A stretch of DNA of 64,000 nt from Pontederia crassipes (Eukaryota; Streptophyta; Magnoliopsida; Commelinales; Pontederiaceae): assembly GCA_030549335.1 (NCBI GenBank), contig CM060183.1, positions 34,160,768-34,224,767 on the forward strand, given 5' to 3'. Both the position numbers and the translations under genes were made by a program. Positions 1 through 64,000 of the stretch are shown piece by piece (position 1 is the first letter of the stretch; each line of letters opens with the position of its first letter). The notes under the pieces are model-generated. The model worked only from the letters and a program-made list of their open reading frames with translations, ran no database searches and had not been told where the DNA came from.

Positions 1-510
1 AATAACTTTCAATGCCCAAAGTTAGAAAGAGAAAAAAGGAAAACAAATTCATGGGGAAGGTTATGAGGCTCGTGCGAAATTAAAATGCACGGAAATAAAG
101 TGATGCAGGAGATTCAAGAAAGTTGCATTCAATTAAAAAATATAAATAAATTTATACAATAAAGCAATTACAAGATGAATTTATACAATTTAGCAATTAT
201 TGAAGTGCATGTAATGACGCAAATAGTGGATGTTATTAATCAATAAAGAAATGGAAGTTGGATGCGTTGTGCGAGAATTTTGAACCAGATAAATTATTGA
301 AAAACGCAAAAGAATTAAAGCCGCGTAAAATTTTATTAAATGAAAAATAGCAATTTAATTTATTATAATCAATTTAATAATCAATTTAAATTTTAATCAA
401 TTTAAATTATTATATATTTGAACACCTAAAAAGATTATATAGACATTCTCATTACTAATGATAGAAATTATAGATTAATTAATTTCAAAATTAGAACACC
501 TATCTCGATT
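1..510. other. AT-rich intergenic DNA
   Basis: No gene is supported here. The stretch is AT-rich with short A and T runs and no long open frame. It ends at the terminal repeat of a CACTA-type element. Confidence 0.6.
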
Positions 511-775
511 CACTACAAGAAAAAATGTGTTTTTCCGATGGACGCGTCCGTTAGAAAATATGAAAAATTCGTCGGAAATCGACGAATTTTCCGACATAAG
601 GTCGATGTCGAAACAAAGCTCGTCGCAAATGATTTCCAACGGTCAAGAAAAAGTCGTCGAAAGTTTCGACGGTCAAAGCCGTTGAAAGTTCCGACGGAAA
701 AAATATCCGTCGGAAGGTTCGCCATTTCGATGACACTAACCGTCGAAAGTATTTTTTAAAATTTTAAAGAAAATT
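511..775. mobile_element. Truncated CACTA-type transposon end
   Basis: The sequence opens with CACTACAAGAAAA, the terminal inverted repeat of plant CACTA (En/Spm-like) elements. It is followed by a dense run of CGTCGG/CCGACG-type subterminal motifs, as in the complete elements at 38718-40494 and 55467-56783. No matching right terminus is found downstream, and after about 775 the sequence changes to unrelated DNA with a short GC-rich patch. It is therefore a one-ended remnant. Open frames here follow the palindromic motifs and are not genes. Confidence 0.75.
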
Positions 776-1020
776 TGACAGCTTGGCTGCTGAAACGAGC
801 GCCTCGCACGGATCCGGCTGCCTGCGGAGATCGGCCGGCAAGCGATGAGAACAGGACGACTGTGGCCGATCGGAGATGGAGAACAAGAGAAAGGAATAGA
901 GAGCCGGAGAGAAGGAACAGTAGAACTACTTATATTATAATTAATTGATTTAGTCGTACGACTTTGGGGTACCATACTATTACTAGCTGGAACAGTAGAA
1001 CTATTTTTCTCATTCGCACT
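776..1020. other. Mixed-composition sequence, possible CACTA core remnant
   Basis: A GC-richer patch with GATCCGGC and CGGCCGGC motifs resembles the internal part of the complete CACTA copies, in which tandem GGCCGGATC motifs occur. It may be the remaining internal part of the truncated element starting at 511. No coding evidence. Confidence 0.35.
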
Positions 1021-1225
1021 CGTGATGCATCATCGTCCCTTGTCCTCATGACAAATGGCAGTTCCGAAGCCTTCTAATATTACTGGCCATGCCTTTATTT
1101 AATGCAGTAGACCGATTGATTACGTACGACTGATTGCTACCATTTGCCCATTTCACTTAAGCATCCGTCTTGAGGTGCCTTTTTCTTTCTTCTTTTCCAC
1201 GTCTTGTTTGCGATTTTAAACAAAT
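1021..1225 (+). repeat. BURP-unit upstream flank, fragment
   Basis: The segment around 1120-1220 resembles 16850-16930, which lies about 300 bp upstream of the BURP unit 1 start codon. Both share GACTGATTGCTACCATT or a close variant, then a pyrimidine-rich stretch ending in ACGTCTTG. No BURP exon follows within this part of the window. I infer an orphan upstream flank from a further, lost or relocated array member. The match is by eye and partly degenerate. Confidence 0.45.
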
Positions 1226-2879
1226 GCATGCGGCTTCATGATGCCGAAAAAAGTAATTTACAATGGAGCCGAACAGGTATTACAATAAGGATATAATAAA
1301 CGTCCTCCCATCTTAAAAATTAAAATGGTTATGATGGTCCTTCCAATCTAATTCATCGTTAACGAAGCGTGATGGATGAAGACATGATTTGCGGCGCACC
1401 GATTTGAAAAATAGTAGATATGTCTATTCAACCTCGAAAATTCAAGTCAGAAAAATCAAAGAGATCTCGGTTATAGAAAAATCAAAGAGATCTCGGTTAT
1501 CTCATCCTCTCCTTATGCACAAACGATTATATTTTTTTATGGTCAATTTTAGGTGTTTGAAAAATAATGTCGATGATTCGACTAGTTCTATATATATATA
1601 GAGTACTATCGGTGTATCATTTATAAAGAGAGTACTCATATAAATTTTCTATAAGTCCGAATAAAAAATAATTTTATTATAATTCTTTTCTATTTTCATC
1701 TAATAAAATTTGATGTCAACTTAAAATTTTCATGCACTTTTTTATGCATAATTTCTTTCGTACATAAAACCTAACAATATATATAATTAAATCGTATGTA
1801 GGTAGCTCGATCATTTTATTTCTTATCTTCCTAATATGGAATGGTAGAGAGCTAGATAACTGTTTGGGGTGCAACTCTTATTAGAACGAAGTGAAAAAAA
1901 TGTGATCTTTTTTGCAGACTCATCGGAAAAGACAAAAGTCAAAGTACCGTAGTTCGTAGTCACGTGCCTCTGAGCCTAGAATGTCTCTAAGGACGAAGAT
2001 TTGACCATATTGACCTTTTCAGATCATTTTTTTGTTGTTAATAAGGACCCAGAGAGCTGCCTTCCTTTGCACTGTAAGATGAAATGATGTTTAAAATTTA
2101 AAATTAAAATTTAAATAATCATTAAAGAATAAATTAATTCTGAAAATATAAAATAGTAATAAAATAAAAACACTCGAGTAAAAGAAAAAAGGAAGATAAA
2201 TTTAAATTTTGTTGATGATATTCAGTTCAACTTCTTGGCCTCGATCTCGGGGTCACCAGAGTTTCATAATGTAATTTGCTGACCTAATCACGCTTTATGT
2301 CATTGATTTACACAAATTTATAACACATTTTGGTGGGCAAATAAGGTGTACATACATATAAGCTTATGATTATCTCTCTATCTATTGATCATGTAAGACT
2401 ATGCATTTGTAACTTTGGTGCTTAAACCTTTGATCATGAGGCTCAATGTCATCGTACAAGATCCATATTGGGACAAAATTTGTTTTTATTATTTGTTCAA
2501 GTTTGCTGGTAAGGTTATCACTGATATCATTATCATCATGTAATACTGACGGTTGAATAAAGATATCTTTTGCTTTGGATTTTTTTACTCGTACGAATTT
2601 AAGAGTCGTTTCGATAGAATTCTGTCTCTTTTCACTTCAAAATATAGGCAAAGAACTTTTCCAGATATACTTACAATAAATATATATTTTATTAACTAAA
2701 AATGCTACACGTCAAACATTATTAATTAAAAAAACTAAAGTTAATATATAATTAGCAAGGTGCAGGCTTTGGTCAAATAAAATTAATGAAACTTAGTATG
2801 GTGGATCCGGCTCTTTATTATCACCTACGGATCTGGTGATCGAACCCGTCTCCCATCATAGTTGTTGGCTATATATTTC

Positions 2880-2880
<1 letters not shown>
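1226..2880. other. AT-rich intergenic DNA with a 26-bp tandem duplication
   Basis: No gene is supported. At 1449-1474 and 1475-1500 a 26-bp unit with the core AATCAAAGAGATCTCGG is duplicated exactly in tandem. The rest is AT-rich DNA with short, unconvincing open frames. Confidence 0.55.

Positions 2881-2970
<90 letters not shown>
2881..2970. repeat. (ATT)n microsatellite
   Basis: An uninterrupted trinucleotide TTA/ATT tract of about 30 units. The poly-Leu and poly-Asn open frames read through it are products of the repeat. Confidence 0.97.
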
Positions 2971-2972
<2 letters not shown>

Positions 2973-5900
2973 TTTGCTTATTTGCATCCACTTCTCACAA
3001 TTGGATTGTATCATTTTTTTACATATTATTTTTACTAAAAATAATAATTTCAACATTTTATAGTTATTACATTTTCTAATAAATTTTATGTTTATGCAAA
3101 TGTTTTATTTAATATTTATTAACTTTTATATGCATTGTCTGTATTACTTATTCATGTTATTATTTCTATACATGTAAATAAATAATAATAATTAATCAAT
3201 GTTAACATGTTTATTTTACAGTTAGTAATATTATATTTTGCTTTTATGTTTTAATTTATTAGATAAATTATAATTTAATTTAATGCAAACATTTTGCAAT
3301 ACGTTATAATTTTTCAAACTCAAAAGAGACCGTTGACTTAAAAAATGGTCCCCTAATGATCAAACTCAAAATAGACCATTCAAATCTTTAACTATAATTT
3401 TTCAAAAGTATAAATATGAGATAAATTACGATGATTTAGTTAATTTCACACAATATAAGGATGTAGTGTTTTGTTTATGTTGTTAGTTTTAAATTATTGA
3501 ACATTTTTATTAAGAATATGACTGTAAGATTTAAATATTTTATATTTTCATTGTATGTTAATTCAACTATTAAGTTGCTAATTATTGTAGTGAATGAATT
3601 GAAATTTTTTCAAACTTCGTCCATGGGGAAAAAAGAAAAGTTTTAATAATTTATATTGAACATTTCAAGGATTGATATCCTTTGATATTTAATATTTTTT
3701 TAAAAAAATATTTGTATCGCTATAGCTCTTTAGAAGCTCTTTTATAGCCTTTAAACTTCAATATATAGTTTTTACTTGTTTGAACAAAAATACTAGTCAT
3801 GATAATATTTTTATTTTGATATCCTTACATTAATTTTGGCCACAAAGTTCTATACAAATGTACAAATGAATTGATTCCAAATTCTTTGAAAAGGTAAAAA
3901 AAATTATTTATATATCTAGGACACACATTATTGTCACTTTAAAAATAATTATTGCCACTCCATCATATAAATTGTGGATATTTTTTTACTCTTGTGAGAA
4001 AAAAAATGAAGAGACAATAATGTATTTTGGAGAGTGCAATAGTGTCATCTTTTATTTATTCATATATTTATATAAATTTTTTTTTGAAAATGTCTTACAA
4101 AATCTCTTCGAAGTTAGTTGTGTTATAATTTTTTTTCAGCTTGATACCGTTATAATATTTTATTTTGAAACTTCCTCTACAAATGTCAAAATGAGTTTAT
4201 TCTTAATTCTCAATATATATATATATATATACATATATGTATATATATGTGCATATATGTATATATATTTTATATTTTATACCATGACCCATATCTGTTT
4301 AAGATCTCTTAAAACATTTCATTGAAAATCTATCTATTAAAAATTAGTTATTATAATTTTCATCTTGATAGACTTGCACTTTTTAAATATAACTTCTTGT
4401 AATGTTATGCGAGTAATTATTTTAAAAGTTAAGGGAATCATATGTAACTTTTTTTTTACTTCACATCCAAATATAATAGGTATATAGTTTAAATATTAAT
4501 CGAACGTGAAGTGAATAAAATTATTCGTTATAAATTAATTTTTTATATGCCAAATTGATCTTAAACACTCAATATTTTGTATCACTGATATTTGATATTA
4601 TTATTTGGAAATTTTTTTATTTCACTAAAAACATAGAATTATATTTTGGTAATAAAATATTTTCTAAGTTATCCTAAAAGTATGTCTCAAGAACGGTAAG
4701 TAGCTCTTTACTACTTAAACATTTCTTCGTTCAACTCTTTGTAAAAAAATTCCATTGAAAATGTCATTACCATAATTAGGTCCACTACATTCGATAATAC
4801 TAAGTCATCAATATCATAATAACGATTAACCTTTTCGAATATTGTGATGATGATAGGAAAAGTATAAACAAAGATATTAAATTTTATCTTGTTCTCATTT
4901 CAAAAAAAAAAAAAGTTGTTTAATAACATTAATGCATCAACATTAATTGGTTGAAAAAAGTTGTTTAATAACATTTACTTCACAACTCACAAGAGTATAG
5001 TGAAAATATCAGAAGTACTCTAATCTTTTCAACCAAAGAGTATCATGATAATTAACTTATGGGCCACATTAAATTGTGGCCGCGACATCTTGGGATTATT
5101 TTTATTCAACTTAAGAAATAAAAAAATTAAATATAATAATACAAATTATTTAATGATATCCAATACATGTATTAACTATTAATTAAATTATAATATATTA
5201 TAATGAGAATGTTTGAATATATGACAAGATATAAAAAATTTAATTAATATAGATGAAAATATAATATATATGACGAAAAAGGACCCCATTGAGATAGGAT
5301 TGGATATAAGGTCGAGAATCGAGATACCCATGTCTTCTAAGTTAAAAATAAGAATTCAAAAATATGATAAATGAGAACGATAAATGAGAACGATAAATCA
5401 GAAGACGATAAATGAGAACGAAGAGTTCAACAAATGCTCATGTCTTCTAAGTTAAAAATAAGAATTCAAAATATGATTAAGCATAAGCTTAGGGTAGTGA
5501 CCGCCAAAAATCAGGCTTTGCACAATATAAAGTAATCATAATATAATGAAATATTATCTTGTTAATTTTGATTTTTGTTGGACCAGTCGGGTAACGTGAA
5601 AACAGAAATATAAGCAACTGAAAACCAGTCTTAAATACGAACTTTATTCATTGTTTTTTTACATAATTTGATTATTTTTTAAATTATTTTTATGATAATC
5701 TAAGTTTAATTATTATATATAACTGGCTAGTGCTGACTCATCCTTCTTCTCTCCTCCAAGACAAATGACGTCGGCAAAAAGTTCTAAATACAAAAAAATG
5801 AAATAATATAGTAACCATATATATATATATATATATATATATGGTAGATATATGTATGTATGTATAATAGAAATTTAAAAAAAAAATGAAAATAAAAATG

Positions 5901-6546
5901 GCTGCCCTTTAGGAACCGACATCATTTTTATTTTTTTTATGTTTCATGAATTTATTATATATATAATTTTATCAATGAATTTTAGGTAAAGGCCAAGAAG
6001 AGAAGACCTTTTTTAAGTTTATTAACTTTTAACGCGAGAAAAGAACTCGATATATTTTTAGTTGAACAGTAAAGAGGTCATGAGCACTAAAACTCAGCTG
6101 AATTCCCAAACGGGCTCCACACTTTTATTCAAATTGGGCCAGTTTGGAATACATGATGGCCCATCACGTAACCAGTTAAATATTATGTATCACGTAAAAT
6201 AATTACATCAAGAATATCGTGAAAAGCTATTTAAGTTTATTTATTTAAAGATCTTCTTATGTTAAAACTTGAAACCAAAGAAAATTTGATTTTTATTGTG
6301 CAGCCGAATGTCAGACGCAAATACCTACGCAAAAAATGATAAAACAAGTTTAAAATAAGATATATGCTTTTACCCAAAATTATTTTGAAAAAATGATTAA
6401 TTTATCAAATTATTGCATAATTTCAACAGCATTACTATTTGCTATGGACAATCTTGATAAAAAGGAAAGCATTTTGAGAATCATCACTACCCTTTTAGAC
6501 TATTCTTATGCATGCAAATGTAGAAAAAAATTATTCTACATGTGAA

Positions 6547-6549
<3 letters not shown>
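2971..6549. other. AT-rich intergenic DNA with small repeats
   Basis: No gene is supported. A 33-bp sequence beginning CATGTCTTCTAAG occurs at 5329-5361 and again at 5439-5471 in direct orientation. Between the copies is a short minisatellite of GATAAATGAGAAC-like units. TA microsatellites occur near 4212-4262 and 5817-5842. The open frame at 3972-4325 is low complexity (Phe, Tyr and Ile) and is not accepted as a gene. Confidence 0.55.

Positions 6550-6593
<44 letters not shown>
6550..6593. repeat. (TA)n microsatellite
   Basis: A pure TA dinucleotide tract directly beside the MITE at 6596-6813. A second TA tract lies on the other side, at about 6823-6849, so the element appears to sit inside an originally continuous TA array. 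Confidence 0.95.
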
Positions 6594-6595
<2 letters not shown>

Positions 6596-6596
<1 letters not shown>

Positions 6597-6813
6597 CGTG
6601 AGATCAGAGATTTTGATCTCACCCTCAAATCAGTGAATTTCAGCTGTTATAATCATACATCAATGGTCCAGATCTCATGAGACTAAATAAAAGGTTGAAC
6701 CTATTTTTTTCATTTGAACCAGGTTCAACTAAAATGTCAATCTGGACCGTTGATGCATGATTATAACGGCTGAGATTCACTGATTTAATGGTGAGATATC
6801 TTTGATCTCACGC
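6596..6813. mobile_element. Palindromic MITE in a TA repeat
   Basis: A 218-bp element begins GCGTGAGATCAGAGATTTTG and ends with the inverse CAAAGATATC-type sequence running to GATCTCACGC. The arms, including a motif of the type AATCAGTGAATTTCAGC, are inverted over most of the length, so the element could fold into one long hairpin. The flanking TA on each side fits a TA target duplication, as in Tc1/mariner (Stowaway-like) MITEs, but inside a TA array that test is weak. No coding capacity. Confidence 0.75.
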
Positions 6814-6815
6814 TA

Positions 6816-6848
<33 letters not shown>

Positions 6849-6849
6849 A

Positions 6850-9800
6850 GCAATGTAACATTCCAAAATGTCGCCCTTCTATCATGTGATAATTGAACTT
6901 TTTTAGGCCGCATTATTTATAAATTTTTTGAGGCATTTCTCACATAGAATACGGAAGTGAATAACTCTTAGTTATTCTTTAAAAAAGTGTGAAAACAAAT
7001 CATCTTTCTAACTATTCTTTCCTAATAGTCCTTCAATGATTAGCTAACTTTTGAATAACTTTACATCAATGTTTGTCCCCATGTGTATTTTATATCGCCA
7101 CGAACTTTGTTACTGTAGATGTCTCCATCCTTACTTCTTAACTCAACTGCATGTGGAGTGGAAACATATGAAAATAAAATTTTCATTAGCAAGCTCAGTA
7201 CGTGAGATAATATAGATGAATGTGTTACTTAGTAGAGACAATTTAACTTTAATAATTTCGTAAATAGGCAAATAATAGAAAGAACCAAATAATAACTTTC
7301 TTTACTTATTATTTTTTATTCCTTTATTTTTTCTTGCTTCCTTTCTTCCTTTCTTTTTTTTTTTTGTTTTTTTTCTTTCGTTAATGTATTGCACTACATC
7401 TTTTACTTTAGCAACTTTCTAGAGATATCTATATGTGTTGTCTTATGCAAACTCTTTAACTTTTATTATGAATTACACCATGATACTTTTCTGTATCTTT
7501 GAGTTATGGTTGATCAAACCAAGATGATACCTCGGACGCGAAACTTCAAGGCATTAAAGGCCCAATTTTTTTCACTTTGAATACTTCACTTTGATCATGT
7601 TATAACTTTTATCTGCTTACCTATTTAACTATTTTTTAGGCTTACCCATTTTTTTTCTTTACAATCACAAGAACTATGAAACTGGGCCAGATGGCTTTGC
7701 AACTCGGGCTAGGTCCAAGTGTGGTTTGGACCTACTTTGTCTTGACAAGCTTTAACCTTTTCTAACTTGGAAACCCGGGTCGATGGGCCAGATCATTGTG
7801 GTCAAACGTAGAATGAAACACCCAAACAAAGCTTTTCCTACTCTACTTCAAAACTCGGGACGAGTTTATGATCGACGCAGGCTGGGTCGAAATTCAAAAA
7901 CACGCATTCATAATCCGAGATGGAACCCGAATCAGATTATATGAAAATCGGGATGGGTTGACACCGAATCCAAATCAAATTGAAAAAACAAGTTAGAAAG
8001 AAACATCGTTAAACCCAGGCCAGGAACTTGGGTCACGTTTTTAGGAAGCAGAACTCAGATGATTTTTCACTAATTTTGATTGAGATTTTCGACATCAAAA
8101 CGACACAATATTGAAGAACTGTCTTATGAAACTTATTCACGGTTCAAAGAAGAGCATAAAATATATTTTAATCTTTCTTTAACTTTATTATTCTATTAAG
8201 AAAATATATCTAAAAGTGAATATAAAATCTCTATGTGCTCGTTCTGATGACCATGCTTGTTTTCCGTCGATAATTCCGACACTTTTTAACAGAGAAATGT
8301 ACCACGAAGAAATAGTCGAAAGTTTCAGTCAAGCACGCGCACCAAAGAGGAAAAAAGTAATTCAAATATGAATGAAAAACTCAAGTGAAGGAGGGGACAA
8401 AAATGACTTGAAAGAAATCTTTGGAGTTCTATTTACAGGAAAAAATCTCTTAAATTCTAATATAATTAGAACTCCTAATCATACTTTATATCAATAATTT
8501 ATCTTTTATTTTTCACAAATTTTTATATTAATTAGTATTCCTATTTCTTGATTTTTGGGTTAAAATAATAATTTTTTATTATTTAATTTCCTGAATAGTT
8601 TTGTTCTTAAAACTCCTGATTTTAACTTACTTAGGAGTACTAATTCAATCCTACATTAAATTTGATCTCTTATCTTCTTTTAATTATCTTTTCTTTATTA
8701 TATCTCTCCTAAACATAATTATTCCTGATTTTAGGAATTAAATAATAAATTATTATTCTTATATTTTAATTTTTCATAATAAAATAATATCATTTTATCT
8801 TATAGATATTTTTTAACATAAAACTCCTCTTTTTACTCTCATTAAGTGTCTTTATATTCAAAACTTATTGTTATATTCAAATTCAATTTTAAATTCTTAA
8901 TTCTACTACAATCCCAGCTCCTAATCTGAGTTGCCTATAAGAAATGGTGCATGCTCCTATTTTTCATCATGAAGTAAAGAAGGGAACATTAGTGTCGTGA
9001 GTGAATAAAAAAGTGAGGTGAAGTGAAGTGCATTAATTAGGCGTCTTGTATAGTGAGGTGAAAGTATAGTACATAAGTTGTGTTAGCGAGAGAGATATTA
9101 GTATAACTGAGTCTGTCCATCAATCAAAAGAGTGTTGTACTTACTCTTTCTTTATATACTATCAAATACCATTTTGTTAGTAGATTCTGGTTTAACCAAA
9201 TTCTCTGCAAGCAAACCCAAAAATAGCTCTACAAATGCTGCATATATCAGTTCAAAGTTCCATGAAAACCATCTGAATAAAGAGTAAAAAAAACACTCTT
9301 CGACATTATAGAAAAATTAGTCTATCTTAGTGCTTAAACATTCCGATTTAACAAAAGTAACAAATCACAGTCATTTTTAACTTGCTTTTTACACCTAATA
9401 ATTTTAGAAAAATTAACGGTCCATGCGATAAATATTGTAACGTCCCGAAATTCGATCCGTCACGTGACGCGATCTCCTTTCGTGCGCTACCTTTTTCTTC
9501 TATCATTGACTCTTTTGTTGACTCTAATGGTCAAGGAAAGTGACACGTAAACGGATGACTTACTAATAAAATAATATAATAAAAAATGCAGAAGCTAAAT
9601 AGGTAATGATTTATCCATAAGGCATGTAAAGTCCATGTCATAAGTGTAACTCTATAGGTCCCATCTATATTTTAGATAATCATGTGCATCCGTCACTAAG
9701 TTGTAATCACCGCACACACATCAACGCTTCAGAATCAACATCAATTATCTGTGGGGATCACCCAGGGGAGCAAGCTCAATCGTGAGCATAAAGCTAAGTG

Positions 9801-9945
9801 TGTATTCGTATAAATCATAGATTAGTTTCCGTCGGAATAAGCATGAAGTAAACATTTAAATCAGATATGAGAGAAATCATAATGAGGAAATGGAGATCAT
9901 ATTCATAGTTCTTTTCTTTTCACACTCGTGATTCATATCCATTGT
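6850..9945. other. Intergenic DNA, one possible LTR start
   Basis: No gene is supported. From 9437 the sequence reads TGTAACGTCCCGAAATTCG, which resembles the start of many plant LTRs, but I cannot pair it with an end or an internal region. The patch at 7690-8060 with GGGCC and CTCGGG words looks like degenerate element debris. Confidence 0.4.
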
Positions 9946-10379
9946 TCTTGAGGACAAGGTCCTCTCATTCATCGCATGAGAGAAACATATAGATCATATA
10001 ATATAATGGATCAATGTGAAGGATCAATAAAAGCATCATGAGCACTTGCTCATCATTCATGTTCTTTCGTTCATCTTGGAAGTATTCATTCGTTCGTACT
10101 TTCGTACGTTCATTCATTCATTCACTTATTCATTTTTTCATTCATTTTTTGGAAGAGCTCTTCATTCCTTTAGGTAATATCATTACCTGCATTTGTAGTG
10201 CTACTATCTAGATCATTATGAATCAGTGAGTGATTAGTGCCACGGCCAGCCCTGTCGAGCTGGGATGATATCGTACAAAGAGGAAACATCCGTAAGGGAG
10301 AAACTCCCATCTAGATATGACAAATGGTAACCTGTGAGGGAGTGCCTTGCTTAGGGCTTGCTCAACTTCCCCCATCATA

Positions 10380-10562
10380 GTGGACTTTTCTTTCAATCCA
10401 AAGATCGATCAAGGTCGTATGGAGCAAAGCTCCGTATCATGTGGACATATCTTTCAATCTGTAAATTGGTCAAGACCATATGGAGTAAAGCTCTGAATCC
10501 TGTGGACCTATCTCCCAATCCGTAGATTGGTCAAGGCCGTATGGAGCAAAGCTCCGACTCTT
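10380..10562. repeat. Three 61-bp tandem units
   Basis: GTGGAC starts at 10380, 10441 and 10502 mark three diverged units. Each ends in a TATGGAGYAAAGCTC-type motif. The same triplet occurs in copy B at 20489, 20550 and 20610. Confidence 0.85.
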
Positions 10563-12837
10563 CTTTAAGTTCATTTCATTATTTAACAATAAGGTGGACA
10601 AAAGTTTTATAAATCAGAGGAGTTCGATTTGAGTCATGTTCTCTTCTGTTCACACAACGGTTGATCATTAGTAAAATGATCGTTCGTTGTAAGTCTATTC
10701 AGCAGTCGTCCGATAGGAGAAAATAGACGCTCATTCATTAGTCTTTCGGTCGACCGAAGAGGTAGCGGTCAACCATTTGATGTTCAATCTTCATTCATTT
10801 CATGATCATATTCGTTCAACTTCAATCAAGTGGACGGAAGCTTACTAAATCAGAATGGTCGGTTAAAGTTGTATTCTTCCCGTCCACATAACGTACGCCC
10901 GAAAGTCGAGGGTCATCCGCTTTGGATCCATTCAGCGGTCATCCGAAAGAGGGCGGACGCTCATTTATTACTATTCTACAATCGACCGAAAAGGAAGTGG
11001 TCGACCATTCTGTATTTATTTTTTGTTCATTTCATTGATCATATTCTTTCGATCACTTAGATCAATCAAGTTGGTAGGGAGCAGGAGTGGCTCCAAGTCG
11101 TCTTTAACAATCATGTCATTCAATACCAATCAAGTGGACAGAGGCTTGTTGAATCATGAGGTTTGATTTAAGGTCACATTTCCCTCTGTCCATAAATCGA
11201 AGGACCGAAAGGTTAGCGATCGTCCGTTTGAGATTCATCGTTGATCGTTCGAAAGAGGTTCTGACGTTCGTTTATCAATATCCATCGGTTGACAGGAAGA
11301 GTGAGGTTGTCCGTCATAGCTTGTGAATATCCTTGGACTTCCGATCGAGAGTTTCGGACGGCCGACGGTCCACTATACTCTACCATTCGATAATGGACGC
11401 CCGGGATCAGTCGACCGTTTCTACTAGGTAGAACTGTAGGTCATTTGTGAAAGTCTTTACGTTCCAATTGATTTTCGAAACACTACATTCTATAATTAAT
11501 TCCGATCTATATCTAAGATTAACTATCATCCAGAGAACGTTCAAACAAAGTTTATATTCATTTCATGCATCATATCTCCTTTGCTTCATTCATAGCTTTC
11601 TCCATTTCCATATCATACTTTAGTTTATTGTCATGTCATGCATTATTTTCCTTTTCATACAACTAGCCATCTTCTTAACTTGACATCAATTCATAACTCA
11701 TCATTAGGTCTTTAACAAGAATCATCACTTCGTACATGCATATCATTATCATTCTTAACCACATATCCTAACCAACTAATAAGAATTAAAGTACAAAACC
11801 ACAACCTGACTTCTACAATCTTAAACATGTATAATCATATGAGAAGAACTTCTAATATGGAGGATTAAGCAATCATATGACAGCAATTCTCCAACTTAGA
11901 AGTCATCTAATCGGTGCATCATTTGATAACATATAAGCGTTCATATCTTGGTAACATATCATGGCATTAACCAACTTCTTCTTATCATAATTCCAATAAC
12001 TTGACATGCATTTCATTATAACATCATAATGCATCAACCTCTTTCTCCCTATTCGTTCTATTGCTCATTTCATTCGATAATAAATCAGGTGGACAGAGGC
12101 TTGACAAATCAGAGGGTTCGATTAGAGTCGAATTCCTTCTATCCACGTACTGAATGCTCGGAAGTCAACCGGTCGTTCGTCTTTAGATCTTTTCAGTGGT
12201 CGTCCGAAGAGGGAGCGGACGACCGTTTGTCATTTCGTAGTGGCTCATCATTGTTCTTCATGTGGTTCATGAGAGTCATCACCATTCATCATTCATGAAA
12301 GATCATATCAAGTTGACATCACATTCTATCAGTTCCGTTTGATCAGAAGAAAGGATAACATAGTTCTGTTGGGCATAATTCACTTCGTAGAAAGATCAGA
12401 TATTAAATACGTAAATAAGAGTCCATAAATCATAAGATTATCAATGGTCAGGACCCAAGCCGAGTACAGAAAAACTCGGGCTGAGTTCTTGACTGAATCA
12501 AACTCGGAATCAGGGTCATACCCGAGCCGAGCTGTGTGCGCGATCGGATCGAAAAAGTCGAGCCGCCCGATCGTCTTCTCTGATCGATACCCGAGTCGGA
12601 TCAGGCAGAGCCTGGGACGGGTTACTGGTGTGAGTCGAGCTCGGGTCGATCGTCAACGGCGGATCCGAGTCGAGTTGGAAAGGACTCGGTCCGGGGTGAT
12701 ATGATTCGGACCGGGTTATGGTGTAATTTTATGTGCGACGTCGGAGCATGCCACGTTAGACGACTATTTGTGTGGATGAGAGAGGAGATGGCCACGTGGA
12801 CGTCACGTCGACGAAAAACCGAAAAATTGGCTATCTC

Positions 12838-12955
12838 AGGTAAAGAGGGCATCGGGTGAAATGCGTTAAAAGATGAAGGACATTTGTGTTACAAAGTGAA
12901 GTTGGAGGATATCGCTGAGCAAATCTTAAATCGGAGGGCATTTGGTGTAATTTAC
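12838..12955. mobile_element. Lone MULE-like terminal inverted repeat
   Basis: This stretch, beginning AGGTAAAGAGGGCATCGGG and ending TTTGGTGTAATTT, matches the right-hand terminal repeat of the MITE at 31158-31764. No opposite-facing partner is found to its left, so it is a single surviving end. The equivalent in copy B is 22557-22675. Confidence 0.7.
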
Positions 12956-12965
12956 CCTAAAAAGA

Positions 12966-13145
12966 AGTGGATGCCTCTATCTCTACCTACGTAGTACGTA
13001 CGTCCCAGCGGGTCATGTCGGAGAGGGTGGTGTGTATTTATCATCTTCGGTTAATCGACGACAAAATATTTATAAAATTGACTCATCAACAGACGAGATC
13101 AATCTTTATCATTATCATCTTCTACAAAGCATGCACTTATAATTT
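12966..13145 (+). repeat. BURP-unit upstream module
   Basis: This module, with GGATGCCTCTATCTC, then GGTGTGTATT and ATTGACTCATCAAC, aligns by eye with 16025-16180 upstream of BURP unit 1 and less closely with 35035-35170 upstream of unit 3. It is nearly identical to 22686-22865. It marks remnants of the duplicated BURP neighbourhood rather than a gene of its own. Confidence 0.55.
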
Positions 13146-14372
13146 TATCAATTTTTGGGAATAGAATAACTACATAGTATTAGGAGGATTTTTAGAAGGA
13201 TGAAATAGAAGAATTTAACATTTTTTTAAACTCTGTTTCAAACCAAAAATGCATTCATCGGATATGACCAAAAAGATAAACGTAAATAATTTTAAAAAAT
13301 TTTAGTAGTTAGAAAGAGTAATATTAATAATTTTATATTTTTAATACTTTCTTTTCACGTACCGGCTGATGATAATTTTAATTTAATTCAGCACATCATA
13401 TAAAGAACAATTAATAAAGTAAAATGTTTTGTTTATTACGAATTTAACGAAGATTAAATTCTTAATCTCTAACTTTTATATCAGCTTAAGCACAGATTTA
13501 GCGCGCATAAGGGCGTTTCGTAATTGGAATGAGATTTTGCCAAACAAATTTTTTTTTTTAACGTGAATTCAAAGTGGAATCAAATCACATCTTTTCAGGG
13601 TCGAACCTGATTTCACCCTTTTCATTTTATTGACGTGACGTTTTTTTTAGTTTTACATAATATTTTTTATTATTTTCTCTCTTTTATCTTTTTTCATATA
13701 ATTAAACTAATTTATTGATTAAATCTAAAATATTTATTTAAATGACTAATATAATATTATTTATTAATTATTACTTCACTAAAATTTGTAATATTTTGTG
13801 AAATATAAATTATTTAAAAATAATTTATTATATTTAAATTCTATATATTTTTAATAAAAAATTAAATTATAATGTTTTTCTTTTAAAATTTTTACTAGGA
13901 TAATGTTTTTGCTTTCAAATGTCGAAAATTTTAAACCCCATGGATTAAATCAAAGAAATATGGAAGTTTTCCGAGAACTCTACGACGTTTATGCATTACG
14001 TCCGTGTCCGGGGGCACATGGCCGTACAAGTGTGGTGTGCCATAAGCAACAAATACATAATTGGCATATATGCCCCGTCCTTTGAAAAGATTTGTGGGAT
14101 ATTTGGTACCTCATGAAGCTTATCTCATTCACCAAATGATCAGACGACAAAACTTAATAATATTCTTGATTACTAAATAGGTACTCGATTTTTGTTTCTG
14201 TCCTGATTCCCTCCGTTCGATCATTTTCAATGCAATGTCTAATTAGTCCTTAGATATCACCATTTTCTCCAAAACTCTCAAACGAATGCTGCTTTATTTT
14301 TTGGATTAATTATGTGATACTATAACTCAAATGAAAGTTAGCCCAATTGCCTCCCAGCCTTGTTTGATGCTA

Positions 14373-14409
<37 letters not shown>

Positions 14410-14433
14410 ATTGCCTAAAATATGTTGTGAAAC
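13146..14433. other. AT-rich DNA with a second BURP-flank module
   Basis: No gene is supported. The part at about 14005-14135 shares ATGCCCCGTCCTTTGA and CTCATGAAGCTTATCT with 42465-42530, upstream of BURP unit 3. This again shows that kilobases of flank were duplicated with the genes. A TA tract lies at about 14376-14406. Confidence 0.5.
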
Positions 14434-15103
14434 TAGGATTGACACCCGACCCTGTTCGGGAGACACTACCCCGACCCGATCCCGTCGACCAGCCCCGTCC
14501 CCGACCCGAATCCCAGGTCCGGGGGAGTTTTATCCCCCGTCCCGATCCCCGCGGGGGTTCAAGCCCCGTGGGACCCGATTCCTCTTGCAACTTTTTTCTA
14601 GCGAGAATCGTCTTTGTTCTCCTCAAATGAACGTTGTTGGCGTAAGCCCAAAAGTCGGACTCCTACGAATTGAATTGAGTCCGGTCAAAAAATTGATTAA
14701 AATCGGTCAAAATTGGGTTGACCACTTTTTTGTTCAGCCAAATTTTTTTACTAAGAGATAATTTGATAAAAAATATTATTATAAATTTAAAATATATTCA
14801 AAGATGAACTTTCTCCATAAACATTCATATTAGCACTTAGTCTCCTCCTTCATTTATACTTGTTTATTTACTTTCACTTTGCTACTACTATTAATGTGGA
14901 GATTATTTTTTATATTCACTTGGGTGCGGAGATTCGGAGCCCCGTGGGGCAGGGACAACTCCCCCGTCCCAATCCCCGAAAAGGGTTGGGGACAATTTTT
15001 CCCTCATTCCCGATCTCACGAGGAAAAAAATTTTCCAAATTCGAAACCCCGATCGAGAATTCCCCGTGGGGCATCGTAGGTAGCAGGAATATTGCCATCC
15101 TAA
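14434..15103. mobile_element. Non-autonomous hAT element, 670 bp
   Basis: The element is bounded by an exact 8-bp target duplication, TGTGAAAC, at 14426-14433 and 15104-15111. Its ends are TAGGATTGACACC on the left and, read inward on the other strand, TTAGGATGGCAAT on the right. These fit the TAGGGATGGCAA-type termini of plant Ac-like hAT elements. Both subterminal regions are rich in CCCCG/CGGGG words (for example GATCCCCGCGGGG) and the middle is AT-rich. There is no transposase, so it is a deletion derivative. Pro- and Arg-rich open frames here are compositional. Confidence 0.88.
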
Positions 15104-16024
15104 TGTGAAACCACTGTTTTTAATCTCAAAGGAAGAATATAATTATTCTATAAAATTCGATCATATTCTCATTTTTTTCAAATTTTGCAACTATATTTTT
15201 TAAAAATTTTTAATCATATATTAATTTTATTGTTATTATAATATTGAGCGTCAACTATGTATAATAAAATATCTTAGTTATGCTGATACTTGCGTACGGG
15301 CGAAACTCAAAACTATTTTGAGCCTAATAATTAACTATTATCCCATCTCCATTGCATCACTTTTAACATGCCACAAGGGTTAGATCGAAAATATAAATAC
15401 AACATCTACGGACCTTTATTTTTTTTCCTTCACCCAGTTAAAAATGTATTTTAGTTTGCCAACGAAAAATTATTGGATAAAATAAAGGTGTTTCTTATTG
15501 CACCTTATTTTTTATATTTTTCATCATCAAATCTTCATCCGATTATGATAAATTGAGAATGAAGTTCGCATGTTGCTTCGGACGATTATCAATCCTATAT
15601 CTTTGGGCAATCTTGCCAAATGATGTTAGAGATTGGAATCCGAAAAAGCCATCAAGTTTTCGGAATTCTAATATTCTTTTGAAAACTTAATTTTATAGTC
15701 ATCTTTAGTTTCGTGAATAATTCATTGATTCATTTTGAAAGAACTTAAGTCATATAATAGTTTTGTCGGAGTTTAACTAAAATGTATTTAAATTATCTAT
15801 CTTTCAAGTTTAAAATATGATTACAATCTGATTTAATTTTTCTATTTGAAGCTTTTCATACTATTTGATATAGAAGTCTATTGGCGTAATTAGTTTAGAA
15901 GTTTCTTATTTTAGTCTGTGTAAGATGTTAGAGATATAGTTTGCGTAGGAGTTTAGACTTTTGCATTATATATGGCTTATAGATTTATGTTATAATCATC
16001 AAGTTAAATATTTTACATATCGCA
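15104..16024. other. AT-rich intergenic DNA
   Basis: No gene or clear element is seen. Confidence 0.5.
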
Positions 16025-16390
16025 TTATCTATGGTGGATGTCTCTATTGTTGGCCCTTGGTCTTTACTCTTTACCCACGTCCCCGTCCTGTCAAGGTTGG
16101 TGTGTGTTGAACATGTGAAGTTAATTGATAGCAAAATAGAATTGACTCATCAGCCAACGTGATCGGTCGCTCTCTTCGCCAGGAATGCCCATATATTCCC
16201 TGTTTCACCAATAATGCAATCCATTTTTATTGCGTTTATGGCCAAAAACGCGAAATTAATAAGAAGTAAAAATCATTATACACCCAAGAATACCTCTTGA
16301 ACCCAAAATTTGGGAGGGTTTAGCACGCATAATAATAAGAAACCTGTGAAATAAAAAAAATTACACACATGGATGATCATTAAATTAAAC
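16025..16390 (+). repeat. BURP unit 1 upstream flank, shared with unit 3
   Basis: The block from GGATGTCTCTATTGTTG to ACACATGGATGATCATT is matched in the same order at 35035-35420, upstream of BURP unit 3. Shared landmarks are TTTCACCAATAATGCA, the AAAAATCATTATRCA region and AAAAATTACACACATGG. The conserved order shows that unit 1 and unit 3 were duplicated together with more than 1 kb of 5' flank. Confidence 0.7.
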
Positions 16391-17162
16391 CATGTTGATT
16401 CCCCTCCCCGCACAAAAAAGTAAAAAAAAAGTATCATATCATTATGATGTAATTTACTTAATACTCAGTGTGTTAACTTAGATCAAATAATATGCTTCCA
16501 TTGACACTTCATCAGTCTCAACAGCTCCATACATCGAATTTCAAACCCTTATTGTCTTAATTAATTAGACGTCTATGCATGATGTTTTCGTCAATACAAC
16601 TCGAATAGAATTAGTACTTCTTGGTACACAGCTTCCTAATTGTTGTATTGATGTATATATCTAATTTATAGAGGATTATAGAATAACATTGAATGCATGA
16701 GCTGTCAATTTTTCTAGAATTATTGCTAAGTGCAAAGAGCTAGTTAAACGTTACTAACTCAATTTCCCTATCCATCGTTTTCCCATGACAATTTCTCAAA
16801 CCTTGTAATGGTGCAATTTTATGCACAAGAGCGATAAAAATTGATGACTCACTGATTGCTACCATTCACGAACCAATTAGCATATATGTTAAGGTGGTTT
16901 CTCTTTCGTTTTTTAACGTCTTGCCTTCGACGTTGAAATGATGGCTAGCTTTTGGAAGGATATTGAGTTCTTGTTCTCCATTCGAATGACCTTGGGAGAA
17001 TTTCTTGTATTGCCACTCAAGATTCTACATTGTTAATTTGCCACTTAGTAAGTTCACATATAGTTCAAATAATATAATGGTGACAATTGAAAAACATATA
17101 GTTCAAATAATATACTTATTTTCATATACATTTTCTGAATCATATGTTCCCCTCTCACCGAC
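16391..17162 (+). promoter_or_regulatory. 5' flank of BURP unit 1
   Basis: AT-rich non-coding DNA leading to the TATA box. The stretch at 16890-16960 (CGACGTTGAAATGATGGCTAGC) resembles 36538-36560 in the unit 3 flank. Just before the TATA box, CCCCTCTCACCGACTATAAA is nearly identical in units 1 and 3. No individual regulatory site can be assigned with confidence. Confidence 0.45.
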
Positions 17163-17170
17163 TATAAATA
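17163..17170 (+). promoter_or_regulatory. TATA box of BURP unit 1
   Basis: TATAAATA lies 113 bp upstream of the ATG and is kept in the same context in unit 3 (45044) and unit 5 (59724). In all three it is followed by a leader containing CGTCAGTTG(C/T)CACTGA-like sequence. The positional conservation supports a real core promoter. Confidence 0.75.
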
Positions 17171-17275
17171 GGCATCCCATGCATACATGTGCCTTGCCCT
17201 CGTCAGTTGCCACTGAGCACAACAAGCGGCTCTTTTCTACGATATTGATTCTAATTCATGTTTCGTTGGACCACT

Positions 17276-18572
17276 ATGGCAGGCTTGCTCACTACTATTT
17301 TCCACTTGCTCCTGATCTCTGTAAGATTACATAAAAGATAGATCTCGTTCTCTAATAAACTTTTCACGTATATCGAAGTTTTTTTTAAAATTTTTAAACT
17401 TAAGTTTCATTTACGTAATACGCTTTTTATGAAAAAAAAATCATACAAAGGCGTTTTCAATTTATTCATGCTTGTTCATTGTTCATTATTATTAGCTCGT
17501 AGCTGTGAGCCATGCAGCAACGACTCCGGAGGAATATTGGTACTTAATTCTTCCGAACACCCCCATTCCAAATGCCATCAAAGATATTCTAAATACTGGT
17601 AATTGTTCCCTGTTTTTACGCATATGCAGAATGTGTATACATGCTACAAATTTGTTTGATCTGTGCTTAAAATTTGTATACCAAGAGAAAATGGTGCCCA
17701 ATCCAGGTTGAAGTTTCTTATTACTTAATTAATTGCAAAAAAAGAGTTTTGATTTTGCAGGTGAGAGGCAAAACCTCCACGTTGACGACGGAGAATTCAG
17801 AAAATATTTTATCGACAAGAACGTCAACTACAACTATCGTTTTCGTTACGGGCCTCCTAGAGCTTCCTCAGCCGGTGATAATATGGAGGTCTTAAGGCCT
17901 CACTCCGACCCAAGCATCAGTTTATACTTCAAGGAGGAGGACCTCCTCAGGCCTGGTGCCAAGATGAACTTTGTCTTCCCCAGAATCAACTACGGGGTCA
18001 CCTTCCTCTCCCGTCAAAGCGCGGAATCCATCCCCTTCTCGTCGGCAAGGCTTTCCGTGATCTTTAGCCGCTTCTCCATAGAGCCTACATCCGCGTTGGC
18101 CAAGTACGTGACAGATTCGCTGATCAAGTGCGATCTGCCGGAGGAAGAAGGGGAGACGAAGTTCTGTGCCACCTCCCTCGAATCCATGGTGGACTTCAGC
18201 ACCAGCATCCTCGGGACGAACCAAGTGGAGGCGCACTCTACCGTGGTGATCAGTAAGGAGGACATGGAGAAACCTGAGCTGTTCTCCGTTACTGGAACCC
18301 GCAGGCTCGGCGGTGAAAAGTCGGTGACGTGCCATGAAGCGGTCTACCCGTACGCCGTGTTCTACTGCCATACGTTCCCGTCCAGAGCGTACGTCGCGGA
18401 GTTGGCGGGGGAGGAGGGCACGAGGGTGGAGGCGGCGGTGGCGTGCCACACCGACACCAAGGCGTGGAGTCCTGACCACGAGGCTTTCGAGATGCTGAAG
18501 GTGAAGCCTGGACAGGCGACCATCTGTCACTTTCTTCCACGAAATGACCTCATCTTCAGCCGCAACATTTAG
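17276..18572 (+). CDS. BURP-domain protein, intact (unit 1)
   Basis: Three exons are read: 17276-17320, 17496-17598 and 17761-18572. All introns are GT-AG, and the 960-nt CDS gives 319 residues. Residues 1-23 form a hydrophobic signal peptide (MAGLLTTIFHLLLIS continuing into exon 2). Next comes the conserved BURP N-terminal segment PEEYW...LPNTPIPNAI. A linker without RD22-type repeats follows, then the BURP domain from about residue 103 (SLYFKEEDLLRPG). The four Cys-His pairs fall at 240/241, 252/253, 278/279 and 305/306, giving CH-X10-CH-X24-CH-X25-CH, close to the family pattern, and the protein ends soon after CHFLP. BURP proteins are plant-specific and secreted or cell-wall associated. 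The short form resembles BNM2/USP-like members, but the function is not known from sequence. Exon 3 is far more GC-rich than its surroundings. It is the only uninterrupted copy of the array. Confidence 0.93.
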
Positions 18573-18588
18573 AGCCATCACTTTAGAC

Positions 18589-18612
18589 CATGCATGCATG
18601 CATGCATGCATG
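18589..18612. repeat. (CATG)6 microsatellite in the 3' flank of unit 1
   Basis: Six CATG units start 17 bp after the stop codon of BURP unit 1, probably inside the 3' untranslated region. Unit 5 has only scattered CATGCATG words in the same place. Confidence 0.9.
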
Positions 18613-19294
18613 ATTCACGTACCCGTATGCAAGAAAAATTGCTGAAGTTTACTGAGCTGCATGCAAGTGACTTGCATCTTATGGCTTTATCTTCGGTATC
18701 TTATAATTATCCCAACTACGATGGTGTCAAGTGTGAGTCCGAATTACGATATATGTAAGTGCATAGTACTATTCGTCGTCGTGCTTGTCTTATTGTTTGT
18801 AATTATGCACATCTCGTGTGCTATTATATGCTATACAATACATAATTATATATTGCATGTCTTTGGCTCCGTTTTGATGAAGAAAAATTAGAGATAATTC
18901 GAGGTTGCTACTCGATCGTTTGTATGACTTAAATCGTAAGTCAACTTTTTCTCCGTTGTAAATATTCGTTCTCTATCTAACAAGTTTAAAGTGACGAACT
19001 CGTATTAAATGATGATGTCCCACCAAAATTCAACTTTACAATAGTAAAACACAATTACAAGACTAATCAACGTATGCATAGTTTCTCGGTATTTACGAAA
19101 TTAGATCTGCTATAAATTTTTTTTTAAAAAAGATTAAATTGATAAAAGAAGAATACTAAAGTTTTTAACATGATTTTTTACGATTTTTAAATTCAAAATG
19201 TTCTACTTATGTAAAATTAGATTCGCTGTTATTCTTTTTTTTAAAAAATTAAACCGATAAAAAGAACAATCTTAATTCTTGAAATCAGGCACAT
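18613..19294. other. 3' flank of BURP unit 1
   Basis: Non-coding. The beginning resembles the 3' flank of unit 5: TTATCTTCGGTATCTTATAATTAT is comparable with the TTCCGTATCTATAATAAG region at 61600-61620. No clear polyadenylation site can be fixed. Confidence 0.4.
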
Positions 19295-19675
19295 GGTGTC
19301 GTTTGGTTTCAGAACAACTTCTTGGATTAACTACGTGTGCATCCAAATAGCATAAGAATGGGATTTTAAGTAACAAATATAATATTACAATTTACAATTT
19401 TGTTCCCTGTACACTTTTGAAAGTTGAAAAAAAGCAGAATTAAAATGTTCCTACATGCAGGAACAACTAGAACGTTCTTTTTTCTTTTTCTTTTTAAAAA
19501 ATAGTATTGCTGCACTAATATTTTTAATTATAATAAGTATAAACTAAGCTATTATCAGTTATACTCAATCTAAGAAAACACACTTCTTGACTTTGAAATT
19601 TAGAATAGAGGAGTAATAACACATAATATAGGATTCCTAATTTAATAATATGAAATTCTTATACCAAACGGTGCC
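19295..19675. mobile_element. Possible MITE with CGTTTGGT ends
   Basis: The left end GGTGTCGTTTGGTTTCAGAA and the right end, read inward as GGCACCGTTTGGTATAAGAA, form imperfect inverted repeats about 380 bp apart. Such CGTTTGGT ends are common in plant MITEs. I find no convincing target duplication, so the family is not assigned. Confidence 0.3.
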
Positions 19676-19698
19676 TTATTTCCTTTCTGATGAAGTTC

Positions 19699-19800
19699 TT
19701 AATGTGGACCGAATCTTGACCTTCATGGCCCATGAGAATTGTTTGCGTTTCCCAATCGATCAGAGACTTCATGGCTGATGAAAATGATCGACACTAGGAT
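19699..19800 (+). repeat. BURP-unit downstream flank module
   Basis: GAATCTTGACCTTCA and the following TTGTTTGCGTTT...GATCGACACTAGG-like order match 62088-62165, downstream of BURP unit 5. This shows that 3' flanks were also part of the duplicated unit. Confidence 0.55.
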
Positions 19801-20054
19801 CAGACTTTGCTTGATAATTAGTTTATATTAAGAAATATTTTTTCGATATAAAAATTAATATTCACATGATGTCATTTTCTTTTACATGATTCTTTTCGGT
19901 CAAAATCCATCGGTATTAAGAGTTATTAATACCCAACTAATCAGATGTTTAGACATGAGACGATTTTGGATAAATCCAAGCTAAGCTGATTCTCGATCTC
20001 GGGACTACTAAAAGTCATCATCTCATGGTAAAACTTCACTAACAATGTTCATAC

Positions 20055-22865
20055 TCTTGAGGACAAGGTCCTCTCATTCATCGCATGAGACAAACATATA
20101 GATTATATAATATAATGGATCAATATGAAGGATCAATAAAAGCATCATGAGCACTTGCTCATCATTCATGTTCTTTCGTTCATCTTGGAAGTATTCATTC
20201 GTTCGTACTTTCGTACGTTCATTCATTCATTCACTTATTCATTTTTTCATTCATTTTTTGGAAGAGCTCTTCATTCCTTTAGGTAATATCATTGCCTGCA
20301 TTTGTAGTGCTACTATCTAGATCATTATGAATCAGTGAGTGATTAGTGCCACGGCCAGCCCTGTCGAGCTGGGATGACATCGTACAAAGAGGAAACATCC
20401 GTAAGGGAGAAACTCCCATCTAGATAGGACAAATGGTAACCCATGAGGGAGTGCCTTGCTTAGGGCTTGCTCAACTTCCCCCATCATAGTGGACTTTTCT
20501 TTCAATCCAAAGATCGATCAAGGTCGTATGGAGCAAAGCTCCGTATCATGTGGACATATCTTTCAATCTGTAAATTGGTCAAGACCATATGGAGTAAAGC
20601 TCCGAATCCTATGGACCTATCTCCCAATCCGTAGATTGGTCAAGGCCGTATGGAGCAAAGCTCCGACTCTTCTTTAAGTTCATTTCATTATTTAACAATA
20701 AGGTGGACAGAAGTTTTATAAATCAGAGGAGTTCGATTTGAGTCATGTTCTCTTCTGTTCACACAACGGTTGTTCATTAGTAAAATGATCGTTCGTTGTA
20801 AGTCTATTCAGCAGTCGTCCGATAGGAGAAAATAGACGCTCATTCATTAGTCTTTCGGTCGACCGAAGAGGTAGCGGTCAACCATTTGATGTTCAATCTT
20901 CATTCATTTCATGATCATATTCGTTCAACTTCAATCAAGTGGACGGAAGCTTACTAAATCAGAAGGGTCGGTTAAAGTTGTATTCTTCCCGTCCACATAA
21001 CGTACGCCCGAAGAGTGAGGTCATCCATCATAACTTGTGAATATCCTTGGACTTCCGATCGAGAGTTTCGGACGGCCGACGGTCCACTATACTCTACCAT
21101 TCGATAACGGACGCCCGGGATCAGTCGACCGTTTCTACTAGGTAGAACTGTAGGTCATTTGTGAAAGTCTTTACTTTCCAATTGGTTTTCGAAACACTAT
21201 ATTCTATAATTAATTCCGATCTACATCTAAGATTAACTATCATCCAGAGAACGTTCAAACAAAGTTTATATTCATTTCATGCATCATATCTCCTTTGCTT
21301 CATTCATAGCTTTGTCCATTTCCATATCATACTTTAGTTTATTGTCATGTCATGCATTATTTTCCTTTTCATACAACTAGCCATCTTCTTAAATTGACAT
21401 CAATTCATAACTCATCATTAGGTCTTTAACAAGAATCATCACTTCGTACATGCCTATCCTTATCATTCTTAACCACATATCCTAACCAACTAATAAGAAT
21501 TAAAGTACAAAACCACAACCTGACTTCTACAATCTTAAACATGTATAATCATATGAGAAGAACTTCTAATACGGAGGATTAAGCAATCATATGGCAGCAA
21601 TTCTCCAACTTAGAAGTCATCTAATCAGTGCATCATTTGATAACATATAAGCGTTCATATCTTGGTAACATATCATGGCATTAACCAACTTCTTCTTATC
21701 ATAATTCCAATAACTTGACATGCATTTCATTATAACATCATAATGCATCAACCTCTTTCTCCCTATTCGTTCTATTGCTCATTTCATTCGATAATAAATC
21801 AGGTGGACAGAGGCTTGACAAATCAGAGGGTTCGATTAGAGTCGAATTCCTTCTGTCCACGTACTGAATGCTCGGAAGTCAACCGGTCGTTCGTCTTTAG
21901 ATCTTTTCAGTGGTCGTCCGAAGAGGGAGCGGACGACCGTTTGTCATTTCGTAGTGGCTCATCATTGTTCTTCATGTGGTTCATGAGAGTCATCACCATT
22001 CATCATTCATGAAAGATCATATCAAGTTGACATCACATTCTATCAGTTCCGTTTGATCAGAAGAAAGGATAACATAGTTCTGTTGGGCATAATTCACTTC
22101 GTAGAAAGATCAGATATTAAATACGTAAATAAGAGTCCATAAATCATAAGATTATCAATGGTCAGGACCCAAGCCGAGTACAGAAAAACTCGGGCTGAGT
22201 TCTTGACTGAATCAAACTCGGAAATTCCGAGTGGGAACCCTGGCTGAGTCAGGGTCATACCTGGCCGAGCTGTGTGCGCGATCGGATCGAAAAAGTCGAG
22301 CCGCCCGATCGTCTTCTCCGATCGATACCCGAGTCAGATCAGGCAGAGCCTGGGACGGGTTACTGGTGTGAGTCGACCCCGGGTCGATCGTCAATGGCGG
22401 ATCTGGGTCGAGTTGGGAAGGACTCGGTCCGGGGTGATATGATTCGGACCGGGTTATGGTGTAATTTTATGTGCGACGTCGGAGCATGCCACGTTGGACG
22501 ACTATTTGCGTGGATGAGAGAGGAGATGGCCACGTGGACGAAAAACTGGCTATCTCAGGTAAAGAGAGCATCGGGTGAAACGCGTTAAAAGATGAAGGAC
22601 ATTTTTGTTATAAAGTGAAATTGGAGGGTATCACTGAGCAAATCTTAAAGTTGGATGGCATTTGGTGTAATTTATCCTAAAAAGAAGTGGATGCCTCTAT
22701 CTCTACCTACGTAGTACGTACGTCCCTGCGGGTCATGTCGGAGAGGGTGGTGTGTATTTATCATCTTCGGTTAATCGACGACAAAATATTTATAAAATTG
22801 ACTCATCAACAGACGAGATCGATCTTTATCATTATCATCTTCTACAAAGCATGCACTTATAATTT
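20055..22865. repeat. Segmental duplication, copy B
   Basis: Direct copy of 9946-13145. Compared with copy A it lacks about 390 bp near 21012 (the junction is after CGTACGCCCGAA), has about 25 extra bp near 22222 and lacks about a dozen bp near 22540. Other differences are scattered single bases. It ends abruptly at 22865, inside its BURP-upstream module, where a truncated LTR begins, whereas copy A continues into unrelated sequence. No gene is supported; the 89-residue open frame at 21743-22012 is conserved with 12029-12298 only because the copies are young. Confidence 0.9.
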
Positions 22866-23853
22866 GTCGTGAAGCCGAACGAAGATGTAGCGTAGTGCAT
22901 GTGAACTGGTTTATTTCCTTGTAACAATTAGTTTATTAGTACAAATAGGTTTGTGTGTGATGTAATCGGGGTCATTGATTAGTTGTAATCGGAATTAACT
23001 ATGAATCAAAATCTTGTTCCTCTACATTGCCAGTAATTTGTCGGAGCTCAAGATGAATTTTCCAACATGGTATTAGAGCCACGACGAAGATCCTATTGAG
23101 CTCCTTCGTCGTTTTCTTCGCTGTCGATAGAAGCTTTGCCATCATCTTCAAGTTCTTCGTTGCTGGGCATCATCAGCTAAATGTCTCCTACAAGTCCAGG
23201 CGACGACGATTTTTTCATCGATGTCGCAAGAGGGTGACCAGATCATGACCGACCACTGTTTAAAGGCCTTCTTTGTGTGCTCCTTCGCTGGTGTCTCCTT
23301 AAGTTCAAGTCCAAGTCCCAGGATCGGCATCTTCAACCCAATGATCATGAGCTGAACCACTATGATCAAGCACATTGATGATCGGCGTGCTAGGTCATTC
23401 ATCCTTAAGTTCACAATCTATTTTTTGTTCTCCGATCTTCTCCGTTTTTAGTTCCGAATTTGTTCGCCTTCTGCTGGTTGACGATCGGAGCTTGATTTTT
23501 GACACTGGTATCGAGGGTTATGTCTTCATTCGTAGGTCAGCGTCTTCGTCTCTCTCCGACATCATTGTCTTTCTTCCTTCGTTCATCTTCATTGACATAG
23601 TATGCCGATCGGATTCTCTCTGCTATCAACTTGATGGGGCGTGTTGAAGTCCACGTTGTCGTCATCGTTATTCCAGTTGCCATGCATCGTGAAGCTGAAT
23701 GAAGATGTATCGTAGTGTGTGTGAACTGATTTATTTCCTTTGTACCAGTTAGTTGATTAGTACAAAAAGAGTGTGTGTGATGTAATTGGAGTTTTTGATT
23801 AGTTGTAATCGAAGATTTGTTTTGAATTAAAATCTTCTTCCTTTTTTTGTTTC
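22866..23853 (+). mobile_element. Small LTR element (TRIM/LARD-like), both LTRs truncated
   Basis: Two direct repeats flank about 575 bp. The first (22866-23067) ends TTCCAACA and is followed at once by TGGTATTAGAGCC, a primer-binding site matching the initiator-Met tRNA type with one mismatch. The second begins at 23642 with TGTTGAAG, directly after the purine-rich GATGGGGCG. TGTTG and CAACA are the expected inverted LTR tips. The first LTR lacks roughly its first 45 bp and the second roughly its last 70 bp. The interior holds no gag or pol. The plus orientation is opposite to the copia element next to it. Confidence 0.75.
23068..23081 (+). other. Primer-binding site of the small LTR element
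   Basis: TGGTATTAGAGCCA directly abuts the end of the 5' LTR. The usual plant copia site is TGGTATCAGAGC, so one base differs (C to T). Confidence 0.75.
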
Positions 23854-23859
23854 TTCTTC

Positions 23860-25275
23860 AGAAGTCGAAGTTCAGCAAAGAGTCGATCTAACCAAATGAG
23901 TTCTGCAACTGTTAATGCCAGGCTACGATACTTAGATTCAGCAGAAGACCGAGAAACGACTGACTGTTTCTTAGATTTCCATGAAACCAGAGATCATCCA
24001 ACCTTAATACAATAGGCGGATACAGAACGCCGAGTCAAGATGCACGATGCCCAATCTGCATCGCTGAAAGCTGTGACTGTGGTATTCTTCTCAGCTACAA
24101 ACAAGAGACCGCGGCCTGGTGAAGACTTAAGATACTTAACAAGTCGCAAGGCTGCCTGATAATGAGAATTTTTAGGACAATGCATAAATTGACTCAAGTG
24201 ACCAACAACAAAGGCAATGTCTGGCCTTGTGTGGGTAAGATAGAGCAGTCTGCCAATAAGTCGTTGAAAGATTTCAGGAGACTCTAGAAGAGTATCTGAA
24301 GTATTCTTGTCAAAATGTTGATCATAAACAGTAGTAGTCAGCTTGAGATTTTGTTCAAAAGGGGTAAAGGAAGGTTTAGATGCTGTTAGACCCAAATAAG
24401 CAAGCAAATTGAGAACATATTTTCTCTGAGTTAGAATAATTTCTAAAGGAGAACGAAGCACTTCCATGCCCAAGAAAAACTTAAGAGCACCCAAATCCTT
24501 CATCTTGATGTGTAACAACAAAGGTTGCTTTACTGAATCAATGAGTTCTAGACTATTACCAGCAACTAAGATATCGTCCACATATATCAGCAATGTAATG
24601 AATTTGTCACCCTGGGATTTTGTGAAAAGAGTATAATCATTTTGACTTTGATGAAAACCAACATTGATGAGAATTTCAGTGAGTTTAACATTCCACTGTC
24701 GTGAGGCCTGCTTGAGTCCATATAAGGATCGAATGAGACGACATGCCTTGCCCCTGGTCTCCCCCTGGATGTCTAAACCTTCTGGTATAGTCATGTAGAC
24801 TTCTTCAAAAAGATCCCCATTCAAGAAAGCATTGTTTACATCCCAGTGAAAAAGTAACCAATTTAATTGTGCTGCAACAGTGAGAATTGCCCTAATAGTT
24901 ACTGATTTTGCCACTGGTGAGAAAGTCTCTTTGAAATCTATACCCTCTTTCTGATTATACCCTTTTGCAACAAGCCTCGTCTTGAACCTTTCTATTTCCC
25001 CTGTGGATGTAACCTTGACTTTATAAACCCACTTACATCCAACTGATTTCTTTGTTTACATCCCAGTGAAAAAGTAACCAATTTAATTGTGCTGCAACAG
25101 TGAGAATTGCCCTAATAGTTATTGACTTTGCCATTGGTGAGAAAGTCTCTTTGAAATCTATACCCTCTTTCTGATTATACCCTTTTGCAACAAGCCTGGC
25201 CTTGAACCTTTCTATTTCCCCTGTGGATGTAACCTTGACTTTATAAACCCACTTACATCCAACTGATTTCTTTCC
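23860..25275 (-). pseudogene. Copia 1 reverse transcriptase and RNase H
   Basis: The main open stretch (24914-23994) carries NAFLNGDLFEEVYM, the polymerase motif YVDD in LLIYVDDILVAGNS, and RNase H residues around SDADWAS. RNase H continues in another frame to about 23860. The N-terminal part ([32 protein letters not shown]) is repeated because of a 220-bp tandem duplication, which shifts the frame as 220 is not a multiple of three. Confidence 0.9.
24834..25273 (-). repeat. 220-bp tandem duplication inside copia 1 RT
   Basis: 24834-25053 and 25054-25273 are direct copies that differ at only a few positions. Each starts GTTTACATCCCAGTG and ends AACTGATTTCTTT on the plus strand. The duplication is internal to the reverse-transcriptase region. 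Confidence 0.93.
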
Positions 25276-25289
25276 AGGAGGCAAGTCAA

Positions 25290-26570
25290 CTATTTCCCAG
25301 GTACCATTATCCTATAAGGCATGTAATTCATCTTCCATAGCTGCAATCCACCTTGGATCCTGAGCTGCATGTTTATAAGAAATAGGTTCTTCAAATTTTG
25401 AAATTGCTGTAAGAAAAGCTTTATATTGGACAGAACAAGCTTGATAAGAAATCACAGACTGTAATGGATATTCTACAGAGGTAACTTTAGCAGAAGTAAC
25501 AACATAATCTTGCATCCAACCAGGTCTCTTAATCACCCTTTGTGGCCTAGAAGGAGGGAGACAAGGAGTTGGGACTGTTGAGAAATTATGAGAATCAAGA
25601 ACTAGTGAAGAAGGATCTGAATTAGTAGGAAATTCATGAACTGGTGTAGAGTTACTTGTCTCTGATTGAATCTGTCCATCCTGTGTAACATTATCAATAT
25701 CGAGAGGAGGAACTGTTTGCATATTCTGAAAAACAGGATCTGACAAATTCAGAACAGTCTCTTGATTCATATATGTGGGAATTGATACAGATATGAAATC
25801 CTTCAATAGAGTGTCAGATTTATAAGGAAATATGTTTTCTATAAATTTGACATCTCGTGAGACAAATATTTTTTCTGAACAGAGATCCAGAATTCTATAA
25901 CCTTTTTGAACCATAGAGTAACCTAGCAGTGCACAAGGTTTGGCTCTTTTGTCAAACTTGTGTGTAATGATTTTGTTAGTAACATAACAAAGGCAACCTA
26001 TAACTTTCAGATGAGTAATATCTGGAGTTTTTTTTTAAAAAAACACTCATAAGGTGAGAGATTGTTCAAGACCTTTAAAGGGAGCCTGTTGATAACATGG
26101 ACAACAGTCTTTAATAATTCTCCCCAAAATTTCATAGGAACATTTGATTGAAAAAGCATGGCTCTTGCTACTTCTAAAATATGCTTGTGCTTCCTCTCTA
26201 TAATACCATTTTGTTGGGGTTATAAATGCAAGAGCTTTGGTGCCAAATACCATTATCTTCAAAGAAAGATTTGCACATATTATTGTGATATTCAGATCCA
26301 TTATCTGTTCTGATCACTTTAACCTTTCTGTTGTATTGATTCTATATCAACTTAAGGAAATTACACAATACAGCAAAGCATTCAGATTTCTATCTCAACA
26401 AATAAATCCAGGTTAATCTTGTATTATCATCAACTATAGTCATGAAGTAGTTGCAGCCATCATGTGTGGGAAATTTAAAAGGTCCCCAAGTGTCAATGTG
26501 AATCAAATCCAAGATTTCATTTGATCTCTTCAAAGCTGAATGAAAAGGTAGTTGTATTTGTCTAGCTAAT
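25290..26570 (-). pseudogene. Copia 1 integrase region, frameshifted
   Basis: On the minus strand RTDNGSEY (about 26290-26310) carries the second catalytic Asp, and a frameshifted stretch near 26200-26230 encodes NGIIERKHKHI with the catalytic Glu. The C-terminal part with GYRILDLCSEKIFVSRDVKF lies at 25914-25312 and leads into the RT linker. Several frame changes separate these pieces, so no active integrase is encoded. Confidence 0.85.
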
Positions 26571-26572
26571 GG

Positions 26573-27130
26573 TCAAACAGTACAATGTGATATGTCTTTA
26601 GGAATTTTACAGTTCTGAAAATAAAAAATTAACAGCATCCTATCAAGTGGCAAATGTCCCAATCGACGATGCCAAATTTCCAAATCAGACTGTTGATTGA
26701 CTACTGCTCCTCCAGCTGCCATCTGAAAAATGCCAGGAGTCTTCAACAGGTAGTAAAGACCTTCTCTCATTTCACCAATCTGGCTCTCCTTGCCATTCAA
26801 ATAGTCCTGAATGAAAACAGAATGTGCAGTGAATGAGACAACACAATGTAATTCCCTAGTTAATTGTGCAACAGATATCAAATTAAATTTGAAATCTGGC
26901 ACAAGTACTCCATCAAGCCTCATATCAGAACTTAAGCATAAAGATCCTGTAAAAGTGGCTGTAGAAGTTGACCCATTAGGCAATGAAACAACATTCTTGG
27001 AGTGTAATGATTGAACATCAACCAACCAATCTTTATGAGATGTCATATGGCTAGAAGCACCAGAATCAATGATCCATTGTTGACAAGTTATATATGGAGA
27101 TATACTTGCCATATTAGCTGAGTGATCCAA
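26573..27130 (-). pseudogene. Copia 1 protease and pre-integrase domain
   Basis: The frame encodes WIIDSGASSHMTS, the aspartic protease active site with D-S-G-A intact, followed by NLISVAQL and the GAG_pre-integrase signature LEIWHRRLGHLP. It is separated from gag and from integrase by frame changes. It is a part of the polyprotein and not an independent gene. Confidence 0.9.
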
Positions 27131-27221
27131 TGTATTCTTCTCCTGATTCCCATGTAGGAGAGTTAGAATATATTTCTGTTGCTCCTCAGTGAAGGGTGAA
27201 ATTATTTGACTGTCTAAGTTA

Positions 27222-28193
27222 TCAATTTTGTGCTATGCATCTGAATGCTGCAGCAACATTTGCAGTCGAGTTTTGTCCCTTAGTTTTGAACCTTTGTGGA
27301 TAACCAATTATTTTATAGCATTGAGCCTTCTTATGCCCAGGTTTCTTGCAGTGATCACAAATAATTTGGTAATCCTTTTTCTGTTTGTATTGTATTTTGT
27401 TACCAGATAATGCCATCTGATCATTTCCTACATGGATTAACTTTCCCTGTCTCTGCTCCTCTTCAACTAATAAAGAATAGGCCTGATTAATAGAGGGTAA
27501 AGGAATCATAATAAGGATTAAACATTCATTGATACCCATTAAAAAATGATATAATTTCCTTTGCTCCATGAAATCAGTGTATTCTTTCCAATTACCCGTG
27601 TTAGAAGTTTCAGGTGTTATAAGGGCCAGTTCCTCCCAAAGGCATTTCAATTGGGAAAAATATTCAGAAATAGACAATTGTCCCTGTCGTAGATCATATA
27701 AGTTGTTCTCAACAGAGTAGACTTGCATTGAATTAATTTTCTGAAACCGTTCCTTTAAATCTGACCAAACCACTTGGGGACTTTGTGAATAAGAAATCCT
27801 ATTAATCAAACCCTTAGCACATGACATACGAATCCAGAAAATGACCAAGGCATTGCACCTCTTCTAGTGGAATTGAAATTGTGCATCCACTTTATCAAAT
27901 GTAAAAGACCCATCGACAAACACATGTTTATTCTTAGCTAAAAGGGCATTGAACATGGCATCACTCCATTCAGCATAGTTCTCCGAACCTAATAACTGAT
28001 CTGGTATTAAAACCAATCCAGGGGTATCAGACGGACTCAAGAAAAGTGGATTCATAACATCCAACACCAGAGAATTCATCGCAGACGGATTTACACCAGA
28101 AGAACTCGAATCAGACATATTGATTTCAGTAAAGGAGTAGAAACAGAAAAACCAAGTTCCAGATCTGATCCACGAACAATTGCTTAAGAACAT
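27222..28193 (-). pseudogene. Copia 1 gag, two frames
   Basis: 28193-27864 encodes the gag N-terminal domain (NPLFLSPSDTPGLVLIP, NYAEWSDAM). 27848-27222 encodes the UBN2-type capsid part (VWSDLKERFQKIN, YFSQLKCLWEEL) and a complete zinc knuckle CDHCKKPGHKKAQC of the form CX2CX4HX4C. The two parts are split by a stop and frame change near 27850-27864. Confidence 0.9.
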
Positions 28194-28301
28194 GATATGA
28201 CTGCTTAACCTAATCGGATCTCAGAAAAAATAGATCGAGGAAGACTTATCTCATATCCATACGATTCAGCAAAGAAATCAGATCTGCAGGAACTTAGCTG
28301 T

Positions 28302-28313
28302 GCTCTGATACCA
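28302..28313 (-). other. Copia 1 primer-binding site
   Basis: The minus strand reads TGGTATCAGAGC, the exact plant initiator-Met tRNA primer-binding site, next to the LTR tip. Confidence 0.9.
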
Positions 28314-28651
28314 TGATGAGAAATCTGATACGTCTGAACATTGTTAACCGATGACGATCAAGACTTCCAGTGAGCGATCAAGCGACGGGAGAAGAAGGCA
28401 AACAAAGATTGGGAGGGAAAACCATATTTCGTATTCAAAAGAATCACAAGATACAGTGCCTCTTATCGTGTTTTTATACTGTGTACAAAAGAGAAGAAAC
28501 GATATAAACTGTGAATATTGGTTAACTAACGATATCCGGACAGCGATATAAAGAATAACTAACGATATACGGACAGAGAACGATATATACAGAAAACACT
28601 CAAATGAAGCAGATAGAAGAAATAGCTCGACATCAGACATGGCAGACAACA
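28314..28651 (-). mobile_element. Copia 1 5' LTR
   Basis: About 338 bp running on the minus strand from TGTTGTCTGCC to TTTCTCATCA, ending beside the primer-binding site. The partner LTR is absent from the window. Confidence 0.75.
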
Positions 28652-28954
28652 CTTATTGTGCACGCGAAAAGTCGATCCTGAGACGCAGCTCCGTTGTGTC
28701 GTTTCAATTGATGTCTTGATAGCCAAGGTTTTTCTTTCCCGATTGTCGCCCCAGTACTCGGGGAGCATGGTAGCTAGATGCATTGGTGAGATTGGAGTCT
28801 TGATTTATTATCGAACACGATTAATTTGACATCATTCTAAGTTATGATGGATATAACTTAACTTTTTTATGTTTAAGAGTTCGAATTCTGGTTGTTATCT
28901 AAACGCGGAGAATTTACTTACCATTCCAATATTCCAATCCAACTCTACATCTCT
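28652..28954. other. Unassigned sequence
   Basis: No gene or element is recognised between the copia LTR and the BURP fragment. Confidence 0.45.
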
Positions 28955-29209
28955 GTTGTCCAAGTACCAGATAAATACTCTGACCAAGTGCGAACTGACG
29001 CGTAGGGGGAGACGAAGCACTGCGCCACCCCCCTCGAGTCCATGGTCGACTTTACGGCCAGCAGCCTCGGGACGAACCAAGTCCAGGCGTCTCTACCGTC
29101 GTGATCAGTAAAATTGACGAGAAGGAATTGGAGTTAATTGTTCTCCGTTACTGGAACTGGCAGGCTCGACGGCGACAAATTGGTGTCCTGCCATGAAGAG
29201 GTCTATCCG
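28955..29209 (+). pseudogene. BURP-domain gene fragment (unit 2)
   Basis: This piece aligns with the middle of exon 3 of units 1 and 5, from the CCAAGTGCGA region (Ala-Lys-Cys-Glu) through GGGGAGACGAAG, CCTCGAGTCCATGGTCGAC, GGGACGAACCAAGTCCAGG and TCTCCGTTACTGGAAC to CTGCCATGAAGAGG, the first Cys-His pair. It is nearer to unit 5 than to unit 1 by eye. Small deletions (for example at ACGCGTAGGGGGAG) and insertions break the frame. It stops exactly where a TGTTAGAACTT LTR-like sequence begins. Its upstream half is missing; copy B ends at 22865 with a BURP promoter-side module, so copia 1 and the small LTR element now occupy the gap. Confidence 0.88.
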
Positions 29210-29456
29210 TGTTAGAACTTAGAAGCATGTCCGAATGATGGTAGTTATGGTGGTTGACTGTTTTATCGGTTACTATTACAGTCAGTTTATAACACCTGAT
29301 AGAGTTGTGTTGCAGACATATATGTACAAGTACAACTGTATAGATACGGGTGGAAGAACATTCATTCGACTCTCTCTTGCATCAATAAAGAATCACGATT
29401 CTTCCCCTGTTTTTCCTTTTTCTTCTCTCTAATAAATTCTTCGTTCTTCTCTGTGA
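29210..29456 (+). mobile_element. Copia LTR-like sequence
   Basis: It starts TGTTAGAACTTAGAAG, has a promoter/leader-like end with AATAAAGAATCACG and a pyrimidine-rich CTTTTTCTTCTCTC stretch, and is followed by copia RT-like sequence. No second copy or primer-binding site is visible, so the assignment rests on the start and the neighbours. Confidence 0.5.
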
Positions 29457-29457
29457 C

Positions 29458-29800
29458 AATAGTCCTAAATGTTGTTTATGAGCCTAGTACATATCAGCAA
29501 GTTGTCCAAAACCCCAAATGGGAGAAGCAATGCATGTTGAACTACAAGCATTTCAGTCTAACAATGCATGGGATTTTGTTAAATTATCCCTTGGGAAAAA
29601 AATTATTGGATGCAAATGGATCTTTAAAGTCAAATTAATAGCTTAAGGGGAGATTGAACATTATAAAACTCGTCTAACAGCCAAGGGATAATCAACCTAA
29701 AGGAATAGACTATAAAGCAACATTTTCTCTAGTGGTACATCAATCTCCAACAAAAACTACAATTGTACTACTATACAATCTTTTGCTCTCCACCATATAA
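29458..29800 (+). pseudogene. Copia reverse-transcriptase fragment
   Basis: The first frame gives YEPSTYQQVVQNPKWEKQC and LPLGKK-like residues, the entry to a copia RT domain. The homology continues in other frames as GCKWIFKVK, then GEIEHYKTRL and GIDYKATFS, with stops in between. It is a degenerate plus-strand fragment, unlike the two minus-strand copia elements. Confidence 0.8.
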
Positions 29801-31157
29801 TGAATCTTATTGAATTATTATTGACATGTTGTAAAGAGTTGCCATGGTGTTCCCTACGCCATTATGAAAGTGTATAGTCTTCCGTTAAAATTTATTGAGA
29901 ACTCTCCCAAAAATTGTAGAAGTCAAGAATAACTTCTATAAATTGAATTGAGTTGATATTGAATTTAATTAAATCGAGTTGATATTTATATTGTTTTATA
30001 ATTAATTATGGAGATAATTAATTATTAATTGAATATGCCTATAGTTATTATGATATCGATTGATAAATTGATTGAAATTTGTTAAATTGATATATTATTA
30101 TATATGCTCAATTGATTGTTTTTAGTTTTTTCAGTCAGGTATCTAATTATCTTTTGTACTCTGTATATTGAGTATTTTATATTCGTAAATTTTTACATAT
30201 GTTTGAAATCGTGCATGCGAGCAAGTAATATAGATGAAAATGCGGCAAGTGTTGATTTAGTGACAAACAATTTACACATGATATACGATTATTATGTTTA
30301 GTTGATTTTGGATTAAATAAAATTTAACTCATAAGAAATTTATTTTCATGTTAAAATTATAATATTTTAGTTTATCTTAAGTCCTATGCATGCATATTGT
30401 GTTATATTATTGACTAATCAAAAATAAAAAGCTTGATTTTTTAATTAGATAACATCTCTGAAAAGATATTTGAGCAAATTAAAAGCCTGACTTCCAAGGA
30501 TGATCCACTACATACACATGATCCTTTCGAATTAATGAAATATGGAGTAAATTTCACATACGATAATCCAATTTTGAGGGTCTTCTCAAAATGGTTATTG
30601 AATTTTAATTTGTAATAGCAAGGCTATCCAATTTACAAAACATATCGATTGTGATCATTGTAATAAGTGATTGAATGTTTATCAATTAAAATGTTGATCT
30701 CAAACTTATGTCAACATTTTCTCTCTCTTACAACTCCTATGTAAAATAATAATAAAAATAAAAAAATCCTCCGTAACATAATTAAAATTAATAGAATAAA
30801 AATAAAAATGAGGGACTGCTACTAGCTTGTTGTCTCGCAGAGACTTACGAGATCACCTTTTGTCCAAGGAAGGACAGGGCCCCCGGACACCCTAACTATT
30901 GGGAATTTGATCCTTTTTATGTGTAAATTAAATAGTATAAATGCAAAAAAAAAAATAGGCAAAAGAGACACTAAATTTATATGAAAAAACGCTTTAATAA
31001 AAAGAAAAAGAAAACGGAATAATCACTGAGCAATATTACTATATTAAGAATAGAGTACGTCGACTTTCAAATTTTGACCAAACTCCAACAATAATCTATT
31101 GGGGTAAATAATTCTTCTCCGAAAAATAGTAAAATAAATAAAAAAAATATTCTTGAT
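29801..31157. other. AT-rich intergenic DNA
   Basis: No gene is supported. Repeated AATTGATAAATTGATTG-like words near 29935-30115 form a loose low-complexity tract. The short open frames are not convincing. Confidence 0.5.
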
Positions 31158-31764
31158 GGAAAAATTACACCAAATGCTCTCAAACTTTAACGTTTGCTTA
31201 ACTATACCCTCAAACTTCACCTTGTAACACGAATGACCTCCATCTTTTAACTCGTCTCATTCGATGCCCTCTTTACCTTCTATCGTCCGTCTCCCGATCG
31301 CGAAGCTAGATGTGGCACTAACACGACATCTTCTCTCCTCTCCACGTAAACATTTGCTATTGTAAAAATATTAAAAAATTAAAAAATACCAAAGCGTCGC
31401 CCCTCCCTTGCGACCACTGACGGCCGGAGTGGGGTCGAGCCCCCCCCCCCCCCCCCCCCCGCACCGGCGAGGAGGGGGGGCTCAACCTCCCTCTCCGATG
31501 ACCGCCGATGGTCGCAGGGAGGGGCTCCCTCGTGGCATTTTTTAATCTTTTAATATTATCACGTCAACAAATATTTATGTGGAGAGGAGAGAAGATGTCG
31601 TGTTAGCGCTACGTCAGCTCCGTGACCGAGAGATGAGCGATAGCAGGTAAAGAGGACACCGGGTGAAATAATTTAAAAGATAGAGGGTATTCGTGTTACA
31701 AAGTGAAGTTGGAGGATATAGCTAAGCAAACGTTAAAGTTGGGGCATTTGGTGTAATTTTTTCT
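31158..31764. mobile_element. MULE-type MITE with about 118-bp TIRs
   Basis: Long terminal inverted repeats, with the left end AAAATTACACCAAATGCTCT and the right end the inverse GGCATTTGGTGTAATTTTT, extend about 118 bp to the CTCTTTACC/GGTAAAGAG junctions. A 9-bp direct repeat ATTCTTGAT at 31149-31157 and 31765-31773 is the target duplication size of Mutator-like elements. The centre is GC-rich, contains a run of 20 C and has no transposase. Related single termini occur at 12838-12955 and 22557-22675. Confidence 0.9.
31441..31460. repeat. Poly-C tract
   Basis: A run of 20 C in the middle of the MULE-type MITE, followed by GCACCGGCGAGG and a G run. Such a tract is prone to sequencing and replication length error. 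Confidence 0.9.
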
Positions 31765-31773
31765 ATTCTTGAT

Positions 31774-32180
31774 CATAAAAATAATATTACTACAATTCTC
31801 TACGATTATAGTAATAAGAAAACCTTAGAGATCCTCCAAATATGACTTTACTCTTGATTTTTTTTATTCTTCAAAAAGAAATCCTCTATTTTTAGGCCCT
31901 ATATTTGCCTCTCTCCTCTTTTTTTATCTGTTGACTAAAGAAAAACCTCATTTTGAGGGATTAATTCTTTAAACCTCACATAAACTATAGTGATTTTTCA
32001 TGTCTTTCTCTAATATATGAACTCACCGTAGCACCCCCTAAACTATGCTACGATTTTTGTTTTAGTCCATTCGTCTAGTTCTGTTAACTTTTCATTTTTT
32101 TATTTATTAAAAGACTAAACCAGCCATCTCTCATATCTTCTAATATTTAAAGTTTAAAATAATATATAATAAAAAGGGAA
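31774..32180. other. Intergenic DNA
   Basis: No gene is seen. The sequence near 32000-32100 (AACTCACCGTAGCACCCCCTAAACT) looks like the edge of a further MITE but cannot be delimited. Confidence 0.4.
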
Positions 32181-32184
32181 AGGC

Positions 32185-33365
32185 CCAGTCTCGAAGACCC
32201 CATACCTCCAACAATTCGGCGAGCTCAGGTACGTGATCACCCCATGTTTACCATGTCCATCGATCTCTAGGTTCTCAAGATCGTCTTGACCAGTGCCTTC
32301 GGCCGCTGGTCCGACACGACGTTGATGTTCATGGAGATGGACTCCCATCGGATGCGGACATCACCATTGGTTCTACTCGGGCACACGATGATGATGAGTC
32401 TCGATGTTCGATAGAGTCTTGGGGACAATGGTGCACACATTCTTTTCAATCGAGAGGAGGTTCCCACGGTTGGAAATAGTGGGTAGATGAAAAGAGAAGA
32501 AACAAATATTAAGACTTCGAGGCACGATAACTCGCTATCTTTAGATAATTATTTATCCTCACACGAAGTTTACTAATGGGCTTGCGACAATAATACTCTT
32601 AGGATATAACAAAATCATCGAGTTCATCAACTAGCAACTGTTGAAGAACTCAGTATCTTATTCTAGTAATTTATAATGACTTGAATACATTTTCATGTAT
32701 TGTACATGTAGTACTCATCACATTTTCATAGCCTTTTCATTATTTCTCATCACTTTCTATTGCCTTGGATTGCATTCGATTTCTTGAAAACGCATGAAGG
32801 GGAAGCTTATTTATAGACTTGAAAGGATACTTTAGAAAGGGATGCGTCAAGTGTCTTTTCATTCAAAAGACACACCTATCAATGAAATAATTCACCTTTT
32901 CATATAACACACCTTATAATTAAATGATGCATCTATTCATCTAAGAATATCCTTTCATTAATAAGATAACTCATCCATGACACCATTTCACTTATAACAC
33001 ATGTGAACATATCTTTTCATTTAGTATTGTAACATTTCAGTTATGAAAAGATGTGATGTTATATTTCATATTTAACTAATTAGTATGAATACATTTTCAA
33101 TGTTCACAATGTAATATATTTGAAATTTGAAATATTCAAATTCCAACACCCACCGAGTCATGGGTGGCAGAGGGGTGGCAGACGATGACAAGGATAACAT
33201 CGACCTTGTGTCCTTGATGATGCACGAGATCAGGCACATGCTGAGGCTCGATTACACAACGATGGCTAGTCATCATGTACCCTACAATCTAGACACGAAC
33301 TAGGAAGGTTGATCTTGCAGAGGACGACGTCAATGGGATACAAAAGTTGTATGGGAGCAACCTAA
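32185..33365 (+). pseudogene. Matrix metalloproteinase (matrixin) pseudogene
   Basis: Plant matrixins (MMPs) are extracellular zinc proteases. In mixed frames I read AFGRWSDTT, DADITIG and LGTMVHTFFSIERRF before an insertion at 32468-33148. After it come DKDNIDLVSLMMHEIRHM and, one frame on, RKVDLAEDDVNGIQKLYGSN. These follow the order of a plant MMP catalytic domain. The zinc site HExxHxxGxxH is damaged: HEIRHMLRLDY keeps the first two His and the Glu but loses the Gly and the third His. Frameshifts, a stop and the solo LTR make it non-functional. Sequence to about 33660 may be its C-terminal tail, but I could not align it. Confidence 0.82.
32468..33148 (-). mobile_element. Solo LTR inside the MMP pseudogene
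   Basis: A 681-bp insertion flanked by the 5-bp direct repeat CCCAC (32463-32467 and 33149-33153). Its right end is TTCCAACA and its left end GGTTGGAA, which would be the perfect inverse TGTTGGAA apart from one changed base. There is no internal region or second LTR, so this is a solo LTR. MMP homology resumes immediately after it. Confidence 0.85.
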
Positions 33366-35030
33366 CTTCAGAAGTTTTAGGCATCATCTTATCTGTCTCT
33401 CTCTCGCCGACGTCTGGAGAGAAAGGGGCACGCAAGTGCGAAATGACTGCTGTCGAGGGCTCTTCGCACTCAAAGGGCTCCAAGTTCAAGTCGAAGCCGT
33501 GTTGGAGTCTATATCTTCATCTGTCATTGTCGGCCTCTTGTTCTCCATCCATCTTAGCCAACATGAAGTCCTCTTTGTCCTTCTACCTCATCGGCTTGTC
33601 CAAATCGCTTCTCCGGTGGTCGGATGGAGAGGGTGGCATCGTCCCTATCTCTCGTCGGTGATAGCGGAGGATTGAGGAGGGGTGGTGACCCCCTTCTTCA
33701 CTATCGATGGCAGAAGGGGCGTCGACCCCTTTTTCTTTTATATTATTTATTACTATTGTATTATTTAAAAAAACACTAGAGGAGAGCACATATATTTCAT
33801 TTATTATGTGAAAAGGGCACTATAGTCCTTTTACAAATGAAAAAATTTAAAATGAGAGAAAGGTTAACAAATCAAATGGAATGACTAAATTGAAAAATGA
33901 GAGAACTTATAGAGATATCATAACGTAAGTTCATACATTACAGTTAGATGTGAAAAATCATAATAATTTAGGAAAGATTTAAAAGAATAATCCATATGTC
34001 TAATAATAAAGTAATCAAAGTTTGTCATGATTATCTTACGGTCTTCCAAAATGTCTGCGTTTGATAATTGAAATAAAAAAATCAGGTCTAATTTCGATTA
34101 GTTCCATCGAACGATGTGGTGTTCGGCGTATCCAAAAATGGAATTTGAAGTGGAAACTGAAGAAGGAATTTCGTGCGGGCCGCTTGGTCCAACACGTGTC
34201 CCACACTAAACTTAAACTTTGTTGGGCCAGCTCGACCCAAGCACGATGGCTAGGTCATGCTTGGGCCAGACTCTGCCTCGCTGCCCAAGGAAGTGCTAAA
34301 CACATTTTTTTATTATATATATATATATATATATATATAGCATGCAACCAACTTTTATACGATCAATATGCAACCAACAAATTAGGATCATTATTATGGT
34401 TGAGATTCAACATCTATTGAATTTAATGTTAAGTTATTAAATTTGATCTCAACCATGTAACCATCATCCAATGGTTCATATTTATTGAATGCATATTTGT
34501 TGTATAACTTTACTTAAATCCATATATATAAAGTTAAAATAATAATAATAATAATAATAATAATATACATTATAATATGTTATTATTTTATTATTATTAC
34601 AAATAAACTTTGGGGAAAAAAGAAAAGCGGGCCGACCCGACCAACCTAACGGCCCGTTTCTCCATCCCTAGTAGGATTATTTTCAAATTTATTTTTATTT
34701 ATAAAAAGATTAATTTAATATTATATATTATTTATCATTTGAGTATTTTTTTCATATTTTCTTTAAAATAATTTATTATAAATATTAGTTACTATGTTTT
34801 AATAATATATTAGTTTAAAAAAGTATTTAAATAAATTTAATTTATACTTAATATTTATTAATTAATGAAATTATATTTTATATTTTATTTAAATATTCAC
34901 TAAAAATAATCTATTATATTAACTTTTTAAATCTTAACTTTATGTTTCATTTCATCCAAATACAAAAATAATCGATCAATTCATGTGAATTACCATTTTA
35001 TTTGCACCTAGAAATCGTCAGGGAAGCACA
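33366..35030. other. Intergenic DNA with microsatellites
   Basis: 33366-33720 is GC-balanced and may include the MMP tail, but no conserved motif is seen. TA and ATA microsatellites lie at about 34312-34340 and 34537-34564. The stretch ending CCATCCCTAG near 34670 resembles a hAT terminus without a detectable partner. Confidence 0.45.
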
Positions 35031-35440
35031 GGGGATGTCTCTGTTGTCACCAGGTCTTTACCTATCGTGTACATCATCTGCAGTTCATTGATAGCAGCAG
35101 ATCTGCAATTATTTGATAGGATAATTGATAGGAAAATAGAAGTGAGTGATTAATCAACCAGCATGCAGATCGATGTCTCTCTTCACTCTACATGTTGCTC
35201 GATCGGTGTCCATACAACTGTTTCACCAATAATGCATCCATGCATCTTGTTCCATGTATCACCACATATGCAAATCATTTTCATTATTTAAAAAATAATA
35301 AATAAAAATCATTATGCAACTTAAAATATCTCTTGAATCCAGTATTTGGGTGTGATTAGCACACATAATTAATAAGAAATATGTCGAATAAAAAAATTAC
35401 ACACATGGTTCATCATTGTTAAACCTTGTTGATAACCCCC
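35031..35440 (+). repeat. BURP unit 3 upstream flank, shared with unit 1
   Basis: It matches 16025-16390 in order and orientation, but lies about 10 kb from the unit 3 start codon instead of 1.2 kb. The unit 3 flank has been expanded by later insertions, including a CACTA element and nested hAT elements. Confidence 0.68.
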
Positions 35441-38400
35441 AACCCCAGAAAAAAAAGTATTATATCATACTATTTAATATAGAATTCTGCTATTTTAATT
35501 AGTACAGAAGTTTATTCTTCTATTTGTGTAAGATTATAGTGATATAATATTTTGAGGAGTTTAAAGTTTTGGCTCATATAGATATGATTAACACTTTTTT
35601 TACGTAGAATAATAAATAAATATATTTTGGATGTATATTATCGCATTAGCTATAGGCTATAGTGAATGTATCTTTTTTTAAGGTTAATTATCGAATATGA
35701 TAAGTGACTGAAACATCTTGATACAAAATATTTAGCAAGGTTTGAGAAGGATTCTCTTGTCAAAATGTATTGTTCAAAGTGGATCTAGTTGCCAACCTAT
35801 CATATATCTTTACCCAAAAAAACTTAGCATATATCTTGACTATAAGATGGTTTCTTTTTCTTCTTTAGATAGTGTTTGGATGATTGAACTTGGGAAAGTT
35901 TCGGAAATTGATTTTTTTTACTTTTAATTATTTTTAAATGTATATATTATTTATTTATTAATATATTATTATTCATCTTATAAACTAAATTATTCAATTT
36001 TACTAATTAAAAATTAAAAATGATTCAGTTTTAATAATTAAAAAATATTTTATTAATTAGTTAAATATTTTTCTTAGTATTATAGTATAATGAAATTAAA
36101 AAAATCATATTAATTAACTTTATTATGTAAACATATATGAATTATATTTATTGCATTATAATATTAATTAAATAAAATTAATGTAAGATCTTATGTATAA
36201 TATTATATTTATTATAATGGAATTTTATTAATTAAAATGTTCAATTGTTTTTAGAAAAAAATATATTATATTTGGACCTTAAGATTTACATAAATTTCAA
36301 ATAAACAAATACAAATAATATTTCTATTTAATATAATTTTATACCTCATAAAATAATAAATTATAGTTTTAGTTCTTACTTTTATTCAAATACCCACTAA
36401 AAATTATCTATTAAATCAACTTTTTAAAATCTCATTATTACATTTTTCATTCAAAACTCACTAAATTTTTTTCATCTAATCGACTAGTTCTCGGGAACTC
36501 AACAAGAACTTAAAGTTTTCATTCAAACGTCTCGGCTGTGACGTTGAAATAATGGCTAGCTCTCAAGGATATTGAGTTGCCGGTCTATATCAAAGGAGTG
36601 GCCATTTTTAACATATGACTAGATCAGTCAATCCCACTAATTCAATAGTGAATCATATTGAGATAAAAACTTGTCTTTGAACAAATCAAGATGAACCAAA
36701 TGCAAACTAGATTTTTCAAATTAATAAAATAAAGAAGATTATATGAAAAAAATATAAACTATATAAAGTCTAATAATGAAATAAAGATAAAAGAACAGAA
36801 TTTATAAAGATTATGTAATAAATCATATTATGGAGTGAGGATTAAAATGTAAATTAGATTTGAAATTTTTGGACTAAAAAATAGAAAAGAGCAGCAAAGA
36901 AATTTAAAGAAAAAATAAAAAAAATTCTAAATAAAATAACTGAAAAATAAGAAAAATAATTTGTTAAATTATTGTAAGAAATGTTTAGTGAAAATATCTT
37001 GTTAATATTTTATTATTTTGAAATGATGATTAAACATTTTTTAAAAAAAACTTTTCTATTTTTATTTAAATTATATGCTAAAAGGAAATGTAAATATTAT
37101 TATGTTATTAAAAAAATAATTTGATGCGATTGAACCTGATTGAATTGTCGACATGACTGATCGAGCAATTCCATTTTATAAACATTGCTAATGAAGAATT
37201 TTCTAGAGTTACTTTATGTATGTACTCTTAACTTTGATTGATTCTCATTTTGATTCGCAACTTAAATTTGTAACCAAAAGATATACAAACTTTGCACGAT
37301 TTTTATGGCGGATTCTCTTTTATGTGTGATCGTAGGTTTTTCGATTTCTTGATGGTATGACTTTGATTAATAATATAAAAATAATCATATGGGTTTAAAT
37401 TCAAAGTATATGTTCATATATAGTTCTATAATTTTGATTGATTTCCATTTATTTTCTCAACTTAAGTTTGTAACTAAATGAATCTCAAGCTTTACACAAT
37501 TTTCACTAGAGGACCTTTATCAGAGAACAAAACTTTCAATTTCACTCGAGAATTGATAAGCAAAGCCAATATATGTGAGTATTTTAACCATTTAATTTTT
37601 TTTCAATTGAGTCAAAAAATATCCTATGATTATGTCCTAAATCATTGATTTTTTAACTTGGGCATGTCTTGACTGATTCTTCATATGAAATCCTTCTGCT
37701 AACCTTACTTGCATCTTTCCTCTATTTTCCTTCATCGTGCTCAAATCCTGGAAGATCTAACTTCTATCGACTCCACTTTCACCTCATCAAAACTAGTAAG
37801 GGGTTTTTTTTCTCTCTGTTTCTCTCTTTTTTCTTGACATGTCTTGGAAGACAATTTTGTTTTTAAAGAAATTATTTTTAATGATTATTGGATATTTATA
37901 TTTTAGTTTATTGAAAACATTTTTTAATAGTTAAGATGCTTACGTCACTTTACCAATTATCCTATGACTCAATAATTTTTATTCACTTGCCACTTAAAAT
38001 TCAAAATTGGAAAAAAAATATAGTACTATGTAAAAGGAATCTTCCATGAAAATTGTGTGGAGATCATTTAGTTGCAAACTTAAATTGAGGGATCAATATG
38101 AGAACCAATTAAAATTAAGGGACATACAAATTATATTTGAACTTAACTTATATTATTATTTTGTATTATCGATTAAAATCACATCATCAAGAAATAAAAA
38201 AAACTGATGGTATAGGTGAAAGGAACTTCTCATAAAAAATATAGAAAATTTGTGTATCTTTCTCTTAAAAAATTTAAATTGAAAAACCAAAATGAAAATG
38301 GATGAAAATTAGTGAACCATACCTCAAACTTACTCATTTCTTGTATAACAACTCAAAATTGTACATTATTTGTCGGGTAATGCTATATCCTCCTAAATTA

Positions 38401-38544
38401 GGAGGATAAGCCTCTAATTTGTCTCACAATGACTCATATAATAATTTTATCAATTTGTAGAGGTATTTTAAATATGTGAGTATTAGAAGGATTATTAAGT
38501 TAAAATTTTAAGATAGATGAATCATTTTCCTTGTTCGCAAGTTC
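35441..38544. other. AT-rich intergenic DNA
   Basis: No gene is supported. A short piece at 36538-36580 (GACGTTGAAATAATGGCTAGC) matches the unit 1 flank near 16930. The rest is AT-rich with short, unsupported open frames. Confidence 0.5.
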
Positions 38545-38650
38545 ACAAAGGAAGTCTCCATTCATGCATTTAATTAAGTGACATGACCCCTTATGGGTTA
38601 TGTGGTTGAGTGGTAGACAACTAACTGGTCAGTAGTAGTGAAGCACTCAT
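38545..38650 (+). repeat. Flank module shared with BURP unit 5
   Basis: The order CATTCATGCATTTAATTAAG, then a GACATGACCCCTTATGG region and GTGGTAGACAACTA is matched at 59318-59405 (CGTTCATGCATATTGAAG through GTGGTAGACTACTA), upstream of unit 5. It is another relic of the duplicated BURP flank. Confidence 0.55.
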
Positions 38651-38717
38651 CATTTCCAAATTCTAATACTGTTTGGAGAGTGGAATCATAATTACTCTAA
38701 ATTTTAAATTCTAATGA

Positions 38718-40494
38718 CACTACAAGAAAATCACAATTTTCCGACGGATAATTTTCGACGGTTCTAAATCCGTCGCAATTTGCGATGGATTTTTCGACGG
38801 TTCCGTTTTCGACGGATTTTTCGACGGTTATGACCGTCGGAAATAATTTATATTATTATTTAATTTTTCGACGATTAGGAACGTCGATATTTTCGACGGA
38901 TATCCATCCGTCGTAATTTCCGACGACTTTTCCGACGGTTATGACCGTCGAAAATAAAAAAATTAAATTATGTATTTTTTATATTATTATTAAATGTTTT
39001 CGACGGATTTTCCGATGGTCAAGACCGTCGGAAATAAAAAAATTAATTATATAATTTATTATATTATTATTTAATTTTTCGACGATTAGGACCGTCGATA
39101 TTTCCGACGGATATCCAACCGTCGCAATTTCCGACGACTTTTCCGACGGTTATGACCGTCGGAAATAAAAAAATTAAATTATGTATTTTTTATATTATTA
39201 TTAAATGTTTTCGACGGATTTTTCGACGGTCAAGACCGTCGAAAATAAAAAAATTAATTATATAATTTATTATATTATTATTTAATTTTTTGACGATTAG
39301 GACCGTCGATATTTCCGACGGATATCCAACCGTCGCAAAATCTGTCGCAATTACCGACAGTCAAAACCGTCGGTAAAATAAAAAATAAATATTATATATA
39401 ACTAAATATATTTTCGACGGTCACAACCGTCGATAATTATAAAAATATTTAATATTTACGTTTTCGACGGCCGCAACCGTCGATAATTAAAATTTCGTTA
39501 TCCCGCTTTTTTTTTCCTTTTTCCCGCTTTCTTTCCACTTTTTCCCTTTATATATATTCCTCATTCATCTTCTCTCTCCCTCTTCCCTCTTCCCTCTTCC
39601 CTCTTCTCTCTCTCCCTCCTCCCTCCACTCCTCTCCTCTCTCTCTCTCCCGGCCGCGAGCACCCCTCCCGCCCGTCGGACGCCGACGACCATCCCACGCC
39701 GGACGCCGGCGACCCTCTCCCGCACCGGCGTATCTCTCTCTCCCGCTCCGCGCCGGCGTCTCTCTCTCTGCTGTCGGCCGGCCGGAGGCCGGATCCGGCT
39801 GTGGCCATTCGGATCCGGCCTCCAGCGGCCGGATCGGCAGCCAGGCGGTCGGATCCGGCCTCCAGCGGCCGGATCGGCCGCCCAGCTGCCGGATCGGCCT
39901 CCAGGCGGCCGGATCCGGCCTCCAGCGACCGGATCCGGCCTCCGGATCCAGCCTCCAGCGGCCAGATCCGAACGCCAAGCGGCCGGATCCGGCCGCTAAT
40001 TTTTTTATATTTAAAAAATTATTTGCGACGGTTGCGACCGTCTAAAGATCGACGGTGCGATGTCCGTCCAAAGTTTCGACAATTGAGACCGTCGAAAAGT
40101 TACGATGGCTCGAACCACTGGCCTTTTCCGGCGGTTGCAACCGTCGGAAATATCCACGGTTCGAACCGCCGGCCTTTTCCGACGGTTGCAATCATCGGAA
40201 ATATCGACGGTTCTAATCGTCGGAAATATCGACAGTTCGAACCGCCGGGCACTTTTCCGGCGGTTGCAACCGTCGAAAAATTTCGACGGGTCGAACCGTC
40301 GGGGACTTTTTCGACGGCCAGAACCGTCGATATTTGCGACGGATTTTTTTGAGCCGTCGCAAGTCCATTTGCGACGAGCGTTTTTTCGACGGATCGATTC
40401 CGACTAAAAAACTATCGGTAATTGCGTTACCGACGGTTTTCGGACTGATTACCGACGGTCCGGACCGTCGGTAATCCGTGTTTTTCTAGTAGTG
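38718..40494. mobile_element. Non-autonomous CACTA element, 1777 bp
   Basis: It begins CACTACAAGAAAA and ends TTTTTCTAGTAGTG, and is flanked by the 3-bp duplication TGA (38715-38717 and 40495-40497), as expected for CACTA transposons. Both subterminal regions are packed with palindromes of the type CGACGG...CCGTCG. The left arm carries a tandem duplication with a period of about 211 bp (about 38880-39300). The middle has a TATA/CT-rich stretch (about 39545-39660) and tandem GGCCGGATCCGGCC motifs. No transposase is encoded; the Arg/Gly-rich open frames at 39548-40407 reflect composition. Confidence 0.93.
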
Positions 40495-40497
40495 TGA

Positions 40498-42329
40498 GTA
40501 GTTAGATCCTTAAATTAATTCACAATATGATTAAAAATAATTAAACATAATGTTAAAAATTAATAAAAAATGTGGTTTAAGTGATTAGTTTTAATTTTCT
40601 ATTTTGTATCATTCTTTATCTCGTGATATCATTTGCTAAAATCATCTGGAATCAATGGTTGGTCCCGTGGATGATTTGTAATTGCTCCATGGCTGTGTTT
40701 GAATGCAAAAATTTAATTTCTTATTAGTTTTGAGGATTAATCAATTAGATAGAAAAGTTTAGATTTGATGTTTGGATGAAAAGTGTAATAATGGAGAATT
40801 AAAATTTTGATTTGACAGGTAAATTTTAGTAATTATTTGGATAAAAAGTAAGAAGTGAAGAAATAAATTCTTTTTTATAATATAATAAATCTTATATTAA
40901 ATAATATTATATTTTAAGATAATGTAAAATATAGTTTAAAAATAATATTAACAATAAATAAATAATCAATAATATTTAATATAAACAATAATATAAATAA
41001 TTTTTTAAATAATATCTTAATATAATATAAATTAGATTATATGTAATTTACATCAATAATATCTTAATATACTATAAATTAGATTATATATATTAAAATA
41101 ATAAAAATTTAATTAGTAAATTAATTATATTGTAATTTAATAATAATAATCATGATGTATACCTTAGTTTTATTTAATTTTTAATGGACTTATTATAATT
41201 ATAATTTTCATTAAGTCTAAATAAATTTTTTTATGGACTGTATTTTAATATTTTTTTATAATTTACTTAATATTACAGTGCAATACCTATTTCAAAATAT
41301 TTCATTTTACTTTTATATTATAAAAAGTAATATCTTTATTTATTTTGTTTAGTGGTAGTTAGCTTAATAATTAAAATAATTCTTCTATTTACTAATATTA
41401 TCTTTTTAGAAAAATAAATAATATTTTTTAAATTTAATTTAAAAGTTTTTTATTATTACTTAAAACTTCATGTACTTCCTATATTGTTTTCTTATTTTCT
41501 TCCTCCTTAATGATATGGGGCCCATCATAAAGTTGAAATGAAAAAAAGGTTGGTTGAGATCTTGAACAAGAACTTTGTAGTTCTTGCATGGAGTGATAAC
41601 TAATTTGAACTAAATGTGTTGACCAGAATTTTACTTCTAGTGGGGCCCATATGAACTCAAGGGTGTTTGATAGAACTATGCAAAGTTGTGATGCAAAGTT
41701 CTCATTCAAAGATTGCCTATGAGATCTTGTGTCCCATGCATCTTGGCTTCTCATATTGGTTAATAATTTGCGCATATTAAAATTTTTGTGGTTCATCTCC
41801 ATATCAATGCTCTAAAATTCGTTGCAGTCATTGATCTGAATTAATAATCGGGCCATATTAAAGTGGTTGATCTGAATAATATAAATTAACAAAAACAAAA
41901 TATGTGAAATAAAATTTTCTCAATTCTCAATTCTTTTAAGGATGCGTAACAAATAAAATATAATATAATAAATTAAAACAAAATAATTTTAAAAGTCAAA
42001 TAAAGTATCCATTAAATAGTTATTACATAAAAGATGAAAAAAAATATAATTATAAATAAAAAGATATTGATGATATGTGATGAAAAATGAAAAGAAAAAG
42101 TTGGAGCATAAATTTCAAATATATATATATCTGTGTGTGCAGTGTTCTATTCTACAAAATTTTAATTTTTTATTCGATTTTTAATTGGATTAAAATGGAT
42201 CAACCTCATGAATGACTTTAAGATGGTTTCGTAGATCATCTTAAGGGTCGAACATGGAGCACTGCTCCTTACGTCATCATGCAGTCAATGCTACCCTACC
42301 CTGCATGAACCGGGAGCTGTAAGATGTAT
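40498..42329. other. AT-rich intergenic DNA
   Basis: No gene or delimitable element. Very AT-rich between 40850 and 41460. The 107-residue minus-strand open frame at 41479-41802 has no recognisable domain. Confidence 0.5.
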
Positions 42330-42540
42330 ATGCATTACGTTACGTAGGTGTGTGGGGTTGGGGGTGCCGGGTGTGGCTTGTTGGGAGGCAGGGGGAGATG
42401 GTGGTGGTGTTGGCAACAGCGACAAATATATACAATTGGCCTACAGGAAATAAAATTGACCTACATGCCCCATCCTTTGAGCATATTTTTTTGGCATATA
42501 TGGCTTCTCATGAAGCTTATCTAATTCACCGATAACGAAA
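42330..42540 (+). repeat. BURP-flank module shared with unit 1
   Basis: CATGCCCCATCCTTTGAGCA and TCTCATGAAGCTTATCTAAT match the module at about 14005-14135. A GT/GG-rich stretch (42345-42410) precedes it. Confidence 0.55.
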
Positions 42541-42834
42541 TATTAACAGCCACAAAAATATAATAATCTTAGTTAATAAACGAGTACATGGTTTTCCTTC
42601 CGTCCTCTGATGACAGTTTTTAATTTTCACAATTGCTTTTTCTGATCGAAGGTAAAAAGATTCACTAATCCTTGGACACTAAAACTAATGGCATCTTCTT
42701 CTCTAAATCCTAATTATTCTTAATATGATATTAGGGAATCTGATTGCTATTGCTCAAACAAACATGAAATCTCTCGAAAAAAATTGGCTTTCAGTTGAGT
42801 TGATTATTTAATATTATTAACTCAATACAAACTA
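42541..42834. other. Unassigned intergenic DNA
   Basis: Nothing recognised before the hAT element. Confidence 0.4.
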
Positions 42835-44475
42835 GGCTCTATTTGGTAAAGTCAAAAATAGCGTTTCAAGCAATATTTTAAAAATTGGATCAGAGATCGA
42901 ATCGGCGTGCCGATCGAGTCAAGGTTAGACCGATTCAATCGGGAGTCAACTGGTTAAACCGAATTTTTATATAATAATATTATTTATAATTATTTAAGAG
43001 TAATTTAATACATAAATTATTACAAAGATGATTAAATCAATTAAATAATAGATTTCTTTTTATTATTACTAATATAATAGTATAAATTTAATTTTAATAT
43101 AAATTTGTTTACTAATATATTATTACCAAATTTTATTCTCTTTTCATATATAACTCTCTTTTATTTTAGTAGTTTTTTTATTATTACTAATATAATAATC
43201 TAACTTCAATTTCAATCTAAATTTATTACTAATATATTATTACCGGATTTTATTTTCTTTCCACATATCTCTTTTGATTTAATTTGATTAATATTTTGTT
43301 TCTATTTTGATTTATTTCCTCTAGTCAAGGATTCAAGATCTTTCCTTTTATTTTCTTATTTTAAAATTATTTCCTTTTTCTCTCCTTTCACTTTCACGTG
43401 CAAAACTTTCCACTTTTATAAAATTATTTGAACATTCATATCCCCTAATAAAAACTTTCCATATTTTATTATTCTCTTAATAGTATATTTCAATTTTTAT
43501 TCATTCTCTCCAACTATCATCTTTCCTTTTATTTTCTTATTGTAAATACTTTCTTTTTTTTCTCCCTCAATCTTCATAACCTTCCAATTTCATCTAAAAT
43601 AATTTGGTAACTTTAAACTTTAATATCCCCTAATAAATGATTTCCATATATATTTTTGAAAAAAATAAAAAAACCGGGTTCAATCAGATTCACCGGTTCA
43701 ACCCGCTTTTTCCGATTTTTTCCGAGCCAACCCGATTCTTTAACATTTCCACTTTTACTAATGAACCGGACCGGTTTTCTTGCCGGTTCGCAATCGAATC
43801 GATTGAACCGACCGATCCGAATCGGTTCTTAAAATATTGGTTTCAAGTAGCGTTTAGCGATTAAAAGGTTATTTTATTTGTTTGGTAGCATTCATAATTA
43901 AGTAGAGTTTAGCGTTTTGAATGAAAAAATTGAAAAGTTACTTCTACTATCGTTTAGTTTTTAGCTTTTAGAGGTTTTTTTCGATTTTATCCTTATTCAA
44001 AGGTATTATTTCTTTTTTAATTTATCTTATTTTTTAAATTTTATTTTATCACCATTCAACAATATTCCTTTTATATTCATATTTAATTAACTACAAAATA
44101 TTTATTTTTTAACAATCGATATAGAAATTAGTTTAATAATTAATATTTGTATGAACTATATAAAATGTGTCATAAATATATTTTAATAATAATTTTACTT
44201 GTGAAATTATTTTATTTCATTGAGATATTAATTAATTAATTATTAAATTTTAATAAAATTTGTATAGCGATTGAATTGAATAATTTATTATATGTTCAAT
44301 TATGTCATTTTATATTCATCCACTAATTTTATTATTAAATTTATCAAACACTTATTTATTAATATCCAAAATAAACCGCTAATCATTAATCATCAGTCGT
44401 TATTCGCTATTTAAATCGCTATTCGCTCATTAATTTGTTATCCGCTTGTCAAACTATTAATTATGCCAGACAGAG
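42835..44475. mobile_element. Outer non-autonomous hAT-like element
   Basis: The left terminus GGCTCTATTTGGTAAAG and the right terminus, read inward as GGCTCTGTCTGGCATAA, are imperfect inverted repeats. The flanking 8-mers ACAAACTA and TCAAACTA match at seven of eight positions, which fits a hAT target duplication. The interior has repeated AGCGTTT/TAGCGATT words on both arms. Without the nested element it would be about 664 bp and has no coding capacity. Confidence 0.72.
42871..43839. mobile_element. Inner hAT-like element, 969 bp
   Basis: It starts CAATATTTTAAAAATTGG and ends with the inverse TTCTTAAAATATTG, flanked by the exact 8-bp duplication GTTTCAAG (42863-42870 and 43840-43847). The subterminal regions are rich in ACCGG, GGTTCAA and CCGATT words, typical of a common plant hAT-derived MITE group. 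It lies wholly inside the outer hAT element and is therefore younger. Confidence 0.88.
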
Positions 44476-44921
44476 CCTCAAACTAACTCCGGTCCCCATT
44501 TCTGCATTTGAACTCCCAGTGGGAAAAAACTGCTTGCGTACGGGAAGAAATATGTTTTCTTTTTTTTTTTTTTTTTTTTGGGGAAGAACTATCTCGAGCC
44601 TTATAGTTATCCATTATGTCATCTCTATATAACTTTTTTTTAAAAAAATCTCTATTACATCACAAGAACATGTCCAAGAGTTAGATCCAAAATATGAAAA
44701 GTACATAATCTGAAAACCATTATTTTTACCTATCTAAAAATGTATTTTAGTCTCTTAAAATGAAAAATTATTATATCCATTAGTATATTATTACTTACGA
44801 CCGATCTACGGCCAGACGCCCAATAATACAATAACGATAATGATCCAATGCCACTTTGCATACTTACGTGTTCGATGGACATTGGGTTCAATTATAATTT
44901 GGTGTACCTGTCTCGAACTTG

Positions 44922-44961
<40 letters not shown>

Positions 44962-45043
44962 CGGTGACCGCTGAAAAAAATAGTTTTAACTATATATATA
45001 TACATAGTGTATTTTATAAATAATATGTACCCCTCTCACCGAC
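44476..45043 (+). promoter_or_regulatory. 5' flank of BURP unit 3
   Basis: Non-coding, with a 20-T run at 44560-44579 and a TA tract at about 44930-44960. The last 25 bases before the TATA box are conserved with unit 1. Confidence 0.4.
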
Positions 45044-45051
45044 TATAAAAA
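45044..45051 (+). promoter_or_regulatory. TATA box of BURP unit 3
   Basis: TATAAAAA in the shared CTCACCGAC context, about 67 bp upstream of the ATG. Unit 1 has TATAAATA here, and its leader is about 46 bp longer. Confidence 0.65.
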
Positions 45052-45110
45052 GGAATCACATACCCTCGTCAGTTGCCACCGAGCACAAGTAGCCCGCTAG
45101 CTTTTCTACT

Positions 45111-45795
45111 ATGGCAGGCTTCTTCACCACTATATTCCACTTGTTCCTGATCTCTGTAAGAATAATATATAGGAGACGTCTATAATTCTCTAATAAACTT
45201 TTGCTTCGTCACATATATCAAAGTATTTTTGTTTATAAACTTAGGTTTCATTTACGAAGTACCTTTTTTCATGAAAAATATCGATACAAATGCGCTCTAA
45301 ACTTTTATTGATTGCTTGTTCATTGTTCATTATTATTAGCTCGTAGCTGTGAGCCATGCAGCAAGAACTCCGGAGGATTATTGGCACTCGGTCCTTCCAC
45401 ACACACGTGTTCCAAATGCCATTAAAGATGTTCTAAATCCTGGTAATTATTCCCTGCGTGCATCTATGTTATATACTTCAAATTTATTTGATTTATGCTT
45501 AAAATTATAATTATATACCAAGAGAAAATGGTGCCTAATTCAGAGTGTTTCTGCAGGTGAGAAGCAATACTTCCACGTCGACAACGAAGAATACATAAAA
45601 CTCTTTAACGATAATTTTAAGTGGGCACGGGACAACTCATCAGATGATTATATGGACCTCATACGGTCTCACTCCCTCATAAGCATCAGTTTATACATCA
45701 TTGAAGAGGACGTCCTCAGGCCTGGTGCCAAGATGAACTTTCTTACGGGGTCACCTTCCTCTCCCGTCAAAGCGCGGAATCCTGTTAACATTTAG
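45111..45795 (+). pseudogene. BURP gene truncated by an LTR (unit 3)
   Basis: Exon 1 (45111-45155) and exon 2 (45340-45442) have the same lengths and GT-AG sites as in unit 1 and encode a signal peptide (MAGFFTTIFHLFLIS) and RTPEDYWHSVLPHTRVPNAI. Exon 3 (from 45557) is homologous up to the EEDVLRPGAKM segment. Then 16 bp are missing relative to unit 1, which shifts the frame. Homology stops after GCGGAATCC at 45782, where TGTTAACA of a copia LTR starts. Translation would run four codons into the LTR and stop at TAG (45793-45795), giving 128 residues. The whole Cys-His part of the BURP domain is lost and is not found beyond the insertion. Confidence 0.9.
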
Positions 45796-46588
45796 AAGAG
45801 AAGTGTATTGCCGGAAAATATGTGCAGGATTCGGAGATTCCTGAGATACGGCTTTTCATTTATATAGTAAGAGTTTGTACACTGTGTTGATGCTGTACAA
45901 TTGCATTACAACGTACAGAACTAAGTAGAATGCTACAGTGTACCGAACATAATAGAAATACGAAATACAGAACACATGTGATACGCATGTGGAGAAGAAG
46001 AGAAGAAGAGAAAAGCTATCAGATATCAGCATGGGCGGACCTACATGTTGATTAATGAGGTCAATTGACCCCATTAAAGTTTAAAAGTTTATTATATAGG
46101 TATTAACTTAAGTAACAATCAATATAAGTTAAATCTTATTACTAATGTTCTCATCTTTTTTTTTTTTTTGCTTTGAAATAAAATATGATATATTGTGTTT
46201 ATATTATCTCTATTACATAATTTATTTTCATAGTTAACTCTTCACATTCTATCTTAATTTTTTAATTTATCTTAACTATATATCTATTAGTATAAATTTA
46301 AATTATTTTTAACGAACAAAATCACGCTTAATATCATATTACTAGTTTTTATAGTAACTTATTACTATGCATTTTTATTGCTTCTTTGTGAACGATTGTA
46401 CGATATAATATATCGACTTGGAATCAATTAACAATATCAACAATAAGCTTATTGCATAAAAAATTGAAACAATTTTCAATTAATTTATATTTCAAATATA
46501 ATACTTTTCATATTAATATTTTATAAAAAAATTGCACCCATGAGCTCAAGGGTCCTAGGTCCGCCCCTGGATATCAGATATCACAACA
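45783..46588 (-). mobile_element. Copia 2 3' LTR, interrupted by a hAT MITE
   Basis: On the plus strand it starts TGTTAACATTTAG and ends GATATCACAACA, so the tips are inverted TGTT/AACA. The purine-rich GCGGGAGCG on the minus strand directly precedes it as polypurine tract. Without the 540-bp MITE and its 8-bp duplication the LTR is about 258 bp. Confidence 0.8.
46030..46569. mobile_element. hAT MITE, 540 bp, inside the copia 2 LTR
   Basis: The termini CATGGGCGGACCTAC and, inverted at the right end, CAGGGGCGGACCTAG match plant hAT elements with CAGGGGCGGA tips. An exact 8-bp duplication GATATCAG flanks it (46022-46029 and 46570-46577). The interior is AT-rich and non-coding. Confidence 0.9.
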
Positions 46589-48178
46589 CGCTCCCGCAAA
46601 CGAAGCATGGTGAACATTGAACATGCCAAGTTTGGATACCAAGAACTCATGCTGCTTACTGCCAAGAATTTTAGTGAAGATATCAGCGACTTGATCAGCG
46701 GTAGCAAGATGATATGGTCTGATAAAACTTGATAGAATTTTAGCTCGAACAAAATGACAATCAACATCGATGTTTAGTTCTTTCATGAAAAATAGGATTG
46801 TTAGCAATATGCAGAGCCACCTAACTATCACAACCAACAGGTATAGGAAGATGAACGTGAACTCCAAGCTCTGCAAATATCTGTTGTATCCAGATGAGAT
46901 CAGCAACCAAAGCAGCAAGACTTCGATACTCTGATTCAGCTGAAGAACGCGAGACTGTTTTCTTAGATTTCCAGGAAATGAGGGCGGAACCAAGCTGAAC
47001 ACAAAAACCAGTAATTGAACACCTGGTATGAATGCACGCAGCCCAATCAACATCACAGAACCCTGAAGATTAGTCGAAGAAACAGCCGAAAAGAAAAAGG
47101 CCATAGCTGGGTTGTTTCTTCAAATAACGAACCACATGAACTGCTGCTGCCATATGAGAAGCCTTCGAGCATTGCATGAACTGACTCAGATGTTGAACAT
47201 AAAATGAGATGTCAGGACGTGTAATGGTGAGATAAATGAGCATGCCAATTAAGCGCTGATATTCTAAAGGATCTTTTAATAGTGGTTCAGGAGAAGAAAG
47301 AGGAACAACTTCATCATAAGAAACTGAAGTCAACTTGGCATCTGCTCCAAAGGCACATCAACCACCTTAGCTCCAGAAAGACCCGAATCAGCAATTAAAT
47401 CCAAGGCATACTTCCGCTGGTTGAGGGCAATGCCAGACTTAGAACGAAGAACTTCAAGGCCAAGAAAGAACTTTGAGGGTCCTAGTTCCTTAAGCTTGAA
47501 ATTGGTACAAAGAACATATTTGGCATCTTGAATGAGTTCAGAATTATCTCCTGTAATAATGATATCATCCACGTAGACAAGGAAAACAACAATACCATGA
47601 GATGTCTGCTTAGTAAACATGGAATAATCAAGTAAACTCTGCTTGTAACCAGCTGAAACTAGAACCTGTGTGAGTTTGAGATTCCATTGACGAGAGGCCT
47701 ATTTTAATCCGTATAAAGATTTACGAAGTCGACAAACCTGATTAGAATTATGGTTCTCAGCAGTGGAAAAACCTAGAGGAAGTTGCATATACACTTCCTC
47801 AAAGAGATCGCCGTTAAGGAAGGCATTGTTGATGTCAAGATGAAACAAGGGCCAAGATTTCTGGGCAGCAACAGAAAAAAGACATTGAATAGTAGACATT
47901 TTAGCCACTGATGAAAAAGTCTCTTTATAATCAATGCCCTCAAGTTGAGTAAAACCTTTCGCAACGTGCCTGGCTTTGTATCGTTCAATTTCACCATTAA
48001 AATTGAGTTTAGCCTTATATACCCATTTACATCCAATTGCTAATTTTCCTGCAAGAAGACTAACAACATCCCATGTGTGATTATCCTGTAAAGCTTCCAT
48101 CTCAAATCTCATAGCCTCGACCCATTTAGGATCACGAGCTACTTGAGAAAATGTAGAAGGCTCATTGACTGCATTCAA
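46589..48178 (-). pseudogene. Copia 2 reverse transcriptase and RNase H
   Basis: 48178-47699 encodes EPSTFSQVARDPKWVEAM, LAIGCKWVYKAK, GIDYKETFS and NAFLNGDLFEEVYM. 47620-47330 encodes VYVDDIIITGDN with the YVDD core. 47333-47070 and the frames to 46589 hold the connection and RNase H parts, with LTITRPDISF and VADIFTKILGSKQHEFL near the end. Stops and frame changes separate the pieces. Confidence 0.9.
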
Positions 48179-48471
48179 GCAAACTAAAAATGCCTGATAA
48201 CCATCAGAAAGATGCTGATAAGAAATTTAATTAGAGATTGGATAAGAAGTCATGGAAGCTTGCACATTGGAAATGGAACTGTTAACAACATAATCATGTA
48301 GCCAACTAGGAGGCTTGGCAATTCTGTGAGGTCTAGCACTGACAAATTGATGACCAGTAGCAGAATTTTCAACAGAAACAACTGGATTGGCAATATCATT
48401 TGAGGAGCTAACATCAGGTGAAGAAGGAGATGGAATATCAGTTGGAGTAGCAGAATGTGGATTGCTATGTG
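48179..48471 (-). pseudogene. Copia 2 integrase-RT linker
   Basis: Low-complexity linker between integrase and RT, Ser/Pro/Asn-rich in the likely frame and Leu/His-rich in the alternative frame. It is continuous with 50181 once the solo LTR is removed. Confidence 0.55.
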
Positions 48472-48476
48472 TAATT

Positions 48477-50175
48477 GATGCGTAAAATGATGTAGCAAAA
48501 TAAGATCGCTAGCAAGTGCACTAGTCGCTCAAGTAATATAGTAAAAAAGCGTAAAGAGTGTCGAACTCATGAGGAATATTATTAATTCAATATCTGAATT
48601 TATAAATTAATAAGAGAGGAGAAAAACATGTATTTTGAAAATGAGTTTTATAAAATAAAATAAAGAAAATAAGATAAAGATAAGATAACATAGTGGTGTT
48701 GAAGTTAGGCCTTAGGATGAAAATAGATCAGAATAAATATTTGAACAATAAAAGATAAATTTAATCTTTAAAGATGAATTAGAGTCTCCCTAAAGTAATC
48801 TAACATGATTAGCTTGTGGTTTCCATGGCTGGCATTCCTCAACCTAAGTATGTAGAACTATTTTAAATTAATAAGACTTGAAATTCCACGACTGGTACCC
48901 TCAAAATCATATTAAAATTAAGATGCATTAAATTGGATTTCCTAAACTATTAATCACTCCACAAACTGGTATAGATTAATAGACCACATAAACTTGATTC
49001 TCCACACACTAGTTATCAAATTTATGTCAATTATTAATTTCAAATAAAATCAATTAATTTAATTAATGAATTCTAAAATCAAATAGTCCACAAACTGATA
49101 ATTACTCAACTCAGAAATTTAAATAATTAAATAAAAAACACTACGCACAATTAACTAATTGATCAGAAAAGATTAAAACGAATAATATAGGGTCCAAATA
49201 GTTTCCCTTCAATAATAATCTCCTAAAATAATAATCCTAAAAATATGGAGTTCATCCTATAAATATTGGAGAGATAATAAAATACAAATTATAAAAATTG
49301 GAAGAATTACACCCAAAATAAAAATAGAGCTCTCGAATATGGGCAGCCTTTCGGACTTTCAGCTGTCACACTCTTTCCTCTTGGTTGTAGCCTGCAGAGC
49401 TCACGACTTGCCGTGGAAGAAACCTAAACTTCAGAGCACGAATTGGGACGACGGCTTCTTCACGTATTTATAGGTGCGGACGGCCTTCAAATTGATCTCG
49501 ATCGTAACATCGTACGGTCAACTTTAAATTTGTGAGATAACATTTGAGTTGATTATGGCCAATAAACTTTATTTCTCTCTCTGAATCTCGGCTAAAACTA
49601 TAAAGCTATTACGCCCAAAAGATAAATCCCTCTTATCTTTACTCCATTCAAATCTCGGCCAAAATGAAGATTTCCTTGACATTACGCCCAAAAAGATAAA
49701 ATCTTTTTATCTTTACCCCCTTCATATCTCGGCCAAAATGATAAAATACTTCTGAATCTCGGCCAAAATGTCTTGGGGGTAAAGCCAAAATCTTCTTTTA
49801 TGTGGATCTCGACCGATTCTCTGTCGATTGGAGTTCTCGGCCGTAAGGCTAAAATTCTTCTAAATTTTGGCCGATACGGATAAATCTTTGATGATTTACT
49901 GACCGATATAATCTTTAGGGTTGGAGTTCTCGGTCGAAACGTCCATTCTTGATCAAATATAATCTTGGATAATCATGTATTCGATTTTTCCTGCAAAATA
50001 ATTATCAAAATTTAGTTAATCCATCCACAATTAAAATATTTAGAGAACTAATAAATAAATTTGATAAATCCGGAATTAGGACTAAAAATGGTAAAATATG
50101 ATGCATGTCATGATTAAATTACAGAAAAATTAACTAAAATAATAATCTAAAATATGTTGTATTTTGCATGCATCA
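48477..50175. mobile_element. Solo LTR, 1.7 kb, nested in copia 2
   Basis: It starts TGATGCGTAAAATGATG and ends TTTTGCATGCATCA, with inverted tips TGATGC/GCATCA, and is flanked by the exact 5-bp duplication GTAAT (48472-48476 and 50176-50180). No internal region is present. The early GCTAGCAAGTGCACTAGTCGC and TGTCGAACTCATGAGG resemble LTRs of large plant Ty3/gypsy elements, but the lineage is inferred. Repeated TCTCGGCCAAAATGA words occur around 49600-49780. Confidence 0.9.
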
Positions 50176-50180
50176 GTAAT

Positions 50181-50843
50181 TGGCCAAAACAAATCATTAA
50201 TAGGAGAAGGAGCACTGATAGGAAGTCTCGAAGGGAAGTTATCACTCGAAGCAGTAACAGAAGGATCTGAAAAAGGAAAGATCTCTTCGCAGAAATGAAC
50301 ATCTTTGCTGATAGTGATTTTATGAGTCTGTAAATCCATAGTTTTATATCCTTTTTGTGTATTGGAATATCCAAGGAAAATAGATGGAGATGAACGAGAC
50401 ATAAACTTGTCTGAAACATTGGGAATTTTGGTATAACAGAGGCACCCAAACACCTTTAAAAACTCCAAATGAGGCTGTGAACTAAACATCTCATGTGGAC
50501 TTTTATCGTTAATGACATATAAATGTAATTTATTAACTGTATGCACGGCTGTAAGAACACAATCCCCCCAGAACTCAGTAGGCAAAGAACTCTGCAACCT
50601 CAAAGATCGAGTAACTTCAACTATATGACGATGCTTCCTTTTGACCACCCCATTCTGCTGAGGAGTATATGCACAAGATGTCTGATGACTGATCCCTTTG
50701 GATTCAAAAAAAGATTGGCAATTGGCATTAACAAACTCTGAACCATTATCAGTTCCAACAACTTTTATCCTTTTAGTAAATTGTGTCTCAATTAAATGCA
50801 CAAAGGACTTAAGATACATGGCTGCATCACTCTTAAACTTCAT
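50181..50843 (-). pseudogene. Copia 2 integrase core, catalytic Glu lost
   Basis: The frame encodes VVGTDNGSEFVN (second catalytic Asp), YTPQQNGVVKRKHRHIVEV, LPTEFWGDCVLTAVHTVN and VFGCLCYTKIP. In copia integrases the motif is NGVVERKH; here the catalytic Glu is Lys. The first Asp of the DDE triad (HVDAW at about 50940) lies in a different frame. Inactive. Confidence 0.9.
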
Positions 50844-51600
50844 AAAAAAAAACCCAAGTCATCTTAGTATAATCATCTACAATAGTGAGAAAGAAGCTAT
50901 ATTGATCATAAGTGGGCTGGTTATAAGGAACCCAGGCATCCACATGGATCAAATCAAAACTAGATACATAAACTATTTTACTAAGAGGAAAAAATAGTCG
51001 AGTCTGTCTAGACATATAACAGACATCACAATGACATTTATCTAAAGATTTGTGAATGCTGAAAGGCAAAATAGCTCGCATATTCATAAAAGGTAGATGT
51101 CCTAATCGACGATGCCAAAGCACAGCATTTTGATCACTGGATTCAGCAAGTGAAGCAGTATGAAGTTTCTTTGAACTATACAACAATGTTTCTGCAGAAT
51201 GACCCAGCATGAAATAAAGGCCTTTCTCATGGTTACCAATCCCCTTGATCATTCCACTATAAAGGTCCTGAAATAAGCAGAAATCAGGGTAAAATATTAC
51301 TATACAGAGAAGATCTCTTACCACTTTGGAGACTGATAACAAATTGTAGTGAAAATCAGGAATGTATAATACATCATGTAGCATCTGTTCAAAATTAATA
51401 GGAACTTTCCCAATATGTGTAATTTGTGAAACATGGCCATTTGGTAATTTAACCCTTTTTTATTGTTGCAAGACTGTAACATCAGTGAGACAATTGATAT
51501 CTGATACCATATGATCTGAGGCACAAGAATTAATTATCCATCTTGCTTTGGAGTTATTTAGAAACATATAAGCATTACCTGCCATGTTAGCACTAACATC
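50833..51600 (-). pseudogene. Copia 2 protease, pre-integrase and integrase start
   Basis: The protease site near 51530-51510 reads WIINSCASDHM instead of the usual D-S-G-A: the catalytic Asp is Asn and the Gly is Cys. Downstream come YIPDFHYNLLSVSKV, the pre-integrase signature VLWHRRLGHLPFMNM, and the integrase zinc-binding CHCDVC segment with SFDLIHVDAW. Confidence 0.88.
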
Positions 51601-51669
51601 AGTGGAGCTGCAGCCTTGATTAAAAATCCTTAAAATTTGCTAATATTGATCTCCAATTATCACAAGGTT

Positions 51670-52420
51670 CTAATTAGAATTATTTGAGCCTAAAACAGTA
51701 TCTGTATTCTGTGGGAAAGATGCTAGAATTGCTTCCTGTGCTAAACTAGTAGCAACATTTTCTGAACTCATCTGAACAATATTACCACTTCCTTGTGCCT
51801 GACTTCTACTAAATTTGAATTTTGGTGGAAATCCAATGATTCGATAACATTGAGCATGACATGACCAACTTTGTGACAATGGTCACATATTATATTCTTA
51901 TTTTTCTTTCTCTTCTGACTAGAATTTTGATATGCTGCATTAATTTCTGAAAATGCACCTGAATTAGTAACTCCAAAAGAATTGACAACTCCATGATTAA
52001 CAGAGTAAAGGCTGGTTTTCCCTTGTTGTTCCTCATCAAGAAGCATTGCATAAACTTGATTATCGGGAGGCACGAGTTTCATAAGAATTATTTGTCATAC
52101 GACTCATTCAGCCCCATGAGAAACTAAAAAACTTTTAACTGTTTAAAATACTCAGTGTTTCCAAGATCAGCTACACCAAGAGAAGGGATAATTGCATACA
52201 ATTCTTCCCAAAGCAACTTTAGTTTAGTGTAATATTTAGTAATGGACAAAGATCCTTGAGTCAGAACAACAATTTCTTTATGTAAATGATAAACTCTAGA
52301 TGCACTAATCGAGTCAAAACATTCTTTCAAATTCCTCCAAACTTCTACTTCTAGGGTTTTATCAATCTTAAATAAATCAAATAATTTTTTCTCATTATTT
52401 ATGACCTAGAATTACCCTAT
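51670..52420 (-). pseudogene. Copia 2 gag remnant
   Basis: Frames at 52330-52124 (YTKLKLLWEELYAI) and 52082-51768 (VYAMLLDEEQQGK, IICDHCHKVGH) carry capsid and zinc-knuckle parts. The knuckle is broken by a frameshift: its last Cys lies in another frame as HAQCYRIIGFP. The N-terminal gag domain and the 5' LTR are missing. Confidence 0.85.
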
Positions 52421-52429
52421 TTTTCATCC

Positions 52430-53808
52430 TTGGTTGCCTTGCCACCCATGAATAGAACTGCTTGGAGTTAGAGACTCCTATCTCAAACCCTATAAAGTAT
52501 TAAACATGGACTCAAAAAGCACATTGGTAATGGCCTGGGCACTCATGCATATTACGACCCACGGATTTTTAATATTCATCTAAGTCATATGCCTACTTAT
52601 ATAATTGTTCAGCCTCCAATTGTTTCTCTCTCACTCTGCATGGAATTTTGATATGCTTATGAACTATTTTTGCTCACTATCTTATAGATGAGATTCAATG
52701 TATTAAATTACCTTTTTTCCTCTATGATGATTCTTGGGTGTGGGCCTCGAAAAATTCTGGAATTGCTACTACTAAGGCAGTTAATAACTTTATAAGTAGG
52801 CGTCCTGTGCCACCTAGGCATGCTAGATGGCCGGGTTGGAGATTTATATGGTGCATCAACATTCCCCCTAAGATAAAAATTTTTCTTTTGAAATTGACTC
52901 ATAACCGTCTCCCTACTAAACATCTACTTGCAAACTTCATTCATTCTGTGAACCCTGCTTGCCCTCTTTGTGTTATTGGCCTTGAAACTAACATTCATCT
53001 TTTCTTCGACTGTTCTGTGACTTTTCAAATTTAGAATATGTTTTGATCCCATACTGATTACTATTTCAAGTTTATTCCCACTTGGAAGGAGGGGGACTGG
53101 ATTAAGGAGGGATGTAACCTCATGACCATACCCATCGTTCTCAACTTCTCACCCTTTTTTCTCTATCTCTATAGGGAATCTGGAAGATGAGGAATGATGC
53201 CCATTTTAGCTCCATTCAGGCAACCATTGCTGTGGTCTGGTCGCGAGTTAAAGCCTCCTATTATGAGATACAAATACCCTATACTTCTGAGTGGACTTCC
53301 TCCACGAACCATCCCCTGATTCGTTGGGAGCCTTCACCTCAATCCTGGTTCAAACTGAACTTGGATGGCTCTTTTCTAAGGAACTTTGGGGTGGGAGAGC
53401 AAGCTTCATAGTTAGAGCTTCTAACATTGAGTTTATCTCTGCAGGGGCATTGTATAACTAATTCCATTCTGCCTTGGAAAGCGAAGGCTGGGCCATCCGT
53501 AGCGGGCTACTGCACTATCATCGCCGGGGCATCACTCATATCCTCCTTGAGACAGATTCTCAGCTTGCAGTCCATATTATCACCAACATGTCTCGCCTTA
53601 ATAGCATATTCAATGATATCACAATCTGTTGCTGTTTGCACACTTTAAATGAAGACATGTATCCCAGTTAACAAATGTGGAGGCTGATTCTTTAGCATCT
53701 TTTAGTAGAAGATCGCGTATCGATCAATTATTGTCATCCTTGGGGCTTCCACCAGTTTTTGTGTCATGACGTTATTGACTAATCTAATCCTATCATCCAT
53801 TAAAAAAA
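52430..53808 (+). mobile_element. LINE (L1-type) 3' fragment
   Basis: In mixed frames there is a zinc-binding RT region (zf-RVT): WRFIWCINIPPKIKIFLLKL, HNRLPTKHLL and NPACPLCVIGLETNIHLFFDC. It is followed by a plant-type RNase H with WFKLNLDGSF and, frameshifted, AESEGWAI-like, HRRGITHILLETDSQLAV and VEADSLASF-like residues. The 3' end is a short A-rich tail in CATTAAAAAAAG at about 53800. This is the usual 3' end of a plant L1 LINE, 5'-truncated and decayed. It abuts the broken 5' side of copia 2. Confidence 0.85.
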
Positions 53809-53885
53809 GTAAGTGATTAATTAGTTTAGCTTATACATTAATTAGTTGGCAAGTTCAAACTTTTTTTTTCAATTTATATACTTAC

Positions 53886-54715
53886 TTTCATCAATACTAT
53901 AATCAAAAGAGAATTGTGATGCTAGTCCTTCCAACACTTTCTTCTCTTTACCCGTTGGATTTTTCTTTGGTTGGGCTGATGACAAAAATGACGAGGAAGA
54001 GATCTGGTTAACTAATTTAATTCAAACATTAATTAATTGATGGGTTAAGGCTTTCTTTTTCAATTTGTATATTTACTTTCATCAATACTATAGTCAAAAG
54101 AGAGTTCTGATGTTAGTCCTTTCAACATTTTCTTCTCTTGACCTGTGGACGGGCTGACGACAAATAATTAAGATCAGGTAAAGATTTGATTAAGTAATTA
54201 ATTTAGCTCAGACATTAACTAGTTGACAAGCTAAAAATTTCCCTTACATTTTACATACTTACTTTCAGCAATGCTATAGTCAAAAGAGAATCCTGAGATT
54301 AGTCCTTTCAAAATTTTCTCATCTTTACCCGCTGAATTTTTCTTTGGATGGGCTGATGACAAATGGTTAAGAGGAAGAGATTCAATTAATTAAGTAACTA
54401 ATTGAGTTTAGGTATTAATCAATTCACATGTTAAGACCTTATTTTTCAACTTATATGCTTACTTTCATCAGTGCTGTAGTCGAAAGAGAATTTTGACGCC
54501 GGTCCTTTCAAGATTTTCTTCTCTTCACCTGTTGGATTTTCCTTTGGACGGTCTGATGACAAATAATTAAGACGAAGATATTCGATAAAGTAATTAATTT
54601 AGCTCAGGTACTAATTAATTGATAGGTTAAATTTTATCTTTTTCAATTTATATACTTACCTTCATCAATACTCGCATTTTCTTCTTTGTACCTGCTGAAT
54701 TTCTCTTTGGACCAG
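53886..54715 (-). pseudogene. Tandem array of 90-bp phase-1 exons (BURP unit 4)
   Basis: On the minus strand at least five units repeat with a period of 186-200 bp. Each has a CAG acceptor, an exon and a GTAAG/GTAAA donor. The exons are 54715-54660 (56 bp, deleted), 54552-54463 (90), 54352-54263 (90), 54153-54077 (77, a 13-bp deletion) and 53975-53886 (90). The three 90-bp exons are open and encode similar 30-residue repeats: QPKKNPTGKEKK, HPKKNSAGKDEK or RPKENPTGEEKK, then a Leu/Gly segment and FSFDYS. Each begins with two bases completing a codon and ends with one base, so any number can be joined in frame. BURP exon 2 ends, and exon 3 begins, in exactly that phase. I infer spacer exons of a minus-strand BURP gene whose exon 2 remnant is at 56836-56894. 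I know no protein family for the repeat itself. Confidence 0.62.
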
Positions 54716-55466
54716 CTGACGACAAATTAATAATTACGAGGAAGAAATTAAAGTAAGTAAGTAATTAACATTTCTCGACCATTAATTAATTAATTGTTAT
54801 GATAAGACTTTTTTTATATATAATTCATATACTTACTTCCTATTTATGATTTTATCATAATATTTATGATAAGACCTTACTTCCTGCTGAGTTTCCTCGT
54901 GAGTCCAACCTCACTATGTGTTATCATAATATTATCGGCCTTCTTTATCCATTGCTCTCTTTTACTCAAATGATTCTATGCTCACTATCTGATTATGATA
55001 AAATGTTTATTGATTTTGACTCATCCTATTTAATAGTTATGCATTGAATATTTATATTGATTTTCCACTAGGCTGTAAAGCTTACGGGAGGATCTCCTCT
55101 CCTATGTTTGATTTTCACACGACCATGTCAGTAATGATGTTGAGATCGTGTGTTGCGACAGATCTCAGGCAATGACATAATACATGAACTAAAGGGCCTT
55201 ATTATCTAGTTTTATTCTTTCGCTATTATTTCGTAATTATGAACATTGATGTAATTTCGATAATACTCTACCTTGAGATTTCGTAATGACCTTTCCAACT
55301 TCTGTCAATTATGTTATTATCTATTCTTCTCTTTATATTATCGTTGAGGTGTTAATATTCTTGACTAAGTTTGAGTCTATATAATGATCAAAGTCATAAT
55401 GCTGATAGCGCTTTTAGATTGATCTTTGTCACGTGGGATTGATCGATTTTGAGGCATTACACTACA
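54716..55466. other. Decayed sequence between exon array and CACTA
   Basis: A further partial unit (ACTTACTTCC at about 54831, and CTTCCTGCTGAGTTTC at about 54890) suggests a sixth, broken repeat. From 54900 to 55466 I recognise nothing, apart from a short palindromic ATTTATGAT/ATCATAAAT stretch near 54840-54875. Confidence 0.4.
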
Positions 55467-56783
55467 CACTACAAGAAAATCGCGATTTTCCGACAGATAA
55501 TTTTCGACGGTTCTAAATCCGTCGAAATTTGCAACGGATTTTTTGACGGTTCGGTTTTCGACGGATTTTTCGACGGTTATGACCGTCGGAAATAATTTAT
55601 ATTATTATTTAATTTTTTGACGATTAGGAACGTCGATATTTTTGATGGATATCCATCCGTCGTAATTTCCGACGACTTTTCCGACGGTTACGACCGTCGG
55701 AAATAAAAAAAATAAATTATATATTTTTAATATTATTATTAAATGTTTTCGACAGATTTTCCGACAGTCACGACTGTCGGAAATTAAAAAAATTAATTAT
55801 ATAACCTATTATATTATTATTTAATTTTTCGATGATTAGGAACGTCGATATTTCCGACGGATATCCATCCGTCACAATTTCCGAAGGTCATAACCGTCGG
55901 TAATTAAAAATAAATATTATATATAACTAAATAAAATAAAAATATTTATTATTTACGTTTTCGACGGCCGAAACCGTCGGTAATTAAAATTTCGTTATCC
56001 CGCTTTTTTTTTCCTTTTCCCGCTTTCTTTCTACTTTTTTCTTTTATATATTTTCCCTCATCCCTCTTCTCTCTCCCTCCTCCCTTCACTCCTCTCTCTC
56101 TCCCTCCTCTCCTCTCTCCCTCTCCCGGCCGCGAGCACCGGATCGGCCTCTCCCGCTCGCCGGACGCCGGCGATCCTCCCACGCCGGACGCCGACGACCC
56201 TCTCCCGCACCGACATATCTCTCTCTCCCGCTCCGCGCCGGCATCTCTCTCTCTCTGCTGTCGGCCGGATCCAGCCGTGGCTGTTCGGATCCGGCCGCCG
56301 GGCTGCCGGATCCGGCCTCCAACGGCCGGATCGGCCGTCAGCGGATCCGGCCGCTAATTTTTTTTATATTTAAAAAATTATTTGCGATGGTTGCGACCGT
56401 CAAAAGATCGACGGTTGCGACGCCCGTCCAAAGTTTCAACAGTTGGGACCGTCGAAAAGTTGCGACAGCTCGGACCGCCGGCCTTTTCCGACAGTTGCAA
56501 CCGTCGGAAATATCGACGGTTCGGACCGCCGGCCTTTTCCGGCTGTTGCAACCGTCGGAAATATCGACGGGTCGAACCGCCGGGGACTATTCCGACGGCC
56601 AGAACCGTCGATATTTTCGACGAATTTTTTTCAACCGTCGCAAATCCGTTTGCGACGAGCGTTTTTCCGACGGATCGATTCCGACTAAAAAATCGTCGGT
56701 AATTGCGTTACCGATGATTTTCGGGCTGATTACCGACTTTTCGGACCGTCGGACCGTCGGTAATGCACGTTTTTCTAATAGTG
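55467..56783. mobile_element. Non-autonomous CACTA element, 1317 bp
   Basis: It starts CACTACAAGAAAA and ends TTTTTCTAATAGTG, with the 3-bp duplication ACA at 55464-55466 and 56784-56786. The arms and GC-rich core are closely similar to 38718-40494, but it lacks the extra 211-bp left-arm repeat and part of the GGCCGGATC array. It has the same dense CGACGG/CCGTCG palindromes and no transposase. It sits between exon 2 and the repeated exons of BURP unit 4. Confidence 0.93.
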
Positions 56784-56835
56784 ACATACATGCGTATATA
56801 TGTATACACGCAAAAGGACTGTGTTGGCATGCAGA

Positions 56836-56894
56836 CCAGTTAAGATATCCCTAATGGCTTTTGGCATGGGGGTGTTCGGAAGGACCGAGTGCCA
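56836..56894 (-). pseudogene. BURP exon-2 remnant (unit 4)
   Basis: The minus strand encodes WHSVLPNTPMPKAIRDIL followed by ACTG and a GT donor. It aligns residue by residue with exon 2 of units 1, 3 and 5 (WHAVLPNTPIPNAIRDII in unit 5). Homology begins at the Trp codon; the first part of exon 2, the signal peptide exon and the promoter are not found to the right. This proves an inverted BURP copy in the array. Confidence 0.88.
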
Positions 56895-58240
56895 GCATTT
56901 ATTAACAAGTTTTTAAAATATTTATTTACATGAATGATTAGACGGGAAGGACGTGTGATTTGTCTGATATGCCGGAAATATTGACAGTTAATTGAATGTA
57001 TATTATGGGATTGATAATTTTATAGTGCAGGATTAAATAGGAATTCTGTTATAATTAAATAAATAACCTTTTAAAATTATGTGCAAAAATAAGTTAGACA
57101 AGAGAAGAAATACCGCTACATGAAGACATGATTAATTATTTTTAGACCTCGCATAATTGAAGGGTGGGCCAATGTACCGTTCACTAAATTAATTATTAAA
57201 ATAATCGACATTAATTGTTTGTATGTCGGCCTTCAAAATCACCCTTATATAATTGAACTACTTTAGCTCACTGGCGTTTCACGCAACTTAAATATATTTT
57301 AATAAATAGGTTTAATGACATAAATAAAATATAATTTTTTTTTAATTTACAATATATATGCACTATTTTTTACGGCATACATTATATCTATAAATATCTT
57401 ACAATTTGAATTAAAAACTATTAATTAACTTTATATTTTAAAATATTTAAAACGATTATAAAAAAATATTATGTATTTTATAATATTAGAATAATTATTA
57501 TTTTACATTCCTATATGTATGCTAAAAAAATATATTACAATTTTGCTATCGATAATAATATCAAATATTTGTATAGAAATGATATTGATCTTTTCCAATT
57601 CTACTCTAAATAATTATTAAAGGTGATATGATTAATATATGTGATTTAAAATTAAAAAATAATTATGACTCTTCACATTCACTTTAATGAAATTAAGTAG
57701 ATATAAGATATATGACTTTTTAATTTTCATAATTAATTAAAAGTAATTCTTGAGTTATCATATTTTTCATTAAACAAATTTATTCATGAAGACAAAGATA
57801 AATAATTTAAAAATAGGATAAAAATGAAATAGGAATATATGACGGATAAAGATGTTTGATGTCTAAATTTATATTTTTATGATTAAAAAAATTAATAGAT
57901 GAAGGATAATATACTATTTTTTAAGGTTAAAAAATACAGAGAATATAAAAACTCAACTTATATTTTATGAAAAAAAATAATCATGAGGATAAATGCAATA
58001 CATATGAATTAAGGATTTACTTATATATATTATTATTTATTATTATAAATATAAAGGATCAATATAATGAAATATAAAGAGTTATTAGCGATGTGTTTTA
58101 AATGGCTGAATCTGTCGAGCTTTCTCATTGCAAAAAGAGGTTGCTGAAACGAATCTAGTTACTGATCTTTAACCACGACTACTTTTAAGGCAATCATTCA
58201 TGGATATTGATACCGGTGCTGCTACTATTACAAACATGGC
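56895..58240. other. AT-rich intergenic DNA
   Basis: No gene or clear element is found. Confidence 0.5.
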
Positions 58241-58289
58241 CGGAACTACATGGTTGGCTCAATTGATCCTATAATTTTTAAGTTAGGTA

Positions 58290-59110
58290 TCACTCACCAT
58301 GGTAAAAAATTATTTGTTCAATGTAGAAACAAGAGGAAGAGCATGGGAACAAATACTACTACACAAGTTCTTGTCACAAAGAATAGAGGTAGAGATAGAA
58401 GCAGATGATCAAAAGGCCGTGGCAACAATATGTCACAATCAAGAGAAAAATTTATATGTTATCACTGTGACAAAGAGGGGTATATCAAGAAAAATTGTAG
58501 AGACTGTAAGATACAACAGAATGAGAAAAATCAGAAAAATGCAGATGATCAAAGTACTGCTATTGTGGCATTGGATGAGGATCTATATTACCTTTCAGAA
58601 GGAAATGAAGAATGCAATGTCACAGACTTTTCAGTTGAGTGGATCATCGATTCAGGGACTTCGCATCATGCAACGCCATTAAAAGAATGCTTCAGTGTGT
58701 ACATGACTGATGATTTTGGCACAATGAAGATGGGCAATAAGACAATCTAAAATTGTATGAATTGGAGATGTATGTATTCGAACAAATGTTGATTGTGAGT
58801 TGATTCCTAAGGATGTCAGACGCATATCAGATTTACATCTCAATCTGATTTCTCCTCAACTTTTAGATCAGGAAGGCTACTATAGTCACATGGGTGATAG
58901 AAAGTGAAAATTGAATAAAGGATCTATGGTTATTGCTAAAGAAAAGCTATCAGGTGTCTTCTACAAAACTCAAGTGAATTTAATTGGATAGCTGATTAAT
59001 GCGATAGAGAAAGAAGCTTCACCAGATTTATAACACAAAAGATTAGAAGATATGAGTGAAAATGAAATGCAGGTTCTCGCAAGGAATTCTCACATTACTA
59101 TTATCAGAGA
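58290..59110 (+). pseudogene. Copia gag-protease fragment
   Basis: The plus strand encodes an Arg/Gly-rich gag tail, the knuckle CYHCDKEGYIKKNC (the usual His is Tyr), and the protease site WIIDSGTSHHATP. In broken frames it continues with DLHLNLISPQLLDQEGY and a HKRLEDMSE-type pre-integrase piece up to about 59105. Integrase, RT and LTRs are absent. The motif style (DSGTSHHATP) resembles the Tnt1/SIRE-like copia groups and differs from copia 1 and 2. Confidence 0.82.
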
Positions 59111-59309
59111 TAAATTTTTGAATACTTATGATGACTATTTATTTAGTAAATAGTGCAAGTGTGTTATGTGAATTAGTGATATTGTCATGTAGTTATTTTC
59201 CTTCTTATTGGAGGATTTTTTCACTTAAATTTAATATTTTTTTTACTTATTATTATTTTTTTATTATTTAATTGGCACTTAAAAAGAGGAATTAAATTTT
59301 CAACAATTA

Positions 59310-59723
59310 GGAAGCTTCCGTTCATGCATATTGAAGTTAAGTGTCGTGCATGGTCGATACCTATGGGACCCTCGTTGGTCATGTGCTTGACGTGGTAGAC
59401 TACTAGTCAACTGCGGTGGCTTGACAACATGGTAATTTATTTTGGCCGTGTGTGACGATTTTGCTATCGATCTCCTCTGTGTAATCTTACATGCGTCTAG
59501 GCATCTCACGTGGCTTATGCACGAGGATTCAGTATTATAACTTGGCGTTTCATTCATTCGTACATATTGATGCGAGGTTCCAATAATACATAAATCGCAA
59601 CTCAAATCGTCCCTACGTAGTACGTCCTAATTAACTGAGCAGGATGCACATGGGCGTGCAATTTCATCTCACACCAACCTTTTCTTTCTCGTAATTTCAT
59701 CTTGTATGTTCCCTTCCACCGCT
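59310..59723 (+). promoter_or_regulatory. 5' flank of BURP unit 5
   Basis: 59318-59405 is a paralogous module shared with 38545-38650. The following 300 bp up to the TATA box are non-coding, with a TACGTAGTACGT-type palindrome near 59615 that also occurs at about 12990 and 22710. Confidence 0.5.
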
Positions 59724-59731
59724 TATAAATA
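59724..59731 (+). promoter_or_regulatory. TATA box of BURP unit 5
   Basis: TATAAATA, 105 bp upstream of the ATG, in a context like that of unit 1 (AGGCA follows directly, then CGTCGTCAGTTGTCACTGA). Confidence 0.75.
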
Positions 59732-59828
59732 GGCACCTCATACCGTCGTCAGTTGTCACTGATCAGCAAAGCAAATAGCTAGCCTCATCTTTTCTACGAC
59801 ATTGATTCTTCGCATTCGTAGGACTGCT

Positions 59829-61499
59829 ATGGCACCCTTGCTCACCACTACTTTCTTCTTGCTCCTCATCTGTGTAAGAATATAGTGGGAGACAGGGCTC
59901 TATATGTTTCCCTAATAAATTCTTGCTTATTTCGTGCGTATATATAGTAATCTTAAACTTATTTTTCGATTTTTTTAAAAAAAGTTTCAACACCAATTTG
60001 TTTTCTTTATTTATGATTCGATACTTGTTCGTTAATGTTTGTATATTACAGCTCGTAGATGTGGGCCATGCAGCAACGACTCCGGAGGAATATTGGCACG
60101 CAGTTCTTCCAAACACCCCAATTCCAAATGCCATTAGAGATATTATAAATACCGGTAAAATGGCATTTAAGTATATACTTAAATTTGTTTGTTGACCAGA
60201 TATATCAAGACAAGATTGTGTCTTATTCAGATTGGAGTTAAATTTCCTTGTTTCTTAGAGCCCAACAAAGAATACATGTGCATAATTATATAAGACAATT
60301 GTAATTATTTAATGAATACTGCATGCATGTCCTGATTCCTGCATTACCTTTTTTTGCATATAATAGAGAATGATGTTATTTTACCTATAGACTTGAATAT
60401 TTAAGATAGTTGATTGCACATTTAGCTTAACACATATCTTGTTAGTTAAATAAAACAACGTATGGACTGGTATTATCTGTTCCCTGTGTTCACATATATT
60501 CAGAATTTGTATTTCTACACTTAAATTTTTTTTTTTCTGATAAATTAATACAAACTGCATGGTGCCTTATTCAGATTGGAGCTAACTTGCTTATTACCCA
60601 AAAATGATTTAGTACAGCTTATACATAATGCCTTTAATTATACAAGGACACATATAATAATTACAATCCTGAATGGGTCTCCATGCACTTTGTTTCTGCA
60701 GGTGGCAAGCAGCAAAACTTCCACGTCGATGACGAAAAATACAGAGAACTTTTTTTCGACCCTAACACCGCATATAACACCAACTATAGACCTCGTAAGG
60801 CCTCCTCCTCAGGTGAAGATATAGTTCACTACGACCCAAGCATCAATTATTTCTTCGAGGAGGAGGACCTCCTCCAGCCTGGTGCCAAGATGAACTTTCC
60901 CTTCCCCCAGAAGCGACTACGGGATCACCTTCCTCTCCCGTCAAGACGCCCAATCCATCCCCTTCTCCTCCTCCAGACTGCCCGAGATCTTTACCCGCTT
61001 CTCCATAGCCCCCAAATCCGCGCTGGCGAAGTACGTCATAAATACGCTGGCCAAGTGCGAGCTGCCGGACGCGTTCGGGGAGACGAAGCTCTGCGCCACC
61101 TCCCTCGAGTCCATGGTCGACTTCGCCACCGGCAGCCTCGGGACGAATCAAGTCCAGGCGCTCTCTACCGTCGTGATCAGTAAGGAGGACAAGAAGGAGC
61201 CGGTGCTATTCTCCATTGCTGGAACGCGCAGGCTCCACGGCGACAACATGGTTGCGTGCCACGAAGAGGCCTACCCGTACGCCGTGTTCTACTGCCATGC
61301 CTTCGCCGCCAGAGGATACGTCGCGCAGTTGGTGGGAGAGGACGGCACGAGGGTGGAGGCGGTGGTGACGTGCCACACCGAAACCAAGGGTTGGAGCCCT
61401 GACCATATGGCTTTCAAGATCCTGAAGGTGAAGCCTGGACAAGCGACCATCTGTCACTTTCTTCCACGAATTGACCTCATGTTCAGCCGCAGCATTTAG
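59829..61499 (+). pseudogene. BURP-domain gene with a 1-bp frameshift (unit 5)
   Basis: The exons are 59829-59873, 60052-60154 and 60702-61499, with GT-AG introns at the same places and phases as in unit 1; intron 2 is about 547 bp. Exon 1 encodes the signal peptide MAPLLTTTFFLLLIC and exon 2 TPEEYWHAVLPNTPIPNAI. In exon 3 the frame is open to FPFP, then the run at 60904-60908 has five C where unit 1 has four, and the frame shifts. After that point the original frame continues unbroken to the stop, with all four pairs in CHEEAYPYAVFYCH, the third CH and ICHFLP. Without the extra base the length would be 314 residues. It could be a young pseudogene, or a functional gene with a homopolymer error in the assembly. 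Confidence 0.9.
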
Positions 61500-62077
61500 A
61501 ACTAGTGCTTTACCCCATCCCCATGCATGAAACGTTCATGCATGCCTCAGTACGTAAAAAACTGCTGGAGCGTACCACTTTCATCTTATGATATGAACTT
61601 CCGTATCTATAATAAGACCCAACTACGAGGGTGTCAACTGAAGAGTCCCAAGTCCGATCGAAATGCGATCATGGAAGTGCATGTTTCTATATATGCTTAT
61701 AGCACAATCATCGTGTTGTATGTTCCACTGTCTGTAACTAATGTAACATGCGTTCTCATATGCCCTATATGATGTCTTTCTCTCCATATTTCGTCGTCAT
61801 TTCCTTACCTTCGCATGTTTATGTGAGACATCTTAAGTCAATTTTTATTCGTTTGACGTAATTTGATCTCGCGCATGATCCAAAAATGATAGAGAAATCC
61901 TAGTTTTATTAATGATAAACATTCCATTTAAATTCCATTTTGTTATAGTGTGTAAACAACAAATGCCTACATGTACCTTACCGGGAAAGAAAATGACCAC
62001 ATGTAGCATGCATATTTTCTCAGTATGCCTTAGTTCACGTATAGTTCTTTCATTTCTGGTGTAAGTAATAGATGTGC
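61500..62077. other. 3' flank of BURP unit 5
   Basis: Non-coding. Short similarities to the 3' flank of unit 1 occur near 61530-61640. The polyadenylation site is not determined. Confidence 0.4.
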
Positions 62078-62165
62078 ATGTGGGCTGAATCTTGACCTTC
62101 AGCACATTTACATGAAAGTTGATTGTGTTTGCGAATCGAGCAGTCAAACTCCGACTGCTAGGTAG
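62078..62165 (+). repeat. BURP-unit downstream flank module
   Basis: Matches 19699-19800 downstream of unit 1, with GAATCTTGACCTTCA as anchor and GTTTGCG...GACTGCTAGG following. Confidence 0.55.
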
Positions 62166-62900
62166 TGATACTTTTTTCCCGAAATACATATTAGAATTTC
62201 TAAAGAATTCAAAATATCATTTTACAAATTAAAAATAAAAGGCAACTTCTTTCGGCACAGAAAAATAATGGGCAATTGCTGGGTCTCTTCGATATTTTGG
62301 CAAGCAATTTCTAAGAATCACGATAATTATGAGTTGATAATCTCCTGCTTTGCTCCATTTTATATGTTTAGCGCTATATATATATATATATATATATTGT
62401 GTCGGTAGAGCAAGAAATTACTTTACCATCCAATTTTGCGGGAAAAGTCGTCAGTCCACTTGCCAAGTTGGACAAACAAAGCCCCACTCTATTTATTATG
62501 GATAAGCTGATTGGCTTCCTCCCAACCGAACAAAATACTTGAACTATCCAAAGGAGAAAAAGGAGAAAATAAATAAAAAGGAAGGTAATAAAAATCAAAT
62601 ATGCAGCTTGGATCACTGAATTGTAGTTGGTGATCAGTAGTACGAATTAAATTGCTTATATATATTGTAGACAATGTCTTCAAACATAATTCATTTGCAA
62701 TTTTATATGATTCTTATATTATTCAGACATTTAAACAAAAAAGGCGACAAAGTTGTCTGTCCTTTATGAGAATCTCGTTATCCAGACATAGTGGGATCTC
62801 GCACTACGAGGGCTCGAGGGTGGAGTCTTGAAACCTATAACGATTTTAAGTTTTTATTTTTTTTATTTTGTATTGAAGTCCCTATATAAACGTTATGACT
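62166..62900. other. Intergenic DNA with TA tract
   Basis: No gene. A TA microsatellite lies at about 62375-62397. Confidence 0.5.
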
Positions 62901-62901
62901 A

Positions 62902-62945
62902 CTAGTCTAAAAACTCGTGCGATGCGCTGATGTTACAAATTATGC
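62902..62945 (-). mobile_element. Possible Helitron 3' terminus
   Basis: On the minus strand a short GC-rich imperfect hairpin (GCGCATCGCACGAG) is followed about 10 bp later by CTAG and then T. Plant Helitrons end in a hairpin followed by CTRR and insert between A and T. The hairpin is weak and I cannot locate a TC 5' end, so this is a suggestion only. Confidence 0.3.
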
Positions 62946-64000
62946 TAATATAGTTGAAATAATAATATATCAAGTTTTTGGTATTATTAATTAGTATTAA
63001 TATATATTAAAAAATTGAACCTCATTGTAAATTTACGTAAAATTCCAAAATACTTTTTATAGACCACATGGATTTATTATATGGTGATAAAGTTTCAAGT
63101 CCTTAGTCTACTCATTACGCGTGAAACATCCATATAAAAATGTCCATGTGCGAATATAGGTTTCTTAAAAAATTATTTGACGTGTGATAATAATTGACAT
63201 TGACTTTTCATTGCAAAACATATTTCATAACTTGACAACACTAAAACATAAATGCTACACTTGCAATTGCATCATACGAAGCCAATATCATTCTTATGAT
63301 GAAAATCTTTTCTCCAACTTTATTTTTGTCAAAATTTTTATTTCAGTAATTAGGTGATCACAATAATTTATGAGAATATCTTTTAACATTTACATTTTCA
63401 ATAACATCAATTGAATTACTAACTTTTCCCAATTAGATTTTTTAACTCGTTTAAATGTGTGCTTGTTTGATTTTGTTGTAGCATCATATTTTTGTTAGTG
63501 TTAAAATTTGGCAATGGTCGAGATCATAGATACGACGAATTAATTGTAGAAAACTAATATATTATGTAATACCATTTGTAATAATTGATAATTTTTTTCT
63601 AAAATCACCTCCAAGAATGACCATTTATCTTCAAATGGTTGTTCGATATTAGTTATATTTTTTATATGAGAATATTTCTAAACATTTAATCAAGTGTTTC
63701 AAAATAAAATTTATGCATCATTTAGTCTTAAATGATATACTTGTTTGATGTAACCAAATAATTCTACCAATGGAATATCTACTTTTTTAAACTCATATTT
63801 TCAATTTTTATTACATACAAATTTTAGAGGAAATTATCACTTCCAGGTATAATGTATTTGTCTCAAACCAACGTAAAAATATTGATTCATTTACATTTGA
63901 CCTATTAGCAATAACATCGATTTCGACGTTGTTGGATATATATATATATATATATAATGCTCATAAAGAAAAGTTAAGATGTGAGCACGAGACAATTATT
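62946..64000. other. AT-rich intergenic DNA
   Basis: No gene is supported. A TA tract lies at about 63938-63956. If the Helitron end at 62902 is real, its body would lie here. Confidence 0.45.

Follow-up and report, generated by a model that had tools for sequence, protein, structure and literature searches.

Repeat-bearing genes of the BURP and ST families

According to excerpts from PMC6102523, BURP genes are plant-specific, the BURP domain lies at the C-terminus with the form CH-x10-CH-x23-27-CH-x23-26-CH, and repeats can be present between a short conserved segment and this domain: a repeat motif occurs 2-8 times in 18 of 25 RD22-like proteins, and OsRAFTIN contains its own repeat twice. 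In rice, the same excerpts list a BURP gene of 18 exons (LOC_Os06g19800). The N-terminal consensus of BURP proteins, Ax6YWx7PMP, is akin to the common region of ST/SST proteins, and ST/SST and BURP genes co-localise; ST genes hold their repeat region inside the second exon, with repeats of 25-26 residues that contain EFEPRPxxxxY, and SST genes of the ST/SST type are reported to be absent from monocots (all from portions of PMC11991032). A class of cyclic peptides from plants that has been recognised only recently has BURP proteins as both its precursors and its cyclases (PMC11253845, in excerpt). The cores of cyclopeptide alkaloids comprise 4-5 residues and end in Tyr; split precursors carry them in their repeats, and repeated cores are likewise present in fused ones, for example SkrBURP (excerpts of PMC11253845, PMC11250218 and PMC12186524). 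The recognition stretch before the core has a hydrophobic residue at position -7 between charges (PMC11250218, PMC12186524, the same excerpts).

Among the literature matches listed, as far as their excerpts extend, none describes a BURP or burpitide gene whose repeats each occupy an exon of their own, and a literature search on tandem exon duplication in plants found no papers. In other eukaryotic genes, symmetric exons, which have equal phase at both ends, can multiply together with their intron without a change of frame.

The array described here lies on the minus strand of a 64-kb stretch of Pontederia crassipes DNA, which was analysed as a whole and is called the window below. Like BURP genes with repeats (PF03181: RD22-like, RAFTIN, PG1-beta, SkrBURP, KjaBURP), the locus shows a W-x7-PMP leader and then tandem repeats, and where the fused burpitide precursors (SkrBURP, KjaBURP) bear cores with Tyr or Trp in their repeats, the array repeats bear FSFDY. 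Unlike in PF03181 genes, each array repeat is a symmetric exon of its own without a Pfam family, and no BURP domain is left. With ST proteins and split precursors (PF10950, DUF2775; ArbA2, CamA1) the locus has in common a similar leader module and tandem repeats of about 25-30 residues, and also a Tyr-ended core and BURP genes nearby; as in the recognition stretches of ArbA2 and CamA1, position -7 is hydrophobic and positions -9 and -6 are charged, although the overall likeness to published recognition sequences is not significant. The array repeat differs from those of ST proteins in its length of 30 residues and in being placed one per exon, and EFEPRPxxxxY is missing; given this exon layout, the missing motif and the lack of a PF10950 match, we rejected membership of the array repeats in the ST/organ-specific family. 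In placing each repeat in its own exon, the array shows a variant of the BURP/ST repeat gene for which the literature excerpts gave no description, and compared with tandemly duplicated symmetric exons elsewhere, the array exon may be special in carrying one complete precursor cassette.

A tandem array of exon-intron units

Exon reading and alignment place five copies of an exon plus intron head-to-tail in one array at 54715-53886 (Table 1). The introns from E1 to E5 measure 107, 110, 109 and 101 bp and the donor-to-donor spacing of the units is 197, 200, 186 and 191 bp; measured inside the exons the spacing spreads from 163 to 200 bp because of exon deletions. The first-pass annotation had proposed five or six units of about 190 bp, each with an acceptor, an exon and a GTAAG-type donor, and we indeed find five, together with the intron copy of a sixth. 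It had also counted three open exons of exactly 90 bp, phase 1-1, with similar 30-residue repeats: these are E2, E3 and E5, which translate to RPKENPTGEEKKILKGPASKFSFDYSTDE, HPKKNSAGKDEKILKGLISGFSFDYSIAE and QPKKNPTGKEKKVLEGLASQFSFDYSIDE. Its two deletions of 34 bp and 13 bp agree with the lengths and the alignment of E1 and E4.

In the 90-bp exons the phase-1 frame alone is open, with 1-5 stops in the two other frames of each. An acceptor-like CCACAG lies 11 bp inside E4; its use gives a 66-bp exon (54142-54077) in phase 1-1 that is likewise open in the phase-1 frame only, so that the 13-bp deletion, earlier read as decay, may have left the frame alive. The acceptor TTTGTC(A/G)TCAG has five occurrences on the two strands of the window, each directly 5' of one array exon, and all six introns begin with GTAAG or GTAAA. 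An nhmmer profile of the unit found the five array units in the 64-kb window with E 3e-57 to 1e-36, values that are partly by construction as the profile was built from those same units; up to E 10 it returned nothing else in the window except the sixth intron copy. The latter (54716-54840) reached E 5e-10 with this unit model, built without it, and E 4e-17 with an intron model that included it. The intron model also matched the intron after E5 (53812-53885, E 8.5e-10). The tandem array is confirmed as more than a chance pattern.

Table 1. Positions of the array, the leader exon, the BURP copies and the mobile elements in the window.
Feature	Position	Strand	Description
BURP-A	17276-18572	+	intact, three exons, 319 aa, signal-like hydrophobic start, four CH motifs
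BURP fragment	28866-29209	+	broken
BURP-C	45111-45782	+	broken; truncated near 45782
LINE remnant	52663-53808	+	recognised from 52663 on; ends in intron after E5
Intron after E5, 5' part	53885-53809	-	cut off beside A run of plus-strand LINE
E5	53975-53886	-	90 bp, phase 1-1, open; followed by donor GTAAGTAT
E4	54153-54077	-	77 bp, 13-bp deletion
E3	54352-54263	-	90 bp, phase 1-1, open
E2	54552-54463	-	90 bp, phase 1-1, open
E1	54715-54660	-	56 bp; 34-bp deletion removes FSFDY segment, frame shifted
Sixth unit, intron copy	54716-54836	-	exon not recognisable; donor GTAAGTAT at 54836
CACTA-type element	55467-56783	+	1317 bp, between leader exon and array
Leader exon 2, 3' half	56894-56837	-	WHSVLPNTPMPKAIRDILT + G, ends in phase 1; 5' half not recognisable
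BURP-D	59829-61499	+	frameshift at about 60900

A BURP-type leader exon upstream of the array

Upstream of the array and on the same strand lies a remnant of 58 bp that is 84% identical to exon 2 of BURP-D over 50 bp (blastn, E 2.6e-9). Its tblastn score was 36.2 bits, compared with at most 23.9 in 30 block-shuffled windows, and it is the sole minus-strand match with E < 0.1 to the BURP proteins and leader peptides searched; searches with whole-gene DNA gave further minus-strand matches (E 7e-4 to 0.003), which we read as AT-rich intron or low-complexity sequence. Of the published consensus Ax6YWx7PMP the remnant retains W-x7-PMP, whereas the part ahead of the W was not found. The remnant ends in the same phase 1 as in BURP-A, C and D, at a donor-like GTCTGC that is poorer than their GTAA. 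Neither the 5' half of the leader exon nor exon 1 of the array gene was found in the window by blastn and tblastn. Joined together, the leader, E2, E3, E4 (with the internal acceptor) and E5 form a single open frame of 131 residues.

On account of the leader match, phase 1 and this joint frame we take the array to be part of a gene headed by a BURP-type leader. The array probably (roughly 0.62) represents the surviving repeats of a minus-strand gene whose BURP leader module resembles the ST (PF10950) leader. A Pfam search of the 131-residue frame returned no match to BURP or PF10950, and no BURP domain is present on the minus strand of the window (best match to a BURP query E 2.2), which may be a loss because the gene is truncated. 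The repeat itself has no PDB match, no Pfam family and no PF10950 match; the Pfam rows for TarS_C2 (E 0.2) and Glyco_transf_88 (E 0.095) are below their own cut-offs and were taken as chance. The earlier statement that no described family is known thus holds for the repeat and fails for the upstream exon, a BURP-family leader. It had also been considered that the unit could be a dispersed satellite outside any gene, which is unlikely because a BURP leader lies upstream on the same strand and in the same phase and no other copy exists within the 64-kb window.

BURP copies on the plus strand

Pfam, tblastn and exon reading together gave four BURP copies in the window, all on the plus strand and one of them intact; BURP-A is the only copy without a visible lesion. 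Pfam reports two BURP domains (E 3e-68 and 3e-65, plus strand). In BURP-A, C and D alike, exon 1 measures 45 bp and exon 2 103 bp, and the intron that precedes the BURP exon is in phase 1; the four CH motifs stand with a spacing of 10/24/25 in BURP-A and in the downstream piece of BURP-D. BURP-A matches the solved BURP domain 8sy2 with E 2.5e-22, and its leader reads Ax6YWx7PIP. Searches for relatives of BURP-A gave 4 pattern stretches in IMG/VR and 29 in bacterial and archaeal genomes, none of them confirmed, and the same was true for 19 pattern stretches found in IMG/VR with the joined 131-residue frame.

Directly before the BURP domains of A and D we noted Tyr-rich stretches (17761-17900 and 60702-60830, plus strand), YNYRFRYG and FFDPNTAYNTNY, which could be single cores. 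BURP-A is flanked by a direct duplication (9946-13145 and 20055-22865) that aligns in two pieces, one over 974 bp with 98% identity and the other over 1876 bp with 95%.

Mobile elements and truncation of the array gene

The CACTA-type element between the leader exon and the array has the left end CACTACAAGAAAA and the right end TTTTTCTAATAGTG, which form an imperfect inverted repeat with ACA on both flanks; judged by its size it is taken as non-autonomous. A second, related CACTA-type element starts at 38718 (plus strand), 74-86% alike in the matching stretches, and both contain CCGACGG-rich repeats. The LINE remnant was recognised by Pfam matches to zf-RVT (E 3.9e-15, 52663-53034) and RVT_3 (E 3.3e-6, 53462-53671) and ends with seven A on the plus strand (53802-53808); no LINE target duplication was found. 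Since E5 has a good donor, at least one further exon probably once followed it and was lost.

The array copy is a pseudogene or gene fragment. It had been called "now decaying" from its deletions, which stand; this understated its state, as the leader half is lost, a CACTA-type element separates leader and array, a LINE reaches into the intron after E5 and the minus strand of the window holds no BURP domain. The locus suggests that a precursor gene grew by exon copies and was afterwards cut up by mobile DNA.

Conservation of the repeats and a possible precursor function

Exon identity is 77-82% over the three pairs of 90-bp exons and 82-89% between their last 66 bp and E4, and intron identity is 68-80% over six pairs. 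From these exon (77-89%) and intron identities it follows that the array copies are well diverged, with an exon likeness only slightly above the intron likeness; dN/dS across six exon pairs ranges from 0.20 to 1.42. SFDYS is invariant in all four repeats that retain it (E1 has lost it), and (F/L)SFDY is accordingly a Tyr-bearing core candidate in four of the five repeat exons. Of the five columns that vary in the FSFDYS codons, four are third codon positions (enrichment relative to the rest of the repeat, p 0.11). Directly ahead of (F/L)SFDY, each of the four repeats has a different residue (K, G, E, Q), and with FSFDY as the core all four have Leu at -7 and Lys at -9. An invariant SFDYS after a variable residue fits a core peptide, which is only suggestive, and a Tyr or Trp in the repeat core is necessary and not sufficient for a burpitide precursor. 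The likeness of recognition stretch and core to four published peptides was not significant in eight comparisons (permutation fractions 0.035 to 0.47). In the literature matches listed, and in the excerpts that they give, FSFDYS appears only in a kinesin paper.

How such an array could have arisen and functioned can be outlined from its layout. Exon and intron recur together as one unit, and the symmetric phase 1-1 keeps the frame for any number of intact copies; given the phase-1 end of the leader, the phase 1-1 exons and the joint copying of exon and intron, each intact added copy contributes 30 residues without a frameshift. The first-pass annotation had likewise suggested a gene that grew a repeat domain by exon duplication, and the tandem duplication of the exon-intron unit with its symmetric exons is in line with this. 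Each exon would provide one Tyr-ended core (FSFDY) together with a charged stretch that resembles a recognition sequence, such as KEKKVLEGLASQ, and cross-linking would fall either to a BURP domain that formerly followed in the same protein (fused) or to the cyclase of a neighbouring BURP gene (split). We infer tentatively, and with the odds against it, that the repeats may have been a multi-core precursor region of this kind, cross-linked by BURP, with one recognition stretch and one core per exon. The stronger version, in which every symmetric exon would be a complete cassette of recognition stretch and core and the number of cores would be set by exon duplication, loss and possibly skipping, is rather doubtful. 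The cyclic-peptide reading of FSFDY is a reasonable hypothesis, not a result, and a structural repeat as in RD22 or RAFTIN is as likely. The array copy has lost both of its ends and sits amid transposons, so that it probably makes no such protein now.

Alternative explanations

A serious contender, at somewhat less than even odds, is a BURP gene of the RD22 or RAFTIN kind, with structural or cell-wall repeats from which nothing is excised or cyclised. In Arabidopsis RD22 the BURP domain is preceded by a segment of the form F-x-Y-x-Y, and the array repeats gave no significant match to a recognition sequence. Repeats are known from this kind of protein, namely from the 18 of 25 RD22-like proteins and the two copies in OsRAFTIN noted above (PMC6102523, in excerpt), and what speaks for a core instead, a fixed SFDYS in four repeats behind a residue that differs in all four, is suggestive only. 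This explanation and the following one overlap with the assignment to a BURP-leader gene preferred here, and the weights that we give them are not exclusive.

On the unlikely side we place a stand-alone split precursor without a BURP domain of its own, which would serve adjacent BURP cyclases. Such a gene would account for the lack of a BURP domain after the array, yet the good donor of E5 makes a further exon likely, and a lost BURP exon accounts for this equally well. PF10950 gives weak matches, below its cut-off, to the leaders of BURP-A and BURP-D (E 0.047 and 0.025). The excerpts of PMC11991032 weigh on both sides: the co-localisation and the similar N-terminal consensus of BURP and ST/SST genes are in favour, but the repeats of ST genes contain EFEPRPxxxxY and are encoded in the second exon, unlike the array repeats, and SST genes of the ST/SST type are reportedly missing in monocots.

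It is improbable that the array stems from an unrelated repeat gene and that the leader fragment came to lie beside it by chance in a region rich in BURP genes. The fragment is short (58 bp), 801 bp separate it from the first repeat even when the CACTA-type element is left out of the count, and the joined fragment has a GC3 of 0.37 where BURP-A has 0.70; against this, the strand, order and phase of the leader are all right, and no other minus-strand protein match has E < 0.1. A non-coding tandem repeat with accidental splice signals and open frames, for which the nearly equal conservation of exons and introns might speak, can hardly explain GTAAG/GTAAA donors at six introns, one shared acceptor before all five exons and a phase-1 frame that alone is open in four exons and in frame with the leader exon.

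Implications for BURP precursor genes

As 18 exons have been reported for a BURP gene of rice, existing annotations may already include genes that have a separate exon for each repeat, and LOC_Os06g19800 may be built like the gene from which the array derives. Because the array copy is broken, its value is that of a pointer to intact relatives. If a BURP-leader gene with one core per exon is the true origin of the array, this layout would explain how cores are gained and lost without frameshifts, and such precursors would be hidden from searches that rely on single open reading frames.
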